Origin: Halobellus sp. LT62
GTDB lineage: Archaea > Halobacteriota > Halobacteria > Halobacteriales > Haloferacaceae
Assembly: GCF_037031285.1 (NCBI RefSeq)
Contig: NZ_JAYEZO010000002.1
Location: 1,178,001 to 1,242,000 of the forward strand
DNA length: 64,000 nt
Direction of reading: 5' to 3'
The notes under the pieces were generated by a model that was not told the DNA's origin, did no database searches, and saw nothing but the letters and a program-made list of their open reading frames with translations. Shown piece by piece: positions 1 through 64,000 of the stretch. Numbering within the stretch: the stretch's first letter is position 1; the number at the start of each line of letters is the position of its first letter. Position numbers and translations under genes: made by a program.

Positions 1-1
1 C

Positions 2-247
2 CGCTATCGCGACCACTTCACGCGACACGATCGCTTCTTCCGAGACCGAATCGCCGATATCGTCGCGGAAGGCGTCGCCGAAGGCGTGTTCGAACCGGTG
101 AACGCGGACGCCGTCGCGACGTCTCTCCTGTCGACGATCACGGGCACGATGACGAGGCAGGTCACGACCGACGGCGTCGACATCGCGGGGCTGCGCGAAC
201 AGATCGACGCGTACGTCGACGACGCGCTCCGCGCGGGGAGTCGATGA
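2..247 (+). CDS. TetR-family regulator, C-terminal fragment (5' end outside window)
   Basis: The open frame enters from the left edge and ends in TGA, giving about 81 residues. The segment is helical, like the ligand-binding C-terminal half of TetR/AcrR repressors. The DNA-binding N-terminus is outside the window, so the family call rests on helix pattern and context. The stop overlaps the ATG of the MATE exporter by 4 nt (ATGA), so the two are probably co-translated. A TetR repressor beside an exporter is the usual arrangement for drug- or metabolite-induced efflux. Inference: it represses its own operon. Confidence 0.6.
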   Translation, partial: RYRDHFTRHDRFFRDRIADIVAEGVAEGVFEPVNADAVATSLLSTITGTMTRQVTTDGVDIAGLREQIDAYVDDALRAGSR

Positions 248-1728
248 GCCGCGGGCCGGGAGCGGAGCGCGCGGTGAACCTCACCGACGGACCGCTTTTG
301 AAGCCGCTGTTTGTGCTCTCCGTGCCGATCGTCGTCACCAACCTCCTACAGGTGGCGTACAATTTGGCCGATACGTTCTGGGTCGGCCGATTAGGTGCCA
401 CCGCGGTCAGCGCCATCTCGTTCTCGTGGGCCATCGTCTTTCTCATCATCACGCTCGCGGCCGGGTTCACGGTCGCGGGGACGGTCCTCGTCGCGCAGAA
501 CAAGGGAGCGGGGAACCTCGATCGAATCAGCGCCGTCGCCGGGCAGACGATCGCGTTCGTGATCGCGCTGTCGATCGTCCTCTCGGTCCTCGGATACTTG
601 CTCGCACCGCAGCTTCTCGCGCTCGTCGGCGCGACGCCCGGGACCGAGGTGTTCGAGCTCTCCGTGACCTACACGCGAACGATGTTTCTCGGGATCCCGT
701 TCGTGTTCGGCTTCTTCATCTTCCAGTCGTTGCTGCAGGGATGGGGCGACACGAAGACGCCGCTGTATCTGATGCTGCTCGGCGTCGTGCTGAACGTCGT
801 CATCGACCCGTTCCTCATACTGGGCTTCCGAGACAACCTCCTGTTCGAGCTCGCGGGACTCACCGCGCTGGAAGCGGAGCTGTACGCGTCGACCGGGTTC
901 AACGGCTTCGGCGTCCAAGGTGCGGCTATCGCGACGATCGCCTCACGCGGCATCGGCGCGGTCATCGCGATCTTCCTGCTGCTCACCGGTCGCGTCGGAA
1001 TCCATCTCGCACCCGCCGATTTCGTCCCGACACGAGAGACCGTCAAGACGCTCGTACGGATCGGCGCGCCGGCGAGTATCGAGATGAGTACCCAGTCTCT
1101 CGGGATCACCGCCCTCACAGCGCTCGTCGCGCTCGCCGGCGCGGAGGCCGTCGCCGCGTACGGGATCGGAACTCGTGTGACCTCGTTGGTCGTCTTACCC
1201 GCGTTGGGCCTCGCCCGCGGGACGGAGACCGTCGTCGGTCAGAACCTCGGAGCGAAACAGCCCGACCGCGCGTGGAGGGCGGTATTCGCGAGCGTCGGGA
1301 TCACCGCCGCCGTTCTGGCCGCCACCTCGGCTGTGATCTACCTCAACGCCGCCTCGATCATCGGCGTTTTCATCACCGGTTCGGAGGCCGCGGCCGTCAT
1401 CGAAATCGGAGCGCAGTACCTTCGCATCGTCGGGGCTACGTACGTATTCCTCGGCGTGTTCCACGTCATTCAGGGGGCGTACCGTGGAAGCGGCAGCACG
1501 CGGCTCGCGATGCTCTTCGGCATCCTCGGGCTCATCGTACTGCGTCTCCCGCCCGCGTACGGACTGTTGGTGTGGGGAGGTTTCGGGGCGACAGGCGTGT
1601 GGTACGGCATCGCCCTCGCAAACGTCGTGATGGTGGCGTTGTCCGGGCTGTACTTCCGCCGCGGGACGTGGACGGGCGGGATCGTCGACCGCAACCGGAG
1701 AGATGTAACCGATCCCGAGATCAAGTGA
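244..1728 (+). CDS. MATE family efflux transporter
   Basis: A 494-aa polytopic membrane protein with about 12 hydrophobic segments in two similar halves, the normal MATE length. The first half has the family-like stretch LLQGWGDTKTPLYLML near residue 160. The second half has the matching YRGSGSTRLAML near residue 413. MATE proteins export cationic organic compounds using Na+ or H+ gradients; the substrate here cannot be read from sequence. The ATG overlaps the TGA of the upstream TetR-like gene, which suggests an efflux operon controlled by that repressor. Start choice is supported by this overlap. Confidence 0.92.
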   Translation: MSRGPGAERAVNLTDGPLLKPLFVLSVPIVVTNLLQVAYNLADTFWVGRLGATAVSAISFSWAIVFLIITLAAGFTVAGTVLVAQNKGAGNLDRISAVAGQTIAFVIALSIVLSVLGYLLAPQLLALVGATPGTEVFELSVTYTRTMFLGIPFVFGFFIFQSLLQGWGDTKTPLYLMLLGVVLNVVIDPFLILGFRDNLLFELAGLTALEAELYASTGFNGFGVQGAAIATIASRGIGAVIAIFLLLTGRVGIHLAPADFVPTRETVKTLVRIGAPASIEMSTQSLGITALTALVALAGAEAVAAYGIGTRVTSLVVLPALGLARGTETVVGQNLGAKQPDRAWRAVFASVGITAAVLAATSAVIYLNAASIIGVFITGSEAAAVIEIGAQYLRIVGATYVFLGVFHVIQGAYRGSGSTRLAMLFGILGLIVLRLPPAYGLLVWGGFGATGVWYGIALANVVMVALSGLYFRRGTWTGGIVDRNRRDVTDPEIK

Positions 1729-1810
1729 AGATATAGCATAATGCAATTTATATGATCGCGGTCCGACGCCGTTGATCTATCAGAAAGGAAATCTGAGATA
1801 CCGTTTCGGA

Positions 1811-1822
1811 GCCAATATTGGC
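1811..1822. promoter_or_regulatory. 12-bp perfect palindrome GCCAATATTGGC
   Basis: A perfect palindrome in the gap between the MATE gene and the DUF7344 gene, about 50 nt upstream of the TATA-like box of the latter. Its size and place fit an operator for a dimeric regulator. No protein can be assigned to it. Confidence 0.35.
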
Positions 1823-1872
1823 AGAGACCAATCCTCCAGCACTCCGGATTATCTGCTAGCACCCGGTAGAAA

Positions 1873-1880
1873 TATTTATT
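1873..1880 (+). promoter_or_regulatory. TATA-like box for the DUF7344/DICT pair
   Basis: TATTTATT is centred about 31 nt before the ATG at 1908, in a locally AT-rich stretch. That distance fits a leaderless or very short-leader haloarchaeal transcript. A second AT-rich box (TTTATAT, near 1747) lies further upstream and could give a longer leader. Confidence 0.5.
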
Positions 1881-1907
1881 GATCCTCAACGGACATTATT
1901 ATGTAAT

Positions 1908-2297
1908 ATGGTTTACAGTCGGAACGGAGCAGATCCTTCCGCACGGCCCACGGATAGCCTCGCTCAGTTATCCGATGACCGGCTGTACCAAGCGCTCGCC
2001 TCCGAGACCCGTAGACGACTCCTATTTTTTCTTCTCGACGAAAAAGAGAGCACGGTCGAGACGGTCGCAACCGTGCTCGCGGGATGGGATGCAGACGAGA
2101 CCGGGTCGATGAGCACCGCGTCGGACCGAGAACGGATCCTCATCGAACTGTCGCACAACCACCTTCCGCGGCTCGAAGCGGCGGGATTAGTATCCCACGA
2201 CCGCGGAGAGGGCGAAATTCGGGTCGAATCGATTGACCCGCTTCTGGCCGCGTTGATCTCGAAAAGCGTCGATTCCGAGCAATCACCGGAACCGTGA
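1908..2297 (+). CDS. Winged-helix regulator, DUF7344-like
   Basis: A 129-aa soluble protein. Residues 20-45 carry LSDDRLYQALASETRRRLLF, the opening helix pattern of ArsR-like haloarchaeal winged-helix proteins of the DUF7344 type. A second helix pair follows, ending in LPRLEAAGLVSHDR, typical of the recognition helix running into the wing. It probably binds DNA as a dimer. The stop codon overlaps the GTG start of the DICT-domain gene by 4 nt, so the two form a translationally coupled pair. An AT-rich TATA-like box sits just upstream. Target genes are unknown; autoregulation is plausible. Confidence 0.7.
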   Translation: MVYSRNGADPSARPTDSLAQLSDDRLYQALASETRRRLLFFLLDEKESTVETVATVLAGWDADETGSMSTASDRERILIELSHNHLPRLEAAGLVSHDRGEGEIRVESIDPLLAALISKSVDSEQSPEP

Positions 2298-3013
2298 CCG
2301 AACTGCAGTCGTTACTGGATTCTATTCGAAGCCGAAACCGACGATTCACCGTCTATCGACCGACACCGGAGCAGCCCTACGAAACGTGGTTTCGTAACCA
2401 CAACGTCGACGTCGAATACCGAAAACTCCCCGCCGGAAGCCCCGGGAGCTTTCTGGCTATCGAACACGACGGGGCCTTCGTCGGTGCCATCGGCTTGGAC
2501 GATCTCGACACACTCCTCGAATCGCCGATCGTTCCGCCCGACCGACGTGCGGACGTTTCGGAGGGCTATCGAGTCCTCTTTGATGTGCTTTCCGATACCG
2601 TGTTCACGGCGATGACCCGCCGTGAACTCCTCGCGGTGAGTCGAGAGATCGAGGAGCGAGCCTATCGCGTGGGGTCCGGGGCGCTTTATGTGAGTTTTCA
2701 GAAATTTTCGACCTTCGAGTCACAGATTGGCGTCTATCGACACCTCGCGGCCGAGACGGATATCGAAATCCACATCTATGGCCATCCCGACTGGACGCCG
2801 CCGGAAATCGAGGGGGTAACGTATCACTGTCTTACGGGCGATCCGCGGCAACGGTACTGGGCGCTCGCGTTCAACAGTGAATCCGCCGCGATGCAGGCAA
2901 GCGGGTTGCTCGCACGGGAGGATCCGCCCGATTCATACACTGGCTTTTGGACGAACGACCCGGCACTCGTCTCGAAATTACGCGCTGGACTCACGGCGAA
3001 TACCGTGAACTAA
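2294..3013 (+). CDS. DICT sensory domain protein
   Basis: A 239-aa soluble protein starting at GTG and overlapping the previous stop by 4 nt. The centre contains RRELLAVSREIEERA followed about ten residues later by YVSFQKFS. This resembles the DICT domain, which is found in cyanobacteria and haloarchaea and was proposed, as a family, to be linked to light or redox sensing. There are no transmembrane segments. Coupling to a winged-helix protein suggests the pair is a sensor plus regulator. The ligand and signal are not evident from sequence. Confidence 0.7.
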   Translation: MTELQSLLDSIRSRNRRFTVYRPTPEQPYETWFRNHNVDVEYRKLPAGSPGSFLAIEHDGAFVGAIGLDDLDTLLESPIVPPDRRADVSEGYRVLFDVLSDTVFTAMTRRELLAVSREIEERAYRVGSGALYVSFQKFSTFESQIGVYRHLAAETDIEIHIYGHPDWTPPEIEGVTYHCLTGDPRQRYWALAFNSESAAMQASGLLAREDPPDSYTGFWTNDPALVSKLRAGLTANTVN

Positions 3014-3395
3014 CCCGAACAGCGCAGTTTGCGCCCGCAGACTGATCAGAGATCACGCCTCGTGCACGAATGGTCGCCCGTTTGCGGTCTGCGCTCGTCG
3101 GTATTCACGGGTGCGCCGGTGGCGGAGCTGCAATCACTCAGTGAGACGGATCCCCGCCCGTCTCTATCGGGTATCGAACTTGGTGCCGAACGAGTACCGC
3201 CCGAAATTGTGTCACCTAAATTGAAAATTGGGATACTAATTTAGCTGTGTATATGCTAGCATTAAGCCACTATATGCTAGTATAATACCAACTAAAGTCT
3301 AATACCCGCCCGAATTGTGATTGCAGAAGCACAGCTAAACTACCTTATTCGTACATCTACAATAACGTAAAGTGGATGCAAACACAGGGTCTCGT
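3014..3395. other. Gene-free stretch before the recombinase operon
   Basis: No convincing coding frame is present. A 71-codon open frame at 3029-3244 lacks haloarchaeal protein character and recognisable domains. The last 150 bases are unusually AT-rich for this chromosome and hold two copies of TATATGCTAG. They probably contain the promoter and control sites of the following operon. Confidence 0.5.
3250..3280. repeat. Direct repeat TATATGCTAG x2, 21-bp spacing
   Basis: Identical 10-mers begin at 3250 and 3271, exactly two helical turns apart, in an AT-rich block. CTAG is generally rare in haloarchaeal DNA, so two spaced copies stand out. They could be paired protein-binding half-sites for the downstream recombinase operon. 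Confidence 0.45.
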
Positions 3396-3833
3396 ATGGC
3401 CACCGAAGACACCGAGCGGGCGACGGTGATGACCTACGTTCCAGTCCATCAAAAAGAGCGGTGGAGCGAACACGCAGCGCAGTTGGGGATGAGCCAGAGC
3501 GAGTACGTCCGAACGATGGTGCAGGCCGGGCGGCGGGATTTCGAGATCCCGTCTGTCGCGGGAGGGGGCGAACATCGAGACACTCTGGAAGGTGGTTCTG
3601 CGGACGCAACTCCGGGGGTTAACGGACCGAAAAGCGGGCTCCAAAATCAGGTGTTCGACGTGCTTTCGACGTCGACGTATCACTCGTGGGACGAGTTGCT
3701 CGCCGCGCTGACGGACGACATCGAAGACCGACTCGACGAGACGCTCCAAGAGATGCAGGCGGCGAACGAGATCCGATACAGCGGTCGCCACGGCGGGTAC
3801 GCGCTCGCCGCCGACACGTCGGAGGATCGATGA
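3396..3833 (+). CDS. DUF5805-like small protein upstream of the recombinase
   Basis: A 145-aa protein if started at the ATG at 3396; a GTG at 3372 would add eight residues. The N-terminal part (VMTYVPVHQKERWSEHAAQL, then GMSQSEYVRTMVQAGRR) resembles a ribbon-helix-helix or DUF5805 module. The C-terminal 60 residues look like a winged-helix fold of the kind that ends in a YSGRHGGYALA hairpin. Its TGA overlaps the ATG of the tyrosine recombinase, so the two are translationally coupled. Inference: it binds DNA and assists or regulates the recombinase. The family name is from memory, not a search. Confidence 0.6.
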   Translation: MATEDTERATVMTYVPVHQKERWSEHAAQLGMSQSEYVRTMVQAGRRDFEIPSVAGGGEHRDTLEGGSADATPGVNGPKSGLQNQVFDVLSTSTYHSWDELLAALTDDIEDRLDETLQEMQAANEIRYSGRHGGYALAADTSEDR

Positions 3834-4918
3834 GCGCTGAAACGACCGACGGCGACGAACTCGACGATCCGATCGGGTACTTTCTCGAGGATATGACGTA
3901 TCACGGGAAGTCCGATCGGACCCGCGAGGCCTACGAACGGGTGCTCAGACGCTTTGAAGCGTTCCTCGGCGATCCCTCGCGGAACGCCCGCGGGACCAGA
4001 ACAACACCCGCGGAAGCGACACACCGCGACTGCATGGCATGGGTTCATTCACTGCGGCGCTCGGACGTCGCCGACAGCACCGTCGCGACGTATGCCTCGT
4101 ATCTTCACCGGTTCTACGCGTATCTGGCGCAGATCGGTGCGTTCGAATCGAACCCGATGGCGCTGGTCGTCGAGGAGATGGACGAACGCATCGATACGAA
4201 CCCCTCGCGGCGCGAGATCTCCGTGCAGGCGATGTGCGAGTTCGTCTCGGGAATCGCGCATCCGCTCGATCACGCTGTCGTCGTTACCCTTCTCAAAACG
4301 GGGATGCGGGTGGGCGAACTCTGTAATCTCGACCTCCGAGACGTGGTGCTCTCACCGCCATCGAGCGAAACGCGCGATACCGCGCTCGCGGCCGTCGCAA
4401 CCGAAACTGTCTCATCGCGTGCACACCTCGACGGTCGTGGTCCGTCGCTGTACGTCGCCGCGGAGCCGACTGCCGGAGAGCGCATCGCTGGAGAAGAACG
4501 CACAGCGTCGAACAAACGGAAGCGTTCGACCGTCGTGCCGATCGATCGGGAGCTCTCGGTCGCGTTACGACGCTGGCTCGCGATCCGGCCGGATACGCGT
4601 TCACCGGCCGAGCCGCTGTTTCTCAGTACTTCCGGAAGTTGGGGACGTCGACTCACGCCCGATATGGTCCATCACCTCGTCGAGGGACACGCGAGCGACG
4701 TCGGTTGGTATCGACCCGGCGGCGGGGCCGAAGAGAACGTTACCCCGCACTACTTCCGTCACTTCTTCACGACGCACCTCCGGGACCGTACTGGTGATCG
4801 TGGGATCGTCAAGTACCTCCGCGGCGACGTCGGCGGCGACATCATCGACACCTACACCCATAATTGGGGGGACCGCGTGCGCGAAACGTACGAATCTCAC
4901 ATTTACTCGTTGTACTGA
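3830..4918 (+). CDS. Tyrosine recombinase/integrase, XerA-like
   Basis: A 362-aa protein with an N-terminal SAM-like core-binding domain (residues 14-115) and a C-terminal catalytic domain. Catalytic residues visible are R160 (in TGMRVGEL), a lysine-rich turn near 229-232, H307 and R310 (HYFR), and the probable nucleophile Y342 (TYTH). The residue that is usually histidine in LGH appears as aspartate (LRGD, about residue 333). The start ATG overlaps the upstream stop. It carries out site-specific strand exchange; the partner site is unknown. No phage or plasmid genes flank it, so a housekeeping role is at least as likely as an integrase role. Confidence 0.85.
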   Translation: MSAETTDGDELDDPIGYFLEDMTYHGKSDRTREAYERVLRRFEAFLGDPSRNARGTRTTPAEATHRDCMAWVHSLRRSDVADSTVATYASYLHRFYAYLAQIGAFESNPMALVVEEMDERIDTNPSRREISVQAMCEFVSGIAHPLDHAVVVTLLKTGMRVGELCNLDLRDVVLSPPSSETRDTALAAVATETVSSRAHLDGRGPSLYVAAEPTAGERIAGEERTASNKRKRSTVVPIDRELSVALRRWLAIRPDTRSPAEPLFLSTSGSWGRRLTPDMVHHLVEGHASDVGWYRPGGGAEENVTPHYFRHFFTTHLRDRTGDRGIVKYLRGDVGGDIIDTYTHNWGDRVRETYESHIYSLY

Positions 4919-5038
4919 GTCCGTCGTTGATCCGACCTGTATACTCCATAATGCTATATAAAATAGTTCGGCTGTTCGATGGCGGTATCGAGATCCGTAA
5001 CCCGCCCCGTTTAAGTCCCGCGAGGCCCTCGCCCGCGT

Positions 5039-5560
5039 ATGCACGTCGCGCTGGGCGGGACGTTCGACCCGGTTCACGACGGACACCGAGCGCTCTTCGA
5101 GCGGGCCTTCGAGTTGGGCGATGTGACCGTCGGGTTGACCAGCGACGAGCTCGCGCCGAAGACCAGACACGTCGACCGATACGTCCGGTCGTTCGAGGAC
5201 CGAAAGCGAGACCTCGTGGCCGAACTGGAACCGATCGCGGAGGCACACGGTCGCGAGTTCTCGGTGCGCAGGCTCGATGAGCCGACCGGCATCGCCACCG
5301 AAGAGAAGTTCGACTTCCTGATCGTCTCGCCGGAGACCCGAGACGGCGGCGAACGGATCAACGAGATCCGTCGGCAGCGCGGCTACGACCCCCTCGAAAT
5401 CGAAGTCGTCGACCACGTGACCGCCGAGGACGGCGACCGAATCTCCTCGACACGCATCGTCCGCGGCGAGATCGACGAGCACGGGAACCTCACGCCCGAT
5501 CGGGACGGTCGGGGGCCCAAACGTCCGAGCGAAGGCGAATCCGAACCGCCCGGAGCGTAG
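5039..5560 (+). CDS. coaD: Phosphopantetheine adenylyltransferase, archaeal type
   Basis: A 173-aa nucleotidyltransferase. Residues 4-16 (ALGGTFDPVHDGH) hold the T/HxGH-type nucleotide-binding loop, and ISSTRI near residue 138 matches the second nucleotide-binding motif (ISSTxxR). It transfers AMP from ATP to 4'-phosphopantetheine to give dephospho-CoA, the penultimate step of coenzyme A synthesis in the cytoplasm. The C-terminal 25 residues are a low-complexity acidic tail. It is monocistronic and faces the convergent TFB-like gene. Confidence 0.9.
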   Translation: MHVALGGTFDPVHDGHRALFERAFELGDVTVGLTSDELAPKTRHVDRYVRSFEDRKRDLVAELEPIAEAHGREFSVRRLDEPTGIATEEKFDFLIVSPETRDGGERINEIRRQRGYDPLEIEVVDHVTAEDGDRISSTRIVRGEIDEHGNLTPDRDGRGPKRPSEGESEPPGA

Positions 5561-5601
5561 CGTTCTGCGTGGAGAGGTCTGTTACTCCGTTTGTGAGCTC
5601 A

Positions 5602-5679
5602 AGTAGCGTTTACAACTCATTGCGCATCAGATCGAACGACAGCGTGCGGTCGCGTGAGTGAAGACGTGCAAACGCTACT
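5602..5679. repeat. Spaced inverted repeat AGTAGCGTTTxCA
   Basis: AGTAGCGTTTACA starts at 5602. The complementary arm ends at 5679 and reads TGCAAACGCTACT on the plus strand. Twelve of 13 positions match. The arms are about 50 nt apart, between the convergent ends of coaD and the TFB-like gene. The spacing is too long for a simple terminator hairpin. Confidence 0.4.
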
Positions 5680-5726
5680 AAACTGGGACGGAAGGCGTTA
5701 CACCACGGCCGCGCACTCGGTTCTCA

Positions 5727-6035
5727 TTACCACGACGGCGGCCGGAAGCCCGCAGATTCGAGGATCGGTTTCCAATGCTGTTGAACGCTGAGACGACTCA
5801 CGTCCATCGCATCGGCGACGCGAGATTGCGGGCGCTCCTCGCCCGCGATGAGCGCGCCGGCGTAGAGGCTCGCCGCGGCGATCGCCCCCTTCGAGCGTTC
5901 CTCGTCGGGGATCTCCGAGAGAAACAGATCGGAGGCGACCGACCGCGCTTCCGACCCGAGTTCGAGGCGGTCGGCAGCGCGTTCGATGCGGGTCAGCCAC
6001 TCCGCGTTTTCGACGCGGTCCCGAGCGCTGTACAT
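5727..6035 (-). CDS. TFIIB-family protein, single cyclin-like repeat
   Basis: A 102-aa protein starting at the internal ATG (6035), which gives MYSARDRVENAEWL. The sequence DEERSKGAIAAASLYAGALI, then SRVADAMDVSRLSVQQHW, resembles one cyclin-fold repeat of TFB, including its terminal helix-turn-helix. There is no zinc ribbon, B-finger or second repeat, so it cannot be a full initiation factor. Such solo proteins occur widely in haloarchaea, as far as I recall. Role unknown; it may modulate transcription or bind DNA on its own. Confidence 0.75.
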   Translation of the reverse strand: MYSARDRVENAEWLTRIERAADRLELGSEARSVASDLFLSEIPDEERSKGAIAAASLYAGALIAGEERPQSRVADAMDVSRLSVQQHWKPILESAGFRPPSW

Positions 6036-6140
6036 ACCACTGGGTGAGCGCCATCGCATAAGTACCCTCCGCGAGCGGAGTGAGGCCGTCCACGACCGGA
6101 GCGACAGGTTGATTTGGGAGTTCGCAGAAAGAGCAGTTGC

Positions 6141-6223
6141 GCGCGGGTAGCCAAGCGGCCAACGGCGCAGCGCTTAGGACGCTGTGGTATAGACCTCCGC
6201 AGGTTCGAATCCTGTCCCGCGCA
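6141..6223 (+). tRNA. tRNA-Leu (anticodon UAG)
   Basis: An 83-nt cloverleaf of class II with a long variable arm. The acceptor GCGCGGG pairs with CCCGCGC and the discriminator is A. The anticodon stem CAGCG/CGCUG encloses the loop CUUAGGA, giving anticodon UAG (reads CUA). The T-arm AGGTTCGAATCCT is present. CCA is not encoded and no intron is seen. Confidence 0.95.
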
Positions 6224-6226
6224 TCG

Positions 6227-6251
6227 CGAGGTCGAACGGAGTGAGACCTCG
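6227..6251 (+). terminator. Hairpin after tRNA-Leu
   Basis: CGAGGTC and GACCTCG form a 7-bp stem around an 11-nt loop, 3 nt after the tRNA end. No T-run follows. It may aid 3' processing or termination. Confidence 0.4.
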
Positions 6252-6317
6252 AATAACGAACGGAGATCGTACTCCGCGACGACGACTCGCTCGCGCCACG
6301 GACGGCCCAAACGACGC

Positions 6318-7046
6318 TTACTCGCCGCCTTCCGCCTCTAATTCGATCAGGAGCCGCTTGCTCTCCGGATCGAGATCCGCCCACTCGACCGTCGTTTCGG
6401 TCACGATCGTCTCCGGTTCGAGCGCCGGATCCGCCAACACGAGTGCCGCTGTGAGCTCCGGCGGCCGCAGTCCCGGCCCCGTCTCTCCGAAGTCCGGTGC
6501 CGCGTCGCCGACGACGATTCGGCCCACCATTCCGAAGATCTCGTGGGGCGCACAGTTCATATCGTAGACGCCGGCCGTGTCGAATCGGTACAGCCAGAAC
6601 GCGCCACCGGCGAGCACCGGTGACGAAAACGGCGGCACACCCGCTGGGACGCGTCGCTGTCGGGCGAGCCCGGGATGATACGCCGTCACGGTGTGATCCG
6701 GTGTCGCTAGGTTGAATCGGACCACGTCGCCCTCGCTGATGTGGAGGCCCGTCGGCTCGAAGAAGAACTCCGGAACCGGGCGGTCGTCGCCTTCCTCCGG
6801 CGGTCGAGTAACGAGATCCACCTCGTGATCCGACTGGAGCGACGCGGGAACCGCCTCGTCGGCGGCGAGGCCGACATAGCCGAGCGTCGGGTGGATACAG
6901 TTCGGTCGCGGACATTTGGATTGCGCTTGCCCAGTGCCGTTTTCCGGAGTCGCAGTGTTCTCTTGGGATTGGGCGGCCGCCGCCCCACCCACGATCGGGA
7001 GTAGCGACGCGCCGCCGACGGTCTTGAGGACGCTTCGTCGATCCAT
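6318..7046 (-). CDS. Tat-exported blue copper (plastocyanin/azurin-like) protein
   Basis: A 242-aa protein when started at 7046, which puts the twin-arginine motif DRRSVLK at residues 2-8, followed by a hydrophobic segment ending AAAAQ. The cupredoxin domain spans about residues 95-180. Copper ligands seen are H118 or H124 (DHTVTAYH), C165, H168 and M173 (MNCAPHEIFGM). It most likely acts outside the cell as a one-electron carrier or copper-binding protein. A C-pair near residues 45-50 (CPRPNC) precedes the domain. It appears monocistronic; a redox partner is not evident nearby. Confidence 0.85.
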   Translation of the reverse strand: MDRRSVLKTVGGASLLPIVGGAAAAQSQENTATPENGTGQAQSKCPRPNCIHPTLGYVGLAADEAVPASLQSDHEVDLVTRPPEEGDDRPVPEFFFEPTGLHISEGDVVRFNLATPDHTVTAYHPGLARQRRVPAGVPPFSSPVLAGGAFWLYRFDTAGVYDMNCAPHEIFGMVGRIVVGDAAPDFGETGPGLRPPELTAALVLADPALEPETIVTETTVEWADLDPESKRLLIELEAEGGE

Positions 7047-7205
7047 AGGCGTGGCAACACCTACCAATCGCCGCTATTTTGTTATGGCCCAGTTGCCTGC
7101 GCGTCGAGCGGGACTGTCTTCGGTAAGATGATCGTTCCGACACCCCGTGTTAGTCGCGATGGACGACGACAGACGGTCGGCGAGATCGACGCCGCTCGAA
7201 CGCGG

Positions 7206-8729
7206 TTATCGCTCCGGCGGTATCTCAGACCCGCCGTCGGCGGCCGTCGGCGACGGCGTCGGATCGAACTCCGCCGCCGCGTCGGTTCCGGAGATCGTGA
7301 AGTCCGAGAACAGCGACTGAAGCTCCTCGGCCCGCCCCGAGAGCTCTCGCGCGCTGCCGGCGACTTGGGTGAGCGATGCGGTCTGTTCCTCGGCGGCCGC
7401 AGACACCGTGTTGGACTCGCCGCTCACCTGCCGGGAGGCCTCCGTGACCTCGTCGATCATACTCGCGACCTCCTCGGTCGAACTCGCCTGATCGGTCGTC
7501 GCGTTGCTGATCTCTTGGACGCCGCGGTTCGTCTCCTCGATCTGAGTGGCAATCTCGTCGAGGTTCGAGAGGGCGTCGTCGATCGTCTCCGTCCCGCTTG
7601 AGACGCGATCGCCCATCGCCTCGATGTCGTCGACGGCGGTCGAAGTAGAGGATTGGATCTCGTCGATGAGGGCTTCGACCTCCTCTGTGGCCCCCGAGAC
7701 CTTCCCCGCGAGCTGTTTGATCTCGGTGGCGACGACCGCGAATCCCTCGCCCGCGTCGCCGGCGCGCGCGGCCTCGATCGACGCGTTGAGCGCGAGGATG
7801 TTCGTCTGTTCGGCGATGTTCGTGATCAGATCGACGATCTCTTCGATCTCTTCGATCTCCGTGGCCAAAGAGTCGATCTCCTCGATCGTCTCCTCGGATT
7901 TTTCCTCGATCTGGCGCATCTCGCCCATCGCGTCCGCGGCCGCATCGCGACTCTCGTATCCGATCTCGGCGACCGTCTCGGAGGTGGCGGCGATCTGGTC
8001 GGCCGACGAGGCGACCTCTTCGATGGTTCCGGCGAGCCCCTGCATCTCCGAGGCCGCCTCGTCGAGCATCATCGATTGCTCCTCGGCGTCGGCCGAAATC
8101 GCCTGCACCGACTCGCTGACCTGCTCGCTGGCCCGCCGCGTCTCGGCGGTGCTGGCGGTGACCTCCTCGCTGGATTCGGAGACCTCCTCGGCGAACGATC
8201 TGATCTGCGCCACCGTCGCCTCCAGCTCGGTCATCATCTGATTGAACCCCTCGGCGATGTCCGTCATCACGGAACTTCGGCTCTCGGGGTCCATCCGCCG
8301 GGTGAAATCGCCCGCTGCGGCCGCGCTCATCGTGTGACTGAACGACGCGGCTTTCTCTTTGAGGTGCTCGCTCAGCTGTTCCGCCTCCCGCCGGGCCGCT
8401 TGCGAGTCCTGTTTCGCCTGCTGGGCCTCCCGCTGGCGCTCCTTGAGGTCGTCGACGACGCCGATCGTCCCCGTTGCGGAGATAGCGACGACGCCGATCA
8501 GGACGGCCAACAACGAGTTGCTGAAGGCGTCCATCATCGGCCCGGCCACGCCGGCCCATTCGAGGAAGATCACGCCGGTCCAGAGCACACCGACCCCCGC
8601 GGCGAAGGTGAAGTTCACCCAGAACCCCGATTCCAGCGTGGTGTCACGGTACGTCTGCACGCCGAGGCCGACGGCGCCGAGATACAACACGCAGGCGAGG
8701 AAGTCGATGAGCATAATGAGTGCGCTCAT
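7206..8729 (-). CDS. Methyl-accepting chemotaxis-type transducer, no extracellular sensor domain
   Basis: A 507-aa protein. The first ~95 residues hold three hydrophobic segments with short loops and no ligand-binding domain. A HAMP-like segment follows (about 135-180), then a long coiled coil. The signalling hairpin tip is intact ([20 protein letters not shown], then [11 protein letters not shown]). The C-terminus is a disordered acidic tail. It should relay to CheW/CheA at the membrane. The start lies 3 nt after the stop of the small membrane gene, so both are co-transcribed. Sensing probably occurs through the membrane segments, its partner or the cytoplasm. Confidence 0.9.
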
Positions 8730-8732
8730 CGA

Positions 8733-9086
8733 TCACACCTCCGAGTCCGCGGCCCCGATGGTGGTCGGATCGGCTGCTTGGCCCGCGTCGGTGTCCATCT
8801 CGGTGTCTCCGTCGCCTACCACGTGTTTGCGACGGAAGTACGCCGCCAAGAAGAACGCCAACCCGGATCCGAAGAGCCCGAAGAGGTGCTCGACGTGATT
8901 GAGCACGACGCCGAGAAACAGGTTTTCGAGGTTCGTCGCGAGCGTTGCCACGACCAACATCGCGTACCCGACGACGAACCACTTCGATTGGCTGCGGTAC
9001 TGCAACAGTACCGGGATCAATCCGAGTAGCGCGATGATCGGCAGCACGAGCTTGTTCGGGTCCATTGCTTCCATTCCGGCGAACAT
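8733..9086 (-). CDS. Small three-helix membrane protein paired with the transducer
   Basis: A 117-aa protein with hydrophobic segments at about residues 12-28, 37-55 and 65-84 and an acidic tail. Between helices it carries NLENLFLGVVLNHVEHLFG, with two histidines that could bind a cofactor or metal. I do not recognise the family. The ATG at 9086 lies about 26 nt from a TATA-like box, supporting a leaderless start and the longest frame. Being first in the operon with a transducer that lacks a sensor domain, it is a candidate stimulus receptor. Confidence 0.7.
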   Translation of the reverse strand: MFAGMEAMDPNKLVLPIIALLGLIPVLLQYRSQSKWFVVGYAMLVVATLATNLENLFLGVVLNHVEHLFGLFGSGLAFFLAAYFRRKHVVGDGDTEMDTDAGQAADPTTIGAADSEV

Positions 9087-9107
9087 ACTCCGACAAGAAT
9101 CAACCAG

Positions 9108-9117
9108 ATATATAATT
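9108..9117 (-). promoter_or_regulatory. TATA box of the transducer operon
   Basis: On the minus strand the box reads AATTATATAT, centred 26 nt before the ATG at 9086. This is the spacing of a leaderless haloarchaeal promoter. Confidence 0.65.
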
Positions 9118-9146
9118 GATATTGCCTAAATATTTATATTGATACT

Positions 9147-9165
9147 GAATCGAAAATATCGATTC
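9147..9165. promoter_or_regulatory. Perfect 7-bp dyad GAATCGA-N5-TCGATTC
   Basis: A 19-bp inverted repeat about 35 nt upstream of the TATA box of the transducer operon, within an AT-rich gap. It looks like an operator for a dimeric activator or repressor. Confidence 0.45.
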
Positions 9166-9339
9166 TGTGCGTCGATCTCAATAATTTCGCAGAACCGAAT
9201 CTGATAACAAACTCCAGTACCGCGTCGTATTCCGGTACGTCGGGGTCGCGGTGGCGAGTTCACGAAGGTAGCTCGGTAGCACGGACGAAACGCGCGTCGC
9301 AAACGCCGGCGAGTCGGAGGCGTGACGGAGCGCTGGCCG

Positions 9340-10767
9340 TCAGTTGCCGTTCGCGCTCTCGGTGCTCTCGACGCCCATCGCCTCGAACAGTTTCCGTCGG
9401 ACCGCCTCCTCGGTGAGCGAAAGCAGCGTGTCGCGGTTGTCGTCGCTGGTCTCGATGCCAGTGAAGATGCCGAGCGGAATCTCGACGTCGCCCTGTGTCG
9501 AGTGTCCGCCGGTCTCGCCGATTCCCTCGAACGCGTCTTCGAGGATCTTCCCGATGTTCATCCGGATGTCCTTCGAGCGTGCCGAGAGGAAGATCCGATC
9601 GTCGGCGATGCCGAAGACGGCGGTCGTCGTGATCCCCTCCAGTTTGAGGAGGTGCTGTGCGGCCTGTCCGAGCGCGTCGCGGTCGCGGATGAACCCGGCG
9701 TTCGAGACGAGGTGACTCCCTTGGACCTCGCGGTTCTGGATCGCCTCCGCGAGGACGTCGAGCGTCTCCGGAGACATCGACGGCGACTCCACCTGTTCGA
9801 GGGTGTCGTGGTTCGCGAAGGGGTAGAGATACGCCGCCGCGGTCAGATCCGCGGGCGTGGTCTCGCGCTTGAAGTCCAGCGTCTCCGAGCGGATTCCATA
9901 TAGGAGCGCGGTCGCGACCGCCTCGCTGGGGGAGATGTTGAACTCTTGGAGGTACTTCGTGAGAATCGTCGACGTCGAGGAGACGTTGGGGCGAACGTCG
10001 GTAAAAGCCGCGTCGATGCCCTCGTCGGGCTCGTAGTGGTCGATGAAGATGTCAATCTCGGCGTCGATGTCGGGATCGCCGGACTTCATGTGATCGACGA
10101 GCGCGACCGCCCCATACTCCGAGAGGGGTTTGCCCTCCGAGAGCGGCACGAGTTCGATGCCGAGTAAGTTGACGAACGCGCGGTTCTCTTGGTGGCCGAT
10201 CTCGCCGTCGTAGTTGATGACGGCGTCGATACCGTGCTCTCTGGCGATCGCCTGCAGCGCGACCGCCGAGGCGATCGAGTCCGGGTCGGGGCTGTCGTGC
10301 GTGAGCACCGCGAGGCCGTCGGAGGCCCCTTCGAGCACCTCCGCGAGCTGACGGGCCTTGTACTCCAACTCGCCCGATTCGAGCGATCGGAGCGCCGAGT
10401 CGGCGATGACCTCCGAGGGGTTGATCACGACGTCCGCGCCCAACTCTTCGAGTTCGTCTTCCGAGACGGGATCAGACGCGCGGACGACGACGAACTGGTC
10501 GCCGCCGCGCTCGCGGATCGCTGAGACGGCCGCTTTGTTCGCCTCAACGTCGGAGGCGAGGATCAAGACGACGTCTCTGTCCGAGACCGCCTCTGCGACG
10601 CCCGCGTCGGCGATATCGGTCTGTTGGGCGTTCAGGTCCTGATCGCGGAGTGACTCGACGCGACTCTCGTCTTTGTCGAGGATGAGAACGTCTTTTCCCT
10701 CCTCGACGAGGTCTTCGGCCACCGCATAGCCGACGCTCCCGCACCCAAGGATGGCGTAGGTGGACAT
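9340..10767 (-). CDS. RCK/TrkA-N plus DHH-DHHA1 phosphoesterase
   Basis: A 475-aa protein from the ATG at 10767, giving MSTYAILGCGSVGYAVAEDL. Residues 1-140 form a TrkA-N nucleotide-binding Rossmann domain (GCGSVG). Residues 150-310 form a DHH domain with motif I DSPDPDS, an intermediate VDHMKSG, and IDHYEP at the DHH position, so the last His is Tyr here. The DHHA1 domain follows (SNAGFIRD, and GGHSTQGD near the C-terminus). Relatives include NrnA- and GdpP-type phosphodiesterases that cut nanoRNA, pAp or c-di-AMP. Inference: a nucleotide-sensing phosphodiesterase, possibly linked to c-di-AMP, since dacZ is in the same window. Confidence 0.8.
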   Translation of the reverse strand: MSTYAILGCGSVGYAVAEDLVEEGKDVLILDKDESRVESLRDQDLNAQQTDIADAGVAEAVSDRDVVLILASDVEANKAAVSAIRERGGDQFVVVRASDPVSEDELEELGADVVINPSEVIADSALRSLESGELEYKARQLAEVLEGASDGLAVLTHDSPDPDSIASAVALQAIAREHGIDAVINYDGEIGHQENRAFVNLLGIELVPLSEGKPLSEYGAVALVDHMKSGDPDIDAEIDIFIDHYEPDEGIDAAFTDVRPNVSSTSTILTKYLQEFNISPSEAVATALLYGIRSETLDFKRETTPADLTAAAYLYPFANHDTLEQVESPSMSPETLDVLAEAIQNREVQGSHLVSNAGFIRDRDALGQAAQHLLKLEGITTTAVFGIADDRIFLSARSKDIRMNIGKILEDAFEGIGETGGHSTQGDVEIPLGIFTGIETSDDNRDTLLSLTEEAVRRKLFEAMGVESTESANGN

Positions 10768-10982
10768 CGAAGAGATAGTTACCCCGGCGCTCATTCTGCG
10801 CGCAACTCGGATCGGACGACACTTAACAGCACCCGTTTGGGCGGCATATTGCGAGCGGTTCGGAGAGATATCGCGAATCTCGCTTGCGAGGCGGTACGTC
10901 GTTCTCGCCGTGATAATCGTTCTCCGGGATCCACCCGAAAGGAAACATCTTTAATCGCGCCACCGAAACGATCGATTGCAGT

Positions 10983-11056
10983 GGGCCGGTAGCTCAGTCC
11001 GGCAGAGCGTCTGACTCTTAATCAGACGGTCGCGCGTTCAAATCGCGTCCGGCCCG
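10983..11056 (+). tRNA. tRNA-Lys (anticodon CUU)
   Basis: A 74-nt cloverleaf. The acceptor GGGCCGG pairs with CCGGCCC and the discriminator is G. The anticodon stem UCUGA/UCAGA encloses loop CUCUUAA, giving CUU. The D-arm TAGCTCAGTCCGGCAGAGC and T-arm CGCGTTCAAATCGCG are normal. CCA is not encoded. Confidence 0.95.
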
Positions 11057-11060
11057 TATT

Positions 11061-11090
11061 CTCGCCGCGAGCAACTCCGCGAGCGGCGAG
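11061..11090 (+). terminator. Hairpin after tRNA-Lys
   Basis: CTCGCCGC and GCGGCGAG form an 8-bp stem starting 5 nt after the tRNA. No T-run is present. A possible terminator or processing structure. Confidence 0.4.
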
Positions 11091-11382
11091 TATCGCAACC
11101 GGTGAGATTTGAATCGTAGGGGGGCCGCGCGCAGCGGGGGAATCTGAACAATGCCACAGTGCCCCGGACGCGGACCTTTATATACGAACGAGCGGCCAAC
11201 GCCCCCGTGACGTAACGAGCGTCCCGCGTCGATCCGCGGTTGCTCGGCACAGTCGACGCGGGAGGTCGGAACCGGTGGTCAAAAGCGAACCCACACGGTT
11301 CCACACTGCGGGTGCCGACTGTCAGCCCTGACCGTCAGCGACCGCTATTCTCGGCGACTGCCGTCCGACAGGCTCAGTCGCA
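11091..11382. other. Gene-free stretch between tRNA-Lys and the SRPBCC gene
   Basis: No believable coding frame is present on either strand. It contains a strong TATA-like box at 11177 pointing right, with no gene downstream before the convergent SRPBCC stop. It could encode a short non-coding RNA. I looked for SRP RNA and RNase P RNA hallmarks and saw none. Confidence 0.4.
11177..11184 (+). promoter_or_regulatory. Orphan TATA box TTTATATA
   Basis: A consensus-like archaeal box A in GC-rich surroundings. A plus-strand transcript would begin near 11205-11210 and meet the end of the SRPBCC gene. No ORF is found to use it. Confidence 0.45.
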
Positions 11383-11862
11383 CTACTCCAGTAGCTCCTT
11401 CGTCTTCCGATGTCGCGCGCGGAACATCGGCTCGAAGCCGACCACCGCCAGCGGCGACACCGCGCCGCCGACCTCACCGCCCGGTAGCTCGTACTCGACG
11501 ACGTCCTCGATGATCGTCTCCTCGCCGTCGGCGACGAACGTGTGGGTGTGAACCCACGTCGCGAACGGCCCGCCGCGCATCTCGTCGCGGAAGGCCGCCC
11601 GATCGTCGCCCTCCTCGTGGTCGACGATGACGGACGTCCACCGCTGTCGCGGACCGACGCCGAACGGCCGCATCGACAGTCGGATCTCCGACCCCGTTTC
11701 CAGCACCTCGGGGTCGGGATCGCCGTCCCGACCGGTGACCGACTCGACGCGGAGATTCATCCATCCCGGCGTCAACGCTTCCAGCCCGGAGACGCGCGAG
11801 TGGAACTCCCAGACGTCGTCGAGCGGTGCCGAAACCCGGCTCAGCCTCGAGTAGGTCGCCAT
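11383..11862 (-). CDS. SRPBCC (START-like) family protein
   Basis: A 159-aa protein from the ATG at 11862, MATYSRLSRVSAPLDDVWEF. This opening, the central WTSVIVDHEEGD and the late FEPMFRARHRKTKELL helix match the coenzyme Q-binding/cyclase-like SRPBCC fold with a large ligand cavity and long C-terminal helix. It is soluble with no signal peptide. Family members bind hydrophobic ligands; the ligand here is unknown. It is transcribed alone, downstream of nothing obvious, and its stop faces the gap after tRNA-Lys. Confidence 0.7.
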   Translation of the reverse strand: MATYSRLSRVSAPLDDVWEFHSRVSGLEALTPGWMNLRVESVTGRDGDPDPEVLETGSEIRLSMRPFGVGPRQRWTSVIVDHEEGDDRAAFRDEMRGGPFATWVHTHTFVADGEETIIEDVVEYELPGGEVGGAVSPLAVVGFEPMFRARHRKTKELLE

Positions 11863-11940
11863 AACCGAGGATAACCGCGGGCAACGCAAAAGCGTCGCGG
11901 CCGATCTACTGGTTCGGTGGAGGCGAGGGTCTGCCGTGGT

Positions 11941-14900
11941 TCACAGCGTGAATCGGGTCACGCTCGTCCCGGCGGCCCGGAGCTCCTCGTCGGTCGCGGC
12001 GGCGACAGTGATCTGGTTCTCGCCGTGTTCGATCGCCAGCGACGCCTCGAACGAGCCCTCGCTGGGCGTGACGTACGCCGTCTCCGAAGGCGTCTTGACG
12101 GCGACGACCGCGGCGTCGGTCCGCCCAGCCACGATCAGTTCGTCGCCCATAAACCGCGTACTGACCTGCAGTCGCGGTCCGTCGGGGCGCTCGCGTTCGA
12201 CGTAGCGCTCGCGGAGGACAGCGGGCATTTCGACCGGCTGGCCCTTGTCGATGCCGTGAGCGAGCCGAACGAACTGCGCCATCGACCACGCCAGCGGCGT
12301 CGCTGCGCCGGTTCCCTCGCCGAACGCCCAGTTGTACTCCGTGCTGTGCTCGCGGTCCCAGACCTGCTCGGAGAGCATCCGCCCGGAGTTAGCGAACCCG
12401 GCCATCGTCTCCAAGAGATTCTGCGGCGCGAGCAGTCCCTCTTCGGTCCCGTTGAGCAGTTCGTACTCGCCGCGCTCGCCGGTGAAGATCGGCCAGAGTC
12501 GACCCTTGCCTTTGGCCTCGATCGACCACGGCGCGCCCTCGTCGTCGCGCTGGCGCTCGCCGTAGCCGTCGCCGTTGTAGCGGTAGAACGCGGGCCCGTG
12601 CGGAGTGTCGACTCGGAGGGTCTCGTCGACCTCCGTGACCGAGTTCCGGATCACCTCGTCGTCTGTGGGCTTAATTCCCAAGCGGGTGAGTTCGAGGAAC
12701 CCGGCGTCGATGATCTCCCGCTCGTCGAGCGTCGGCCCGTTGTTCGCCAGCGTCCGCAGGTGTCCGGCGTCGGGCTCGCCGTCGCGGGTGATCCGAACGT
12801 AGTACGGCGTGTGCGTGTGTCGCTCCGTGCCCGTCTCCGTCGCCGTCCACTCCTCGACGCGATCGGTCCAGTCGTCGGCGAGCGCCTGCCAGATGAGCGC
12901 GTCGGCCTCGTGGCCCTCCTCGGAGGCGAGATCCGCGGCACAGGCGAGTCCGGCGATCTCAGCCGCGATCGACGACGGAGAGTAACCCGCCTCTTCCTCC
13001 CAGCGCTCTTGGGCCGTCGGCGGCCCGTTGCGCGCGACGTAGTCCGCCGAGCGCTTGACGTTGACGTAGTCGTACTCGGCCTCCGAGAAGTCGACACCGC
13101 GCTGTCGGAGCGTCCACGCCATCACCTGCGGGAACGAGATGTTGTCCATCTGCTCGCCGCCCCATCGCGTCCGGCCGTTCAAGTAGGTGTTCTGGGGGAT
13201 GAACCCGCGGTTGTCCTGCTGGTAGCGGTAGATGTACTCCAGCGCGAGCCGCGCCGTTTCGAGGTCGTCGACCGCCTCGAAGACCGTGAACACCTGATAG
13301 AGGTCGCGCGACCAGACGAAGTTGTAGCCGTAGCCCTTCGCCTCCTCGGCGGTGACGGCCTCGCCCCACGGCACCGACGGCGAGGCGATCCCCGCGCCCA
13401 AGAACGTCTTGTCCTCGACCGCGCGAAGACACATCAGACACGTCTTGTACTGCTTCGCGAGCGCCTCGTCGGCGACGACGGACTCGGGAGGTTCCTTGTC
13501 CGCGAGGAAGTCGTCCCACGAGTCGACGTAGCCGCGCTTGACCGTCTCGAAACCGCGGCTCAGCGCGCCCGCGGCCTCACCGAGCGCCGCAGCCGTGTCG
13601 GCGTTCTCCGCGAACCCGACCGCGAGCCGTTCGCTGTGCTGCGTTCCGCTCCCGATTCGCCCGACGAGGACGACGCTCTCGTCGTCGACGCTGTCGATCG
13701 GCGTGGGCGACGAGCCGTCCGTGAACAGCTCCGAGAGGTACGCCGACCCCGCGACGCCGACGGTCGCCCACTCGAAGCGCTCGGCGGCCGCCATCGCGGC
13801 CGCGACGCTGTATTCAGTCCCGTCCTCGTCGATGAGCAGCGGTTCGACGTCGCCCTCGTGATCGTACGCGCTGGCGTCGCGCGCGACGAGGTGATAGCCC
13901 GCCGCCCCGCCCAGTCTGAGACCCCGATCGGTCGATCCGGTGTTCGTGAGCGACGTGTCCGCGACGGCGTACAGTTCGTACTCGTTGTCGTCGCGCGCCT
14001 CGAACGAGACGTCGACGACCAGTGCGTCGTGCTCGGGATCGGTCACGTACTCGGCCGTGAGCGTCCACTCGTGGCCCCGGCCGTCGCCGGTTTCGGCGAT
14101 CTCGTGGCGGAACAACAGCGCGTCGTCGTCGACGATCTCCGCCCGTCTGTCGATCGTGTCGTTATCGTCGTCGCGACGCGTCTCGTTGTGCGTACGGGCC
14201 GTGTACGTCGCCTCGTCGCTGGCGTCGACGACAAGGAAATCCAGCGTCCGGAGGTTCATCAGATCGACCCGCGGGAACCTGACCTCCGTCAGCGATCCCT
14301 CGGTGAGCGTGAACCAGACGCGGGAGGGGTCCTCGCTGGTGTGATCGGCGACCGTTCCGACGCCGTACTTCTCGCCGGTCGTCCAGCGCGGCCGACTCGC
14401 CGGACCCGACGGCGCGGGTTTCGGCTCCGGCAACGCGTCGTGTTCGGCCAGCGCACCCGTCAGCCTGATCCGCATCGCGTGCGACCACGCCAGCGGCGTG
14501 GCGCTGTCGGGCGTCCCGTCGTCGAACACCTGTTCTGCGAGGTAGCCCGCACCGGAACAGAACGGTCCGTCGCGGCCGAGGAGATCGTACAGCTCGGTGG
14601 CGCGCTCCAAAAACGCCGCTGCCGACTCGGGCTCTCCGTGAACCTCCAACATCGATGCGAGCTCGACGGCCGCGTTCGCGCCCCACGCCGTCGCCACCGA
14701 CCACACCTTCTCGTTGTCCTGCTCTGCACTCCGCCAGTAATCGCCCTCGAAACGGATGAGCCCGGCGACGTCGCCGTCGTCGGACTCCCGATAGAGGTCC
14801 GCGAGCGCGGTTTCGACGTGCGTTTCGAGCCGGGAGACGGCTTCGGGCGTGAGCCCGTCGAACCGATCGACCTCGTCGTAGGCCGCGAACGCCTCGACGA

Positions 14901-16491
14901 GAGCGAACGAGCCCGAATCCAAGCGGGAGTCGAGTCCGCCGTCCTGTAGCCGGAGCGCGTACACCTCGTAGTCGTCATCCCAGAACCGATCGAGCGACTC
15001 GAAGACGGTCCGTGCCCGCTCGGCGGCGTGATCTCGAAGTTCCTCGCCGACCGGCGTTTCGGCGACCGTCGCGTACGCTTGGAGGAAGGTCGCGGCGGTG
15101 TGGACGAACCGACCGATCATATTCTCCCACGCGTTCTGACACGGTCTCGGGAGGCCGTCGGCCTCCAGTTCGTCGTCGAGCGCGTCGATCCCGTCGCTGA
15201 CGGCTCGCCTGAACCGCTTCTTCTGGCTCGCGTCGAGCGACGACCGGCGCTCGCGCAGGAGCGTCGCGAGGTACGTGACGGCGCTCGCGGTCTGATCCGA
15301 CTGGTGCTCGGGCCCGTCGGCGTTCTCGACGCGCGCGTTCGCCCAGCCCGGGGCGAGCGACCCGTCGATCGCCCACACCCGGTGCGGCCACGACCCGTCG
15401 TCGAGCTGGGTGTCACAGAAGAACGCGCCGATCCGTTCGAGCCGATCCGTCGCCCCCAAACCGAGCTGATCGTCGGCGTGCAGCAGATGGCGCGCGCACT
15501 CCGACTCGTCGCGGAACCACGTGTAGCCGTATCCGCCCGAATGCGTGTAGAACGGATCGAACTCCGGGCCCGCGATGTGCGCGCCCGACGGGGCAGTCAA
15601 GAGCGATAGCGCCCGCAGATCGGAGCGGACCGACTCCTCTCGTGGTGCCGTCTCGGGGACCGAAACCTCCGCTCGCGACCGTGCGGCGGCGCGAATGTCG
15701 TCGGCGCTCGTGTGTTTCAGCGCGCAGTGCCGCAGGTCAGAGAGCGCCTCCTCGCGTTCGACCTCCCCGTGATCCGACAGCTGCGTCACGATCGTCGTCC
15801 GGACACCGCGGTCTTCGCGTTCGAGCGGGGCCGAGACGACGATGTCGCCGCTGAGGTGGGTGTCCTCGTACCGTTCGAGCACGGCCTCGCGTGGGAACTC
15901 GAACGCGTCCGAAGAGAGCATTTCCTCGAACCGCTCGGGGATCTGCCCGCGGACGTCGTCGAGGCCGGTCGAGGCCGTGACGTAGTCGTGTTCGCTCCGG
16001 TGGAACACCTCGACGGCCTGCGTCCCGTTCGGGCCGCCGTCCTCGTGGATCAGCCGCCCGACCTGGGTCTCCCGTCCTTCGGGCGCGAGCGTCAGAAAGG
16101 CGGTCAGGTGCGCGTCGGTGGGGATCGCACCGCGGAGTTCGACGTGCGTGACGTGCGCTCGACCGAGCGTCAGGTCGTACTGGTGGACGGTGTACGATCC
16201 CGCGTTGTACTCGGTCTCGACGAGGCTCGTCTCCCGGTAGTAGTGCTGTCGCACCTGTTCGAGGTCGTCGAACCACCGCGTCTCGCCGTCAGCCTCGATG
16301 GCGAACCGGGACCGATCGATGCCGTACAGCCCGGAGAGGGCCGAGGAGTAATCCCGCAGTGAGCCGTGTCCGTCCACGTGAACGAGGCGGTCGCCGTGCC
16401 CGGAGAACGCGCCGTCGGTCGTGGGCACCTCGCCCGGAAATCGACCGTCGCGGTCGCGCTTGTACTCGTTCAGCACGGTCCGAAGTCTCAT
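11941..16491 (-). CDS. Tandem GH15 glucoamylase/glucodextranase-like enzyme
   Basis: A 1516-aa protein started at 16491, where a TATA-like box lies about 29 nt upstream. Order: N-terminal beta region (1-290), first GH15 alpha/alpha barrel (about 295-650), glucodextranase-type beta-sandwich (about 680-960), second GH15 barrel (about 970-1400), C-terminal beta domain (about 1420-1516). Each barrel has WE at the expected general-acid position (AWENMIG; RWEEEAGYS) and an EQV segment at the expected general-base position (LAEQVF; LSEQVW). Most GH15 proteins have one such unit. No signal peptide is visible, so a cytoplasmic role releasing glucose from alpha-glucans is likely. It is divergent from the GH13 amylase. 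Confidence 0.85.
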   Translation of the reverse strand: MRLRTVLNEYKRDRDGRFPGEVPTTDGAFSGHGDRLVHVDGHGSLRDYSSALSGLYGIDRSRFAIEADGETRWFDDLEQVRQHYYRETSLVETEYNAGSYTVHQYDLTLGRAHVTHVELRGAIPTDAHLTAFLTLAPEGRETQVGRLIHEDGGPNGTQAVEVFHRSEHDYVTASTGLDDVRGQIPERFEEMLSSDAFEFPREAVLERYEDTHLSGDIVVSAPLEREDRGVRTTIVTQLSDHGEVEREEALSDLRHCALKHTSADDIRAAARSRAEVSVPETAPREESVRSDLRALSLLTAPSGAHIAGPEFDPFYTHSGGYGYTWFRDESECARHLLHADDQLGLGATDRLERIGAFFCDTQLDDGSWPHRVWAIDGSLAPGWANARVENADGPEHQSDQTASAVTYLATLLRERRSSLDASQKKRFRRAVSDGIDALDDELEADGLPRPCQNAWENMIGRFVHTAATFLQAYATVAETPVGEELRDHAAERARTVFESLDRFWDDDYEVYALRLQDGGLDSRLDSGSFALVEAFAAYDEVDRFDGLTPEAVSRLETHVETALADLYRESDDGDVAGLIRFEGDYWRSAEQDNEKVWSVATAWGANAAVELASMLEVHGEPESAAAFLERATELYDLLGRDGPFCSGAGYLAEQVFDDGTPDSATPLAWSHAMRIRLTGALAEHDALPEPKPAPSGPASRPRWTTGEKYGVGTVADHTSEDPSRVWFTLTEGSLTEVRFPRVDLMNLRTLDFLVVDASDEATYTARTHNETRRDDDNDTIDRRAEIVDDDALLFRHEIAETGDGRGHEWTLTAEYVTDPEHDALVVDVSFEARDDNEYELYAVADTSLTNTGSTDRGLRLGGAAGYHLVARDASAYDHEGDVEPLLIDEDGTEYSVAAAMAAAERFEWATVGVAGSAYLSELFTDGSSPTPIDSVDDESVVLVGRIGSGTQHSERLAVGFAENADTAAALGEAAGALSRGFETVKRGYVDSWDDFLADKEPPESVVADEALAKQYKTCLMCLRAVEDKTFLGAGIASPSVPWGEAVTAEEAKGYGYNFVWSRDLYQVFTVFEAVDDLETARLALEYIYRYQQDNRGFIPQNTYLNGRTRWGGEQMDNISFPQVMAWTLRQRGVDFSEAEYDYVNVKRSADYVARNGPPTAQERWEEEAGYSPSSIAAEIAGLACAADLASEEGHEADALIWQALADDWTDRVEEWTATETGTERHTHTPYYVRITRDGEPDAGHLRTLANNGPTLDEREIIDAGFLELTRLGIKPTDDEVIRNSVTEVDETLRVDTPHGPAFYRYNGDGYGERQRDDEGAPWSIEAKGKGRLWPIFTGERGEYELLNGTEEGLLAPQNLLETMAGFANSGRMLSEQVWDREHSTEYNWAFGEGTGAATPLAWSMAQFVRLAHGIDKGQPVEMPAVLRERYVERERPDGPRLQVSTRFMGDELIVAGRTDAAVVAVKTPSETAYVTPSEGSFEASLAIEHGENQITVAAATDEELRAAGTSVTRFTL

Positions 16492-16516
16492 ACACACGGA
16501 CCAGTGTCCCCACGAC

Positions 16517-16524
16517 ATAAGTAT
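16517..16524 (-). promoter_or_regulatory. TATA-like box of the GH15 gene
   Basis: On the minus strand it reads ATACTTAT, centred about 29 nt before the ATG at 16491. This supports a leaderless start and excludes the much longer upstream open frame. Confidence 0.55.
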
Positions 16525-16647
16525 TGGCGGATGCGGTTCTCCCGCTCGCAGAAAACGCACGATCGATGGGGAACAACGCACCGAAAACGCGTATCCGCTC
16601 GCGACGGCGGGGCAAAGACAAAGGTGCGATATCCCGTTCGAACCCAT

Positions 16648-18729
16648 ATGGACCATCCAGGACCGCCCCGATTCGTCGCGGTGGGGGACGCCGTCCAACT
16701 CGCCCCCCGTGACCCGGACCCGGCGGCGACGTACGCGTGGCGCGTGCGGAGCGCCCCCGCGAGCAGCGCGATCGAACTCCCCGACGACGAGCCGGTCGTC
16801 GAGTTCGTCCCGGACGCGCCGGGGACCTACGAACTCGAACTCGACGCACCCGACCGAACGCACACGCTCACGATCCGGGCGTTTCCGGGCGACCTCGCTC
16901 CCGCGGGGATTCGAGGGGGGAGGAGCGGCGCGAGCGGGCTGAGCGGCCACCAGAGCGGACCCGCTCCGCCGACCGGCGAGAGCGGCGGCGTCTCCGGGTC
17001 GGGCTCGGGTACGCACGCGCGCTCGACCGGCGGCGGTCGCCCGCGACTCCAACTCCACGGTTCCGTCGAGGGCGACGAACTCGTCGTCCGCGCCGACCCG
17101 CGACTGCATCCGGACAGCGACGCCGACCGCGACGACGTCGTCGTCGAGTTCCTGCTGGACGACCGCGACGACGTCGACGATCGGCAGATCGCGAGCGAGG
17201 GATGGATACTGCGGATTCCGACGGCCGCGGTCGAGAACCGCGTGCGGGTCCACGCGGTCGCCATCGCTGACGCCTACAGCGTTCCGGACACGATCGAATT
17301 CTCGAGAGAGGCCGTTCCGGACGGGGGAAACTCGGGAGGAACGGTTACGGTCACTGACGAGACCCACCCGGACGGCGGCGCACTCGAGGAATCCGGGTTC
17401 GAGGTCGTCCGACCCAACGACCCGCCGGAGTGGGCGCGAGACGTCACGCTGTATGAGATCTACGTGCGCGGATTCGACAGCGACGAGGGAAGGGAGTCTG
17501 ACGGGTCGGCATCGGACGCGGCGGACTCCGTCTTCGCCCGGATCGAAACGCGTCTCGACTACTTGGACGACCTCGGCGTCGACTGCCTGTGGTTGACGCC
17601 CGTACTCGAAAACGACCACGCGCCGCACGGCTACAACATAACCGACTTTTTCTCGATCGCCGAGGACCTCGGCGACCGCGAGGACTACGAGCGGTTCGTC
17701 GAGGCCGCACACGACCGCGGGATGGCGGTCCTCTTCGACCTCGTGTTGAACCACTCCGCGCGCGATCACCCGTTCTTTCGGGACGCCTACCGCAACCCCG
17801 ACTCCGAGTACTACGACTGGTACGACTGGCGGGAGGACGGCGAGCCCGAGACGTACTTCGACTGGGAGTACATCGCCAACTGGAACTTCGAGAACCTCTC
17901 GGTTCGCCGGCACCTCCTCGACGCCGTCGACGAGTGGTTCGAGGTCGCCGACGGCTTCCGATGCGATATGGCGTGGGCCGTCCCCGACACGTTCTGGAAG
18001 GAACTCAGAGAGCGGGTGAAGTCCCGAGACCCCGACTTTCTGCTCCTCGACGAAACGATCCCGTATATCGCCGACTTCCACGACGGGATGTTCGACGTCC
18101 ACTTCGACACCACGCTGTACTTCACGCTGCGGCAGGTCGGCCGCGGCGACGCCCCAGCCGACGCGATCCTCGACGCGGTCGAACAACGCGCGGCGGTCGG
18201 GTTCCCGCCGCACGCGGCGTTTATGCTCTACCTCGAAAACCACGACGAGACGCGCTACGTCGTCGAGTGCGGGGACGACGCGACGATGGCCGCCGCGGGC
18301 GCGCTCGTGACGCTTCCCGGGGTTCCGATGCTCTACGGCGGCCAGGAACTCGGCCAGCGCGGCCGCCGCGACGCCCTCGCGTGGGAGGACGCCCGCGAGG
18401 ACTTCCACGCGCACTACGCGCGGCTCCTCGAACTCCGCTCGGAGATCGACGCGCTCGGGTCGGACGGCTCGATCGATCGGATCGACTACGATGCGCAACC
18501 CAGTTCCGACACAGCGTCCGGCTCCGAGGATGCGGGCGACCGGGTCGTCGCCTTCCGACGCGCTCGCGACGGCGACGCCTACGTCTGCGTCCTCAACTTC
18601 GGCGAGTCGCCCGTGACGGTATCGCTCTCAGAAGTCGACGTCGATCCCACCGACCTCGTCTCTGGGGAAGCGCTCGCCACGGCCGAGGGGCTCGAAGTCG
18701 ACGACGTCGCCGTGTTCCGTGCAACCTGA
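16648..18729 (+). CDS. malA: GH13 alpha-amylase, MalA-like
   Basis: A 693-aa protein from the ATG at 16648. Residues 1-85 form an Ig-like domain, 90-130 are a Gly/Ser-rich linker, and 130-225 form another beta domain. The catalytic barrel starts near 255 (WARDVTLYEIYVRGF). The four GH13 regions are visible: DLVLNH, GFRCDMAW (Asp nucleophile), LLDETI (Glu acid) and ENHDETRY (Asp). It should cleave alpha-1,4-glucans or maltodextrins. There is no signal peptide, so action is probably cytoplasmic. Divergent from the tandem GH15 gene with a 156-bp shared upstream region, which suggests joint regulation of glucan use. Confidence 0.85.
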   Translation: MDHPGPPRFVAVGDAVQLAPRDPDPAATYAWRVRSAPASSAIELPDDEPVVEFVPDAPGTYELELDAPDRTHTLTIRAFPGDLAPAGIRGGRSGASGLSGHQSGPAPPTGESGGVSGSGSGTHARSTGGGRPRLQLHGSVEGDELVVRADPRLHPDSDADRDDVVVEFLLDDRDDVDDRQIASEGWILRIPTAAVENRVRVHAVAIADAYSVPDTIEFSREAVPDGGNSGGTVTVTDETHPDGGALEESGFEVVRPNDPPEWARDVTLYEIYVRGFDSDEGRESDGSASDAADSVFARIETRLDYLDDLGVDCLWLTPVLENDHAPHGYNITDFFSIAEDLGDREDYERFVEAAHDRGMAVLFDLVLNHSARDHPFFRDAYRNPDSEYYDWYDWREDGEPETYFDWEYIANWNFENLSVRRHLLDAVDEWFEVADGFRCDMAWAVPDTFWKELRERVKSRDPDFLLLDETIPYIADFHDGMFDVHFDTTLYFTLRQVGRGDAPADAILDAVEQRAAVGFPPHAAFMLYLENHDETRYVVECGDDATMAAAGALVTLPGVPMLYGGQELGQRGRRDALAWEDAREDFHAHYARLLELRSEIDALGSDGSIDRIDYDAQPSSDTASGSEDAGDRVVAFRRARDGDAYVCVLNFGESPVTVSLSEVDVDPTDLVSGEALATAEGLEVDDVAVFRAT

Positions 18730-18805
18730 CCGGACGCAGGAAACGCCGAAGCGGACCGAACCAAAACCCACAGATTCGAGTCACTCCGGTCCGTACGGCC
18801 ACGTA

Positions 18806-19057
18806 GTGACCGATTCGTACGTCTGCCCGCACTGCGGGCGCGTGGAGGAGCGCCCCTACCGAGTCCGACTCATCATCCTCACGTGTCCGGACTGCGGCGA
18901 AAACGGCAGATTCCTCCACGAATCGCTTGTCGACCAGCTCGACGACGTCCCCGAGACGCAGCGTCCGGAGGACTGGACCGAGATGCCGCTCGACGAGCGC
19001 TTGCAGTACGCCGTTCGGGAGGGGCTGCTCGATATCGGTTTCACTGGGCCGATCTGA
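18806..19057 (+). CDS. Small zinc-ribbon protein
   Basis: An 83-aa protein from GTG at 18806, giving VTDSYVCPHCGRV. Two cysteine pairs, CPHC and CPDC, are about 24 residues apart and probably bind zinc. The rest is acidic and helical (PLDERLQYAVREGLLDIGF). A longer frame begins at 18719 inside the end of the amylase gene but has non-haloarchaeal composition before the GTG. I do not recognise the family. It may be co-transcribed with the amylase, which ends 76 nt upstream. Confidence 0.6.
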   Translation: MTDSYVCPHCGRVEERPYRVRLIILTCPDCGENGRFLHESLVDQLDDVPETQRPEDWTEMPLDERLQYAVREGLLDIGFTGPI

Positions 19058-19135
19058 CGTCGCCGGGAGGAACCGTCCCTGCGGTCGGGCGTAATCGTCC
19101 CTGCTGCTGGACGTAACCGGTCCCCGGTTTCGGGG

Positions 19136-21424
19136 TTACGACGCGGCGCGAGCGTCCATCTCCACGGAAACACCGTCGACGTAATCGCCATCGGGACCGA
19201 CCCACGTGCCCTCGTAGCCGCATTCGGTCGTGAGCCGACAGACGCGCGTCTCCGGCGGCCAGACGACGCGAACGCCCTCCTCACCGTTGTCGACGGTTAC
19301 CTCCTGTCGGTAGGTGACGCTCGACCCGCCGACCCCGACGAACGTCACCACCAGATCGACCTCCGCGCCGTCGTCGGCGAGCGGGACGCTCCGCCAGCGC
19401 GACCCGCCCTCGTATCTGAGGTTTTCGACTCGTGCCGCGTCGGGACCGATCGTCCACTCCACGGTCACGGTCTCGTTCGAGCGGTCGGTTCCGCTCGACC
19501 GCGCCGTCTCGTTCGAGCGCGCCGCGTCGGGAACCGAGTAGCGGGCGTACCCCTCCGGCGTTTCGACTCTCACGCTCACGCTCTCGGCGGACGCGGGGAC
19601 GCCGACCGCCGTCGTCGCGCTGACCGGTTCGTCGAAGACGCGGAGGCGCTGGATCTCCGGGTTCACGGGGTTGTACGCGCCCGTCCAATCGCCGCGGTAG
19701 GTGAACCGATACGGCGTCCGGTTCATCGCCGCCAACACGTCCAGATCGCGCTCGGGGCTCCCGTCGGTGGCGTACACCACGTCGCCGTCGTAGCCGGAGC
19801 CGTACCGGAGATACTGGAACGGGTGGGCCTGCCAGTCGCCGTACGGGTCGGGGGTGAACACGAGCGCGTCGTCGAAGTCGCGCCCCTCGAAGGGCTCGTA
19901 GGTCGCTTCCAGACTCTCCGTCCGCCGCTCGTTGGCCGCGAACGGGTCGTCGAGAACCGCTCGCTCCGCGGAGGCGACGACCGGCGCGGTGACGATCAGC
20001 CCGACGAGGACGAGGAGTCGCGCGCGTCGTCGAGAGAGTCCCACGCCGAGCTTTCGTCCCCGTTCGCTGAGCAGCGAGACCGCCCCGCGGCAGACGAAGG
20101 CGACCCCGGCCGCCCCGAACACCGCGACCGGAACGAGCGCGTCGAAGTGGTAAAACGGCCCCAAGAGGTCGATGAGGCCGTTTCTGAGACCGTTGTGCGT
20201 TCCCCAGAAGTACGCCTCACCGAGGAACACCGCCGGGAGCACCGCGAAGAGGACGACAGCGACCTCGCTCTCAGACATCCCGCTCGCGGGGTCGAATCGG
20301 GGTCGCGATTCGGCGTCGTCGTCGAGGAGGCCCGCCGGAAGGAACCGATCTCGCTCGCGCCAGACCGCCGCGAGGACGCCGACCGCCGCGAGGGCGGTTC
20401 CGATCGTCCCGGCGGCGACCCACTCGGTGAAGAAGTCCTCGGTCACCCTCGCCGTCACGTCGGCGGCGAGTTCGGGCGTGTACTCGCGCTCGTAGTTGAG
20501 GATCTCTCGCGTCCCGAACCCGATGCCGTCGTTCGGCGCGAAAGCGGCGTATGGGAACGTCAGCACGTCCCCCGTCACGACCGCGTTGTACGCGAGCGTC
20601 AGGCCGACGAACGCCGCGCCGGGAATCGCGATCGCCAGCGATCTCGCGAACACGGTCCGATCGCGCACCTGCCAGTCACCGAGCCGCGGGCTCCAGCCCG
20701 ATCGCCGCCACGAGACGCCGAGCGAAACGAGCGTGTGTGCGATAAACGGAAGTGCGAACAGGACCGCCGTGTACGGACGGGCGAAGAAGGCGATCCCGAT
20801 GGCGACGCCCGCGCCCGCGCCCCACCGCCGACTGCCCGTCCGCGCGGCCCGAACGTACGCGACCGCGAACGCGACGTTCAGGGCCGTCGTCGGCGCGTAC
20901 GAGAGGAACGTCGACGACGTGAGGAGGAACAGCGGCGACCCGGCGAGGAGGGGAATCGAAAGCAGACCGACCCGGCGATCGAACGCGGCCGATCCGAGGA
21001 GGTAGACGCCCGCCGCGGTCCCGGCGGCGACGAGTCCCAGCGCGATGTTCCAGTCGCCGAGCAGCCGGCCGACGGCGAAGACCGCCGGCGCGACCGGGGA
21101 GTACTTCCCGTACATCCGAACGTCGCCGCCGACCTCGTCGACGACGAAGAACCACGGCCTGACGGCGTCCCACGGAATCGCCCCCGGCCGGAGGAAGAGC
21201 TTCCCCTCTAAGAGCATCGCGGCCTGATAGAGGTAGACGCCCTCGTCGTCGTTGACGGAGTGGTAGGCGAAGAGATCGATCGCCAGCTCGTAGACGAGCA
21301 CGCCGACGGCGAGCGTGAGAAACGCCGCGAGAACGCGCTCGGGACGTTCACACGCGGCGACGCCGACGCGTCGAAGGAGCGACCGCATTCGTCCGGAAAC
21401 GCCCGAGTGTGGTCGCCGAGACAC
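19136..21424 (-). CDS. Polytopic membrane protein, GT39/DUF7846-like glycosyltransferase
   Basis: A 762-aa protein with about ten hydrophobic segments in the first 500 residues and a large extracellular-type beta domain at the C-terminus. After the first segment it has NDDEGVYLYQAAMLL, the acidic loop typical of PMT/ArnT-type (GT-C) glycosyltransferases, and later FFARPYTA. These enzymes use lipid-linked sugars outside the membrane. The acceptor is unknown. It starts 3 nt after the iron-type ABC ATPase stop and so probably belongs to that operon, which is unusual. The start could instead be the ATG 12 codons further in. Confidence 0.65.
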   Translation of the reverse strand: MSRRPHSGVSGRMRSLLRRVGVAACERPERVLAAFLTLAVGVLVYELAIDLFAYHSVNDDEGVYLYQAAMLLEGKLFLRPGAIPWDAVRPWFFVVDEVGGDVRMYGKYSPVAPAVFAVGRLLGDWNIALGLVAAGTAAGVYLLGSAAFDRRVGLLSIPLLAGSPLFLLTSSTFLSYAPTTALNVAFAVAYVRAARTGSRRWGAGAGVAIGIAFFARPYTAVLFALPFIAHTLVSLGVSWRRSGWSPRLGDWQVRDRTVFARSLAIAIPGAAFVGLTLAYNAVVTGDVLTFPYAAFAPNDGIGFGTREILNYEREYTPELAADVTARVTEDFFTEWVAAGTIGTALAAVGVLAAVWRERDRFLPAGLLDDDAESRPRFDPASGMSESEVAVVLFAVLPAVFLGEAYFWGTHNGLRNGLIDLLGPFYHFDALVPVAVFGAAGVAFVCRGAVSLLSERGRKLGVGLSRRRARLLVLVGLIVTAPVVASAERAVLDDPFAANERRTESLEATYEPFEGRDFDDALVFTPDPYGDWQAHPFQYLRYGSGYDGDVVYATDGSPERDLDVLAAMNRTPYRFTYRGDWTGAYNPVNPEIQRLRVFDEPVSATTAVGVPASAESVSVRVETPEGYARYSVPDAARSNETARSSGTDRSNETVTVEWTIGPDAARVENLRYEGGSRWRSVPLADDGAEVDLVVTFVGVGGSSVTYRQEVTVDNGEEGVRVVWPPETRVCRLTTECGYEGTWVGPDGDYVDGVSVEMDARAAS

Positions 21425-21427
21425 GAT

Positions 21428-22654
21428 TCAGTCGCCGTAGCGGGAGTCGTCTTCGGGGCGCTGCTCCCGCGGGAACCACGCGAGCTCGTGGTCCGCGTCC
21501 AGTTCGAGATCGACCGGGCCGGCATTGGGGACGTCCTCGTCGTGGTTGTGCATGCACTGGATCGACTCCCCAGTTTCCAATTCGACCTCGTAGAGGAACG
21601 TCGGACCCAGATACCGCCGGGCGACGACGCGCCCGCAACTGGATTCGACGCCCTCGCAGTCGAGCGACCGGACGCTCACGTCGTCCGGGCGGACGAGCAG
21701 GTCGATTCGCGTGTGATCGTACTCCGGGGCGAGCCCGTGGATCTGCTCGCGCGGGACCGTCCCGAGATCGGTCTCGACGACGTCGCCGGAGACGTAGCCG
21801 GGGACGAAGCTGGCGTATCCTAAGAAGGCGGCGACGAACCGGGATTCGGGGTGCTGGAAGACGCCCTCGGGCTCGCCGATCTGCTCGATCTGGCCGTCGT
21901 TCATCACGGCGACGCGGTCGGAGATCGACAGCGCCTCCTCTTGGTCGTGCGTCACGGAGACGGCCGTCACGCCGGTCTCCTTGATGATCCGTCGGACCTC
22001 CTCGCGCATCTCCACGCGGAGGTCGACGTCGAGGTTCGAGAACGGCTCGTCGAGCAAGAGGATCTCGGGTTCGGGCGCGAGTGAGCGCGCGAGGGCGACG
22101 CGTTGCTGTTGACCGCCGGAGAGTTGATCCGGGTAGCTCTCGCCCTGATCGTCGAGGTCGACCAGTTCGAGGAGTTCGTCGACGCGCTCGCCGACCTCGT
22201 CGTCGGGACGGTCTTTCAGCCCGAAGGCGACGTTCTCGCGCGCCGTGAGGTGGGGAAAGAGCGCGAACTCTTGGAAGACGACGCCGACGCCGCGCTCCTC
22301 CGGCGGCACGAACGTCGACCCCGACACCGACGTCCCGTTCAGCCGCACCGCGCCGGTGTCCGGGCGTTCGAGCCCCGCGACGAGCCGCAGCGTCGTCGTC
22401 TTCCCGCAGCCCGAGGGCCCCAACAGGGTCAGAATCTCGCCCTCGCGGACCGAAAGCGAGAGGTCCTGCACGACCAGTTCGGAGCCGTAGGACTTGCCGA
22501 GCCCGTCCAGTTCGAGCACGACGTCGGCGTCGGCGTCGACAGTCGACGGGCCGGGGAGCGACTCCGTGTCCGCTCGTCGTTCGCCGTCGTCGTCGCCGGT
22601 TTCGATCCGTTGCTCCGCGTCCGACTCCACCGCAGCCTGTGTGCTATTTGACAT
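21428..22654 (-). CDS. ABC transporter ATP-binding protein, Fe3+/thiamine/spermidine (FbpC/PotA-like) type
   Basis: A 408-aa ATPase. A disordered acidic leader (1-45) precedes the nucleotide-binding domain with Walker A GPSGCGKT, Q-loop FQEFALFPH, signature LSGGQQQR, Walker B ILLLDEP and the switch His (VTHDQEEAL). A C-terminal TOBE-like domain carries VRPDDVSVRS. The start overlaps the permease stop by 11 nt, so translation is coupled. With the adjacent permease and substrate-binding lipoprotein it forms an importer, most likely for ferric iron given the iron-box-like operator upstream of the operon. Confidence 0.85.
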   Translation of the reverse strand: MSNSTQAAVESDAEQRIETGDDDGERRADTESLPGPSTVDADADVVLELDGLGKSYGSELVVQDLSLSVREGEILTLLGPSGCGKTTTLRLVAGLERPDTGAVRLNGTSVSGSTFVPPEERGVGVVFQEFALFPHLTARENVAFGLKDRPDDEVGERVDELLELVDLDDQGESYPDQLSGGQQQRVALARSLAPEPEILLLDEPFSNLDVDLRVEMREEVRRIIKETGVTAVSVTHDQEEALSISDRVAVMNDGQIEQIGEPEGVFQHPESRFVAAFLGYASFVPGYVSGDVVETDLGTVPREQIHGLAPEYDHTRIDLLVRPDDVSVRSLDCEGVESSCGRVVARRYLGPTFLYEVELETGESIQCMHNHDEDVPNAGPVDLELDADHELAWFPREQRPEDDSRYGD

Positions 22655-24248
22655 CGTATCCCTCCTGTCTGAGTATCACGAGCATCGAGAGTCCAGAAAC
22701 GAACAACAAGACCAGCGCCGGAACCGCCGCCTGTCCGAAGTACCCCGATTCATACGCTGTCCAGATATGTGTGACCAGCGTGGTAAAACCCGACGGTCGC
22801 AAGAGCAGCGTCGCGGGCAGTTCCTTCATCGTCGTCAGGAACACGAGCGCCGCGCCGCCGAACAGCCCCGGCGCGACCAGCGGGAGCGTCACGTAGCGGA
22901 ACGCGCCCGCCGACGTCTGCCCGAGCGTGCGTGCGGCCTCCGGGAGCGCCGGGTCGACCGAGAGGAACGACGCCCGCAGCGACCCGACCGACTGGGGCAG
23001 AAAGCGGATCACGTACGCGAACACGAGGAGATACAGCGTCTGGTAGATCGGCGTCGCGTACTGGCTGCCGAAGAACACCAAAGCGAGGCCGAGCACGACG
23101 CCGGGGACCGCGTAGCCGACGTAGCTGACCCGCTCGAACGCCGCCGGGAGCAGTCCGTCGTATCGCGCCGAGAGGTACGCGATCGGAATCCCGGCCACGA
23201 CGGCGACGGCGGCGGCCGCGGCGGCGACGGTGACGGAGTTCAGCGCGTAGGCCCACTCGAAGGCGAGCGACTGGTTCACCGTCGCCGAGGCGGTGCCGAG
23301 CCACGAGAGGAGGATCGCCAGCGGGACGACGAGCGCGAGTCCCGCGACGAGCGCCGCGAACCCCATCGCGGGATAGCGCCACGCCCCGAGCGAGACCGCG
23401 GCGCGGGAGCGCCCCCCGGCGGTCGTCCGCTCCTCGCCGCGAACGCGGGACTCGAGCCACAGGATGAAGAGCGTCACCGCGACCAGTTGTAAGGAAAGCA
23501 GCGTGGCGGTGTCGCGGCCGAACGTCCCGAACTCGACGAAGATGACCCGCGTGAACACGTCGTAGCGCATAATCGACGGCGTGCCGAAGTCCGCGAGGAC
23601 GTACAGCCCCGACAGCAGCGCGCCCGCGGCGACCGCGGGGCGGATCTGCGGGACCGTCACCCGCCGGAACGTCTCCCAGCGATCGTGTTCGAGCGTCCGC
23701 GCCGCGTCGATCAGCGTCGTGTCCATCGACTTCAGCGCCGCTCGCGCGGTGATGTACACGTACGGATAGGTGTACAGCGTGAGGATCAACACGGTGCCTT
23801 CGAGGCCGTAGATCTCGGGGATGCGCTCGACGCCGATCGGGGCCAGAAGCCGTTGAAAGCTCCCCTGTGGACCGAACGCCGAGACGAACGCGAACGCCCC
23901 GACGTAACTCGGAATAACCAAGGGAAGAGAGACGATGATCGTCCAGAACCGGCGGAACGGCAAGTCGGTTCTGACCGTCAGATACGCGAGTGGGACGCCG
24001 ATGAGTACGCAGGCGGCCGTCGTCAGTGCGACGAGGAACGCACTGTTGAGAAATACCTCGAGCGTCGTCGGCCGCGTGAGAAGCGCAATCGCCTCGTCGA
24101 CGCCGACTTCCAAACCCGTCTTGACGAGCCACAGGACCGGCAGCAACACCGCGGCCGCCACTGCGGCCGCCGCGACCGACACGCCGAGCGGGAGTTCCGA
24201 CTCTTCGCCGCCCTCGTCGTCCGCCGTCGTCCGGTGCTCTGTGGCCAT
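22644..24248 (-). CDS. ABC transporter permease, FbpB-like double-length
   Basis: A 534-aa membrane protein with about 12 hydrophobic segments in two homologous halves, as in FbpB-type permeases that are fused dimers. Each half holds an EAA-like loop for ATPase contact (IDAARTLEHDRWETFRRV and PEAARTLGQTSAGAFRYV). It lies 36 nt after the substrate-binding protein gene and overlaps the ATPase gene. It moves the substrate across the membrane; the operator upstream of the operon argues for ferric iron. Confidence 0.85.
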   Translation of the reverse strand: MATEHRTTADDEGGEESELPLGVSVAAAAVAAAVLLPVLWLVKTGLEVGVDEAIALLTRPTTLEVFLNSAFLVALTTAACVLIGVPLAYLTVRTDLPFRRFWTIIVSLPLVIPSYVGAFAFVSAFGPQGSFQRLLAPIGVERIPEIYGLEGTVLILTLYTYPYVYITARAALKSMDTTLIDAARTLEHDRWETFRRVTVPQIRPAVAAGALLSGLYVLADFGTPSIMRYDVFTRVIFVEFGTFGRDTATLLSLQLVAVTLFILWLESRVRGEERTTAGGRSRAAVSLGAWRYPAMGFAALVAGLALVVPLAILLSWLGTASATVNQSLAFEWAYALNSVTVAAAAAAVAVVAGIPIAYLSARYDGLLPAAFERVSYVGYAVPGVVLGLALVFFGSQYATPIYQTLYLLVFAYVIRFLPQSVGSLRASFLSVDPALPEAARTLGQTSAGAFRYVTLPLVAPGLFGGAALVFLTTMKELPATLLLRPSGFTTLVTHIWTAYESGYFGQAAVPALVLLFVSGLSMLVILRQEGYDVK

Positions 24249-24284
24249 CGTGAGGTCTCTTCTCCGTCGCCGGAGGCCCCGAGA

Positions 24285-25463
24285 TCAGAGGACGCCCGTC
24301 TCCCGGAGGAGTTCGATCGTCGTCTCGAGGTCTGACAGTTGTGAGAGGTTTAACTCCTCGGGCGGGTTCAACTCGTCGATCGTCGGGAGCCGACCGATGG
24401 GCTCGACTTCCGGGACGAGCGGGTACTCGAACGTGGTCCGCGCGAAGTAGTCCTGCGCCTCAGCCGAGAGCAGGTGCCGGACGAAGTTGGCCGCGAGCGT
24501 CGAGTCCTCGGCGGTGTCGAGGACGCACGCCCCGGCGACGTTGAACACCGCGCCCGCGTCGTTCTGTGTAAACGCGGTCGAAAGCGGGGCCGACTGGCCG
24601 CGTCGAGCGAGCACGCGCTGGATGTAGTAGTGGTTCGTCAGTCCGGCCGAGATCTCGCCGTCGGCGACCGCCCGGGCGATCTGGAACTCGTCGCCGTACT
24701 GGCTCACCCCGAGGTCTTGCATTCCGGACAGCCACTCGCGGGTGGCGTCTTCGCCTTCGAGGACCCGCATCGCCGTGATGAACGCTTGGAACGAGGAGTA
24801 CGTCGGGGCCCAGCCGAGTTCGCCCTCGAATTCGGCGGTCTCCGGGAACGCCATAATGCTGTCGGGGATGTCGGACTCGGAGAACGTGTCCGTGTTGTAC
24901 GGAACCGACCGCGCGCGCCCGGAGGTACCAATCCACGAGTCGTCGGGGGATCGGAAGCTCTGGGGGACGAAGTCGAGGACCTCCTGTGGGAGCGGCTGCG
25001 TCCGGTTCATATCCGCGAGCGCGCCCAGTGCGCCCGCGTTCACGGAGTAGAAGACGTCGGCGGGGCTGTTGTCGCCCTCGATGTCGATCTGGTTGACGAG
25101 CTCCGCGGCGGAGTTGTACTGCGGGCGGACCGTGAAGTTCGGATACAGGTCCTCGATGAAGCCGACGAGCTCACCGACGAGCGCCTCTCCCCGCCCCGAG
25201 TACAGCGTCAGCTCGCCTTCGAGGTCGGGCATCTCCGACATCGGGACGCCCGAGAGCTCGCGACTGCCGAAGGGCGACTGCCCGGATCCGATCTGTTCGG
25301 GACCGCTTTCGCCTCCGGCGGATCCGCCGTCTTCGGTTTCGGTCTCGGTTCCGTTTCCGTTATCTCCCGGCGTGTTACACCCTGCGACTCCGACGATGCC
25401 CGCGGCGGCCGCCGCCTGCAGGAACCGACGGCGCGTTCGGGGCGTTCCGTGTTGTTCGTTCAT
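24285..25463 (-). CDS. Iron-type ABC substrate-binding lipoprotein (FbpA-like), Tat exported
   Basis: A 392-aa protein. The N-terminus has TRRRFLQ (Tat motif, residues 10-16), a hydrophobic stretch and a lipobox ending GVAGC with Cys29 as the probable lipid anchor. A Gly/Glu-rich linker follows, then a type II binding-protein fold (LTLYSGRGEALVGELVGF near residue 85), the opening typical of ferric-binding FbpA homologues. First gene of the operon. Its promoter carries an iron-box-like palindrome between TATA and start, so repression by a DtxR-type regulator under iron-replete conditions is expected. Confidence 0.85.
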   Translation of the reverse strand: MNEQHGTPRTRRRFLQAAAAAGIVGVAGCNTPGDNGNGTETETEDGGSAGGESGPEQIGSGQSPFGSRELSGVPMSEMPDLEGELTLYSGRGEALVGELVGFIEDLYPNFTVRPQYNSAAELVNQIDIEGDNSPADVFYSVNAGALGALADMNRTQPLPQEVLDFVPQSFRSPDDSWIGTSGRARSVPYNTDTFSESDIPDSIMAFPETAEFEGELGWAPTYSSFQAFITAMRVLEGEDATREWLSGMQDLGVSQYGDEFQIARAVADGEISAGLTNHYYIQRVLARRGQSAPLSTAFTQNDAGAVFNVAGACVLDTAEDSTLAANFVRHLLSAEAQDYFARTTFEYPLVPEVEPIGRLPTIDELNPPEELNLSQLSDLETTIELLRETGVL

Positions 25464-25469
25464 AGTTGA

Positions 25470-25485
25470 TTTAGGCTTACCTAAA
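25470..25485. promoter_or_regulatory. DtxR/IdeR-type iron box, operator 1
   Basis: TTTAGGCTTACCTAAA: two 6-bp complementary arms around four bases. It lies 7-22 nt before the ATG of the substrate-binding protein, directly downstream of the TATA box, so a bound repressor would cover the transcription start. Confidence 0.75.
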
Positions 25486-25486
25486 A

Positions 25487-25494
25487 TTTATATA
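25487..25494 (-). promoter_or_regulatory. TATA box of the iron ABC operon
   Basis: Minus strand TATATAAA, centred about 27 nt before the ATG at 25463. It indicates a leaderless transcript that starts within or beside operator 1. Confidence 0.75.
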
Positions 25495-25508
25495 CCTTCC
25501 GATACGGT

Positions 25509-26678
25509 TCAGTCGTCCGCGACCGCGACCTCGGGTTCCCGACCTTCCACCGCGCCCAGTTCGTCGAGACAGGCGAGCCAGTCGAGCCAGTACTCGCCGC
25601 AGTGGTTCAAGAACGCGCCGTTGTTCCACTCGGAGAAGTCACCGTCCGCGAACGCGCGTGCCATCACCTGTGCGGCCTCGGTCCACGAGTCGGCGTCGTC
25701 GCCGACGGCGTCGACGACCTCCCAGACGTGCTCGTTGAGTTCGAGCCCCGGGACCTCGTTGTTCAGGTCGTCGAACGTCGGTCGCGGGGCCTTGTTGTGC
25801 TCACAGAGGGGGTAGCCGTTGACGACGTCCTTCTCGAGGAGGTCGGCCGCGCGCTTGAGGAACACGCCCGACCAGATGTCGTCGAACCGGCCGACGTCCC
25901 AGTCGTTGTCGTCCATCGGGAGCTGGTAGAACGCGGGGATCACCTCGCGCTCGAAGGCGAGGTTCATCGAGCAGACCGTGAGGTACTGTCCGGGCTCGGC
26001 GACGAAGTCGCCCTCGAAGTCCGCCTTCTCCGTCCGCGTCTGCGCCTGCCCCTGCAGATCGCCGTCCATCAGGATTCGGACCGCGTCGAGGTCCGGAACG
26101 TTCGTCCACAGTCCTTGCGAGGCGACGACGTCGGTGAGCTTCTCCGTGCCAACCTCGACGTCCTCGTCCATCGCGGAGTACGGATACCCGCGGGGGTACA
26201 GGCCGTGCTCGTCGGCGTGCTGATAGAGGACGTTCACCCAGCGCTCGTCGCTCGCGACGGACTCGACCTCGTCGGTCCGGTCGAGGTTCGCCATATGGCG
26301 GCCGAAGAAGTCCCACTCGTCGTGCGGCAGCGTGTCGTCGTCGATGAACACGCCGCGCTCGAAGCGCGGGTTATTCCACATATACAGCAGTCCGAAGCTG
26401 GTCTGGGCGTGCGATGCCGCCGGAACGAGGTGCGAGAACGACGAGAGACCGTGTTTCTCGAACCACTCCTCGCGTCGCGATCCGTCGTAGACCGCGCCGT
26501 CGACGCCTTCTTCGTCCAGCATCTCCTCCATTGCATCGACGTCACAGAAGTTCTCCGTGACGAGGAGCACGAACAGTCGATCGAGGTCGAACCCGTGCCC
26601 GCGGGCGTTCTCGAAGTACTCCCGCATACACTCGTACTCGCGGATTGTCGGTACCACGACGCAGACGTCTTGGCTCAT
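25509..26678 (-). CDS. RGP/GT75-like protein (annotated in relatives as alpha-1,4-glucan-protein synthase)
   Basis: A 389-aa soluble protein from the ATG at 26678; a TTG 3 codons upstream is less likely. It starts MSQDVCVVVPTIREYECMREY and has an acidic DDDT motif near residue 120 (GVFIDDDTLP), the nucleotide-sugar site of reversibly glycosylated polypeptides/UDP-arabinopyranose mutases (GT75). No membrane segments. It ends 44 nt before the iron ABC operon start, in the same direction but with its own promoter. That promoter holds a near-identical iron box, so it is probably iron-regulated. Substrate and role are unknown. Confidence 0.7.
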   Translation of the reverse strand: MSQDVCVVVPTIREYECMREYFENARGHGFDLDRLFVLLVTENFCDVDAMEEMLDEEGVDGAVYDGSRREEWFEKHGLSSFSHLVPAASHAQTSFGLLYMWNNPRFERGVFIDDDTLPHDEWDFFGRHMANLDRTDEVESVASDERWVNVLYQHADEHGLYPRGYPYSAMDEDVEVGTEKLTDVVASQGLWTNVPDLDAVRILMDGDLQGQAQTRTEKADFEGDFVAEPGQYLTVCSMNLAFEREVIPAFYQLPMDDNDWDVGRFDDIWSGVFLKRAADLLEKDVVNGYPLCEHNKAPRPTFDDLNNEVPGLELNEHVWEVVDAVGDDADSWTEAAQVMARAFADGDFSEWNNGAFLNHCGEYWLDWLACLDELGAVEGREPEVAVADD

Positions 26679-26690
26679 CGACTGCAACTA

Positions 26691-26706
26691 TTTAGGCAAG
26701 CCTAAA
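26691..26706. promoter_or_regulatory. DtxR/IdeR-type iron box, operator 2
   Basis: TTTAGGCAAGCCTAAA has two perfect 7-bp arms around AA. It begins 13 nt before the ATG at 26678 and overlaps the likely TATA region (minus strand CTTTTAGG). It is nearly the same as operator 1 about 1.2 kb away. Confidence 0.75.
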
Positions 26707-26783
26707 AGTTCTGTCGCTCTGCGGTCGTCTCTCCGACGGCGCGAAACGACACGTTCTTTCTGCCGACCCGCTTCGGTCCGGGC

Positions 26784-27266
26784 GTGACGCAAACGGACGC
26801 AATAGCGGACCTCGCTGTCGGGGTTCGCGCGGGTCTCCTGCTCACACTCTCGGCCGCCGTCGCGTGGCTCTCGGGAGCGCCGGCCGTCTTCCCGAGCCTC
26901 GGTCCCACGGCGTTCGTCCTCTCGACCGCCCGGAGCGGACCGACCGGCCGCGTCGTCGTCGGGGGGCACGCCATCGGCGTCGCCGCCGGGCTGGGAACCT
27001 ATCTCGCGATCTCCGCGGTCGTTCCCGTTCCCGACTCGCCGCTGCTGTTCGATCCGCCGTGGCTGGCGCTGAGCGGGATTCTCGCCGTCGTGCTCACGAC
27101 GACCGGTATGCGGTTAACTAATCTTGTCCACCCGCCCGCGTGCGCGACCACCCTCATCGTCGCGCTGGGACTGCTCGAACCGCTCCCCGCTGTCGCCGTC
27201 GTGATCCCCGCGGTGGTTTCGCTGCTCGTCGTCGACCGCGCGCTCGACGGCTCGCTGCGGCGCTGA
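26784..27266 (+). CDS. HPP family membrane protein
   Basis: A 160-aa protein with four or five hydrophobic segments, started at GTG 26784. It shows both HPP-family marks: PSLGPTAFVL near residue 37 and HPPACATTLIVALG near residue 115. HPP proteins of some bacteria and plants transport nitrite across membranes; that function is known for a few members only. It is divergent from the RGP-like gene, 105 nt apart, so operator 2 could also affect it. Confidence 0.85.
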   Translation: MTQTDAIADLAVGVRAGLLLTLSAAVAWLSGAPAVFPSLGPTAFVLSTARSGPTGRVVVGGHAIGVAAGLGTYLAISAVVPVPDSPLLFDPPWLALSGILAVVLTTTGMRLTNLVHPPACATTLIVALGLLEPLPAVAVVIPAVVSLLVVDRALDGSLRR

Positions 27267-27357
27267 TCGGTTCCGGCGGTTCGGGAGGTCTGTAACCGGC
27301 CGGTCCGGCGATCCCGAGAACCGTGACACTCATTTGACGGGCTTCCCACGTTCGGCT

Positions 27358-28632
27358 ATGCGAAGCCCTCCACTCCCGTACGCCGGCCCGTTCGCGGTGA
27401 TCCTCTCGAACGTCGTCCTCCTCGTCGGCGTCTTCGCCTTCGGGTGGAGCGCGACCGTCCTCCTCGGGGTGTTCGTGCTCGAACTCGCGGCCGTGCTGTT
27501 CTGGGCCGCGGTGAAAATCCCGTTCACGGCCAAACGTCCGAACAACGCGATGGATAAGCACCGATTGCTGGGTCCGCTGCAGGCCAAGCGCGGCGGGACC
27601 GACCTGCCGGGACCGCTGCCGCCGATCTATCTCAGAAACCTCCCGACGCTCGTCGTGACCGTCGCCCTCCTCGCCCCGATGGAACTCGGGGTCGCGTTCC
27701 TCGTGTTCGCGTTCTCGGATCCGACCGTCACGGCCGAGGCGACCGGGCAAATCCTCCTCGGCGGACTCAGCGTCTTCGTCGGCCGCGGCGTCGAGACCTC
27801 GATCGACTACTTCCGCGACGGCGGCTACCGCGAGCACTCGCCGCGGTCGGTGCTGCTGGTGCCGTTCAAGCACTTCTTCGCCGTCGGGGCGCTCCTGTTC
27901 GTCGTCGGGCCGCTCGACGTCGACAGCACCGCGGTCTTGGCGCTGATCGTCGTTGGAAAGCTCCTCTACGACCTCCGGTCGCTTCAGATCGAACGCGACG
28001 ATGACAGACGAGGACTGTTCTACCGGCTGTACGGCGGTAGGGAGACGGAGATCATCCCCGTCCCGGTGGCCGAGCCGGACGGCGAGCCGACCCTCCGCGT
28101 CCGCCCCGCGCGATCCAGCCGCGTCGTCGACGCCGTCTACCGGGGGCTGGCGTATACGGTGACAAGCGGCGTCGTCCTCCTGTACGCGATCGGCGCGCTC
28201 CTCGCGCTCTTCGCCCCGCTGCGGCTCGTCGCGTATCCGATCGCCGTGATTCTCGCCTTCGCCGCCCTTCGGGCCGTTTCGCGTTACCTCCGCTATGGGA
28301 CGCTGGAGTACCGCTGTTACGACGGCGTGCTCGTCGCCTACGACGCGCTGCTCAACGAGCCCCAACACCGGATCGAACGCGGCGAGGTGGCCACGGTCGA
28401 TGCCGACGCGGACCTCCTCGACCGGGTCTTCGGAACGTCGACCGTCGAGTTCGGGCGGGCGACGGACGAGGACTCGGAGAGACAGTGGACCGTTCCCGAT
28501 CCGGAGGACGTCGACCGCGAGGAGATCCCCGAGTCGATGGTGCTCCCCCACGTCGAGAATCCGTCCGCCGTCGCCGACGCCCTCGGCGTCGCGTGGCAGT
28601 ACGATCGTGATCTCACGCGTTCTGCGCGGTGA
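27358..28632 (+). CDS. DUF6498-like membrane protein with C-terminal PH-like domain
   Basis: A 424-aa protein from the ATG at 27358. About seven hydrophobic segments cover residues 10-210 (NVVLLVGVFAFGW, then FVLELAAVLFWAAVKIP) and two more near 270-310. The C-terminal part (LEYRCYDGVLVAYDALLN, then VDADADLLDRVFGTSTVEF) resembles a bacterial PH domain that follows membrane helices. The function is unknown. The final 20 bases overlap the 3' end of the convergent helicase gene. Confidence 0.65.
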   Translation: MRSPPLPYAGPFAVILSNVVLLVGVFAFGWSATVLLGVFVLELAAVLFWAAVKIPFTAKRPNNAMDKHRLLGPLQAKRGGTDLPGPLPPIYLRNLPTLVVTVALLAPMELGVAFLVFAFSDPTVTAEATGQILLGGLSVFVGRGVETSIDYFRDGGYREHSPRSVLLVPFKHFFAVGALLFVVGPLDVDSTAVLALIVVGKLLYDLRSLQIERDDDRRGLFYRLYGGRETEIIPVPVAEPDGEPTLRVRPARSSRVVDAVYRGLAYTVTSGVVLLYAIGALLALFAPLRLVAYPIAVILAFAALRAVSRYLRYGTLEYRCYDGVLVAYDALLNEPQHRIERGEVATVDADADLLDRVFGTSTVEFGRATDEDSERQWTVPDPEDVDREEIPESMVLPHVENPSAVADALGVAWQYDRDLTRSAR

Positions 28633-30994
28633 CCGCGTCCAGCAACTGCACTGCCTCCGCCTTCGCGAGCGGATCGTTCGCGTTGCCGCAGTGCGGCGAC
28701 TGGACGCAGGCCGGACAGCCGTCCGCGCAGTCGCAGTCCGAGATCATCTCCCGGGTCCGCCGGAGCAGCGTCTCGATCTCGTCGTACCCGCTCTCGGTCA
28801 GTCCGACCCCGCCGGGGTAGCCGTCGTACACGAAGATCGTCGACCGACCGGTGTGGGGGTGATGCGGCGTCGACAACCCCCCGATATCGCCGCGGTCGCA
28901 GAGGAACGACAGCGGAAAGAGCGAGATCATCCCGTGCTCGGCGGCGTGGATCCCGCCGTTGAAGCCGTACTCGCCGCCCATTTCGCGCATCTCCCGCTCG
29001 ACATCGTCCGGGACGGTGAAGTACAGCGCGGTCGTCCGCAGCGTCGTCTCCGGGAGATCGAGCGTCTCCCGCCCGATCGCCTCGCCGCGGCGCGGATCGC
29101 GCCGCTCGAACCCGGTTATCCGCTTGCGCATCGTCACCTCCGCGAGGCGGACTTCGGTGTCCGAGCGGGCCGACAGCGGTTTCGCTCGCCGATCCGATTC
29201 GACGGTGATCGTCTTATCGTGGAGGACGCGCGTGTAGTAGTCGGCCCACGTTGGCTGAAGGACGGCGGTGTCGCGATCCAGATCGAGCTCCGTCACTTCG
29301 TAAGTCGTTCCCTGGTGGTGATAGATCGCCCCGCGGTGGGCGTCGCGCAGGGCGTCGGAGAACGATAGCGAGGAGACGACCTCGTTCGAGCGCGAGTCGA
29401 GGAGATCGATCTCGCGGTTCTCGATCGTCCGCAGGCTCATCTCGTGTTGGGGGCTTCCCCCGCCGCTGTGGAGCCAGCGAATCCCCGCGTCGGTCTCCCG
29501 GCGTTCGAGCCGTCCGGCCTCTGAGAGCGACGAGACGACGTTCGGGAACGACTCGCCGAAGTGGCGCTCGTCGCCGGTGTCGAGCCAGTTTTCCGCGGCC
29601 GCGCTCGCGACGTGGTCCGGGAGGAGTTCGGCGTTCTCCGGGTCGCAGACGGCGCGCTCGGGATCGCCGGCCCAGAACTCCTCGGGGTGGCGGAGCAGGT
29701 ACTGATCGAGTTGGTCCTCACCGCCGACGAGCACCACGAGCGCGTCGTCGTCGCCGCGGCCCGCTCTCCCGGCCTGCTGGAACGCGGACATTCTGGTGCC
29801 GGGATAGCCGTCGATCAGGACGGCGTCGAGTTCCCCGACGTCGACGCCGAGTTCTAGGGCGTTCGTCGACCAGACGCCGCGAATCGACCCGTCGTGGAGG
29901 CCCGCCTCGATCTCGCGGCGTCGCTCGTGTTTCAGCGCCGCTTGGTACGCCGTCACCGACGCCGCCGCGTCGTGCTCGCCGCGCTCTCTGAGCTCTGCGG
30001 CGCTCTCGGTGGCGTAGCGTTCTGCGGTCTGGCGGGCGCGCGTGAAGGCGAGCGTCTGCAGCCCCCGGGACACGAGGTCGACGAAGAGGCGCTTGGTTTC
30101 GACGTGGCTCGACCGGCGGCGGCCGCTCTCGTTCGTCGGGTCGCCGTCAGACGGGGACGCAGTCGACGACTCACTGCCGTACTCCGGCGGATTCCACAGC
30201 AGCCAGTGTTTCGGTCCCGTCGCGCTCGCGTCCTCGTCGACGAGGCGGAACGTTTCCGCCTCCCGCCCGGTCACGCGCGCGGCGTGCTCCACCGGGTTAC
30301 CGACGGTCGCCGAGCAGCAGACGTACTGCGGGTCGCTCCCGAACCGCTCGCAGATCCGATCGAGCCGGCGGAGCGTCAGGGCGACGTGGCTCCCGAAGAC
30401 GCCGCGATAGGTGTGAACCTCGTCGATCACGACCGTTTCGAGCGATTTGAAGAACCACTCCCAGAGGCGGTGCGCGTGCGGCAGCAACGCGTAATGAAGC
30501 ATATCCGGGTTCGACAGCAACACCGTCGGACGGCGGTCTCGGACGTCGCGCTTTTCGGACTTCGAGAGCCGCCCGGTGTACTGCTCGACGGAGACGCGGC
30601 TCCCGAAGCCGAGGCCGCGAGCCAGTTCCGAGAGCGTCTCCAGTTGATCGGCGATGAGCGCGTTCTGCGGGCCGAGATACAGCGTCCGGCCGCCGTGGTC
30701 CATCGCGCGCTCGAACGCCGGCGCGGTGTAGGCGAGGCTCTTCCCGCTCGCCGTCGGCGTCGCGAGCACGACGTTCTCCCCGTCGCGGACGGTCTCTATC
30801 GTCCGCGCTTGGTGGCGGTACAGTTCCTCGATTCCTCGATCTGACAGGGCGCTTCGAAGTCGAGATTCGAGCGCGACGTCGGCGTGCGAGGCGTCGGTCC
30901 CGTCGACCCGGCGGTGGTCGGCGATCTGATCGACGTAGTACGGTGGCGTCCTGATCCAGTCGACGAGGTCGTCGATCCCCGGGCGTTCGTCCAC
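28613..30994 (-). CDS. DEAD/DEAH helicase with DUF1998, MrfA/YprA-like
   Basis: A 793-aa protein starting at GTG. Helicase motifs: ATPTASGKS (78-86), DEVH near 190, SAT, STNALELGVDVGELDAVLIDG and QQAGRAGRG. The C-terminal DUF1998-type domain ends with four clustered cysteines (CDCADGCPACVQSPHC), the metal site of MrfA/Hrq1-type DNA repair helicases. Bacterial MrfA acts in repair of mitomycin C damage; that function is a family inference here. The gene is divergent from the DUF123 protein. Confidence 0.85.
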   Translation of the reverse strand: MDERPGIDDLVDWIRTPPYYVDQIADHRRVDGTDASHADVALESRLRSALSDRGIEELYRHQARTIETVRDGENVVLATPTASGKSLAYTAPAFERAMDHGGRTLYLGPQNALIADQLETLSELARGLGFGSRVSVEQYTGRLSKSEKRDVRDRRPTVLLSNPDMLHYALLPHAHRLWEWFFKSLETVVIDEVHTYRGVFGSHVALTLRRLDRICERFGSDPQYVCCSATVGNPVEHAARVTGREAETFRLVDEDASATGPKHWLLWNPPEYGSESSTASPSDGDPTNESGRRRSSHVETKRLFVDLVSRGLQTLAFTRARQTAERYATESAAELRERGEHDAAASVTAYQAALKHERRREIEAGLHDGSIRGVWSTNALELGVDVGELDAVLIDGYPGTRMSAFQQAGRAGRGDDDALVVLVGGEDQLDQYLLRHPEEFWAGDPERAVCDPENAELLPDHVASAAAENWLDTGDERHFGESFPNVVSSLSEAGRLERRETDAGIRWLHSGGGSPQHEMSLRTIENREIDLLDSRSNEVVSSLSFSDALRDAHRGAIYHHQGTTYEVTELDLDRDTAVLQPTWADYYTRVLHDKTITVESDRRAKPLSARSDTEVRLAEVTMRKRITGFERRDPRRGEAIGRETLDLPETTLRTTALYFTVPDDVEREMREMGGEYGFNGGIHAAEHGMISLFPLSFLCDRGDIGGLSTPHHPHTGRSTIFVYDGYPGGVGLTESGYDEIETLLRRTREMISDCDCADGCPACVQSPHCGNANDPLAKAEAVQLLDAVTAQNA

Positions 30995-31133
30995 GGCTAT
31001 CTGCTTCCTCGGGCGGAGTGACCCTCACCGTTACGGTCGACCGAGAACAGTGGAACCCGGAAGAACCCCGCGACTGTCCGGTACGGGGCGGCGGTCCAGC
31101 ACGGTTTTGGGCGTTCCACTTCTCGACTACGGT

Positions 31134-31682
31134 ATGCGAGATGCAGACGCCGTGGCGGCGACCGACGATCCTCGACTCGTCGTCGTCGATCCCGCGGCCA
31201 TCGCCGGTGGAACCGACCCGCTCGGAATCGGCGAGGGGACGGCACCGCCCGGGACCTACGTGCTGGTCTATTCGGTCGCCGCGCCGCTGACGGCCGAGGT
31301 CGGCGCGCTCGGTTCCGTGACGTTCGACGCCGGGGCGTGCGCGTACGTCGGGAGCGCGTTCGGCTCGAACGGCCTCGGCCGCGTCGATCGACACCGACGC
31401 GTCGCGGCCGGCGAACACGATGTCCAACACTGGCACGTCGATTACGTGGGAAGCCATCCGAACGTCTCGCTTGACGCCGTCGTTGTCGCACCGCACGCAG
31501 CCGTCGAGTGCCGACTGGCCACGGAACTCCGAGCGTCGGTCGACGCGTCGGCCGCAACCGCTTCACTCGATGGGTTCGGGGCGTCCGATTGCACCTGCGT
31601 CTCTCACATAGTCGCCGCATCCGACGCCGGAACGCTCCGCTCGACGGTTCGTGAGGCCGTCGCGCGACTCGTCCGAGAATGA
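31134..31682 (+). CDS. DUF123/GIY-YIG-like protein
   Basis: A 182-aa protein from the ATG at 31134. The domain runs from GTYVLVYSVAAPL through CAYVGSAFG, HWHVDYV and ECRLATEL to GFGASDCTCVSHI, the pattern of DUF123, a divergent GIY-YIG nuclease-like fold also found fused to endonuclease III in some archaea. The first 40 residues are an acidic leader with no known motif. A repair role is possible but unproven. It is divergent from the MrfA-like helicase, 139 nt apart, which supports a DNA-repair theme. Confidence 0.75.
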   Translation: MRDADAVAATDDPRLVVVDPAAIAGGTDPLGIGEGTAPPGTYVLVYSVAAPLTAEVGALGSVTFDAGACAYVGSAFGSNGLGRVDRHRRVAAGEHDVQHWHVDYVGSHPNVSLDAVVVAPHAAVECRLATELRASVDASAATASLDGFGASDCTCVSHIVAASDAGTLRSTVREAVARLVRE

Positions 31683-32087
31683 CGTACTGTTCACTCGCGG
31701 AGACAACAGTGCGAGTCGAATTCCGCGCTGTGACCGTCCGGGCAAGACGGTCACAGCGCGCTTGTAGCGAGCGCAGCCGTCGATTCGGCGGCCGTGCGGA
31801 GACACGAAGGCACCGTGTCACAGCACGAAACGCTACAATTTGCCGGTTGTCAGAGGCACCCCGGCACGAGAACTATTCGTCGTCCTGATACTTATAATCT
31901 CCCACTTATGTAACTGCACTATCGTCATCTGGCGATGATTTGAGACGGGACCGTCGATTCAGATGAGAGATCGTAGCTGAAAAGATCAGTTATTCAATGG
32001 TTTTACGGAATTAATTCGTAGCAGTGGTTACCGACTGTTCGCGCTGACTGAGAGGAAGCATCGAACTGTGTTCCATATATTCGGACG
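31683..32087. other. Gene-free stretch after the DUF123 gene
   Basis: A 405-nt gap with no believable coding frame. It holds a perfect 14-bp inverted repeat (31726-31760) and an AT-rich block with a TATA-like CTTATAAT at 31891-31898 pointing right. The next gene to the right, cysteine synthase, is on the minus strand, so this box has no ORF to drive. Confidence 0.45.
31726..31760 (+). terminator. Perfect 14-bp hairpin
   Basis: GCGCTGTGACCGTC (31726-31739) and GACGGTCACAGCGC (31747-31760) pair fully around a 7-nt loop, 43 nt after the DUF123 stop. No T-run follows. It may terminate or stabilise the DUF123 transcript, or be a protein site. Confidence 0.5.
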
Positions 32088-33029
32088 CTAATCGAACATC
32101 CCCGTCGACATATACCGCTCGCCGCTGTCCCAGAACACCGTGATAACCAGTGGAGTGTCCGTCGACACGCTGTCGTCACCGTCATCGTTTCCGTCTCCCG
32201 CCGGATCGGCGAGCCGTTCTGCGACGCGCTTGGCGGCGAGGTTCGACGCGCCCGACGATTGCCCGACCAGAATGCCCTCTTCGCGGGCCAGACGGCGACA
32301 CTCGGCCTCGGCCTTCTCGATAGTCACGGTCTCGACATCGTCGAGGAGGTCACGGTCGAGATTCGGGCTGACGAACCCCGGCCCCATCCCTTGGAAGTCG
32401 TCAGCGCCGGGTTCGCCCCCGGAGAGGACCGCGTTGTCCGCGGGTTCGACGGCGACGATCTCCATCTCGGGGAACTCCTCGCGGAGCCGACGCCCGATGC
32501 CGGTGATCGTCCCGCCGGTCCCGACGCCCGCGACGAGCGCGTCGACGCTCCGATCGCCGATCTGTTCGAGGATCTCGGGGCCGGTCGTCAGGTAGTGCGC
32601 CTCCGGGTTCGCGGGGTTCTCGAACTGCCGGAGCTGGATCATCCCCGCCTCCTCTTCGAGTTCGTCCGCGCGGTCTTTCGCCTCCGAGATCTCGCCGTCG
32701 ACGAGTTCGATGTCGGCCCCGTAGGCCTTCATAATCGCCCGACGCTCCGGCGACTTCGATCCCGGCATTACCACGGTGAGGTCGTAGCCCTTCGCGGCTG
32801 CGACGACCGCAAGGCCGATTCCGGTGTTGCCGCTCGTCGGTTCGACGAGCGGGTCTCCCGGTTCGATCGTCCCCTCCCGCTCGGCCCGCTCGACCATCGC
32901 GAGCGCCGGGCGGTCCTTCGCGGACCCCCCGGGGTTCTTCGATTCGATCTTCGCGGCTACCGTCGCGCCCGGCGGCGAGTCGACGCGGACCAGCGGCGAG
33001 CCGATGGTCTCCAGCACGTTCGCGTTCAT
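32088..33029 (-). CDS. cysK: Cysteine synthase family PLP enzyme
   Basis: A 313-aa protein from the ATG at 33029. The PLP lysine lies in NPGGSAKDRPA. The substrate loop is TSGNTGIGLA and the phosphate-binding loop is GVGTGGTITGIG. SSGASN follows near residue 260. It replaces the acetyl group of O-acetylserine (or the phosphate of O-phosphoserine) with sulfide. The sequence cannot separate CysK from CysM or cystathionine beta-synthase-like specificity. A disordered acidic insert precedes the C-terminal VITVFWDSGERY. Confidence 0.85.
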   Translation of the reverse strand: MNANVLETIGSPLVRVDSPPGATVAAKIESKNPGGSAKDRPALAMVERAEREGTIEPGDPLVEPTSGNTGIGLAVVAAAKGYDLTVVMPGSKSPERRAIMKAYGADIELVDGEISEAKDRADELEEEAGMIQLRQFENPANPEAHYLTTGPEILEQIGDRSVDALVAGVGTGGTITGIGRRLREEFPEMEIVAVEPADNAVLSGGEPGADDFQGMGPGFVSPNLDRDLLDDVETVTIEKAEAECRRLAREEGILVGQSSGASNLAAKRVAERLADPAGDGNDDGDDSVSTDTPLVITVFWDSGERYMSTGMFD

Positions 33030-33184
33030 CGACCCGACCTTCGTTACTCGGGCACAAGACGATGACGGCGTCGGCCGCGCGGTTCCGGTATCGAAGACGT
33101 GCGCCACCGATCACCGGATTCGCATCTCACACCACCGGCGTCATCTACCGCGGGATTTACGCCCTCGCCTGCCATACGAGGAGT

Positions 33185-33571
33185 ATGTCCGAAGCCGACG
33201 CCGAATCCGGCACGCTCGAAACGATGCAACCGAACCCCGCGTGGGACGCCGACTCCCACGTCGACGCCGTCGAGGCGCTCTCGGAGGACGGCCTCGTGTT
33301 CCGCGTGTGGGGTGGCGACTGGTGCGGCGACTGCCGCGGCCAGCTCCCCGACTTCGGGGCCGCGCTCGCCGCCGCCGAGGTGCCCGCCGAACGGATCCAC
33401 CACTACCCGGTCGAGAAGGAAGACGACGGCAGCAAGACCGGGCCGCTCGTCGAGGAGAACGACATCGAACTGATCCCGACCGTCGTCGTCGAACGCGACG
33501 GCGAGGAGGTCGCCCGATACGTCGAGGACGAGGGCGTCCCGATCGCCGTCTACCTCGCCGAACGGCTGTAG
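33185..33571 (+). CDS. Thioredoxin-fold protein with CGDC site
   Basis: A 128-aa protein from the ATG at 33185. The active site WCGDC (Cys47, Cys50) follows a beta strand, and IPTVVVERDG gives the cis-proline. CGDC is unlike the usual CGPC, which may change redox potential. No signal peptide is seen. It is convergent with the DUF255 gene, ending directly at that gene's stop (33571 and 33572). Confidence 0.85.
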   Translation: MSEADAESGTLETMQPNPAWDADSHVDAVEALSEDGLVFRVWGGDWCGDCRGQLPDFGAALAAAEVPAERIHHYPVEKEDDGSKTGPLVEENDIELIPTVVVERDGEEVARYVEDEGVPIAVYLAERL

Positions 33572-35779
33572 TTACGCGGTATTGCCGTCGCCATCCTCGG
33601 TCTCTCCGAACCATCCCAGCGCCTCCGCCAGCGAGTGCGCCGGCGGCGAGCACGTCCGCCCCTCGCAGACGTAGACCGTCGGCTCGCCGTCGCGCATCCC
33701 CCGCCCCTTCCAGATCGCTGGGATGTCGTCGAGTTCCAACGCATCGAGCCAGCCGCCGAGCTCGTCGTCGGTCGGCGGGCGCGGTGAGATCACGGCGTCG
33801 GGGAGGTACGTCGTCGCGAGCGACTCGCGAATCGGTTCCAGCAGCGGGACCGCCGCATCCGACTCCGGGGCCGCGACGACGACCTCCGCTCCGCCGCGCG
33901 CGCGTTCGTCGGCGGCGAGCGCCAGCGAGACGTGTTCGAGCGGTCGACCCCGAATCCGGTTCGCGTGTGTGTCGAGCACCGCGCCGGCGACCTCATCGAA
34001 CCCCTCGTCGGGGGCAAACGCGTCGAGATCGAGAAGCAGTTTCGTCGCGACTCCGGCGCTGGATGGCGTCGACTGGTCCTGTAACTCCTGCGGACGCGTG
34101 ACGAGTGACTCGCCGTCAGACGGCGTCATATACAGCGTTTTCGCATCGCCGTCGTAGAACTCGCTGACGACGACGCGAGCGAGCGCTCCCGCGAACGCGA
34201 GGTGGTCGACGTCGCCCGTCGCCTGATACAGATCGAACGCGCCGCGCGCGAGGAACGCGTAGTCATCGAGGTAACCGTCGCCTTTCACGTCGCCGTCCTT
34301 GTACCGGCGCGCGAGGCGTTTCTCGTCTCCGTCCCACAGGTGCTCGCGGACGAATCCGAGCGCGTCAGCGGCTAATTCGGTGTACGAATCGTCGCCGAGC
34401 ACGAGGCCACCGCGAGCCAAGCTAGAAATCGCGAGGCCGTTCCACGACGCGAGGATCTTCTCGTCCCGAGCCGGACGGACGCGCCCCTCACGCGCCGCGA
34501 ACAGCGCCGGTCGAGCCTCGTCGAGTCGGGCGACGATCTCCGCCTCGCCGCAGTCGTACGCGTCGGCGAGGTCCGGAATCGACGCGTCGATCGTGAGCAC
34601 GGTTTCGCCCTCGAAGTTGCCGCCGGGCGTGACGCCGAAGCGATCCAGCGCGATCTCCGCCGTTCGCTCGTCGTCGATCGCCTCTTGGACCGCCTCTGGC
34701 GTCCAGACGTAGTACTTGCCCTCCTCGCCCTCGCTGCGGGCGTCGAGCGTGCTGAAGAAGCCGCCGTCGTCGTGGCGGAACTCCCGCGCGAGGAAGTCGA
34801 ACGTCTCGCGGACGATCGTCGCGTACGAGTCCCGGCCGGTGAGCTGGTAGGCCGCGAGATACGCCCGCGGGATCTCCGCGTTGTCGTAGAGCATCTTCTC
34901 GAAGTGCGGGACCGTCCACTCGCGGTCCGTCGCGTAGCGGTGGAAGCCGCCGCCGACGTGGTCGTAGATCCCGCCCGCCGCCATCGCGTCGAGCGTCGTC
35001 GTCGCCGCCGAGCGCGCCTCGTCGGTTCCGCTGTGCGCGTACGACCGCAGCAACGCCTCGATCCGCCCGGGCTGGGGGAACTTCGGCCCGCCGGAACCGA
35101 AGCCGCCGTGCTCGCGGTCGGTCGCGCGGAGCGCCGCTTTCGCGACGTTTCCGAGCGCGCCGCCGTCGTCTCCGCTCGCCGATCCCCCGACCGTCGAGGA
35201 CGCCGCGGGACCGTCGCCGGTGTCCGATTCGCCGGGGTCAGTCGTCTCTAGGTTGTCCCGCAGCGCGTCGGTCCACTGCTGCGCGCGGTTCTCGATCTCC
35301 TCGCGGTCGGATTCCGAACCCCACGAGTCGGCGAAAGAGCGACAGACGTCCAAGAACCCGGGGACGTTCCCGCGCTGGGGGTTCTCGTTCTTCGGGAAGT
35401 ACGTGCCGACGTAGAACGGCTTTCCCTCCGGTGTGAGCCACACGGAGAGCGGCCAGCCACCGCCGCCGGTGACGAGCTGGCAGATCGTCTGGTACACGCG
35501 GTCGAGGTCCGGGCGCTCCTCGCGGTCGACCTTGATCGGGACGAAAGAGTCGTTGAGAACGGCGGCGACTTCCTCGTCCTCGAAGCTCTCCTCGGCCATC
35601 ACGTGACACCAGTGGCAGGCCGAGTAGCCGATCGAGAGGAAGATCGGACGGTCGGTCGCCTCCGCGGCGTCCAGCGCGGCCTCGTCCCACGGCTGCCAGT
35701 GCACCGGGTTGTCGGCGTGCTGGCGGAGGTACGGGCTCTGTTCGTCGGCCAGCCGGTTACGCCCAAGAACGTCGTTCAT
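33572..35779 (-). CDS. DUF255/YyaL-type thioredoxin-domain protein
   Basis: A 735-aa protein. The N-terminal thioredoxin-like domain has CHWC (55-58) within SIGYSACHWCHVM. The rest is an alpha/alpha six-barrel of glycosidase-like fold (GGIYDHVGGGFHRYATD near 275; HFEKMLYDNAE). These are the marks of the YyaL/SPATA20 family, whose biochemical function is unsettled. Length is normal for the family. A Ser/Gly-rich linker near 190-215 separates the two parts. Confidence 0.9.
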   Translation of the reverse strand: MNDVLGRNRLADEQSPYLRQHADNPVHWQPWDEAALDAAEATDRPIFLSIGYSACHWCHVMAEESFEDEEVAAVLNDSFVPIKVDREERPDLDRVYQTICQLVTGGGGWPLSVWLTPEGKPFYVGTYFPKNENPQRGNVPGFLDVCRSFADSWGSESDREEIENRAQQWTDALRDNLETTDPGESDTGDGPAASSTVGGSASGDDGGALGNVAKAALRATDREHGGFGSGGPKFPQPGRIEALLRSYAHSGTDEARSAATTTLDAMAAGGIYDHVGGGFHRYATDREWTVPHFEKMLYDNAEIPRAYLAAYQLTGRDSYATIVRETFDFLAREFRHDDGGFFSTLDARSEGEEGKYYVWTPEAVQEAIDDERTAEIALDRFGVTPGGNFEGETVLTIDASIPDLADAYDCGEAEIVARLDEARPALFAAREGRVRPARDEKILASWNGLAISSLARGGLVLGDDSYTELAADALGFVREHLWDGDEKRLARRYKDGDVKGDGYLDDYAFLARGAFDLYQATGDVDHLAFAGALARVVVSEFYDGDAKTLYMTPSDGESLVTRPQELQDQSTPSSAGVATKLLLDLDAFAPDEGFDEVAGAVLDTHANRIRGRPLEHVSLALAADERARGGAEVVVAAPESDAAVPLLEPIRESLATTYLPDAVISPRPPTDDELGGWLDALELDDIPAIWKGRGMRDGEPTVYVCEGRTCSPPAHSLAEALGWFGETEDGDGNTA

Positions 35780-35889
35780 ACCCGATACACCGCGCCGCGA
35801 CGACTAAAGGCCCGTGGAGATGCCGCGGTGGTGGCGGCTCGGGGCGGTAGCTTGGCGGCGATTCAGGGCGACAGGGCGGCGGAGACGAC

Positions 35890-37332
35890 TCAGAGCGATA
35901 GCGCGTGCAGGTTCGACTCGCCGTCGGCGAGGTAGGCGGTGCCGTCGAGACCGATCGCGTCGAACACCGTGTCTATGCCGCGCGCGGCGGTCGCCTCGCC
36001 GTCGCCATCGACCGCGTACACCGTCTTGAACGGCTCGTCGGCCGTTTCGCCGGTGATGGCGGTCGCGACCATCGCGTCGGCCGTCGCGGCCTCCGGCCAA
36101 GCGTCGTTCGACGGAGGGGCGAACGTCCAGCGCTCCGCGCCCGAGACGTCGTACGCCGTCGCGGCGTCCGCGCCGACACCCGACCGCGTGTAGAGCGCGT
36201 CGCCGTCGGGGGCCAAGAGGAGCCACTGCCCGTAGTCGTCGTCGCGCCAGACGACCGACCCGTCGGTCTCGACCGCAAGGACGGCCTCGCCGCCCGCGTA
36301 CAGTCGGTCGCCGTCGAGGAGGAGCTCTTCGACCGGCGCGTCGAGACGCCAGTCGACGTCGCCGTTCGGCGCGACGCCCGACAGCGTCGCGCCCTCGCCC
36401 GCGCCCGAGAGGACGAACAGGCGGTCGTCGGCGACTTCGACCCACGTGGCGGGGGTAGCGTCGAGCGCGAACCGGTCGTCGCCGTCTCGATCGAGCCCGG
36501 CGAGGCGATCGTCAGTGGCGACGCAGGCCCCCCGCGAGGAGACGGCGACGTCCCGGACCGCGGTGAACTCCCGCTTCCACGCGAGCCTCCCGTCGGTCGC
36601 GTCGATCGCGTAGACGACGGTCGCCAGCGGCTCCTCGGGCGTCTGGTGGCTCGTCGGCGTCACACCCGGCGGTGGGAAGAACTCCAAGCCGCGGGCGACG
36701 ACGAGACCTTCAGAAACGCCCGCGACTGCGAGTTCGCGATCGCGCTCGAACGTCCAGCGGCGATCGCCGCTCGCCCGGTCGAACGCGTGCAGAGCTGTCC
36801 ACTCACGCTCGTCCGCCGCACCCGCGACGGCGTACAGGGCATCGTCGGTCAGTGTCACGCCCCAGCCGCCGCGGGCGATCCGGCCGTAGGCGGCGTGGGA
36901 GCCGCCGACCGCCTCACCCTCCATCTCGCGCCGCCAGACCGTCGACCGCTCGGCCGGGTCGATCGCCGCGACGGCCGACGATCCCTCGTCGTCGCTCAGC
37001 GTCGCGTACAGCAGGTCGGCGTCGGTATCGCCCGACGCGGTCGCCTCGTCGACGTCGAGACCGAGGACGTTCGAGTCGTCGAAGGAGACGGTCCAGTCGG
37101 GCGTCCACTCGGGCAGGTCGCCCGGCCTCGTGGTGGGGCCGTCGTCCAGCGGCGGCGCGTCGTCCGCGGGCGAGGCGTCTGCGGGAGCGGCCTCGGTGGG
37201 ATCGGCGGCGTCTCCGCCGCGTTCGCCGAGGCAGCCGGCCGTTCCGAGCGTCCCGGCGACCGCCCCGGCACCGAATCGGAGGAACCGTCTGCGGGAGACA
37301 GTGGGCGTACCTGTGGGAGAGCGGGAGACCAT
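35890..37332 (-). CDS. PQQ-like beta-propeller lipoprotein, Tat exported
   Basis: A 480-aa protein. The N-terminus has SRRRFLRF (residues 13-20), a hydrophobic segment and a lipobox GTAGC with Cys34 as the anchor. The body contains blades with repeated WxxxF/LDG-type strands (for example YAIDATDGRLAWKREF and HAFDRASGDRRWTFE), typical of PQQ/BamB-like propellers. No PQQ-binding enzyme residues can be assigned, so it is more likely a binding or scaffold protein on the outer face. Divergent from purD. Confidence 0.8.
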   Translation of the reverse strand: MVSRSPTGTPTVSRRRFLRFGAGAVAGTLGTAGCLGERGGDAADPTEAAPADASPADDAPPLDDGPTTRPGDLPEWTPDWTVSFDDSNVLGLDVDEATASGDTDADLLYATLSDDEGSSAVAAIDPAERSTVWRREMEGEAVGGSHAAYGRIARGGWGVTLTDDALYAVAGAADEREWTALHAFDRASGDRRWTFERDRELAVAGVSEGLVVARGLEFFPPPGVTPTSHQTPEEPLATVVYAIDATDGRLAWKREFTAVRDVAVSSRGACVATDDRLAGLDRDGDDRFALDATPATWVEVADDRLFVLSGAGEGATLSGVAPNGDVDWRLDAPVEELLLDGDRLYAGGEAVLAVETDGSVVWRDDDYGQWLLLAPDGDALYTRSGVGADAATAYDVSGAERWTFAPPSNDAWPEAATADAMVATAITGETADEPFKTVYAVDGDGEATAARGIDTVFDAIGLDGTAYLADGESNLHALSL

Positions 37333-37373
37333 ACGAGTATCCGCGAGGTGCGACGGAAAGGGTCTTCTGGTGG

Positions 37374-37391
37374 GTCAAACGGCTGTTTGAC
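37374..37391. promoter_or_regulatory. Perfect dyad GTCAAAC-GGCT-GTTTGAC
   Basis: A 7-bp inverted repeat with a 4-nt centre in the 154-bp divergent region, about 40 nt upstream of the PQQ-propeller start. Likely an operator or a hairpin. Confidence 0.4.
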
Positions 37392-37455
37392 GGATTCCGT
37401 CCGCCGCTCAGAAGTATACATAAAAGTGCACACATTCATCCGAGAGAAGAGCAAC

Positions 37456-37463
37456 CTTTACAC
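37456..37463 (+). promoter_or_regulatory. TATA-like box of purD
   Basis: CTTTACAC centred about 27 nt before the ATG at 37487 fits a leaderless promoter and supports that start over an out-of-frame ATG at 37474. Confidence 0.5.
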
Positions 37464-37486
37464 TCTCCTGCGTATGTCCTCCGGGT

Positions 37487-38785
37487 ATGTCAGAGACGGA
37501 GACGGTGCTTCTCGTCGGCGGCGGCGGACGCGAGCACGCGATCGCTCGCGCGCTGTCGACGGACTCGGCGTGCGAACTGTACGCGTGTGCGAGCAACCGG
37601 AACCCCGGAACCGCGGCGCTCGCGGCGGGGTTCGAGACGGTTTCGGAGACCGACGTCGACGGGATCGTCGCCTACGCGACCGACATCGACGCCGACCTCG
37701 CGGTCATCGGGCCCGAGTCGGCGCTCGAAGCGGGCGTCGCGGACGCGCTCGACGACGCCGGGATCTATACGTTCGGTCCCGACGCCGACGCGGCCCGGAT
37801 CGAGACGGACAAGGCCTTCCAGCGGGAGTTTATGGAGGCCGAGTCGATCCCGGGCTGTCCAGACTACGCCGTCTTCGAGGACACCGAGGCCGCCTGCGAG
37901 TACATCGAAGCCTCCGACGTCGACCTCGCGGTCAAGCCCGCGGGCCTCACCGGGGGCAAGGGCGTGAAGGTCATCGGCGACCAAGTCGACCGCGAGGGGG
38001 CCAAACAGTACCTCCGCGAGAACGACTACGACGAGGTCGTCCTCGAAGAGCGCCTGATCGGCGAGGAGTTCACCGTCCAAGCGTTCGTCGCCAACGGTGA
38101 CGTCCGACCGACCCCGGCCGTGCAGGACCACAAGCGCGCCTACGAGGGCGACGAGGGTCCGAACACCGGTGGGATGGGAAGCTACAGCGATGCCGGTCCC
38201 GAACTGCCCTTTATGACGAGCGAGGACTACGCCGACGCCGTCGAGATCCTCGAAGCCGTCGTCGACGCCCTGCCCGAGTATAAAGGGGTCCTCTACGGCC
38301 AGTTCATGCTCGGCGCGGACGGCCCGAAAGTCGTCGAGTTCAACGCCCGTTTCGGCGACCCGGAGGCGACGAACACGCTTCCCGTCCTGAACACCTCGTT
38401 CCTCGACGTGCTCACGGCCGCTCGCGAGGGCGAGTCGCTGCCGCAACTGGAGTTCGCCGGGAAGGCGACCGTCTGCAAATACGCCGTGCCTGACGGCTAC
38501 CCGACAGATCCGAAGAGCGGCGCGAAGATCACCGTCGACGAGGAAAGCGTGGGAGATGCACTCCTGTTCTACGCCAGCGTCGACGAGCGCGAGGACGGCC
38601 TCTACACGACGACCTCGCGCTCGTTCGCAGTCGTCGGCGTCGCCGACTCGATCTCGGAGGCCGAGGCGCAGGCCGAAGACGCCCTCGCGGCCGCGGGCGA
38701 CGGCCTCCGCGTCCGCCACGACGTCGGCAAGGCGGCCCTCGTCCAGCGTCGGATCGATCATATGAACGAACTCCGCGGGGAGTAA
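37487..38785 (+). CDS. purD: Phosphoribosylamine-glycine ligase (GAR synthetase)
   Basis: A 432-aa ATP-grasp enzyme. The N-terminus LLVGGGGREHAIA is the PurD nucleotide-binding signature. AVKPAGLTGGKGVKV is the ATP-grasp loop, and PNTGGMGSYS followed by EFNARFGDPEA are the catalytic and metal-binding segments. It joins 5-phosphoribosylamine and glycine in purine synthesis. Full normal length. Monocistronic, with a leaderless-type promoter. Confidence 0.95.
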   Translation: MSETETVLLVGGGGREHAIARALSTDSACELYACASNRNPGTAALAAGFETVSETDVDGIVAYATDIDADLAVIGPESALEAGVADALDDAGIYTFGPDADAARIETDKAFQREFMEAESIPGCPDYAVFEDTEAACEYIEASDVDLAVKPAGLTGGKGVKVIGDQVDREGAKQYLRENDYDEVVLEERLIGEEFTVQAFVANGDVRPTPAVQDHKRAYEGDEGPNTGGMGSYSDAGPELPFMTSEDYADAVEILEAVVDALPEYKGVLYGQFMLGADGPKVVEFNARFGDPEATNTLPVLNTSFLDVLTAAREGESLPQLEFAGKATVCKYAVPDGYPTDPKSGAKITVDEESVGDALLFYASVDEREDGLYTTTSRSFAVVGVADSISEAEAQAEDALAAAGDGLRVRHDVGKAALVQRRIDHMNELRGE

Positions 38786-38863
38786 GAGCGCGGGCAGCGG
38801 CCGGATCTCCCTCCGGCACGATCGACGAGCGAACTTTTTGCTATCCGGCGTGAACGGGCAGCC

Positions 38864-39412
38864 GTGAGCGACGACGACACCCGCAGACACGACCGCCTCC
38901 AGCGACACCCGACGCCCGGCCCGTCGAACTCGCTGCGGTATTGGACCGACGCGAAGCCCGTCTGGCGGGTCGTGCTCAACTACCTCCTCGTGTGGGTCGC
39001 GCGCATCGCCCCGTCGCTCCGCGCGCGGAGTTGGGCACTCCGTCGGCTCGGCGTCACCGTCGGCGAGGGCGTCTCGTGGGGCCTCGAAGCGACGCCGGAC
39101 GTGTTCTGGCCCGAACTGATCACGCTCGGCGATCACGTCGTCGTCGGCTACGACTCGGTGATCCTCTGTCACGAGTTCTTACAGGAGGAGTACCGGACGG
39201 GCGAGGTCGTCGTCGGCGACCGCGCGATGATCGGCGCGAAAGCCGTCATCCTCCCGGGCGTCCGGATCGGCGAGGGCGCGCAGGTGGCCGCAAACTCGCT
39301 CGTCACGCGTGACGTGCCGCCGGGTGTGACGGTCGCGGGCGTGCCGGCGCGGCCGATGGGCGGGAGCGACGACGGAGACGCGGCACCCGGCGTGGCGGAT
39401 CGAGACGCCTAG
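38864..39412 (+). CDS. Hexapeptide-repeat acyltransferase (LbH fold)
   Basis: A 182-aa protein started at GTG 38864. Hexapeptide repeats run from VTVGEGVSWG (residue 63) through ITLGDHVVVGYDSVI, VVVGDRAMIGAKAVI and VRIGEGAQVAANSLV to VTRDVPPGVTVAGVPAR, the usual end of the left-handed beta helix of acetyltransferases. A hydrophobic segment near residues 35-50 suggests membrane contact. The acceptor is unknown. Stop lies 3 nt from the convergent MscS gene stop. Confidence 0.8.
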   Translation: MSDDDTRRHDRLQRHPTPGPSNSLRYWTDAKPVWRVVLNYLLVWVARIAPSLRARSWALRRLGVTVGEGVSWGLEATPDVFWPELITLGDHVVVGYDSVILCHEFLQEEYRTGEVVVGDRAMIGAKAVILPGVRIGEGAQVAANSLVTRDVPPGVTVAGVPARPMGGSDDGDAAPGVADRDA

Positions 39413-39415
39413 CCG

Positions 39416-40249
39416 TCAGTCTCGAAACCGCACGACGCCCTCCTCGAAGACGGCGCTGTTGGGAACGATGAACTCCTCGCCGTCGTTCTCGACGTGGGTG
39501 ACGAACAGGTTCACTTCTTGGACGATCCCCCGCCGCTGGCCGATGGCGACCTCGTCGCCGATCGAGTAGGGTTGGTTCAACAGTAGGTACGATCCGGCGG
39601 CCCCGGATTTCAGCAGATCCGAGAGCGCGATGGCGGTGAGCGCCACGAGCGCGAGAAGATACACCGCGAGGAGGACGACGAGCGCGAGCGTGGCGACGCC
39701 GAGCTGCGAGAGCGCGACCAAGATCGCGATGTAGAAGACGGTGAACTTCGCGACCCGGGGAAAGACGCCGATCTGCGGGAGCTTGATCCCGGTGAGCCGT
39801 TCGCCGACCATCAGTTGGACCTTGTCGCCGACGACGACGCCGACGATGAGGATGACGACGGCGAAGAACAGCTGCGGGACGAATTCGACGGTGCGACTCC
39901 AAAAGCTCGCCGCGACGGTGATGTTCGCGATCGAGAGGAGCGCGAGGAAGGTGATCCCGAGGACGAAAAACCGGACGAGCGTCCCGAGCACCTCGACCGT
40001 CGAGGTGTCGAACTCGCGGGCGGTCCGCTCGAACGCCGTTCCCTCGATCGCCTCGGGGACGCCGAACCTGACCAGTAGGCGGGTCGTCAGCAAACCGAGC
40101 ACCAGCGCGGCGAGGACGCCGATAACCGCGACGAGCAGCGCGGCCCACATCGCCTGCGGGACGGCATTAACGACGTCCGGCAGCGGGCCGAGATCGACCT
40201 GCATCGATGCGACGCTCGTCGTCGACTGCGTCGGTTCGAATCCCGCCAT
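39416..40249 (-). CDS. Mechanosensitive channel, MscS family
   Basis: A 277-aa membrane protein with about five hydrophobic segments and the MscS soluble beta domain (PYSIGDEVAIGQRRGIVQEV, then EEFIVPNSAVFEEGVV). It should open under membrane tension and release solutes on osmotic downshift. Its ATG overlaps the TGA of dacZ by one base (TGATG), so its translation is coupled to the c-di-AMP synthase. Confidence 0.9.
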   Translation of the reverse strand: MAGFEPTQSTTSVASMQVDLGPLPDVVNAVPQAMWAALLVAVIGVLAALVLGLLTTRLLVRFGVPEAIEGTAFERTAREFDTSTVEVLGTLVRFFVLGITFLALLSIANITVAASFWSRTVEFVPQLFFAVVILIVGVVVGDKVQLMVGERLTGIKLPQIGVFPRVAKFTVFYIAILVALSQLGVATLALVVLLAVYLLALVALTAIALSDLLKSGAAGSYLLLNQPYSIGDEVAIGQRRGIVQEVNLFVTHVENDGEEFIVPNSAVFEEGVVRFRD

Positions 40250-41064
40250 CAGTACTCCTCCGGATCGATCTCCAGAATGATCTGACCGCCCTTGAACGCC
40301 CGCACGAGACCGTCGGACTCAGAGAGGACGATCGCCGTCGCGTTCGTGTCGCGGGTGATCGCCGCGCCCGCCATATGCCGCGCGCCGAGTCCCTTCGGGA
40401 TGTCGACGCCCTCGGCGGCGGGTTCGAGGTAGCGGTAGGCGCTGACGATCTTCCCCGAGTCGCTTATGACGAACGCGCCGTCGAGTCTGGAGAACTCCTT
40501 GAGCATCACGTTCACGATCGGGTCGCCGACGTGGACGTGGGACTTCTCAAAGGGGTTGTAGCTGAGCGGCCGGGACTTGTTCATCACCTTTCCGGCGTCG
40601 CCCACGACGAACAGCGCGCCGACGGGTTTGCCCTTCTGGCCCTTCTTGCCCAGCTCGATCGCGACCTCGAAGACGTCGCGGATGACGCTTGGGTCCGCCC
40701 GCGAGTTCGCAAAGAGGTCGTAGATGCCCGAGCGCATTCCCTCCTCGACGCGGACTCGCACGACGCCGTCGGGGTCGCCGTCGAAGATCCGGACGCTGCA
40801 AGCGACGATGTCGCCCTCCTCGACGAGTCCCTGTTCGAGCGCGCCCTCGACGCCGAATCTGATTCGATCCCGGACGTTATCGAAATCCAGCGGCAGTTCG
40901 ACGTACGTCTCGGCGTCGACGTCGTTCGCCGGCGCGACGACGACGACATCTTCGTCGGTGTCCGCGTCGGCGAATCGTTCGTAGTGGGAACTGCTCGGCG
41001 AGAACAGAAACACGCTCTCGACGTCCGACACGACATCTCCCAAGAGGTCCGATAGCGCCGACAT
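40249..41064 (-). CDS. dacZ: Diadenylate cyclase DacZ
   Basis: A 271-aa soluble protein. The C-terminal DAC domain has the DGA motif (RLDGAFVISDSG) and GARHMAGAAIT at the RHR position, as in archaeal DacZ. It makes c-di-AMP from two ATP. The N-terminal 130 residues are the DacZ-specific domain. c-di-AMP in Haloferax has been tied to osmotic and ion homeostasis; this is family knowledge. The coupled MscS gene fits that link. Upstream sits a triplet of 11-bp repeats. Confidence 0.9.
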   Translation of the reverse strand: MSALSDLLGDVVSDVESVFLFSPSSSHYERFADADTDEDVVVVAPANDVDAETYVELPLDFDNVRDRIRFGVEGALEQGLVEEGDIVACSVRIFDGDPDGVVRVRVEEGMRSGIYDLFANSRADPSVIRDVFEVAIELGKKGQKGKPVGALFVVGDAGKVMNKSRPLSYNPFEKSHVHVGDPIVNVMLKEFSRLDGAFVISDSGKIVSAYRYLEPAAEGVDIPKGLGARHMAGAAITRDTNATAIVLSESDGLVRAFKGGQIILEIDPEEY

Positions 41065-41124
41065 TGGTCCACGTACGGCGCGGGCGCTGTAAAGCGTTGT
41101 GGGACGTTCTCGCGGGTGATATCA

Positions 41125-41157
41125 GTCTGACATCCGTCTGACATACGTCGGACCTCA
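41125..41157. repeat. Three 11-bp tandem repeats (GTCTGACATCC type)
   Basis: GTCTGACATCC, GTCTGACATAC and GTCGGACCTCA follow one another without gap, 61-93 nt upstream of the dacZ start. The first two differ at one base and the third is diverged. One helical turn per unit suggests cooperative binding sites. Confidence 0.4.
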
Positions 41158-41215
41158 TCGACGAGAGTCAGGTCAGTCGACGTTCAGATCAGACGGAGAG
41201 CGGATCGACCCCCGC

Positions 41216-42679
41216 TCAGTACGACTTCGCGAAGTACGCGGTTTCCGTGGCGTCGTCGCCGCAGATGGCACAGTCCTCGTCGTGGTGGATCCCCTCGTCG
41301 TCGTCGAGCGGGACCATCACGATCTCGGCGGCGATCTGGTCTTTGATCTCCGTCTCGCAGTCCTCCTCACCGCACCACGGGGCTTTCACGTAGCCGCCGT
41401 GCTGGCCGATCGTCCCGAGGATATCGGCACGGGAGTCGGCCTCGCGGACGTTCTCAGTGAGGTTCTCCTCGGCGGCGGCGTACAGCTTCGCGTACACCTC
41501 GTCGAAGTGCGAGTCGACCGTCTCGGCGATGTCCGCGCGGTCGACCTCCGTGGATTCGCCATCGGGTCGGTGGACGAGCGTGACCGTTCCGTCATCGGCC
41601 TCGTTGGGACCGATCTCCATTCGGATGGGGACGCCCTTCAGCTCCCACTCGTTGAACTTGAACCCGGGGTTGCGCTCGTCGCGGTCGTCGAGTTCGACCC
41701 GGACGCCGGCGCCTTCGAGCTCCTCGCTGATTCCCTCGGCGTATTCGAGGACGTCCTCCTTCGTGTCCGCCTGCCAGATCGGGACGATCACGAGCTGTTC
41801 GGGCGCGATGGCGGGCGGCAACACGAGGCCCTGATCGTCCGAGTGCGTCATAATCAGCGCGCCGATCGCCCGCCACGAGAGTCCCCACGAGGTGGTGTGA
41901 GCGATCTGGGAGTCCTCGTCCTCGTCGGTGTAGGTGATGTCGAACGCCTCCGCGAACGACGTCCCGAGGTAGTGAGATGTCGCCCCCTGCACGGACTTGC
42001 CGTCGGGCATCAGCGCTTCTACTGTGGTTGTCGTGTCCGCGCCGGGGAACTTGTCGTGTTCGGGCTTCGCGCCGCGCAGGACGGGCATCGCGAGCAGGTC
42101 CTCGTAGGTGTTCTCGTACTGGTCGAGCCGCCGCATCGTCTCGTTCCACGCGTCCTCGCGGGTCGCGTGCGCGGTGTGGCCCTCCTGCCAGAGGAACTCC
42201 TTCGTCCGGAAGAACGGCTTGGTCTCGGTCGCCTCCCAGCGGACGACCGACGCCCACTGGTTCACTCGCAGGGGTAGATCGCGGTGGCTGCGGACCCACT
42301 GGGAGATGTACGGCGTGATGATCGACTCCGAGGTGGGGCGCACGGCGAGGCGCTCTTCGAGCTCTTGGTTGCCCGCCTTCTCGACCCACGCGACCTCGGG
42401 GTCGAACCCCTCGACGATGTCCTTCTCGCGTTCGAGGTAGCTTTCCGGAATAAACAGCGGAAAGTAGGCGTTCTGGACGCCGGTCTGCTTGAACAGACCG
42501 TCGAGGTGACCCTGAATCCGTTCCCAGAGTTCGTAGGCGCGCGGTCGCGTCACGATGAAGCCACTCATCCCCTCGGGCGCGTAGTTCGCGAGGTTGGCCT
42601 TCTGGACCACCTCGGCGTACCACTCGCCGGTGTTGTACTCCTTCGACTCGGTGATGCCGAGTTCCTGCTCGTCGCTCAT
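41216..42679 (-). CDS. proS: Prolyl-tRNA synthetase
   Basis: A 487-aa class II synthetase of the archaeal/eukaryotic type, from the ATG at 42679. Visible marks are AVRPTSESIITPYISQWV and LPLRVNQWASVVRWE (motif 2), FFRTKEFLWQEGHTAHAT, and the C-terminal zinc-type cluster (CGEEDC and CAICGDD). It charges tRNA-Pro. A TATA-like box on the minus strand at 42705-42712 (GATTTAAG) lies about 29 nt upstream and supports this start over the longer frame. Confidence 0.95.
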   Translation of the reverse strand: MSDEQELGITESKEYNTGEWYAEVVQKANLANYAPEGMSGFIVTRPRAYELWERIQGHLDGLFKQTGVQNAYFPLFIPESYLEREKDIVEGFDPEVAWVEKAGNQELEERLAVRPTSESIITPYISQWVRSHRDLPLRVNQWASVVRWEATETKPFFRTKEFLWQEGHTAHATREDAWNETMRRLDQYENTYEDLLAMPVLRGAKPEHDKFPGADTTTTVEALMPDGKSVQGATSHYLGTSFAEAFDITYTDEDEDSQIAHTTSWGLSWRAIGALIMTHSDDQGLVLPPAIAPEQLVIVPIWQADTKEDVLEYAEGISEELEGAGVRVELDDRDERNPGFKFNEWELKGVPIRMEIGPNEADDGTVTLVHRPDGESTEVDRADIAETVDSHFDEVYAKLYAAAEENLTENVREADSRADILGTIGQHGGYVKAPWCGEEDCETEIKDQIAAEIVMVPLDDDEGIHHDEDCAICGDDATETAYFAKSY

Positions 42680-42704
42680 TACGTGTTTCGAGCCCCACGG
42701 CGGT

Positions 42705-42712
42705 CTTAAATC
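42705..42712 (-). promoter_or_regulatory. TATA-like box of proS
   Basis: Minus strand GATTTAAG, centred about 29 nt before the proS ATG. Leaderless-type spacing. Confidence 0.5.
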
Positions 42713-42782
42713 CCCTGAAGCGGTCGGGTCGACACCCGAAGCATCGAAGTCGACCAAAGCAATCACGTGGATTTTTGGTGAT

Positions 42783-42790
42783 CTAAATAG
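42783..42790 (+). promoter_or_regulatory. TATA-like box of the vapBC-like pair
   Basis: CTAAATAG, centred about 27 nt before the ATG at 42814, in an AT-rich gap. Confidence 0.5.
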
Positions 42791-42813
42791 TACGATTATC
42801 GTGTGGTGATTGT

Positions 42814-43077
42814 ATGAGTTCGACAGATTCTGGGACGGGAGACGAGTACGGCGAGGCCGAAATCAACGACCGTGGTCGGTTGACGATCCCGAAGGCACTG
42901 CGGGAGGAGCTCCACATCGAGGGAGGAACGACGTTCACCGTGATCAGGGAGGGGGGCGACATCCGTCTCGTCAGACAGCTGCCTGAGTTGCAGACCCTCT
43001 CTTCGGGGAGATCAACGGAAGAGTGGAAGGACGACGCGTTTCGGGACGCCGGCGAGGCGACGTTCGGGGGACGGTGA
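42814..43077 (+). CDS. AbrB/MazE/VapB-type antitoxin
   Basis: An 87-aa protein. Residues 15-60 (EINDRGRLTIPKALREELHI, then GTTFTVIREGGDIRLV) form the AbrB swapped-hairpin DNA-binding fold. The C-terminal third is acidic and disordered, as expected for a toxin-wrapping tail. Its stop overlaps the ATG of the PIN protein by one base. Inference: it neutralises the PIN toxin and represses the operon. Confidence 0.85.
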   Translation: MSSTDSGTGDEYGEAEINDRGRLTIPKALREELHIEGGTTFTVIREGGDIRLVRQLPELQTLSSGRSTEEWKDDAFRDAGEATFGGR

Positions 43078-43535
43078 TGCGCGTTCTCCCCGACATCAAC
43101 GCGCTCGCGATCCAGTTGATCGACGATCATCCGGGACACCCGTACGTCGCAGAGCGACTCGTTCCGGCCCTCGAAGGCGATCGGACGCTACTGATGTTCG
43201 GATACCTTCCGCTTCGCGTGCAGTGGGTTCTCGAAGAACTCGATTTCTCGACCGTTCAGGCTCGAAACGCCGTGACGTCGCTGCTTCAATACCCGATGGA
43301 ATCTGTCGAAGTCACCCCCGAGACGGTTCTCGACGCCTACGAAATCAGCGCCGAAAAGAACCACGATGTCTACGACTGTTTTTACGTCGCCCTCGCGCGG
43401 CGTGCGAACGCCGATGCACTCGTCACGACGGATCGCGACTTCGAGACGCTCTGTGATGACGAGCCCTTCGAGTACGTGAATCCGGTCCCGCAATCCGTCT
43501 TATCGGAGTTCCACACCGTGAACGAGGACCGATAA
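43077..43535 (+). CDS. PIN-domain toxin, VapC-like
   Basis: A 152-aa PIN protein. Acidic residues of the metal site are seen in LPDINALA (Asp6), VYDCFYVALA (Asp in the third motif) and TTDRDF (fourth motif). VapC-type toxins cut tRNA or rRNA. It is coupled to the AbrB-type antitoxin by a one-base overlap. A long hydrophobic stretch near residues 40-55 distinguishes it from short VapC toxins. Confidence 0.8.
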   Translation: MRVLPDINALAIQLIDDHPGHPYVAERLVPALEGDRTLLMFGYLPLRVQWVLEELDFSTVQARNAVTSLLQYPMESVEVTPETVLDAYEISAEKNHDVYDCFYVALARRANADALVTTDRDFETLCDDEPFEYVNPVPQSVLSEFHTVNEDR

Positions 43536-43547
43536 CCGCCGAAAGTA

Positions 43548-44039
43548 TCAGTCCAATCGTGCTGGATCGACCCCGAACGGACTCTCCGCCTCCCGCCAGT
43601 CCCAGCCCGGCAGCCGGGTCTGAAAGCCCGCCGCGAGCGCGGCGTCGAGGTCGTCGACGCCCGCGCCGCCCTCCGTGTGCGTCGTCACGTCGGCGTAGTG
43701 GAACGTCGCCTGCGCGAGCAGCGACAGCGGCGTCCCGCCGGCGATGGTCGCCGCGAGCTCCCGCCCGAGCACCTCGTCGACGACGAATCCCGGGTAGTCG
43801 CCCTCGACGTCCAAGTCTCGGAGCAGCGCGACGTAGCCCGCGACGTTGACCGCGACCTCGCCGTCGACGAAGACCGCTTGGACCTCCTCGCGGTACGCCG
43901 TCGTGGAGACGCGGTCGACGTCGGTCTCGAACAGCTCCCCCAGTCGTCCGCGCGTCTCGTTGATCAGCGGGACGACCGTCTCGGCTCGGTCCCGGACCCA
44001 CGTTGCTTCGTCCGCGACACGCTCTGGTGTGACCTTCAT
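43548..44039 (-). CDS. Conserved-looking haloarchaeal protein of unknown function
   Basis: A 163-aa acidic soluble protein, MKVTPERVADEATWVRD at the start. It has a central strand FVDGEVAVNVAGYVALLRD and a helical C-terminal half with LAQATFHYADV. There is no recognised motif or signal peptide. Base and amino-acid use match native haloarchaeal genes, so it is probably real. It is divergent from the aCPSF1 leader and convergent with the PIN gene. Function not assigned. Confidence 0.55.
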   Translation of the reverse strand: MKVTPERVADEATWVRDRAETVVPLINETRGRLGELFETDVDRVSTTAYREEVQAVFVDGEVAVNVAGYVALLRDLDVEGDYPGFVVDEVLGRELAATIAGGTPLSLLAQATFHYADVTTHTEGGAGVDDLDAALAAGFQTRLPGWDWREAESPFGVDPARLD

Positions 44040-44081
44040 ACGTCCCCTGAGACCCGCTCGGGGTTTCGGTTTTGCGAAGGC

Positions 44082-44088
44082 TTTTATA
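44082..44088 (+). promoter_or_regulatory. TATA box TTTTATA upstream of aCPSF1
   Basis: A clear box A that would give a start near 44112, about 275 nt before the aCPSF1 ATG. This implies a long leader, unusual here where most promoters look leaderless. Confidence 0.55.
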
Positions 44089-44183
44089 CGCAGGCGGATC
44101 TATCTCGGAGCAAGCGGGTTTTCCCTGTCTCCCCACAGTCAGGACCGCCAGACATCGTCATTCGCGACGCACTACGTAGTCCT

Positions 44184-44393
44184 ATGCTCTCTCACGCGAC
44201 ACCGTCGTTCCACCTCACTCACGAGAACCCGGCGGTTCACTCCACTCACACGAACCCGTCGGGCCACTCCACTCACGCGACACCGTCGCCGTCCCCCGAC
44301 GGAGTGTGTGTGCGGTCGCGTCGACTGCAGCGACAGAGAACCCCGATCAACCGTCCGTCTGCGACGATCACGACGGAACGCTCTCAGTTATGA
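44184..44393 (+). CDS. Candidate 69-aa upstream ORF with nonapeptide repeats
   Basis: An open frame from ATG 44184 to a TGA that overlaps the aCPSF1 ATG (ATGA). Residues 2-37 are four 9-residue units rich in His, Thr, Ser and Pro, such as STHTNPSGH and STHATPSPS. It is not acidic and is unlike normal haloarchaeal proteins. No Shine-Dalgarno-like sequence precedes it. It could be a leader peptide coupling translation into aCPSF1, or a chance frame over a DNA repeat. Confidence 0.35.
   Translation: MLSHATPSFHLTHENPAVHSTHTNPSGHSTHATPSPSPDGVCVRSRRLQRQRTPINRPSATITTERSQL
44187..44294. repeat. Four tandem 27-bp repeats in the aCPSF1 leader
   Basis: Units at 44187-44213, 44214-44240, 44241-44267 and 44268-44294. 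The shared core is CACTCACxCGAxxCCGxCG, with substitutions between copies and no spacers. Twenty-seven bp is a multiple of three, so all units keep one reading frame. Confidence 0.75.
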
Positions 44394-46309
44394 GTTCAGT
44401 AGATACGCAACTCGAGGAGTTGAAAGCAGAAGTCACAGCGGAGCTCCCCGCCGACATCTCCGTGTCGGACGTCACCTACGAGGGGCCGGAACTGGTCATC
44501 TACACGCGCGATCCGAAGCGGTTCGCCCGAAACAGTGACCTCGTCCGCGACCTCGCGGGAAAGTTCCGCAAACGAATCACCGTCCGACCGGATCCAGCCG
44601 CGTTATCGCCGCCGGACGAAGCGAGGGACCGAATTCTCGACGTCATTCCGGAGGAGGCGGGCGTCACCGACCTCGACTTCCACGAGGACATCGGCGAAGT
44701 CGTCATCGAGGCCCAAAAGCCGGGAATGGTCATCGGCCGTCACGGCGCGACGCTGCGCGAGATCACCCAAGAGGTCGGCTGGACGCCCGAGGTCGTTCGG
44801 ACGCCGCCGATCGAGTCCTCGACGGTCTCGAACGTCCGCAACTTCCTCAAGCAGGAGCGCGACGAGCGCCGACAGGTCCTCGAACGGGTCGGCAGACAGA
44901 TCCACCGCGAACAGCTCTCCGACGAGGAGTGGGTCCGGATCACGACCCTCGGCTGTTGCCGGGAGGTCGGCCGCGCGTCGTTCATCCTCTCGACCGCCGA
45001 GACGCGGATCCTCATCGACTGCGGCGACAAGCCCGGTTCCGACGACGCCCCCTACCTGCAGGTCCCCGAGGCCCTCGGCGCGGGCGCGAACTCGCTCGAC
45101 GCGGTCGTGCTCACACACGCCCACCTCGATCACTCCGCGCTGATTCCGCTGCTGTTCAAGTACGGCTACGACGGTCCGATCTACACGACCGAACCGACGC
45201 GGGACCTGATGGGTCTGCTCCAACTGGACTACCTCGACGTCGCCGCCAAGGAGGGTCGCACGCCGCCCTACGAGTCGGAGATGGTTCGGGAGGCGATCAA
45301 ACACACCATCCCGATCGAGTACGGCGACGTGACCGACATCGCGCCGGACGTGAAGCTGACGCTCCACAACGCCGGACACATCCTCGGCTCGGCGGTCACG
45401 CACTTCCACATCGGCGACGGCCTCTACAACGTCGCGTTCTCCGGCGACATCCACTACGACGACACCCGGCTGTTCAACGGCGCGGTCAACGACTTCCCGC
45501 GCGTCGAGACGCTCGTGTTGGAGTCGACTTACGGCGGCCGCAACGACTACCAGACCGATCAGGAGGACGCCGAACGGAAACTGATTGAAGCGATCAACGA
45601 GACGCACGACCGCGGTGGGAAGGTCGTAATTCCGGCCTTCGCCGTCGGGCGCTCCCAAGAGATGATGCTCGTCCTCGAGGAGGCGATGCGCACGGGGAAA
45701 ATCCCGAGTATGCCCGTCCATTTGGACGGGATGATCTGGGAGGCGACCGCGATCCACACCACGTATCCGGAGTACCTCCGCGACGACCTCCGCGATCGGA
45801 TCTTCCACGAGGACGACAACCCGTTCCTCGCCGACGAGTTCAACCACATCGACGGCGGCGACGACGAGCGACAGGAGGTCGCAGACGGCGATCCCTGCAT
45901 CGTCCTCTCGACCTCGGGGATGGTCACCGGCGGCCCGATTATGTCGTGGCTGCGCCACGTCGGCCCCGATCCGGACTCGCGGCTGCTCTTCGTCGGCTAT
46001 CAGGCACAGGGAACGCTCGGGCGTCGCATCCAGAACGGGTGGGACGAGATCCCGGTGGAAGGCGACCGCGTCGGTCGCTCGGACACGCTGCAATTGGAAA
46101 TGGACGTCAAGACCGTCGACGGCTTCTCCGGGCACGCCGACCGACAGGGCCTCGAGAACTTCGTGAAGACGATGAACCCCCGTCCCGAGAAGATTCTCTG
46201 CGTTCACGGCGACGAGCGCTCGGTACAGGACCTCTCTTCCGGACTGTATCACGACTACAACCTGCGGACGTTCGCGCCGAAGAACCTCGAAACGTTCCGG
46301 TTCCGCTAA
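44390..46309 (+). CDS. aCPSF1/FttA: beta-CASP ribonuclease and transcription termination factor
   Basis: A 639-aa protein from the ATG at 44390. Residues 1-145 hold two KH domains (second one with VIGRHGATLREI). The metallo-beta-lactamase domain carries the HxHxDH zinc motif (LTHAHLDHSAL). The beta-CASP domain follows (VIPAFAVGRSQEMMLVLEEA) and the C-terminus ends in HADRQGLENFV and VHGDERSV. aCPSF1 (FttA) cuts nascent RNA at U-rich 3' ends and drives termination in archaea, as shown for the family. The leader is long and carries a 27-bp repeat array. Confidence 0.95.
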   Translation: MSSVDTQLEELKAEVTAELPADISVSDVTYEGPELVIYTRDPKRFARNSDLVRDLAGKFRKRITVRPDPAALSPPDEARDRILDVIPEEAGVTDLDFHEDIGEVVIEAQKPGMVIGRHGATLREITQEVGWTPEVVRTPPIESSTVSNVRNFLKQERDERRQVLERVGRQIHREQLSDEEWVRITTLGCCREVGRASFILSTAETRILIDCGDKPGSDDAPYLQVPEALGAGANSLDAVVLTHAHLDHSALIPLLFKYGYDGPIYTTEPTRDLMGLLQLDYLDVAAKEGRTPPYESEMVREAIKHTIPIEYGDVTDIAPDVKLTLHNAGHILGSAVTHFHIGDGLYNVAFSGDIHYDDTRLFNGAVNDFPRVETLVLESTYGGRNDYQTDQEDAERKLIEAINETHDRGGKVVIPAFAVGRSQEMMLVLEEAMRTGKIPSMPVHLDGMIWEATAIHTTYPEYLRDDLRDRIFHEDDNPFLADEFNHIDGGDDERQEVADGDPCIVLSTSGMVTGGPIMSWLRHVGPDPDSRLLFVGYQAQGTLGRRIQNGWDEIPVEGDRVGRSDTLQLEMDVKTVDGFSGHADRQGLENFVKTMNPRPEKILCVHGDERSVQDLSSGLYHDYNLRTFAPKNLETFRFR

Positions 46310-46350
46310 TCTGGCCGCCGATCGCCCTCGCGAGTCGGGGCCGGACGGTT

Positions 46351-46420
46351 TTCGACGGGATTCGACGGGATTCGGGTTTCGACGGGACCCGACGGGATCC
46401 GACGGGACCAGACGCGACTA
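46351..46420. repeat. Seven near-copies of a 10-bp unit (TTCGACGGGA)
   Basis: Starting at 46351, units of ten bases repeat (CGACGGGA with two variable bases) to about 46420; the third and last copies are diverged. The array lies between the aCPSF1 stop and the methylglyoxal synthase start. The 10-bp period matches the DNA helix. Confidence 0.55.
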
Positions 46421-46454
46421 CAACCTTCTTGGTCGACGACGGAGACGGTGAGAT

Positions 46455-46862
46455 ATGCGTCTCGCGCTGATCGCGCACGACGAGAAGAAACCGGACATCA
46501 TCGAGTTCGCGCGGAACCGACGGGCGGAGTTAGAACGCTTCGACCTGATGGCGACGGGGACGACGGGCAAGCGACTACAGGAGTCGACAGGGCTCGATAT
46601 CGAGCGAAAGCAGTCGGGGCCGTTCGGCGGCGATATGCAGATCGGCGCGGAGATCGCCGACGAGACCTGCGACGGCGTGATATTCCTGCGCGACCCGCTC
46701 ACCGCACAGCCGCACGAACCCGATATCACCGCGCTGCTTCGGATCTGCGACGTCCACGCGATCCCGCTGGCGACGAATCTCGCGAGCGCGGACGCCGTCC
46801 TCGACGAACTCGTCCGGACGCTCGACGCCGGAGCGTCCGGACCGCGCGACTCTCAGGACTGA
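46455..46862 (+). CDS. mgsA: Methylglyoxal synthase
   Basis: A 135-aa protein. [16 protein letters not shown] at the start, TGTTG near residue 36, the catalytic-loop GGDMQIG near 60 and [12 protein letters not shown] near 80 match MgsA. It converts dihydroxyacetone phosphate to methylglyoxal with loss of phosphate, a bypass of lower glycolysis. Length is normal. It is 145 nt downstream of aCPSF1, with a repeat array in that gap. Confidence 0.92.
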
Positions 46863-46908
46863 GAACCGCGCCGCGAGACTTAATCCGGAGAGCGTTCAAC
46901 CGCTCGGT

Positions 46909-47391
46909 ATGTCCCGCCGGCTCTCCATCGCCGTCCGCCTCGCGCTCGTGATCGCGCTCGTCGCCTCGGTCGCGACGGTCGGCATCGCACCGGTCACGGC
47001 GCAGTCGGGCGATTCCTCAACCGGTTCCGAGAGTACGGAGGAGGCTGACGACCGGCACTGTTTCCCCGGGGGCGGACACGACCTCGGGATCGGCGACGGG
47101 AACCCGCACATCGACGTGACCGTTCACACGTCGCTTTTCACCTCCGCGCCGCCGAGCGCGCTCGGCTTGTCCGCTCGGGGAGTCGCGCTCGACAGCGACA
47201 TCGTCGAACTGCGAACGGGGGTCGTCTTCGAGGGCGTCCCCGACGGTGCGTCGGTCGACGCGGTCTGGAACGCCTTCGCGATCCTCTTCGACTATCAGCT
47301 CTCCTTACCGATGTTCGCAGACAGCGTCGACGACTCCACGTACGAACCGACCGGCGGGCCGGTGTCGGGCGTCGAGACGCGGGGGTGCTGA
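46909..47391 (+). CDS. Secreted protein of unknown function
   Basis: A 160-aa protein with an N-terminal Sec-type signal (hydrophobic residues 8-29, ending APVTAQS). The mature part has a Cys (DRHCFPGGG) near residue 50 and a terminal Cys, which may form a disulfide, and a beta-rich segment (IVELRTGVVFEGV). I do not recognise the family. It is the only exported protein here without a Tat motif. It lies in tandem after mgsA. Confidence 0.6.
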   Translation: MSRRLSIAVRLALVIALVASVATVGIAPVTAQSGDSSTGSESTEEADDRHCFPGGGHDLGIGDGNPHIDVTVHTSLFTSAPPSALGLSARGVALDSDIVELRTGVVFEGVPDGASVDAVWNAFAILFDYQLSLPMFADSVDDSTYEPTGGPVSGVETRGC

Positions 47392-47404
47392 TGCTGCTGT
47401 CGGG

Positions 47405-48280
47405 TCACTCAGCTGCGGCGTCAGCCGGGTCGACGACCGTCTCATCGACCTCGTCGACACCGACTCGGTCGCACAGGTCGTACAGTGGGCACGCCTCGGG
47501 ACCGTCCAGACACGCCGGCTTTCGCGCCGTGCAGTACTCGCGGCCGAACTGGATCATCGCGGTGTGCCCAAAGCCGCACTTGGGGCCGGGCACGTCGGCT
47601 TCGAGGTGCTCGCGGACGGTCTCGTGATCCGCGTCCGCGGGCGCGAGACCCATCCGCCGCGCGATCCGGTGGACGTGCGTGTCGACGGGGAAGACGCCGC
47701 CGCGCCCGCCCGCGAAGAGGAGCACGCAGTCGGCGGTCTTCGGGCCGACACCGTGGATGTCGAGCAGTGCCTCGCGGACCTCGTCGGGGTCGCCCTCGCG
47801 CACGAACGCGTCGAATTCGTCTCGCCCGCCGTACTCCTCGCGGATGCGCTCGGCCGCGCCGACGATCATCTCCGACTTTTGATTATACAGCCCGGCCGAG
47901 GAGATGGTCTCGGCGAGTTCGGACTGTTCCGCGTCGGCGAGGGCCGTCACGAGATCGGCGTCGTCTTCACGGGTCGCGCCGCCCTCGCGGGTCGCTTCGC
48001 TCCCCGCTCGTGTCGTCGAGGCGCGCTGCGCCTCGCTCCCGTACCGCTCCATCAGCGCGTCGTGGGCGGGCTGGCTGGCGACGTCGCTTGTGTTCTGCGA
48101 GAGGATCGTCCGAACGAGCGACTCGAAGGCGTCCTTGCCGCCGTACGTCTTCTGCCAGTACAACTCGCCGAGTTCGTCGACGACGGCCTCCGCGCGCGTC
48201 CCTGTCTCGCCGGGTGCGAACGCGACCTCGACGCTCCCCTCTTCGCCGCCGCTGATGTTCTCTCGGGGTTCCTCGGGCAT
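47405..48280 (-). CDS. nth: Endonuclease III (HhH-GPD DNA glycosylase)
   Basis: A 291-aa protein. The helix-hairpin-helix is HGVGPKTADCVLLFA with the catalytic Lys, and VDTHVHR holds the catalytic Asp. Four cysteines near the C-terminus (REYC, KPAC, EAC, LYDLC) are a probable 4Fe-4S site, with spacing C-x6-C-x6-C-x5-C; the middle gap is longer than the usual x2. It removes oxidised pyrimidines. An acidic insert of about 35 residues (near 80-115) splits the N-terminal domain. Confidence 0.9.
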   Translation of the reverse strand: MPEEPRENISGGEEGSVEVAFAPGETGTRAEAVVDELGELYWQKTYGGKDAFESLVRTILSQNTSDVASQPAHDALMERYGSEAQRASTTRAGSEATREGGATREDDADLVTALADAEQSELAETISSAGLYNQKSEMIVGAAERIREEYGGRDEFDAFVREGDPDEVREALLDIHGVGPKTADCVLLFAGGRGGVFPVDTHVHRIARRMGLAPADADHETVREHLEADVPGPKCGFGHTAMIQFGREYCTARKPACLDGPEACPLYDLCDRVGVDEVDETVVDPADAAAE

Positions 48281-48322
48281 ATCGATCCCTTCGCTGCCGG
48301 TGGAAAAAAGCCGTCGGCCGCG

Positions 48323-48769
48323 TCACTCCACGTCGACGACCAACTCGAATCGGAGGTCCGCACCGTCCGCGAGCGCGTCGACGAGGTCGCGGTCGAGGTC
48401 TCCGGCGGCAGCGCTGCCGCCGACCAGAACCGTCCGGTCGTCGACGTAGTCGCTCGTGCGACCGACGTGACTCCGCTCGTTCTCGAAGGAGAGTTCCGGG
48501 TCTCCCCGGCCGGTGATCGTCTCCTCGTACGTCTCGCCGCTCTCGGTCGTCGCGGTGAGCGTCACGGTGATCGTCGCCTCGGGATCGCGGCACGCCTCGA
48601 CGAACGCGTCGTCGAAGTCCGCGGGCACGCGATCGGCCTCGACGGCGAGGATGCAGTCTCCGGCCGGGGTGAGCCAGTCGTCGCTCGTCACCTCGAGGGT
48701 GCTGCCGTGCCGTGCGGTCACGTTTTCGTGGCCACGCGCGCGGACGACTTCGCGCTCTCGCTCTCGCAT
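48323..48769 (-). CDS. DUF371 family protein
   Basis: A 148-aa protein from the ATG at 48769. It has the DUF371 pattern: RARGHENVTARHGSTLEVT, then DCILAVEADRVPADF, and GDPELSFENERS with SDYVDDRTVLVGGSAAA near the end. The family is archaeal and of unknown function. It is soluble. A 42-nt gap separates its stop from the endonuclease III start, so both may share a transcript. Confidence 0.8.
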   Translation of the reverse strand: MREREREVVRARGHENVTARHGSTLEVTSDDWLTPAGDCILAVEADRVPADFDDAFVEACRDPEATITVTLTATTESGETYEETITGRGDPELSFENERSHVGRTSDYVDDRTVLVGGSAAAGDLDRDLVDALADGADLRFELVVDVE

Positions 48770-48853
48770 ACTGGACTGTCTGCGACGGGACGGTAAGTCT
48801 CGCTCGATCTTCCGCTCCGCGTCTGGTGTCCGTGTGAACTGATACCATCGCTC

Positions 48854-48861
48854 TTTATATA
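48854..48861. promoter_or_regulatory. TATA box TTTATATA
   Basis: It can read in both directions: right towards the hairpin at 48885, or left towards DUF371, 85 nt away. Strand is not settled. Confidence 0.4.
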
Positions 48862-48944
48862 TTCCACACAATCAGTGGGAAACACTCACACGGGGCGTAC
48901 GAGGGGTGTGAGAGAGGTTTTCAGCCGCTCCGACTACCGGTAGA

Positions 48945-48951
48945 TTTATAT
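48945..48951 (+). promoter_or_regulatory. TATA box TTTATAT for the coiled-coil gene
   Basis: It lies about 155 nt before the ATG at 49104, so the transcript would have a leader. A short GAGG stretch about 12 nt before the ATG could act as a ribosome-binding site. Confidence 0.45.
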
Positions 48952-49103
48952 TTGGTAGACATCAATGAATAGTCACCAGAGCGCCTCCGGCGTTCCGGCG
49001 GCACAGCACGCAGAATGATCGGGAATTCTTATCCACGGTTGACAGCGATCGACGAGCGGCCGCCACGGTCCGGAGCGGTGATGGTATCGAGGATTGATCA
49101 CGT

Positions 49104-50027
49104 ATGGTGACGAAGCAAGACGTTCTTGACGAATACGACGTACAGGCACTAGAAGAATCTGACAACATCGAGCTCACAGACGAAAAGCTCGAAAACGGCT
49201 CGAAGGGGCAGCTCATCAAGGTTGCCGGCCAGCTTCGAGACCGACGAAACGACCTGAACCAGATGGCCTCCGAGCGCGCCTCCAAGCGCGACGACCTCAA
49301 CGCCAAAACGCGCGAGAAGGTCGACGAGGCCCAAGAGCACCGCGAGAAACGCGACGAGCTCAACGAGCAGGTCCAAGAACACAAAGAGAGCCGTAACGAG
49401 CTCAACGCGAAGGCAAACGAGCTGTTCGACAAAGTCGAGCAGATGAAGTCCGAGCTCGAGCTCGACGACGGCAAGGACATCGAGGAGCTCCAAGAGGAGA
49501 TCGAGCAACTCGAATTCCGCCAGCAGACCGAAGTCCTCTCGACGGAGGACGAGCGCGAACTCATCGAGAAGATCGAGGACAAGCGCGAAGAGCTCAGCGA
49601 GAAGAAGGAGAAAGTCGACGACAGCGGTGAACTCGAAGAGCTCATCGAAGAGGCAGAAGAGGTCCGATCGGAGGCCTCCCAGCACCACCAGAAGGTGACT
49701 GAGCTCGCCGACGAGGCCCAAGAGCACCACAACCAGATGATCGAGGCCTACCGCGAGGCCGACGACATCCGCGACGAGGCCGACGCGATGCACGAGCTGT
49801 TCGTCGAAGCCCAAGAGGCCGCCGACCGCCACCACGAGGACTTCGTCCGCGTGCAAAAGCGCCTCCGCGAGCTCGACAAGCAGGAAGAGCAGGAGCGCGA
49901 GGACGAGCGCGCCGAGGAGCGCGAGGCCGCCAAGGAGGAGGCCGAGGAGATCTACCAGAAGTTCAAGGAAGGCGAGACCCTCGACACCGAGGACCTGATG
50001 AAGCTCCAGAAGACGGGGCTTCTCTAG
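49104..50027 (+). CDS. Coiled-coil protein, COG1340-like
   Basis: A 307-aa protein made almost wholly of charged heptads (residues 30-285), with Glu, Lys, Arg and Gln dominant. There are no membrane segments. The C-terminal tail is IYQKFKEGETLDTEDLMKLQ. COG1340-type coiled coils are widespread in archaea; their role is not settled, with a ribosome or cell-structure link sometimes suggested. The gene has its own leader and is followed by a strong terminator. Confidence 0.75.
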   Translation: MVTKQDVLDEYDVQALEESDNIELTDEKLENGSKGQLIKVAGQLRDRRNDLNQMASERASKRDDLNAKTREKVDEAQEHREKRDELNEQVQEHKESRNELNAKANELFDKVEQMKSELELDDGKDIEELQEEIEQLEFRQQTEVLSTEDERELIEKIEDKREELSEKKEKVDDSGELEELIEEAEEVRSEASQHHQKVTELADEAQEHHNQMIEAYREADDIRDEADAMHELFVEAQEAADRHHEDFVRVQKRLRELDKQEEQEREDERAEEREAAKEEAEEIYQKFKEGETLDTEDLMKLQKTGLL

Positions 50028-50058
50028 ACGCCGGAGTCTGCGGCGATCTGCTGACGGT

Positions 50059-50087
50059 TCGGCCGCGCGGCCGATTTTTTTCTTTTT
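50059..50087 (+). terminator. Stem-loop plus T-rich terminator
   Basis: TCGGCC and GGCCGA enclose GCGC, followed by seven T, C and five T. This is the clearest intrinsic-type terminator in the window, 31 nt after the coiled-coil stop. Confidence 0.8.
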
Positions 50088-50226
50088 CATCTTGGGACAG
50101 CGTCGATTTTTCACCGAGAGAGCGTCGCTCGTCTCGCCGATAGTGTAAACCCGACCGGCGTCGTAGTTCGAGGAGGGTCCGACCGGACCGCCACCAAGAA
50201 GATGTGACACCGTCGGATTCCGCACT

Positions 50227-51993
50227 ATGTCGACTGAATCAGACGACCCCTACGTTCGAGCAACGACCGTCGACGAGGCGAAGACGAACAGCCCACAGAC
50301 GATTCGTGTCGACGGCCGCGTCATCGGCCTCTTCTACCACGAGGGGGAGTTCTACGCCACCGACAACCGGTGTCCGCACATGGGATTTCCGCTCACAGAG
50401 GGGTCCGTTGACGACGGGGTACTCACGTGCCCGTGGCATCACGCGCGGTTCGAGCTCTCTTGCGGCGACACGTTCGACCCGTTCGCCGACGACGTCCGGA
50501 CCTATCCAGTCACGGTTCGAGAGGGCGACGTGTACGTCGACCCGAATCCGGCGCGTGATCGTTCGCCCGAGGAACACTGGCGCGACCGACTCGATCACAG
50601 CCTCCGGGAGAACATCGACCTGATCACGGCGAAGTCGGTCATCGGACTCGACGACGCCGGGGTATCGTACACGGAGCCGGTTCGAATCGGGATCGAGTTC
50701 GGCACACGCTACCGGGACGACGGCTGGGGGCGCGGGCTCACGACGCTAGTCGCGATGGCGAATCTCCTCGCGGACCTCCACCCCGAGGACCGACGTCGAG
50801 CCCTCTACGTGGGTCTCACGGCGGTTGCCGACGATTGCTCCGGTGAACCGCCGTTCTTCGTTCAGGAGGCGCTCTCGACCGATGACGTCGCCGCCGATCG
50901 GCTCGCGGAGTGGTTCCGAGAGAACATCGAAGTCCGCGACTCCGACGGGGCCGAACGCGTGCTCCGGGCCGCGATCGCGGCGGACGCCGACGAGTCGGCC
51001 CTCGCAGGGATGCTCGTCGCGGCCGCCACCGATCACCGCTATCTCGACTCCGGGCATCGACTCGACTTCGTCAACAAGGCGTTCGAGGCGCTCGATCACG
51101 TCGGATGGGAACACGTCGACGCGGTGCTCCCGAGTCTCGTCCCCGGACTCGCGTCCGCCGACCGAGCCGAGGAGAACTCGTCGTGGCGGCAACCGATCGA
51201 CGTCGCTCAACTCTGTTTCGACGCCGCGGACGAACTCCCCGAACTGATCGAAGCGAGCGCGGAGCAGCGCAGAGCGGGCGCGGAGAAGCCGTGGACCGAA
51301 CCGGACGGCGTTCTCGACGTCCTCTTGGGGGACGACCCTCACGAGATCATCGACGCGTTGACGGCGGCCGTCTCCGACGGGGCGAGCGTCGAGGATCTCG
51401 CGCTCCTCGTCGCTCACGCGGCCGGACGCCGCGTCGCTCACTTCGGCACGAGCAACGAGTTCCGCGACTGGAACACCGTCCACCACACCTACACGTACGC
51501 GAACGCGGTCTACGGACTCGGCCGGCGGACCGACGCCCCGGAGGCGTATCGCGGGGTCTTCGACGCCGCGATGTCCGTCTATCTCGACCGGTTTCTCAAC
51601 ACGCCGCCGGCCCCGCTTCCCGACCCGGGCGGCGACGGTGACCCCGGGGAACTCTTAGACGAACTACTCGCGTGCTTCGAGGTCGAATCCGACGAGGAGG
51701 TCAACCGGGCTGGCCGACTCACCGCCGAGTACCTCGCCGCCGGCGGGGACGCGGCGGAATTGAAGCGCGAACTCGGTGAGGTGCTCCTTCGAGAAGACGT
51801 CGGATTCCATCCCCGACAGAACCTCGAAGCGGCGTTCACCCAGTACGAAGCCGACGACGGGGAGCGTTCCCGAGTCCATCTCATCGCCGCGGCACGGTTC
51901 CTCGCCGCGCACACGCCGACCCGGCGAGCGAGCGAACAGACGTTCCGCATCGCCGAGCGGCTCAACCGGGGGGAACAGATCCACGAGGAGTAA
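50227..51993 (+). CDS. Rieske domain fused to a large helical domain
   Basis: A 588-aa protein. Residues 8-105 are a Rieske domain with the 2Fe-2S ligands C49/H51 (CPH) and C68/H71 (CPWH). Residues 120-588 are almost all helical and contain a late motif HFGTSNEFRDWNTVHHTYTY near 405. I do not recognise the helical domain. No signal or membrane segment is present, so it is cytoplasmic and unlike bc1/b6f Rieske proteins. It may be an oxygenase or an electron-transfer partner of one. Confidence 0.75.
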   Translation: MSTESDDPYVRATTVDEAKTNSPQTIRVDGRVIGLFYHEGEFYATDNRCPHMGFPLTEGSVDDGVLTCPWHHARFELSCGDTFDPFADDVRTYPVTVREGDVYVDPNPARDRSPEEHWRDRLDHSLRENIDLITAKSVIGLDDAGVSYTEPVRIGIEFGTRYRDDGWGRGLTTLVAMANLLADLHPEDRRRALYVGLTAVADDCSGEPPFFVQEALSTDDVAADRLAEWFRENIEVRDSDGAERVLRAAIAADADESALAGMLVAAATDHRYLDSGHRLDFVNKAFEALDHVGWEHVDAVLPSLVPGLASADRAEENSSWRQPIDVAQLCFDAADELPELIEASAEQRRAGAEKPWTEPDGVLDVLLGDDPHEIIDALTAAVSDGASVEDLALLVAHAAGRRVAHFGTSNEFRDWNTVHHTYTYANAVYGLGRRTDAPEAYRGVFDAAMSVYLDRFLNTPPAPLPDPGGDGDPGELLDELLACFEVESDEEVNRAGRLTAEYLAAGGDAAELKRELGEVLLREDVGFHPRQNLEAAFTQYEADDGERSRVHLIAAARFLAAHTPTRRASEQTFRIAERLNRGEQIHEE

Positions 51994-52046
51994 TCGGAGA
52001 GTGAGTGACCGAGACTTCTTTAACCGAGTCAATCGTTCTCAAGACC

Positions 52047-53153
52047 GTGACCACGCTCGTCCTCTGCGTCGACCGGTCCAACGACATCGGTCGGACCGCA
52101 GGGCTGGAGATGCCGATCATCGGCTGGGAGGCCGTTCAGTCGCTCGTCACCGACGTCGGACTGGCGGATCCGGAGGACTCGAGCGTCAATTGCTTATTAG
52201 AAGCGCTGCGCGTCGCCCGCGACCTCCGAGACGAGCGCGAGGAGACCGTCGTCGCCGTCGTCTCCGGCGGCACCGACTCGCTCGTCGGCGCTGACCGGTC
52301 GCTGGCGGCGCAGGTGGACTCCCTCGTCGACACGTACGATCCCGACTCGGCGATCGTCGTCCTCGATTCCGCCAACGACGAGCGAGTCGTCCCCGCCATC
52401 GAGAGCCGCGTTCGGATCGACTCGGTCGACCGGGTCGTCGTCCGTCAAGCGCACGACATCGAGTCGACGTACTACCTCCTCAAGCAGTTCCTCGGGGACG
52501 AGGAGCTGCGGACGACGATCCTCGTTCCCCTCGGTGCGACGCTGCTCTTACTGCCGATCCTCCTCTCGCAGTTCTCGCCGGCCATCGCGCTGGCGGGCCT
52601 CGCCTCGCTCTTGGGTGCCGTGCTGCTGTACAAAGGGCTCGCGATCGACGAACTCCTGTCTGAAGTCCCCGAGCGGACCCGAGAGGCGCTGTACTCCGGG
52701 CGCGTCTCCGTCGTCACCTACGCCGTCAGCCTCGGGTTGGGGCTCGTCGGCATCTTCCTCGGCGCGCTCTCGGTCACGCCGCAGGGGGGCCCCGAGTACG
52801 TCGTGGTCCGGACGATGCAGTTCACCCACAGCGCCGTGCCGTGGCTGGCGCTCGCCGCGCTAACCGCGAGCGCCGGGCGATTGCTCGACGAACTCATCGG
52901 TACGGACGAGATCAGCACGCCGTATCTGAACCTCCCGTTCGGCGTGGTCGCGCTCGGGCTCGTCGTCCGGGGCTTCGCGGGGTGGTTCCTCCAGCGAGAG
53001 GGCGTCCTCGCCGACCCCCAACTGTGGGGCGTCGTCGTGACGCCCCAGCAACGGCTCGCGGCGTTCATCGTCGCGGGTATCGTCGTGAGCGTCGTCGGCG
53101 TCCGCGTCGCCGCGAGCGTCACCGGCGAGTCGATCGACGACGTCGCGCAGTGA
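52047..53153 (+). CDS. DUF373 family membrane protein
   Basis: A 368-aa protein started at GTG 52047, where a TATA-like CTTCTTTAAC lies about 27-30 nt upstream. The N-terminal soluble part (TTLVLCVDRSNDIGRTAG and VVSGGTDSLVGADRSL) is DUF373-type. The rest has about seven hydrophobic segments. DUF373 proteins are archaeal and of unknown function. The longer frame from 52005 is less likely. Confidence 0.8.
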   Translation: MTTLVLCVDRSNDIGRTAGLEMPIIGWEAVQSLVTDVGLADPEDSSVNCLLEALRVARDLRDEREETVVAVVSGGTDSLVGADRSLAAQVDSLVDTYDPDSAIVVLDSANDERVVPAIESRVRIDSVDRVVVRQAHDIESTYYLLKQFLGDEELRTTILVPLGATLLLLPILLSQFSPAIALAGLASLLGAVLLYKGLAIDELLSEVPERTREALYSGRVSVVTYAVSLGLGLVGIFLGALSVTPQGGPEYVVVRTMQFTHSAVPWLALAALTASAGRLLDELIGTDEISTPYLNLPFGVVALGLVVRGFAGWFLQREGVLADPQLWGVVVTPQQRLAAFIVAGIVVSVVGVRVAASVTGESIDDVAQ

Positions 53154-53192
53154 GTCGAGGAGACGGCGGTTTTTTCCGAGGGCGATCCCCGA

Positions 53193-54017
53193 TCACCACG
53201 GCGCGAAACTCGGATCGACCTGCCGGTCGGTCCGATCGATCGCGTCGATGGCGGCGACGTCCTCGGTGTCGAGGTCGAGATCCAGCGAGCGCCAGTTGTC
53301 TAGGATGTGCGCCTCGCTCGACGCCTTCGGGATCGCGGTCACGCCCTTCTCGCGGAGCCACGCGAGCGACACCTGCGCCTCGCTGGCGTCGTGCTTCTCG
53401 GCGATTTCGGTGAGCTCGGGAACGTCGAACACCTTCCCACGGGCCAGCGGCGAGTACGCGACGAGTTCGACGTCACGCGCGGCACAGTGCTCGCGCAATT
53501 CCGCCTGTTGGAGCAGCGGATTCATCTCGATTTGATTCGCGAAGATCGGCGCGTCCGCGCGCTCGATCGCCTCGTCGACCTGCTCGGGCAGGAAGTTGCT
53601 GATCCCGATGCGGTCGATCCTCCCGTCGTCGACGAGTTCGTCGAACGCGCGGAACGTTCCCTCGGGGTCGTACGATCGCGAGGGCCAGTGGACGTACAGC
53701 AGGTCGACAGAGTCGACGCCGAGCCGTTCGAGACTCCGGTCGGCTGTCGCCAGCACGTCGTCGTACGCGAGGTTGTCGATCCAGACCTTCGTCGCGAGGA
53801 AAACGTCCTCGCGGTCGACGTCGGTAGCGGCGATGCCACGGCCGACGTGCTCCTCGTTCCCGTACGCCTGTGCGGTGTCGACGTGGCGATACCCCGCTTC
53901 GATCGCCGTCGCGACTGTCTCGGCGCACGCGTCGGGATCGTCGTTCTGCCACGTGCCGAGGCCGAGCATCGGCATCCCGTTCGCGAGCGGTGCGCGTCGC
54001 TGTTCGTGGTGACTCAT
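53193..54017 (-). CDS. Aldo/keto reductase
   Basis: A 274-aa protein from the ATG at 54017. The catalytic tetrad is visible: Asp and Tyr in HVDTAQAYGNEEH, Lys in FLATKVW and His in LLYVHWPS. IPKASSEAHILDNW is the NADPH-binding C-terminal part. It reduces carbonyl compounds; the substrate is unknown. Confidence 0.9.
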   Translation of the reverse strand: MSHHEQRRAPLANGMPMLGLGTWQNDDPDACAETVATAIEAGYRHVDTAQAYGNEEHVGRGIAATDVDREDVFLATKVWIDNLAYDDVLATADRSLERLGVDSVDLLYVHWPSRSYDPEGTFRAFDELVDDGRIDRIGISNFLPEQVDEAIERADAPIFANQIEMNPLLQQAELREHCAARDVELVAYSPLARGKVFDVPELTEIAEKHDASEAQVSLAWLREKGVTAIPKASSEAHILDNWRSLDLDLDTEDVAAIDAIDRTDRQVDPSFAPW

Positions 54018-54089
54018 ACGCGAATAGAGGCCCGCCAATCGGTTAGGGGTTTGGACAGCGGGTGGTCCGTCGCTCGGCCGACCGTCGTG

Positions 54090-55325
54090 TCACTCGGCGA
54101 GTCGCTGTTTCGCGAACCGCGCGAGCAACGGCACGTCATCGAGATGTACGAGTTTCGAGAGGCTCCGAATGCTACCGCCGTTGGCGTCGCTGAGCGTTTT
54201 CACGTCCATCGCGTTCAGATCGGCCATCAGGCGGTCGTAGCGGTCGTTCGTAGCGAGGTACAGCAACTGGGTCATCGTCAACCGCGTGCGCATATCCGGC
54301 GCGACGCGGGCGTGCCAGAGGTCGTCGTAGACGGCCATCGCCTCGGCGGACGTGTCCGTTCGCGACCCCATCAGGCAGCGGTCCGCCGTGATGGCGGCGG
54401 CGCGCGCGGACTCCATACACTTGTGGATTCCCTCGCCCCATAGCGGATCGATAGTCGGCACGGTATCGCCGATGGCCATGAAACTGTCCGTGCTGAGGCT
54501 ATCGGGCATCTGGATGTGGGCGCTGCCGCGGTGCTGCTGTTTGTCCGCTATCCGCCGGGCGTCAGCGAACCGGGGGTCGGTATCCAGCCAGTAGTGGAGG
54601 TGGTCGTCAATGCTCTTCGACGTGTCGCCGTACTGCTGGTAACTCTCGTTCTGGATGTAACAGAGGCCGACTTTCGCGGTGTCGCCGCCCGTGTGGAAGA
54701 TCCACGAGTAGCCGCCGGGTGCGTACTCGTGGTCGAGGCGCAGCATCATCGCGTTCGTGAGATCCGCGAACTCGGGGTGATCGACGTCGACGCCCTCCAT
54801 CTCCCACTCGATGCCGACCGCCTGGTTCTTCCGCTCGAGGCCGCAGACGTCGAGTTTCTTCGCGAGCGGTGCAGCCGGCCCCGTGGCGTCCACGATGATC
54901 TCGCCGTAGGCCTCCTCGTCGCCGGCGTACCGGACGCCGACGGCCTCGCCGTCCTCCACGATCGGGTTGTTCACGCGCGCCTCGAAGCGGTACTCCGCGC
55001 CGTGCTCGCGCCCTTCCGCGACCAGCCACCGCTTGAAATCCGCGAATTCGAGGACTGCACCGGGCTGGTTCTGGACGAAGTACTCGTTGGGGGACTCGAG
55101 GACGACCTCGTCGGTGTAGTTCATCACGACGTCGTCGGGAATCCCGAACGCGCCCGTCATCGACGCGAACGTCCCCGCCGTGGACTTGTTCGACTGCCGC
55201 GGGAACCCGTCTTCAGGTTCGGCTTCCAGCACGAGCACGTCGTACTCGCGCTGCGCGAGATCTCGCGCGCACTGTGCTCCGGCCGGCCCCGCGCCGGCGA
55301 TAACGACGTCGTAGTACTCAGACAT
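54090..55325 (-). CDS. Geranylgeranyl reductase family flavoprotein
   Basis: A 411-aa protein with an N-terminal FAD Rossmann motif (VIAGAGPAGAQCA), the GGR-like YSWIFHTGG, and MAIGDTVPTIDPLWGEGIHK, the second FAD motif. Family members saturate isoprenoid chains of archaeal membrane lipids (digeranylgeranylglycerophospholipid reductase) or related quinones. The exact substrate is not determined. No membrane segments. Confidence 0.8.
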   Translation of the reverse strand: MSEYYDVVIAGAGPAGAQCARDLAQREYDVLVLEAEPEDGFPRQSNKSTAGTFASMTGAFGIPDDVVMNYTDEVVLESPNEYFVQNQPGAVLEFADFKRWLVAEGREHGAEYRFEARVNNPIVEDGEAVGVRYAGDEEAYGEIIVDATGPAAPLAKKLDVCGLERKNQAVGIEWEMEGVDVDHPEFADLTNAMMLRLDHEYAPGGYSWIFHTGGDTAKVGLCYIQNESYQQYGDTSKSIDDHLHYWLDTDPRFADARRIADKQQHRGSAHIQMPDSLSTDSFMAIGDTVPTIDPLWGEGIHKCMESARAAAITADRCLMGSRTDTSAEAMAVYDDLWHARVAPDMRTRLTMTQLLYLATNDRYDRLMADLNAMDVKTLSDANGGSIRSLSKLVHLDDVPLLARFAKQRLAE

Positions 55326-55689
55326 AGCGTATTTCCGTAGTGTGCGTTGGCTGCGTGCACCGAAATTCCGGTGCGGTGGTCCCGCGGACGCCGCGTTGCG
55401 GGCGCTGTCCGGCCCGCTCGCGTCCTCGACCGACTGTCGCGACGTCAGCGATCATTGTCACTCGTGGTAAGTCAGGCGGCGGGTAAAAAACACGCCGGAA
55501 CGTTCCTGACGCCCGCGAGAGGGCGGAATACCGCGGAGAGCGATCACGGTGGGTGAGCCGCGCATCGGCGCGCGCAGCGCGCCGTTCACCGTGAGCGAGC
55601 GGAGGTCCCGAGAGCCGAGAGCGAACGGGAGCACGAGAGAACTCCGTTCTCCCGGAGCGAGCAAGGGTATCCACCGAAGTAAAAAGGTC
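55326..55689. other. Gene-free stretch between the GGR-like gene and korB
   Basis: A 364-nt gap without a convincing ORF. It contains a nested stem-loop at 55544-55594 and a T-run just after the korB stop on the minus strand (CTTTTTAC). It should hold the end of the kor operon and the promoter of the reductase gene. Confidence 0.45.
55544..55594 (-). terminator. Nested stem-loop downstream of korAB
   Basis: Outer arms TCACGGTG and CACCGTGA, inner arms GGCGCGC and GCGCGCC with a 3-nt loop. A compact structure about 96 nt past the korB stop, suited to termination or RNA processing. Confidence 0.4.
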
Positions 55690-56553
55690 CTAGTAGAACT
55701 CGCGGACGAGGTCCATCGCGCCCTCGGGCGCGCCCTCGTCGATTTCGGACATATTCGTATCGAGCCCGTGCTTCTCGCCGTACGGGACCGACTTCTCCGA
55801 CTGCCAGATGACGCCTTGATACTCCTTGCTGGCGTCGAGGATCTTCTCTTTGGCGGCGTCGTAGTCGGTCGGGTCGTGTCCCTCCTCGGCGACGTCGACG
55901 AGGCTGTCGCGGAAGTAGTCGTAGGTGTCGACGTCGTTGAACGTCACGCACGGGCTGAACACGTTGACGAAGCCGAAGCCGTCGTGCTCGATTGCCTCTT
56001 GGACGATCTCTGCGTGCCGCTGGGCGTCCGTCGAGAACGACTGCGCGATGAACGTCGCGCCCGACGCGAGCGCGAGCGCCATCGGGTTCACCGGGGGCTG
56101 CTGCGGTCCCTCGGGCGTCGTCGACGTCTCGAAGTCCATCCGCGAGGTCGGCGAGGCCTGCCCCTTCGTCAGTCCGTAGATGCGGTTGTCCATCACGACG
56201 TACGTCATATCGACGTTGCGCCGGACTGCGTGAACGAAGTGGCCCGCGCCGATCGAGTAGCCGTCGCCGTCGCCGCCCGCGACCATCACTTCGAGATCGG
56301 GGTTCGCGAGTTTGACTCCGGTGCCGACCGGGAGCGCGCGGCCGTGAACGCCGTGAAGCGCGTACGAGCGCATATACGTCCCGATCTTGCCGGAACAGCC
56401 GATCCCGGCGACGATGAAGGTGTTGTCGGGGTCGTTGCCCGTCTGGGCCAGCGCCTTCATCATCCCGTTCATCGTCCCGAAGTCGCCGCAGCCGGGACAC
56501 CACGTCGGTTGCTTGTCTGATTTGAAATCCGTGAATCGAACGTCCGAGCTCAT
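55690..56553 (-). CDS. korB: 2-oxoacid:ferredoxin oxidoreductase, beta subunit
   Basis: A 287-aa TPP-binding protein. CPGCGDFG (near 19-26) and GIGCSGKI are cofactor-contact cysteines, and GGDGDGYSIGAGHF with MDNRIYGLTKGQ are the TPP motifs. With the alpha subunit it oxidises a 2-oxoacid to acyl-CoA and reduces ferredoxin. Its ATG overlaps the alpha stop by 4 nt (ATGA). KorB is preferred over PorB from the general sequence, with moderate certainty. Confidence 0.88.
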   Translation of the reverse strand: MSSDVRFTDFKSDKQPTWCPGCGDFGTMNGMMKALAQTGNDPDNTFIVAGIGCSGKIGTYMRSYALHGVHGRALPVGTGVKLANPDLEVMVAGGDGDGYSIGAGHFVHAVRRNVDMTYVVMDNRIYGLTKGQASPTSRMDFETSTTPEGPQQPPVNPMALALASGATFIAQSFSTDAQRHAEIVQEAIEHDGFGFVNVFSPCVTFNDVDTYDYFRDSLVDVAEEGHDPTDYDAAKEKILDASKEYQGVIWQSEKSVPYGEKHGLDTNMSEIDEGAPEGAMDLVREFY

Positions 56554-58304
56554 TGGTCTGCCTCCTGAAGCGCCGCTTTGATATCGTTTGCGAGTTCGTC
56601 GGCCTTGAACCGCACGCCGTCGTACTTGTTCACGCGGTCGACGCGCGTGAGCGTGTCGTGCTCGACGACGTCGGCGAACTGGCCGGTGGCGTTACACTCG
56701 ACGACGACGACGTTCTCCGCCGATTCGACCTCGTCAGTCAGGTCCGGTCGCGGGAACAGATACGGAACCGAGAGGAAGTTGACGTCGACGCCCTCCTCCT
56801 CGAGGAATTCGATCGCCTCGGTCATCGCGCCCTCGTTCGAGCCCCACGAGATGACGAGGTTCTCCGACTCGCTGTCGCCGAACTCGCGGGGTGAGAAGTC
56901 CTCTCGCTCCCGCGCGGTCTCGACCTTCCGGTTGCGCTTGTCGACCTGTTCGACGCGCATCTCGGTGTCTTCGGTCCGGCGGCCGAGTTCGTCGTGTTCG
57001 AGCCCCGTCGACATATGAACGCCGCCGTCGGTGCCGGGGAACGCCCGCGGGGAAACGCCGTCGTCGGTGAGCGCGTGGGCCTTGAACTGTCCCTTCTCGT
57101 TCTGCCACTCCTCGATCGACTCCTCGTCGACGACCTTTCCGCGGTCGACTTCGACGTCGTCCATATCGAAGGCCTCCGGCGGGAACGTCTGCTCGGTGAC
57201 GGCCATCGCGAGGTCGGCCGCGATGTACACCGGCGTCTGGTACTTCTCGGCGAGGTTGAACGCTTCGACTGTCTTCCAGAAACACTCGGAAATCGACGTG
57301 GGACCGAGAACGAACCGCGGGATCTCGCCGTGGCCGCCGTACAGCATCATGTTCAGATCGCCCTGTTCCTGCTTGGTCGGCATCCCCGTCGAGGGACCCG
57401 AGCGCATCACGTCGACGATGACGAGCGGCGTCTCCGAGGTCGCGACGAGTCCGAACGTCTCGGTCATCAGATCGATTCCGGGCCCCGACGTCGCGGTCAT
57501 CGACCGCGCGCCGGCCCGCGCCGCGCCGAGCGCGATGTTGATGGCCGACAGCTCGTCTTCGGCCTGCACGACGTGTCCACCGAACTGCTCGATCCGGCCC
57601 GTCAGATACTCCATCACGTCGGTCGCGGGCGTGATCGGATAGCCGGCGTAGAACTTACAGCCCGCGGCGATCGCGCCCATCCCGATCGCCTCGTCGCCGT
57701 TGAGCAGGACGTAGTCGTTGTCGGTCGTCTCGAGTTCGTAGTCGAACTCGTGGTCGTGCTCCTCGGCGACGTAGTCGCGGCCGGCACGGGCGGCCTCCTT
57801 GTTGTTGTCGACGAGCGACTGTCCCTTCGAGCCGAATCGCTTTTCGAGGGCGCTGTCGAGGTTCTCGATCGGGAAGTCCGACACTTCACAGGCCGCGCCG
57901 AGCGCGACGACGTTGCGCATAATCGCGCCGCCCGCCTCCTCGGCGAGCCGCTTCAGAGGGACGTCGAGACCGATCATTCCATCGGGGATCTCGACGTTCT
58001 CCATCGTGGTCCGGTCGCCGTCGTAGATGATCACCGAACCCTCGTGGAGCTCATCGAGGTTCTCGTCGATCGTCCGCGGCGTCAGCGCGATGAGGACGTC
58101 GAGACGGTCGACGACGCTCTGGACGGGGTCCACCGCGGTCCGAACTTTATACGCCGTGTAGCCGCCGCGGATCCGTGAGGCGAAGTCCTTCGACGTGAAC
58201 ACGTGCCGCCCCGCTCGCGAGAGCGCTTGGGCGAAGATTTTTCCCGTCGAGTCGATGCCATCGCCGGCCTCCCCGCCGATGGCCCAGTTGAAGTCCGCAG
58301 GCAT
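56550..58304 (-). CDS. korA: 2-oxoacid:ferredoxin oxidoreductase, alpha subunit
   Basis: A 584-aa protein from the ATG at 58304, MPADFNWAIGGEAGDGIDST. The gamma-like domain is N-terminal (SRIRGGYTAYKVR) and the alpha-like domain follows (GMGAIAAGCKFYAGYPITPA, then ATSGPGIDLMTE). This fusion is the usual haloarchaeal form. It replaces the NAD-linked dehydrogenase of the citric acid cycle or pyruvate oxidation. A longer frame upstream is not supported. Confidence 0.88.
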   Translation of the reverse strand: MPADFNWAIGGEAGDGIDSTGKIFAQALSRAGRHVFTSKDFASRIRGGYTAYKVRTAVDPVQSVVDRLDVLIALTPRTIDENLDELHEGSVIIYDGDRTTMENVEIPDGMIGLDVPLKRLAEEAGGAIMRNVVALGAACEVSDFPIENLDSALEKRFGSKGQSLVDNNKEAARAGRDYVAEEHDHEFDYELETTDNDYVLLNGDEAIGMGAIAAGCKFYAGYPITPATDVMEYLTGRIEQFGGHVVQAEDELSAINIALGAARAGARSMTATSGPGIDLMTETFGLVATSETPLVIVDVMRSGPSTGMPTKQEQGDLNMMLYGGHGEIPRFVLGPTSISECFWKTVEAFNLAEKYQTPVYIAADLAMAVTEQTFPPEAFDMDDVEVDRGKVVDEESIEEWQNEKGQFKAHALTDDGVSPRAFPGTDGGVHMSTGLEHDELGRRTEDTEMRVEQVDKRNRKVETAREREDFSPREFGDSESENLVISWGSNEGAMTEAIEFLEEEGVDVNFLSVPYLFPRPDLTDEVESAENVVVVECNATGQFADVVEHDTLTRVDRVNKYDGVRFKADELANDIKAALQEADQ

Positions 58305-58559
58305 GTGGCTAGGGGGTACCCTTGGACCGAAGAAAAGCCTTCTGAAAGGCCTTGAAAAAAGGGGTGGCGTGGTACGCACAAAACTTTACGAATATGATTC
58401 TAAATCGGCGTACTTCGGTAGTAACGTCTATCAATTCGCAAATATTGCGTCCATAACTGATCAAACGTAGATCTCGTACGCCAAACGTCGAGACAGTTCC
58501 GAACGTGGAATCGGCTTCGGAAGGCAACTGACTTTTCACCGGCACGCAAACGCCTGCGT

Positions 58560-59204
58560 ATGGACGCAACAGTCGCCATCAGTGCGGTCCGTGACGTCGG
58601 ACAGCGAACGGTCGCGCTCGAGTTGGAGTCGCCGGAAGGGTTCGACGCCGAGCCCGGGCAGTTCGTGAAGCTCTCGGCCACGATCGACGGCGAGGGATAC
58701 GCCCGGTTCTACACGCTCTCCTCGCCCGGCGTCGACGACACGTTCGAGGTCACCGTCGGCGTCGACCCCGAGGAGGCGGGACCGTTCAGTCAGTTCCTCC
58801 TCGATCTCGAACCCGGCGATGGATTGGAGATCTCGGGACCGTTCGGCAACAGCTACTACGATGGCGAAGCCCGCGTCGTGGTCCTCGCCGGCGGTCCGGG
58901 GATCGGCCCCGCGGTCGGGATCGCCGAGGCGGCCGTCGCCGACGATCACGACGCCGCGATCGTCTACCGGACCGACGCCCCCGCCCACGAAGATCGACTT
59001 GACGACCTCCGAGATGCAGGCGCGGCTGTCACCGTCGTCGACGAGAGCGACGCCATCGACGAGGCGGTGAGCGCCGCGCTCACCGGCGACACCGACGAGC
59101 AGGTGTTCGTCTACGGCTTCGCCGGCTTCGTCGCCGACGCGGTGAGCGCCCTCGAGGCCGCGGGCGTCGACCCCGACGGGGCGAAGATCGAGAACTTCGG
59201 CTGA
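58560..59204 (+). CDS. FAD/NAD(P)-binding oxidoreductase, ferredoxin reductase-like
   Basis: A 214-aa protein with an FAD domain (RFYTLSSPG near 47) and an NAD domain (VLAGGPGIGPAVGIAEA near 107, VYGFAGFV near the end). It matches short single-unit FNR-like reductases. It probably passes electrons between NAD(P)H and a ferredoxin or similar carrier. A TATA-like ACTTTTCACC lies about 27 nt upstream, suggesting a leaderless start. It is divergent from korA, which also uses ferredoxin. Confidence 0.8.
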   Translation: MDATVAISAVRDVGQRTVALELESPEGFDAEPGQFVKLSATIDGEGYARFYTLSSPGVDDTFEVTVGVDPEEAGPFSQFLLDLEPGDGLEISGPFGNSYYDGEARVVVLAGGPGIGPAVGIAEAAVADDHDAAIVYRTDAPAHEDRLDDLRDAGAAVTVVDESDAIDEAVSAALTGDTDEQVFVYGFAGFVADAVSALEAAGVDPDGAKIENFG

Positions 59205-59238
59205 CTTCGAAAGCTGGCACCTCGGTCGACTCTATCGC

Positions 59239-60126
59239 TCACTCCTCGATCGATTCGACCGCGGGCCAGACGCGCCAGATCGCGACGGCGAGGCTTCCGG
59301 TCCACCAGACGAGGAGGCCGACGCCGTTGAGGAGCGGCTTCCCGGCGGCCACCTCTGCGCCGCCGACCACGCCGACCGCACTTGAGAGGACGAGTCCCCG
59401 GAACGCGCTGTTCGGGCTGAGCGCCAAGAGCGCGGCAAAACCGTCTTCGGCGAGTACGCCGCCCGCAAGTCCAGCGACGAGCGCCGTGTCGATACCGAGC
59501 ACGAGCGCCACCGCGAGCGCCAGTGCCAGCGCGAACGCCGTGCGGACGGTTCGGGTCGCCGCGGAGATGCCGACCGTCACCGCCAGCACGACCAGCGTGA
59601 ACGCCGCCGAGAGCGCGACGAACCGGACGTATCGCACCCCCGAGTCGGCGGCGGCGGCGTTGACCGCGAGGAAGGTGGGGATGTCGGCGGTCAGGAACGG
59701 GACGAACAGCCCCACGAAAAGGAGCGTCCCGACGACGAGCGAGACGAGCACGAGCGCCCGGCCGAGGTAGACGCCGCCGACGTAGGCGACCCGAGACACG
59801 TCGAACGTTCGCAGCACGTCCAACTCGCCGGTCCGGCGGTCGCCGAGGATCGATCGGTAGCCGAACGCGACAGCCAACAGCGGCACCAGCACCTCGACGA
59901 ACGTCAGCAGATCGAGTGTCAGCGGGACGAAGCCGCCACCGCCGCCCGTCCCGGCCCAAGCGACGCCGCCGACGCTCGCGGCGAAGGCCGCCGCGAGGGC
60001 GAGGAGCGCGGGCGTCCTGACGATCATCCGAAGCTCCCGCGTCGCGACCACGAAGAGGTCCTGCGGGATCGAAGTCGTTCGTTCCGCTCGGTCGCTCGTG
60101 TCATCTGTCGCCTCCGAGCCACTCAT
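59239..60126 (-). CDS. nosY: ABC transporter permease, NosY-like
   Basis: A 295-aa membrane protein with about six hydrophobic segments. GDRRTGELDVLRTFDVSR near residue 90 is the cytoplasmic loop seen in NosY. It overlaps the ATPase gene by 4 nt. In the Nos system NosY with NosF and NosD forms an ABC complex that supports copper-site assembly in nitrous oxide reductase. Confidence 0.8.
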   Translation of the reverse strand: MSGSEATDDTSDRAERTTSIPQDLFVVATRELRMIVRTPALLALAAAFAASVGGVAWAGTGGGGGFVPLTLDLLTFVEVLVPLLAVAFGYRSILGDRRTGELDVLRTFDVSRVAYVGGVYLGRALVLVSLVVGTLLFVGLFVPFLTADIPTFLAVNAAAADSGVRYVRFVALSAAFTLVVLAVTVGISAATRTVRTAFALALALAVALVLGIDTALVAGLAGGVLAEDGFAALLALSPNSAFRGLVLSSAVGVVGGAEVAAGKPLLNGVGLLVWWTGSLAVAIWRVWPAVESIEE

Positions 60127-61040
60127 CGGCGATCACCCTCCCTCGTGCCTTCGCCATCACCGTCGGCTCCCGTCCCGTTCGCCTCCCGCTCCGGTTCCGA
60201 TGGGCGGCGTCCGGTCCCGGCGCGAACGGTCGACGCTCCCGCCTCCGCTCGAACCGTTTCGAGGAAGGCAGCCGGCAGCGACGCGGTGTCGGTCCGTCTC
60301 AGCAGCGCTGCCGGAGACCCCGACGTCACGAAATTCCCCCGACCGAGGACGTAGACGGTGTCGGCGTGCGCTTCGACCGCCGGAAGCGCGTGCGACGCCA
60401 CGACGACAGCCGTTCCCGCTGCGGCGAGGTCGGCGACGACGCCGAACAGCCGCTCGACCATCACCGGATCGAGTCCGCTGCCGGGCTCGTCGAGAATGAG
60501 AACCGACGGATCGCCGACAACGGCCGCTCCGACGCCGAGTAGCCGCGTCATCCCGCCGGAGAGCGAACCGACGTTCCGATCGGCGACGTCCGCGAGTCCG
60601 ACCCGATCCAGTATCGCGTCGACGTCCCCGTCGTCGACGCCGTCCAACAGCTGCGCGTAGAATCCGAGCGTGTCGCGCGCGGAGAATTCATCGCGGAACG
60701 CGGGCCGTTGGGGGAGGTAGCCGACGCTCCGAGCACCCCGCTGGGGCCCGACCGACACCGACCCGGAATCGGGGGCGGCGATTCCCGCGAGGACTTGCAG
60801 AAGCGTCGATTTCCCGGAGCCGTTGGGGCCGACGACCGCGGCGACTTCCCCGCACTCGACCGACAGCGACACGCCGGAGAGCACGTCGACGTCGCCGAAG
60901 GACTGCGCGATCGACTGCGCGCGCAGGGCGATCGAGGCAGTCGGGGGCGAGTGTTCGCTCGCAGACGATTTCTCGCCGCTCGCGGACGGTTCCTCGCTGC
61001 CCGCAGGGTGGTCGTCGCTCACAGGAGGCTCCTCGCTCAC
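60123..61040 (-). CDS. nosF: ABC transporter ATP-binding protein, NosF-like
   Basis: A 305-aa ATPase with an acidic disordered leader (1-35). Walker A is GPNGSGKST, the signature is SLSGGMTRLLG, Walker B is VLILDEP and the switch His is in VVASHALPAVEAHA. Its start overlaps the nosD stop by 4 nt and its stop overlaps the nosY start, so all are translationally coupled. Confidence 0.85.
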   Translation of the reverse strand: MSEEPPVSDDHPAGSEEPSASGEKSSASEHSPPTASIALRAQSIAQSFGDVDVLSGVSLSVECGEVAAVVGPNGSGKSTLLQVLAGIAAPDSGSVSVGPQRGARSVGYLPQRPAFRDEFSARDTLGFYAQLLDGVDDGDVDAILDRVGLADVADRNVGSLSGGMTRLLGVGAAVVGDPSVLILDEPGSGLDPVMVERLFGVVADLAAAGTAVVVASHALPAVEAHADTVYVLGRGNFVTSGSPAALLRRTDTASLPAAFLETVRAEAGASTVRAGTGRRPSEPEREANGTGADGDGEGTREGDRR

Positions 61041-63040
61041 GCTGCTTCACCCCCGGTGGTCTCGTTTGCGAGGTACGCCCTCGTCTCGGGGTGGAACGGT
61101 CGCGTCCGCGCGTCGGTGTCGACGACGCCCGACTGCCGCAGGCCCGAGACTGCGCCCTGAACGCGGCGCAGCGTCCCGACGGCGGGCGACTGCGCGAGCG
61201 TCGTCGCGCCCGGGGCCGCGCCGATCCGCGAGTCGACCGTTCCGGTCGGTCGGTACGGCCGGTCGTAGACGCCGTCTCCGTCGCCGTCGGCGATCGGCAG
61301 CGCGCCCCAGTAGTTGCCAACGCCGCCGTGAGACCACGTCCGGAGCGGGCCGATTCCCGACTCGACCGCCCGCTCGTTGCCGACGATGTCGTTTCTCTGC
61401 ACCCAGTTCGACGGGAGGATGTCGTTCGCTCGCGCGCCGACCTCGTTTTCGAGCGCGACGTTGTCGACGAAGACGTTGCGGTCGCCGGCGATTTGCAGCC
61501 CGTACTCGTTGTCGACAACGACGTTGCGCGCGTAGTAGGAGTCACTGCCCGCGGGGACGACCCCGTAGGTGCTCTCGCGGACGTCGTTAGCGACGATCAG
61601 GTTACCGACCGGCCGCGTCATCACCATCACGCCCGCCTGCGCGTCGCGGACGGTGTTGTTCGCGACGAGCGACTCGGAGGTGTACATCTCGTGGACGCCG
61701 TAGCGGCCGGGTTCGGCGCGGTTATCGCGCACGACGCTCCCGTCCGCGCGGTGGGTGTAGACGCCGTCGCGACCGCCGAGGAACGTCGAGTCCGCCACGA
61801 CGCTCGGCGCGCCGATGAGCACGACGCCCATAAACCCGTCTCGCGCGGTGTCGGCCCCGCGGACCGTCAGCCCCCGAATCGAGGACGCTGGGCTCTCGCG
61901 GACGATCACGCCGCTGGCGGGCGTGTCGATCTCGACGTTCGAGAGCGACGCGCCCGCCGCCCCGTCGAGGACGACGCCCGCGTCGCCGTAGCCGTAGGCC
62001 AACTGGACCGTCGTGTCCCAGTCCGTGGAGCCGTTTCTGCTGTCGCGTCCGCGGCTCCCGACGTCGCCGACGCCGGTGATGCTGAGATCGGAGACGGCCG
62101 CGCCGTCCGCGCGGACGTAGACGACGCTCCGGTTGTCGTCACCGCGTAGGACGGTCTCCGCTCCCGCACCGGCGAGCGTGACCGAGCGGTTCACCGTCAC
62201 GTCGTCGACGTCGTACGTCCCCGCCGGGAGATAGACGGTCGTGTTCGGCGGCGCGGCCGCGAGGGCGTCCGACACGGTCGGGTCGCTCGCGACGCCTTCC
62301 GAGCGCCTCGAGTCTTCGGGAACGGCCGAGGCGTCCGAGCCGACGACGACGCTCACGGGACGGTCTCGGTTCTCGTCGGCGATCGGGGCGTCTTCGGCGG
62401 CCGCGACGGTGTCGTTCGCCCACGCGTGGCGGGACTCGATGGACCGCTCGAACCGATCTAGGCGGGCAGAGAGTGGGTCGCCGACCCGCGACTGAACGGC
62501 CTCCCAGTCGACGACCTCGCCCCCGTGTGCGTCGGCGAAGGACTCGGCGTCGGCGCGCTCGGAGAACGCGACGGTCACCGATCCCGACGGAATCGCCGCG
62601 TCGCTGCCGACGACGTAGAAGGCTGTCTCGGCGGGCGTCCAACCGACGGAGCGGCCGCGCTCGGGCACGACGAACCCCTCCTCAGTCAGCGTCGGCGAGA
62701 CCGTCGAGAGATCCGAGACGTAGACGGCGAGCGGGTCGCCGAACTGTCGCTGCGCGCCCGGGTCGCCGAGCTCGCTCGCGGCCGTCTCGATGCCGACGTA
62801 GCCGACGACGTAGCGGTACCCCGAATAGAACACTTCGACCCGCGGGAGGACGAACCCCTCGTCGTCCGCGCGGCGGGCGTCGACGCCGGTGCCGCCCATA
62901 TCCACCGTGTCCGCGAAATCGACCGGGCGTAGCGACTCGCCGCTCGCCGGCGTCAGAAGAAACGAGAGGCTCGCGGCGACGAGCGCGACGCTCACTGCCG
63001 CCGTCAGCCACCGGGTTCCGGTCGGCGAGAGGAGCGCCAT
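61037..63040 (-). CDS. nosD: NosD-like periplasmic beta-helix protein
   Basis: A 667-aa protein from ATG 63040. A hydrophobic N-terminus (residues 10-30) is the signal or anchor. About 190 residues of an extra N-terminal domain precede the right-handed beta helix (from about 240), with CASH-type repeats such as VRDNRAEPGRYGVHEMYT and VANNTVRDAQAGVMVM. It is longer than typical bacterial NosD. It acts outside the membrane in copper-site maturation of nitrous oxide reductase. The ATG overlaps the nosL stop by one base. Confidence 0.85.
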   Translation of the reverse strand: MALLSPTGTRWLTAAVSVALVAASLSFLLTPASGESLRPVDFADTVDMGGTGVDARRADDEGFVLPRVEVFYSGYRYVVGYVGIETAASELGDPGAQRQFGDPLAVYVSDLSTVSPTLTEEGFVVPERGRSVGWTPAETAFYVVGSDAAIPSGSVTVAFSERADAESFADAHGGEVVDWEAVQSRVGDPLSARLDRFERSIESRHAWANDTVAAAEDAPIADENRDRPVSVVVGSDASAVPEDSRRSEGVASDPTVSDALAAAPPNTTVYLPAGTYDVDDVTVNRSVTLAGAGAETVLRGDDNRSVVYVRADGAAVSDLSITGVGDVGSRGRDSRNGSTDWDTTVQLAYGYGDAGVVLDGAAGASLSNVEIDTPASGVIVRESPASSIRGLTVRGADTARDGFMGVVLIGAPSVVADSTFLGGRDGVYTHRADGSVVRDNRAEPGRYGVHEMYTSESLVANNTVRDAQAGVMVMTRPVGNLIVANDVRESTYGVVPAGSDSYYARNVVVDNEYGLQIAGDRNVFVDNVALENEVGARANDILPSNWVQRNDIVGNERAVESGIGPLRTWSHGGVGNYWGALPIADGDGDGVYDRPYRPTGTVDSRIGAAPGATTLAQSPAVGTLRRVQGAVSGLRQSGVVDTDARTRPFHPETRAYLANETTGGEAA

Positions 63041-63684
63041 TACATTCCGAGTCCGGCGATCACTTCCGGCGTGACGCCGTCGTGAGCGAGGAGCGACCCG
63101 CCGAACTCCGATTGGAACGCCTCGGCGTCGGACTCGTCGCTGAACCCGATGAGGTCTCTGCCCATCGCACCCTTGACCTCCGAGTCGGCGACGTACGTCA
63201 GGTCCGTCGCCGGAGCCAACGCCGACGCCTCGTAGTGCTGTGAGATCAGCGTGTCGCCGCCGTCCTCGAACGTCTCGTAGTCGACGGTGGAGTAGTCGGT
63301 GACGTAGAAGGCGACGTCCTCCCAACCCTCGTCGTCCCGCTCGAACTCGTACTGATAGGCCTCCCACGTGCTGTCGAAGCGGGCTGGGTTCTCGTGCCCC
63401 TCGGGCTCTCGATCCGCGTAGAAGATCTCGGCCGTCGGACCGGGTTGCTGTCGAATCGTCATCCCGCAGACCTCGCAGGTGGCACCCTCCGGAATCGTGA
63501 TCGCCGCGGGAGCCTCGTCACCGCTTTCCCCGTCGCCTCCACTGCCGTCACCGCCGTCGCTCCCGCCGAGACAGCCCCCCAACGACACGGCGAGTGCGCC
63601 CGTTCCCGCGAATAAGAACCGTCGACGACGGACCGCCCGGGGGTTCGTCCGTCGCTCGTCGTCGACCGGCTGTTCGTCGTGCAT
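63040..63684 (-). CDS. nosL: NosL copper-binding lipoprotein, Tat exported
   Basis: A 214-aa protein. RRRRFLF near residue 19-25 is a Tat motif, and GGC with Cys38 is the lipobox. After an acidic/Gly linker the NosL domain has CEVCGM (Cys70, Cys73, Met75), a copper(I) site, and later GRDLIGFSDESDAEAF. NosL delivers copper for the nitrous oxide reductase. First gene of the nosLDFY operon. A minus-strand box near 63707-63716 (TCCTTTTGCC) lies about 27 nt upstream. Confidence 0.88.
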   Translation of the reverse strand: MHDEQPVDDERRTNPRAVRRRRFLFAGTGALAVSLGGCLGGSDGGDGSGGDGESGDEAPAAITIPEGATCEVCGMTIRQQPGPTAEIFYADREPEGHENPARFDSTWEAYQYEFERDDEGWEDVAFYVTDYSTVDYETFEDGGDTLISQHYEASALAPATDLTYVADSEVKGAMGRDLIGFSDESDAEAFQSEFGGSLLAHDGVTPEVIAGLGM

Positions 63685-63822
63685 ACCCGACAGTACGGGA
63701 CCGGCGGCAAAAGGACATCGGGCCTTCCCACGGACTGAGAGCCACCGAAACGCCGGACGAGATGCCGAGAATCCGCCGCAGTCGTTCGATTAGATCCGGT
63801 GAGAGAGAGGGGGTCGCACAGA

Positions 63823-63830
63823 TTTATCAT
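63823..63830 (+). promoter_or_regulatory. TATA-like box of the acs gene
   Basis: TTTATCAT, centred about 30 nt before the ATG at 63857, fits a leaderless or short-leader promoter. Confidence 0.5.
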
Positions 63831-63856
63831 CCGGTGTTCGAATAATAAGGACGAAT

Positions 63857-64000
63857 ATGAGCGACGGAGACGGCGATGGAGAACTCGAAGCGCGCCTGGT
63901 GGAACAGGAAACGTTCGAGCCGAGCGAGGAGTTCGTCGAGCAGGCGAACGTCTCCGACGAGTCGATCTACGAGGAGTTCGAGGAGAACTGGCCGAACTCG
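63857..64000 (+). CDS. acs: Acetyl-CoA synthetase, N-terminal fragment (continues past window)
   Basis: The frame from ATG 63857 runs off the right edge after 48 residues. The stretch ARLVEQETFEPSEEFVEQAN followed by SIYEEFEENWP matches the N-terminal region of haloarchaeal acetate-CoA ligases. It would activate acetate with ATP and CoA. It is divergent from nosL. The call rests only on this N-terminal piece. Confidence 0.7.
   Translation, partial: MSDGDGDGELEARLVEQETFEPSEEFVEQANVSDESIYEEFEENWPNS

Follow-up and report, generated by a model that had tools for sequence, protein, structure and literature searches.

A putative haloarchaeal iron-responsive regulon joining ferric import to a three-enzyme glycosylation pathway

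The DNA analysed here is a stretch of 64 kb from Halobellus sp. LT62, in the following called the window. It carries a gene for an RGP/GT75-like protein (RGP), next to which the genes of a ferric-binding protein (SBP), an ABC permease, an ABC ATPase and a GT-C glycosyltransferase are tightly packed on the minus strand, with the GT-C gene being the last one of this iron operon (Table 1). NCBIfam models matching the ATPase include that of a ferric ABC ATPase, all of them staying below their cut-offs. The open reading frame of RGP extends from 25509 to 26687 on the minus strand, with a TTG at 26687. The likelier start is the ATG at 26678, and therefore the centre of the palindromic box lies about 20 bp upstream of the start. 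The nearest named relative of RGP, with 92% identity, is found in Halobellus rufus.

Table 1. Position of the genes and promoter features of the RGP locus in the window.
Feature	Position	Strand	Basis or remark
GT-C membrane glycosyltransferase, 762 residues	19136..21424	-	PMT_2 (PF13231) and DUF7846 (PF25230)
ABC ATPase with TOBE_2 domain	21428..22654	-	Domain match; NCBIfam
Fused two-domain ABC permease	22644..24248	-	BPD_transp_1, two stretches
Tat-lipobox ferric-binding protein (SBP)	24285..25463	-	SBP_bac_6; TAT_signal_seq; ferric-binding profile match
Box TTTAGGCTTACCTAAA	25470..25485	.	Between TATA-like element and SBP gene start
TATA-like element TATATAAA (minus strand) of the SBP promoter, within the stretch given	25486..25500	-	Sequence and consensus column
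RGP/GT75-like gene	25509..26678	-	PF03214, MtdL fold and conserved residues
Box TTTAGGCAAGCCTAAA	26691..26706	.	Over RGP core promoter; kept at 118/130 distinct loci

A search of the window for TTTAGGN4CCTAAA with up to two mismatches revealed two sites only, TTTAGGCAAGCCTAAA in front of RGP and TTTAGGCTTACCTAAA in front of SBP, compared with an average of 0.11 in dinucleotide shuffles. A preliminary description, made without database searches, had claimed a perfect TTTAGGC/GCCTAAA palindrome over the RGP promoter and a nearly identical box at the adjacent iron ABC operon. Both claims were confirmed, with the qualification that only the seven-base arms of the RGP box are perfect, its two central bases (AA) not being self-complementary and breaking the symmetry. 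Over the whole 3.23-Mb genome, TTTNGGN4CCNAAA was found at 10 places (0 for the reversed control) and TTAGGN4CCTAA at 7 (2 for the reversed control). Three of the ten sites are owned by the RGP and SBP genes and by the gene of a GT2 glycosyltransferase outside the window, and another box of the genome adjoins a FhuD-like lipoprotein gene, recognised by eye; the boxes L253 and L256 show no evident metal link. We take TTTAGG-N4-CCTAAA to be the motif of the haloarchaeal DtxR/FerR regulator. The DtxR-type repressor domain PF02742 has three matches above its cut-off in this genome, and three such regulators are also described for Haloferax volcanii (PMC11349517).

Some further boxes of this genome were inspected by eye. 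Boxes L254, L255, and L257 lie near Dps-, flavin oxidoreductase-, and ZIP transporter-like genes, one of them between a lipoprotein-like open reading frame and a MiaB-like radical SAM gene. A perfect box (L251, G000 C1:4662) is located just ahead of the start codon of an uncharacterised protein beginning MSDVESAIREL, whose gene is convergent with a ribonucleotide reductase-like gene.

The conservation of the boxes was followed in two overlapping sets of RGP loci from the Halobacteriales, one of 60 loci and the other of 80 named loci; these 140 loci encode 130 distinct RGP proteins. With up to two mismatches and not more than 60 bp upstream, the box was found at 118 of the 130 distinct loci versus 16 of 2,533 random windows, which came from the same loci and may land on SBP boxes. 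The best upstream match showed no mismatch at 95 loci, one at 20, two at 3, three at 1, and five or more at 11, and the box mostly lies 19–28 bp before the start. The strict form TTAGGN4CCTAA occurs between -70 and +20 of the RGP start at 114/140 loci, and eight scrambled palindromes gave 0/140 each; TTTAGGN4CCTAAA was counted at 219 sites in 40 genomes of the order, versus 3 for the control. Many of the 26 strict-form misses, chiefly from Haloferax and Halogranum, carry the left arm TTTTTGG, a one-base change providing a better TATA-like run. The consensus, built from the 115 loci with no more than one mismatch, shows hardly any variation in the arms and a variable spacer of four bases, and it is inferred from this consensus that the left arm sits at the expected TATA position of a leaderless transcript. 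In front of SBP, the box was found with at most one mismatch at 109 of 123 distinct loci, and the consensus reveals a tatAaa-like column just upstream of it. The palindrome missing upstream of orthologues had been proposed as a refutation of the preliminary reading; on checking, the box recurs across the order.

Two groups deviate from this pattern. In the Halocatena group (L058, L093, L128, L129), RGP is directly followed by the GT-C gene, SBP is absent and the RGP box has decayed; of the genomes of this group, G227 lacks an SBP match at 1e-50, and G283 does not appear among the SBP matches. A genus known here from MAGs (L061/L156, L084/L177) has kept the SBP box and lost the RGP box. The pathway does not depend on iron control, since the Halocatena group retains RGP and GT-C in the absence of SBP and boxes.

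On the other side of the RGP box, an HPP-family membrane protein is encoded on the opposite strand (26784–27266, plus strand), its start being 78 bp away from the box. This gene was considered as the owner of the box and rejected, since a homologue lies beside RGP in only 2 of 60 loci and the box stays with RGP.

The nature of the importer was assessed by a profile of 28 binding proteins, whose best match in the PDB is the ferric-binding protein 7w3w (6.2e-83). At E ≤ 1e-10, the profile matches 28 entries, 27 of which bear iron-binding, iron transport or iron-system names (including YfuA and sfuA), the remaining one being named only “extracellular solute-binding protein”. Because 27 of its 28 solved relatives bear iron names, we regard the adjacent operon as a ferric importer; the paired tyrosines Y279 and Y280 are invariant in the 28 sequences. 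The earlier reading of the palindrome as an iron box is supported by this ferric-type importer next door, with direct proof of an iron response still missing. Under denitrification, Haloferax mediterranei shows a decrease of siderophore genes and, with them, of an iron(III) binding-protein gene (PMC11218638), which was not mapped to this locus. Alternatively, the box could serve a manganese or general-metal regulator of the DtxR family, matching Mn-dependent glycosyltransferases to the metal status. GT75 enzymes do need Mn2+ or Mg2+ (PMC9937993), one box of the genome precedes a gene reading like a ZIP transporter, and the DtxR family is known to include manganese regulators. We consider this explanation unlikely, however, as a ferric-binding protein is the partner conserved best, another box stands before the FhuD-like gene, and a ferR signal is stated to be present at the fhu operons of H. 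volcanii (PMC11349517).

RGP matches PF03214 with an E-value of 6.1e-15 and 55.7 bits (cut-off 23.8) over model positions 93–292, and this family was found in 40 of 294 sampled genomes of the phylum, all 40 belonging to the Halobacteriales. An AlphaFold model built from 58 sequences (pLDDT 86.7, pTM 0.88) displays a GT-A plus RGP core and helix fold. Structure comparison of the model gave MtdL with a Z-score of 35.5 (352 residues aligned) and OsUAM2 with 27.1, the next hits reaching 14.7 and below. The RGP/GT75-like identity claimed in the preliminary description is therefore supported by both family and fold, while mutase activity lacks direct proof. In all 131 aligned proteins (the 130 distinct ones and that of the window), DDD113-115, R163, R264, D267, and H294 are present, R163 being the equivalent of the autoglycosylated arginine and H294 that of the metal-binding histidine. 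Likewise, the equivalents of MtdL Asp109-111, Arg159, Asp195, Ser228, Arg257, Asp260, and His287 are invariant in 131/131. Other positions of MtdL are always replaced in these proteins, namely Asp87 by His, Gln229 by Met, Asn112 by Thr, Arg289 by Lys, and His292 by Arg.

Asp87 of MtdL contacts the sugar, and its variants D87N and D87S are inactive, though active plant enzymes carry Ser at this position (PMC9937993). With His in 131/131 proteins, RGP does not meet the Asp87 criterion of MtdL-type GDP-sugar mutases, and since its sugar pocket differs from that of MtdL at both Asp87 and Gln229, mutase activity is not assured. Replacement of Asp87 alone is no proof of inactivity, given the Ser of the plant enzymes, and the idea of an inactive pseudo-enzyme is disfavoured, the metal-binding and catalytic residues being invariant except for position 87 and a few phosphate-loop positions. 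While fold and residues are shown, neither mutase nor autoglycosylation activity is, and we infer from the sequence that RGP forms a GT75 subfamily of its own, the substrate of which cannot be specified.

Several relatives of RGP were observed in other settings. Genome G049 encodes a second, canonical UAM-like RGP (L178, E 1.1e-135) adjoining a GT4 glycosyltransferase-like open reading frame. Eight plasmid matches (H1–H8) place RGP on secondary replicons of seven Halobaculum and one Salarchaeum, where it is annotated as alpha-1 4-glucan-protein synthase, and three of these rows also name a solute-binding protein; a further match (H9) is a planctomycete plasmid encoding a 36% identical relative annotated as hypothetical. 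In Halobellus clavatus and H. rarus (L099, L101), the ferric-binding gene is separated from RGP by two inserted open reading frames with about 490 and 590 residues, the first appearing KaiC/RadA-like by eye.

The preliminary description did not see that RGP has two co-inherited partner glycosyltransferases, one of which carries the same box outside the window. The first is the GT-C protein, which matches PF13231 with 34.1 bits (cut-off 26.1). Its fold neighbours in Foldseek at E ≤ 0.001 include AglB, ArnT, and Emb, with modest TM-scores by query of 0.28 to 0.40, and a search of its profile against PDB sequences yielded no match at 0.01. The gene has no box of its own and lies downstream of RGP in 137/140 loci; in the other three (L111, L101, L159) the sequence ends before its expected place. 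Among 293 genomes, 218 encode both RGP and GT-C, 73 neither, and only two a single one of them (G175 and G133, with a completeness of 89% and 77%).

The second partner is the GT2 glycosyltransferase, whose gene adjoins the RGP locus in 65 of the 140 loci, always on the opposite strand. In this genome it occupies C2:1171056-1171733 and lies some 6.3 kb ahead of the window. The copy of L128 matches NF041391, a dolichyl-phosphate hexose transferase, with 398 bits (equivalog cut-off 375); that of our genome is 77% identical to it and was not scanned itself. GT2 is present in 221 of the 293 genomes, including all 219 with RGP as well as G133 and G152. For RGP, GT-C, and GT2 together, 218 genomes possess all three, 72 none, and 3 a partial set, using presence thresholds (E ≤ 1e-10 for RGP, 1e-60 for GT-C, and 1e-70 for GT2) that were fixed before each tally and are uncalibrated. 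RGP is strictly co-inherited with GT-C and GT2, and, as its presence varies inside 17 genera, this is not just a matter of deep ancestry; the mixed genera are a fairer argument than a Fisher test, which ignores shared ancestry. The importer is less tightly tied to RGP, SBP homologues being found in 52 of 74 RGP-negative genomes. A core link mainly between RGP and SBP was rejected on this ground, RGP and GT-C disagreeing in 2 of 293 genomes only.

The co-inheritance of these enzymes also bears on a different reading of RGP, namely as a glycogenin-like protein that primes an internal glucan and would connect iron starvation with carbon storage. Both the annotation of the plasmid-borne copies and the self-glycosylation of GT75 proteins (PMC9937993) would fit. 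Against it, the fact that RGP is strictly co-inherited with a GT-C membrane enzyme and a dolichyl-phosphate transferase points to a lipid-carried, extracytoplasmic product, which leaves this reading with very little likelihood.

The box is also found at the GT2 gene. From 58 distinct copies linked to the RGP locus, five were excluded due to too little upstream sequence, and 44 of the remaining 53 carry the box with at most one mismatch within 200 bp, mostly around -40. Three of the nine misses belong to the Halocatena group, and some of the other six are probably start-site errors. Of 40 further copies, hand-picked to include ones away from the RGP locus and with a few genomes repeated, 36 carry it within 250 bp, again with at most one mismatch; the copy of this genome, with the box at -25, is among them. 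This count has no usable random-window control, since windows from the same short loci contain the box. The four misses are G283 (Halocatena), G121, G111, and G133, the last three from the MAG genus without RGP box, and no RGP was found in G133. It is therefore shown that RGP and GT2 have the box in common also where they are unlinked, and that both are without it in the same lineages; no other argument of ours speaks as strongly for a functional box and for a joint role of these genes. One might still argue that only the importer is a target of iron and that RGP is a passenger, its box being inherited from a local promoter duplication, as RGP adjoins SBP and their boxes are similar. Yet the promoter layouts of RGP and SBP differ, the arms of the box are kept while the spacer varies, and the unlinked GT2 partner bears the same box, so that we regard this explanation as very improbable.

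Taken together, we slightly favour the view that an iron-responsive regulon of haloarchaea has its hub at this locus and joins ferric import to a glycosylation pathway of three enzymes. Under iron-replete conditions, a Fe2+-loaded repressor of the DtxR family (Idr/SirR/TroR type) would occupy the TTTAGG-N4-CCTAAA boxes and block initiation, with the left arm of the RGP box overlapping the expected TATA and the SBP box lying between TATA and start codon. A drop in iron would lead to their derepression. The FbpA-type importer would bring in Fe3+, and RGP, as a Mn/Mg-type GT75 enzyme, would supply an activated sugar, most simply an NDP-furanose. GT2 would load a sugar on dolichyl phosphate, and GT-C, encoded in the same operon as the importer, would pass it on to an acceptor on the outer side of the membrane, possibly the ferric-binding lipoprotein or some other molecule of the surface. 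Iron repression, the furanose step, the sequence of the reactions, the identity of sugar and acceptor, and the benefit are all inferred, there being no expression, binding or enzyme data.

In an alternative scheme, the same regulon holds and the pathway targets lipids or exopolysaccharide instead of proteins, e.g., an iron-binding or envelope-altering acidic polymer. Loading of dolichyl phosphate by a haloarchaeal GT2 has been shown for a different enzyme, AepG of Haloarcula hispanica, which makes DolP-glucuronic acid for exopolysaccharide and not for S-layer glycans (PMC9943897), and GT-C folds include the lipid-modifying ArnT. However, AepG has two C-terminal transmembrane domains and belongs to a different cluster (PMC9943897), and for these reasons it is not evidently the same enzyme as our GT2. 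This alternative remains a serious one, though we consider it less likely than not.

A bolder form of the regulon hypothesis, which we put forward only as a possibility, is a dedicated, iron-switched extracytoplasmic glycosylation, with GT75 providing an NDP-furanose, GT2 a furanose-dolichyl phosphate, and GT-C modifying a surface protein such as the ferric-binding lipoprotein. If this holds true, glycosylation in archaea would here be under the control of iron, and the three enzymes would be candidates for the O-glycosylation pathway of archaea, which is still called elusive (PMC8241124). A three-enzyme set inherited as a unit with a common iron box indicates which genes should be deleted and under which condition to look, and it hints at a remodelling of the archaeal cell surface under iron shortage, with a bearing on iron capture and on surface recognition.

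In the open-access literature searched (RGP/GT75 in haloarchaea; iron and glycosylation), neither a box-controlled set of GT75, GT2, and GT-C nor a pairing of iron with RGP was found, and a literature search for Halobacterium locus tags found none. Among the most affected H. volcanii proteins in section 3.3 of PMC11349517, supplementary tables excluded, none is identifiable as one of these enzymes. Family, box, and importer are of known kinds, and a prior prediction of these targets is not excluded, e.g., in regulon papers outside our literature search (Leyn and Rodionov 2015 and three papers in Nucleic Acids Research).

Compared with known systems, RGP shares the whole fold, the DDD motif and the residue equivalents listed above with MtdL, the GT75 GDP-L-sugar pyranose/furanose mutase of Marinactinospora, but is only 23% identical in the structural alignment and lies in an iron locus, whereas MtdL stems from an antibiotic cluster. 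The plant UDP-arabinopyranose mutase/RGP OsUAM2 (8cid) is a member of the same family and, like the canonical archaeal copy L178, has Met and Lys at two phosphate-binding positions; it differs in its longer loops and in a Ser at the base-selectivity position, as in MtdL, where L178 aligns an Asp. The mycobacterial decaprenylphosphoryl-arabinofuranose pathway contains fold neighbours of GT-C (Emb, and AftD only at E above 0.001), with no common sequence shown with the haloarchaeal enzymes. Its logic is known to be alike, a furanose on polyprenyl phosphate being used by GT-C enzymes, with a different origin of the furanose. The importer resembles the FbpA/HitA ferric ABC importers in the match of its binding-protein profile to 7w3w, but its operon ends in a GT-C glycosyltransferase. 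Finally, the palindromic box beside iron genes and the presence of the regulators agree with the DtxR/FerR/Idr iron regulons of haloarchaea, while the targets here also include glycosylation enzymes.

Follow-up and report, generated by a model that had tools for sequence, protein, structure and literature searches.

The window analysed here, a stretch of 64,000 nucleotides of Halobellus sp. LT62, carries on its forward strand the gene for aCPSF1/FttA (44390-46309; 639 amino acids). FttA, a homolog of CPSF73 and INTS11, is an essential protein and serves archaea as their general factor-dependent terminator. In a profile search the predicted protein matches TIGR03675 with 969.7 bits against a cut-off of 580, and its domains are PF17214 (KH_TffA, the KH domain of FttA), Beta-Casp and RMMBL. 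The start was placed by homologs at the ATG of 44390; a version of 667 amino acids given by the ORF finder, with a GTG start at 44306, was rejected on the same grounds. Among named relatives H. rufus and H. captivus stand closest, with 97% identity in aCPSF1. Upstream of the gene and on the same strand are a TATA box (TTTATA, within GAAGGCTTTTATAC) at 44083-44088 (GGCTTTTATAC), a predicted transcription start at 44110-44113, about 26 nt after the box as expected from archaeal promoter spacing, and a conserved element, AAGCGGGTTTTC, at the predicted 5' end of the RNA (44112-44123), whose U-tract occupies 44119-44122. They are followed by an upstream ORF (uORF) of 69 codons (44184-44393), which opens with the ATG at 44184. 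As a preliminary description of the locus had noted, its TGA (44391-44393) overlaps the aCPSF1 ATG at 44390 in the form ATGA. Four in-frame 27-bp tandem units (44187-44294) lie within the uORF, and its end falls in a proposed reinitiation region (44378-44393), a pyrimidine-rich patch followed by TATGA.

The upstream regions of aCPSF1 from 80 named GTDB genomes, from relatives and from further haloarchaea of the same order were used for comparison, giving 199 leaders (some genomes are present twice), from which greedy clustering at 70% identity selected 58 representatives. A motif of the (C)GG(G)UUUUC type is found in all 199 haloarchaeal aCPSF1 leaders examined, with UUCU replacing UUUU in a minority of about a quarter. 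The TATA box is present at a fixed distance from this U-motif in 194 of the 199 regions: in all 194 leaders measured, GUUUU or GUUCU (in one case GCUUUUC) lies 33-37 nt 3' of the box, and the other five differ in the box or the motif while visibly keeping the same layout. The TTTTC motif, about +8 to +12 from the predicted start, provides the single U4 of the leader in most representatives. The exact motif AAGCGGGTTTTC occurs once in the window, and its core shows no enrichment elsewhere in the genome (nine matches against 13 for a reversed-pattern control); a regulon sharing the 5' element was rejected on these counts. A leaderless promoter at the aCPSF1 ATG is unlikely, because the base table of the 58 representative leaders contains no AT-rich box about 27 nt 5' of that codon. 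The sole conserved promoter of the locus is the one upstream of the uORF, and both ORFs may share one predicted transcript. In H. volcanii 72% of the protein-coding transcripts lack a leader, and leaders longer than 150 nt are uncommon, at 97 cases (PMC4983044), which makes the aCPSF1 leader unusual; the preliminary description had singled out a long leader on a leaderless background, and this leader proves to be conserved across the haloarchaea.

The connection of the uORF with the aCPSF1 start, also proposed earlier, was borne out in the representative set. Of the 58 representatives, 54 possess an ATG-started ORF, 20 codons long or more, whose stop falls within -12 to +24 of the aCPSF1 start, against 10.7 ± 3.0 (maximum 22) in 300 dinucleotide-preserving shuffles of the same leaders. 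The exact ATGA overlap is seen in 40 of the 58, where the shuffles have a mean of 6.9 and a maximum of 15. As a crude control inside the window, 21 other gene-like ORFs preceded by 120 nt or more were inspected, and four of them show such an ORF. Among the representatives the uORF stops lie at +1, +5, +11, +14, +23, -5, -6 and -9 (+14 in Haloferax and -6 in many Halorubrum), and all three frames are used; therefore the place of termination is kept and the frame is not. The earlier proposal to align the leaders for a conserved frame gave the same answer, the frame changing between clades. The coupled uORFs begin at +45 or later of the predicted start, and in several leaders the stops fall 13-29 nt upstream of the aCPSF1 gene or far inside it. 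The three Halococcus leaders have no long uORF; a two-codon ORF, ATG GAC TGA, ends 11 nt before their aCPSF1 start, and one of them also has GGAGGTGA 5' of this ORF. In the two Haloquadratum leaders there is a relay of uORFs, in which the first, MLSHPL, closes with a TTATGA that overlaps the start codon ATG of the next, a uORF of 35 codons that itself ends in ATGA on the aCPSF1 start. Base composition near the start is also distinctive: in the 58 leaders position -8 is T in 69% and position -1 in 90%, compared with about 10-15% T elsewhere in the leader. A pyrimidine- and U-rich patch (-12 to -6; here 44378-44389) contrasts with the GC-rich leader in most haloarchaea and reads TTTTTC in Halorussus-like genomes. 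A second U-tract just before the start codon, considered as a terminator, was rejected: U is truly enriched there, but UUUU occurs in only six of the 58 leaders and is absent in the window.

The peptide itself leaves no trace of constraint. When 23 independent pairs of related uORFs were compared, codon positions 1, 2 and 3 differed in 112, 115 and 106 cases, against 34, 11 and 231 at the start of aCPSF1 in the same pairs. Among uORF codons with a single change, 116 are nonsynonymous where 115.3 would be expected without selection, and no purifying selection on the peptide is seen in these pairs. Judged by these patterns, the peptide is not selected; selection keeps a start codon, an open frame and termination at the FttA start. 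Because the peptide is neutral and the stop position is kept, it would be translation of the uORF up to the FttA start that matters, and not the product. The neutral peptide and the change of frame between clades also argue against a classical sequence-acting leader peptide, and neither conserved regulatory codons nor a stalling peptide, as in attenuators of the trp or erm type, was recognized among these uORFs. Of the leader-peptide control suggested in the preliminary description, the uORF at the FttA start thus stands, but not a role for the peptide sequence. It is also very unlikely that the uORF encodes a small functional protein in an operon with aCPSF1: besides the neutral codon pattern and the switching frame, the peptide of the window has no match in Pfam or NCBIfam, and uORF peptides are basic (median pI 10; rich in Arg, Thr, Ser and Pro), whereas haloarchaeal proteins are typically acidic. 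Such a protein would be consistent with the first residues, conserved within genera (MLSH, MPTPSR, MLCC), and with the ATGA overlaps that are typical of operon partners forming complexes (PMC10666635). The 27-bp units encode LSHATPSFH (44187-44213), LTHENPAVH (44214-44240), STHTNPSGH (44241-44267) and STHATPSPS (44268-44294), in agreement with the earlier account of four gapless units between the TATA box and aCPSF1 that share one frame of the 69-codon ORF as 9-residue repeats. Tandem Repeats Finder gives period 27, 3.6 copies (44191-44288), 77% matches and no indels, and the score of 105 is the highest among its 39 rows in the window. The emphasis formerly placed on these repeats and on a His-rich peptide is not sustained by the relatives, since both are peculiar to this genome. 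The array is single-copy, the 27-bp unit was not found elsewhere in the genome, and none of the other leaders in a set of 194 has a period-27 array according to Tandem Repeats Finder. When repeat number is compared across relatives, the four-copy array occurs only in this Halobellus, with at most two degenerate units in H. rufus and one in other Halobellus. Seven arrays (six distinct) are present in the leader set, all in the uORF region, with periods of 27, 21, 21, 21, 15 and 6, each divisible by three, which is what a need to keep the frame would predict. On this comparative evidence the array is an ordinary lineage-specific expansion and not a conserved regulatory array. An in-frame 27-bp tandem duplication would have lengthened the uORF from about 43 to 69 codons in this Halobellus, and would have been tolerated because the frame was kept. 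We give almost no credence to the idea that the repeats are a regulatory array of RNA or protein binding sites controlling FttA; they form the strongest tandem array of the window and hold short palindromes such as GAACCCGGCGGTTC, but the array is missing from all other leaders, nearest relatives included, and its single copy in the genome speaks against it as well.

Control based on RNA had been suggested alongside the leader peptide. In 31 of the 58 leaders, against 10.1 (maximum 18) in the shuffles, the 5-nt arm that precedes the U-tract has its exact complement downstream, usually as GCGGG...CCCGC, and 14 of the 58, against 4.8, show a 6-bp helix immediately 3' of the U-tract. This enrichment is in line with the suggestion, but consensus folding of five clade alignments gave almost no covariation (at most one covarying pair per clade), fold z-scores of single sequences are weak (-0.4 to -2.4), and the leader has no match in Rfam. 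Neither a covarying fold nor a known family, either of which would mark a structured cis-RNA or riboswitch, was thus found for the leader, and the data weakly suggest control of FttA by RNA structure. A leader that is mainly a structured cis-RNA, with a riboswitch-like or protein-binding fold and an incidental uORF, we regard as improbable; it was reduced to a rival reading because covariation and stability were not convincing, and it leaves the statistics of the uORF stops unexplained. The 5' motif could also act in the DNA, as a promoter or operator element recognized by a specific regulator, the leader and uORF only securing basal translation. Its fixed distance of 33-37 nt from the TATA box and its span across the predicted start fit an element of the promoter, but the downstream complement, which co-occurs in about half of the leaders, would be superfluous for it, and we consider this explanation unlikely. 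The leader comparisons establish the conservation of the 5' element, of the uORF and of its stop position, together with a neutral peptide and lineage-specific repeats. From the sequences at hand, a position-conserved, sequence-neutral uORF leader on the FttA gene is a real feature across the haloarchaea and apparently an undescribed one, as our literature search found no published description of control through the aCPSF1/FttA leader or of the control of FttA level.

The reading we prefer, with a probability of roughly 70%, is a coupled uORF leader that acts by position, has been lengthened here by the 27-bp units and likely serves FttA homeostasis; from the patterns above we infer its transcription start, the translation of the uORF, the coupling to aCPSF1 and feedback by FttA. 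Haloarchaeal aCPSF1 would be transcribed with a leader of about 135-360 nt, on which ribosomes would begin at a uORF located roughly 45-110 nt into the RNA, read through about 25-90 codons whose sequence is arbitrary and stop on the aCPSF1 start or within a few nt of it. The terminating ribosomes would reinitiate at the aCPSF1 start codon, and the synthesis of FttA would therefore depend on translation of the leader. The uORF would act through its start, its open frame and its stop at the FttA start, and not through a peptide. Termination-reinitiation at overlapping genes has been shown experimentally in H. volcanii, and of 14 overlapping gene pairs tested across H. volcanii and E. coli, 13 showed strictly coupled translation (Huber et al. 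2019, PMC6728339). At HVO_0685/0686 of H. volcanii, a gap of 13 nt cut reinitiation by 60% and a gap of 22 nt abolished it (PMC10666635). The arrangement of such coupled pairs, an upstream stop overlapping or near the downstream start, is the one found in the 54 leaders, 40 of them with the exact ATGA. As the stop positions fall in the experimentally permitted range, termination-reinitiation is the best-supported candidate for events at the FttA start in haloarchaea. The coupled pairs of H. volcanii (PMC6728339; PMC10666635) belong to the same group of organisms and likewise have an ATGA overlap or a gap of a few nt, but they are real protein genes, whereas the aCPSF1 uORF would be a non-conserved dummy in a leader. 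A start-site study in H. volcanii catalogued 16 leader uORFs in leaders of 150-250 nt, aCPSF1 not among them (PMC4983044, Table 2). These uORFs are also situated in long haloarchaeal 5' UTRs; they encode 15-31 amino acids with a low pI, unlike the basic FttA leader peptides. The missing aCPSF1 entry in that catalogue, the Halococcus leaders, the leaders with displaced stops and the UUCU variant count against the preferred reading.

The purpose of the coupled leader would most likely be FttA homeostasis. FttA binds U-rich RNA, with an optimum for the pre-termination complex at -30 to -36 relative to the 3' end of the RNA (PMC11616081), and the leader motif TTTTC resembles the intergenic terminators of Haloferax, which are T stretches ending at C (PMC7237163). 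FttA on the U-tract at 44119-44122 would put the polymerase at about 44150-44158, before the uORF start. As long as leading ribosomes do not stand in the way, FttA could bind the conserved 5' U-tract of leader RNA that is still being made or already complete, and therefore an excess of FttA or poor translation would lower FttA expression. Feedback of FttA on its own 5' U-tract, in the manner of a rho leader, is geometrically possible and appears plausible. A more specific version, which we put forward tentatively and hold to be possible though somewhat doubtful, is that FttA is autoregulated by attenuation in the leader: it would dock on the 5' U-tract when the polymerase has advanced about 40-45 nt, and escape would be limited to leaders with prompt uORF translation and a ribosome handed to the FttA start. 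If true, the FttA leader would correspond in archaea to the rho leader and would sense transcription-translation coupling. The E. coli rho leader (rhoL), a long leader with a short ORF, attenuates the synthesis of the termination factor Rho, and translation opposes factor-dependent termination. The two systems share a general termination factor, a long leader and a short ORF, but the protein and RNA signals of the rho leader are unrelated to those of FttA, whose autoregulation is only a proposal. Yeast NRD1 and vertebrate PCF11 autoregulate by premature termination (PMC7471841) and are similar as termination factors limiting their own synthesis, as proposed for FttA, but they do so without the uORF coupling proposed for the FttA leader. 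Policing of transcription-translation coupling by FttA is a published hypothesis (PMC11616081), which the same leader could be used to test. The leader also allows a genetic test in Haloferax of whether an archaeal terminator is controlled by its own action, like Rho or Nrd1.

Outside the haloarchaea the gene has another context. There, in 21 genomes from the same phylum, an ORF of about 205-240 codons ends 23-72 nt before the aCPSF1 start; the single ORF put to the test encodes the proteasome beta subunit (psmB; TIGR03634, 266 bits), and two others are visibly the same protein. A similar leader in methanogens and other non-haloarchaeal relatives was rejected, as aCPSF1 there follows psmB. The haloarchaeal leader thus takes the place of an operon position, and it may be speculated that the uORF stands in for the lost upstream cistron.

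A diverged second aCPSF1 paralog, 74% identical overall, is located on another contig of the same genome (about 1875930-1877843) and is preceded by a separate TATA box and by a leader roughly 130 nt long. The 5' part of this leader, GAACGATTTCGTCCGTTC, is conserved among the leaders from its own genome and from other Halobellus and may form a hairpin, and a mini-ORF, ATGTATGAGCACTAA, overlaps the start of the paralog. In the window, the aCPSF1 stop is followed at 46346-46418 by short tandem repeats with a 10-bp TTCGACGGGA-like unit, which precede a gene with an MGS domain (methylglyoxal synthase-like).
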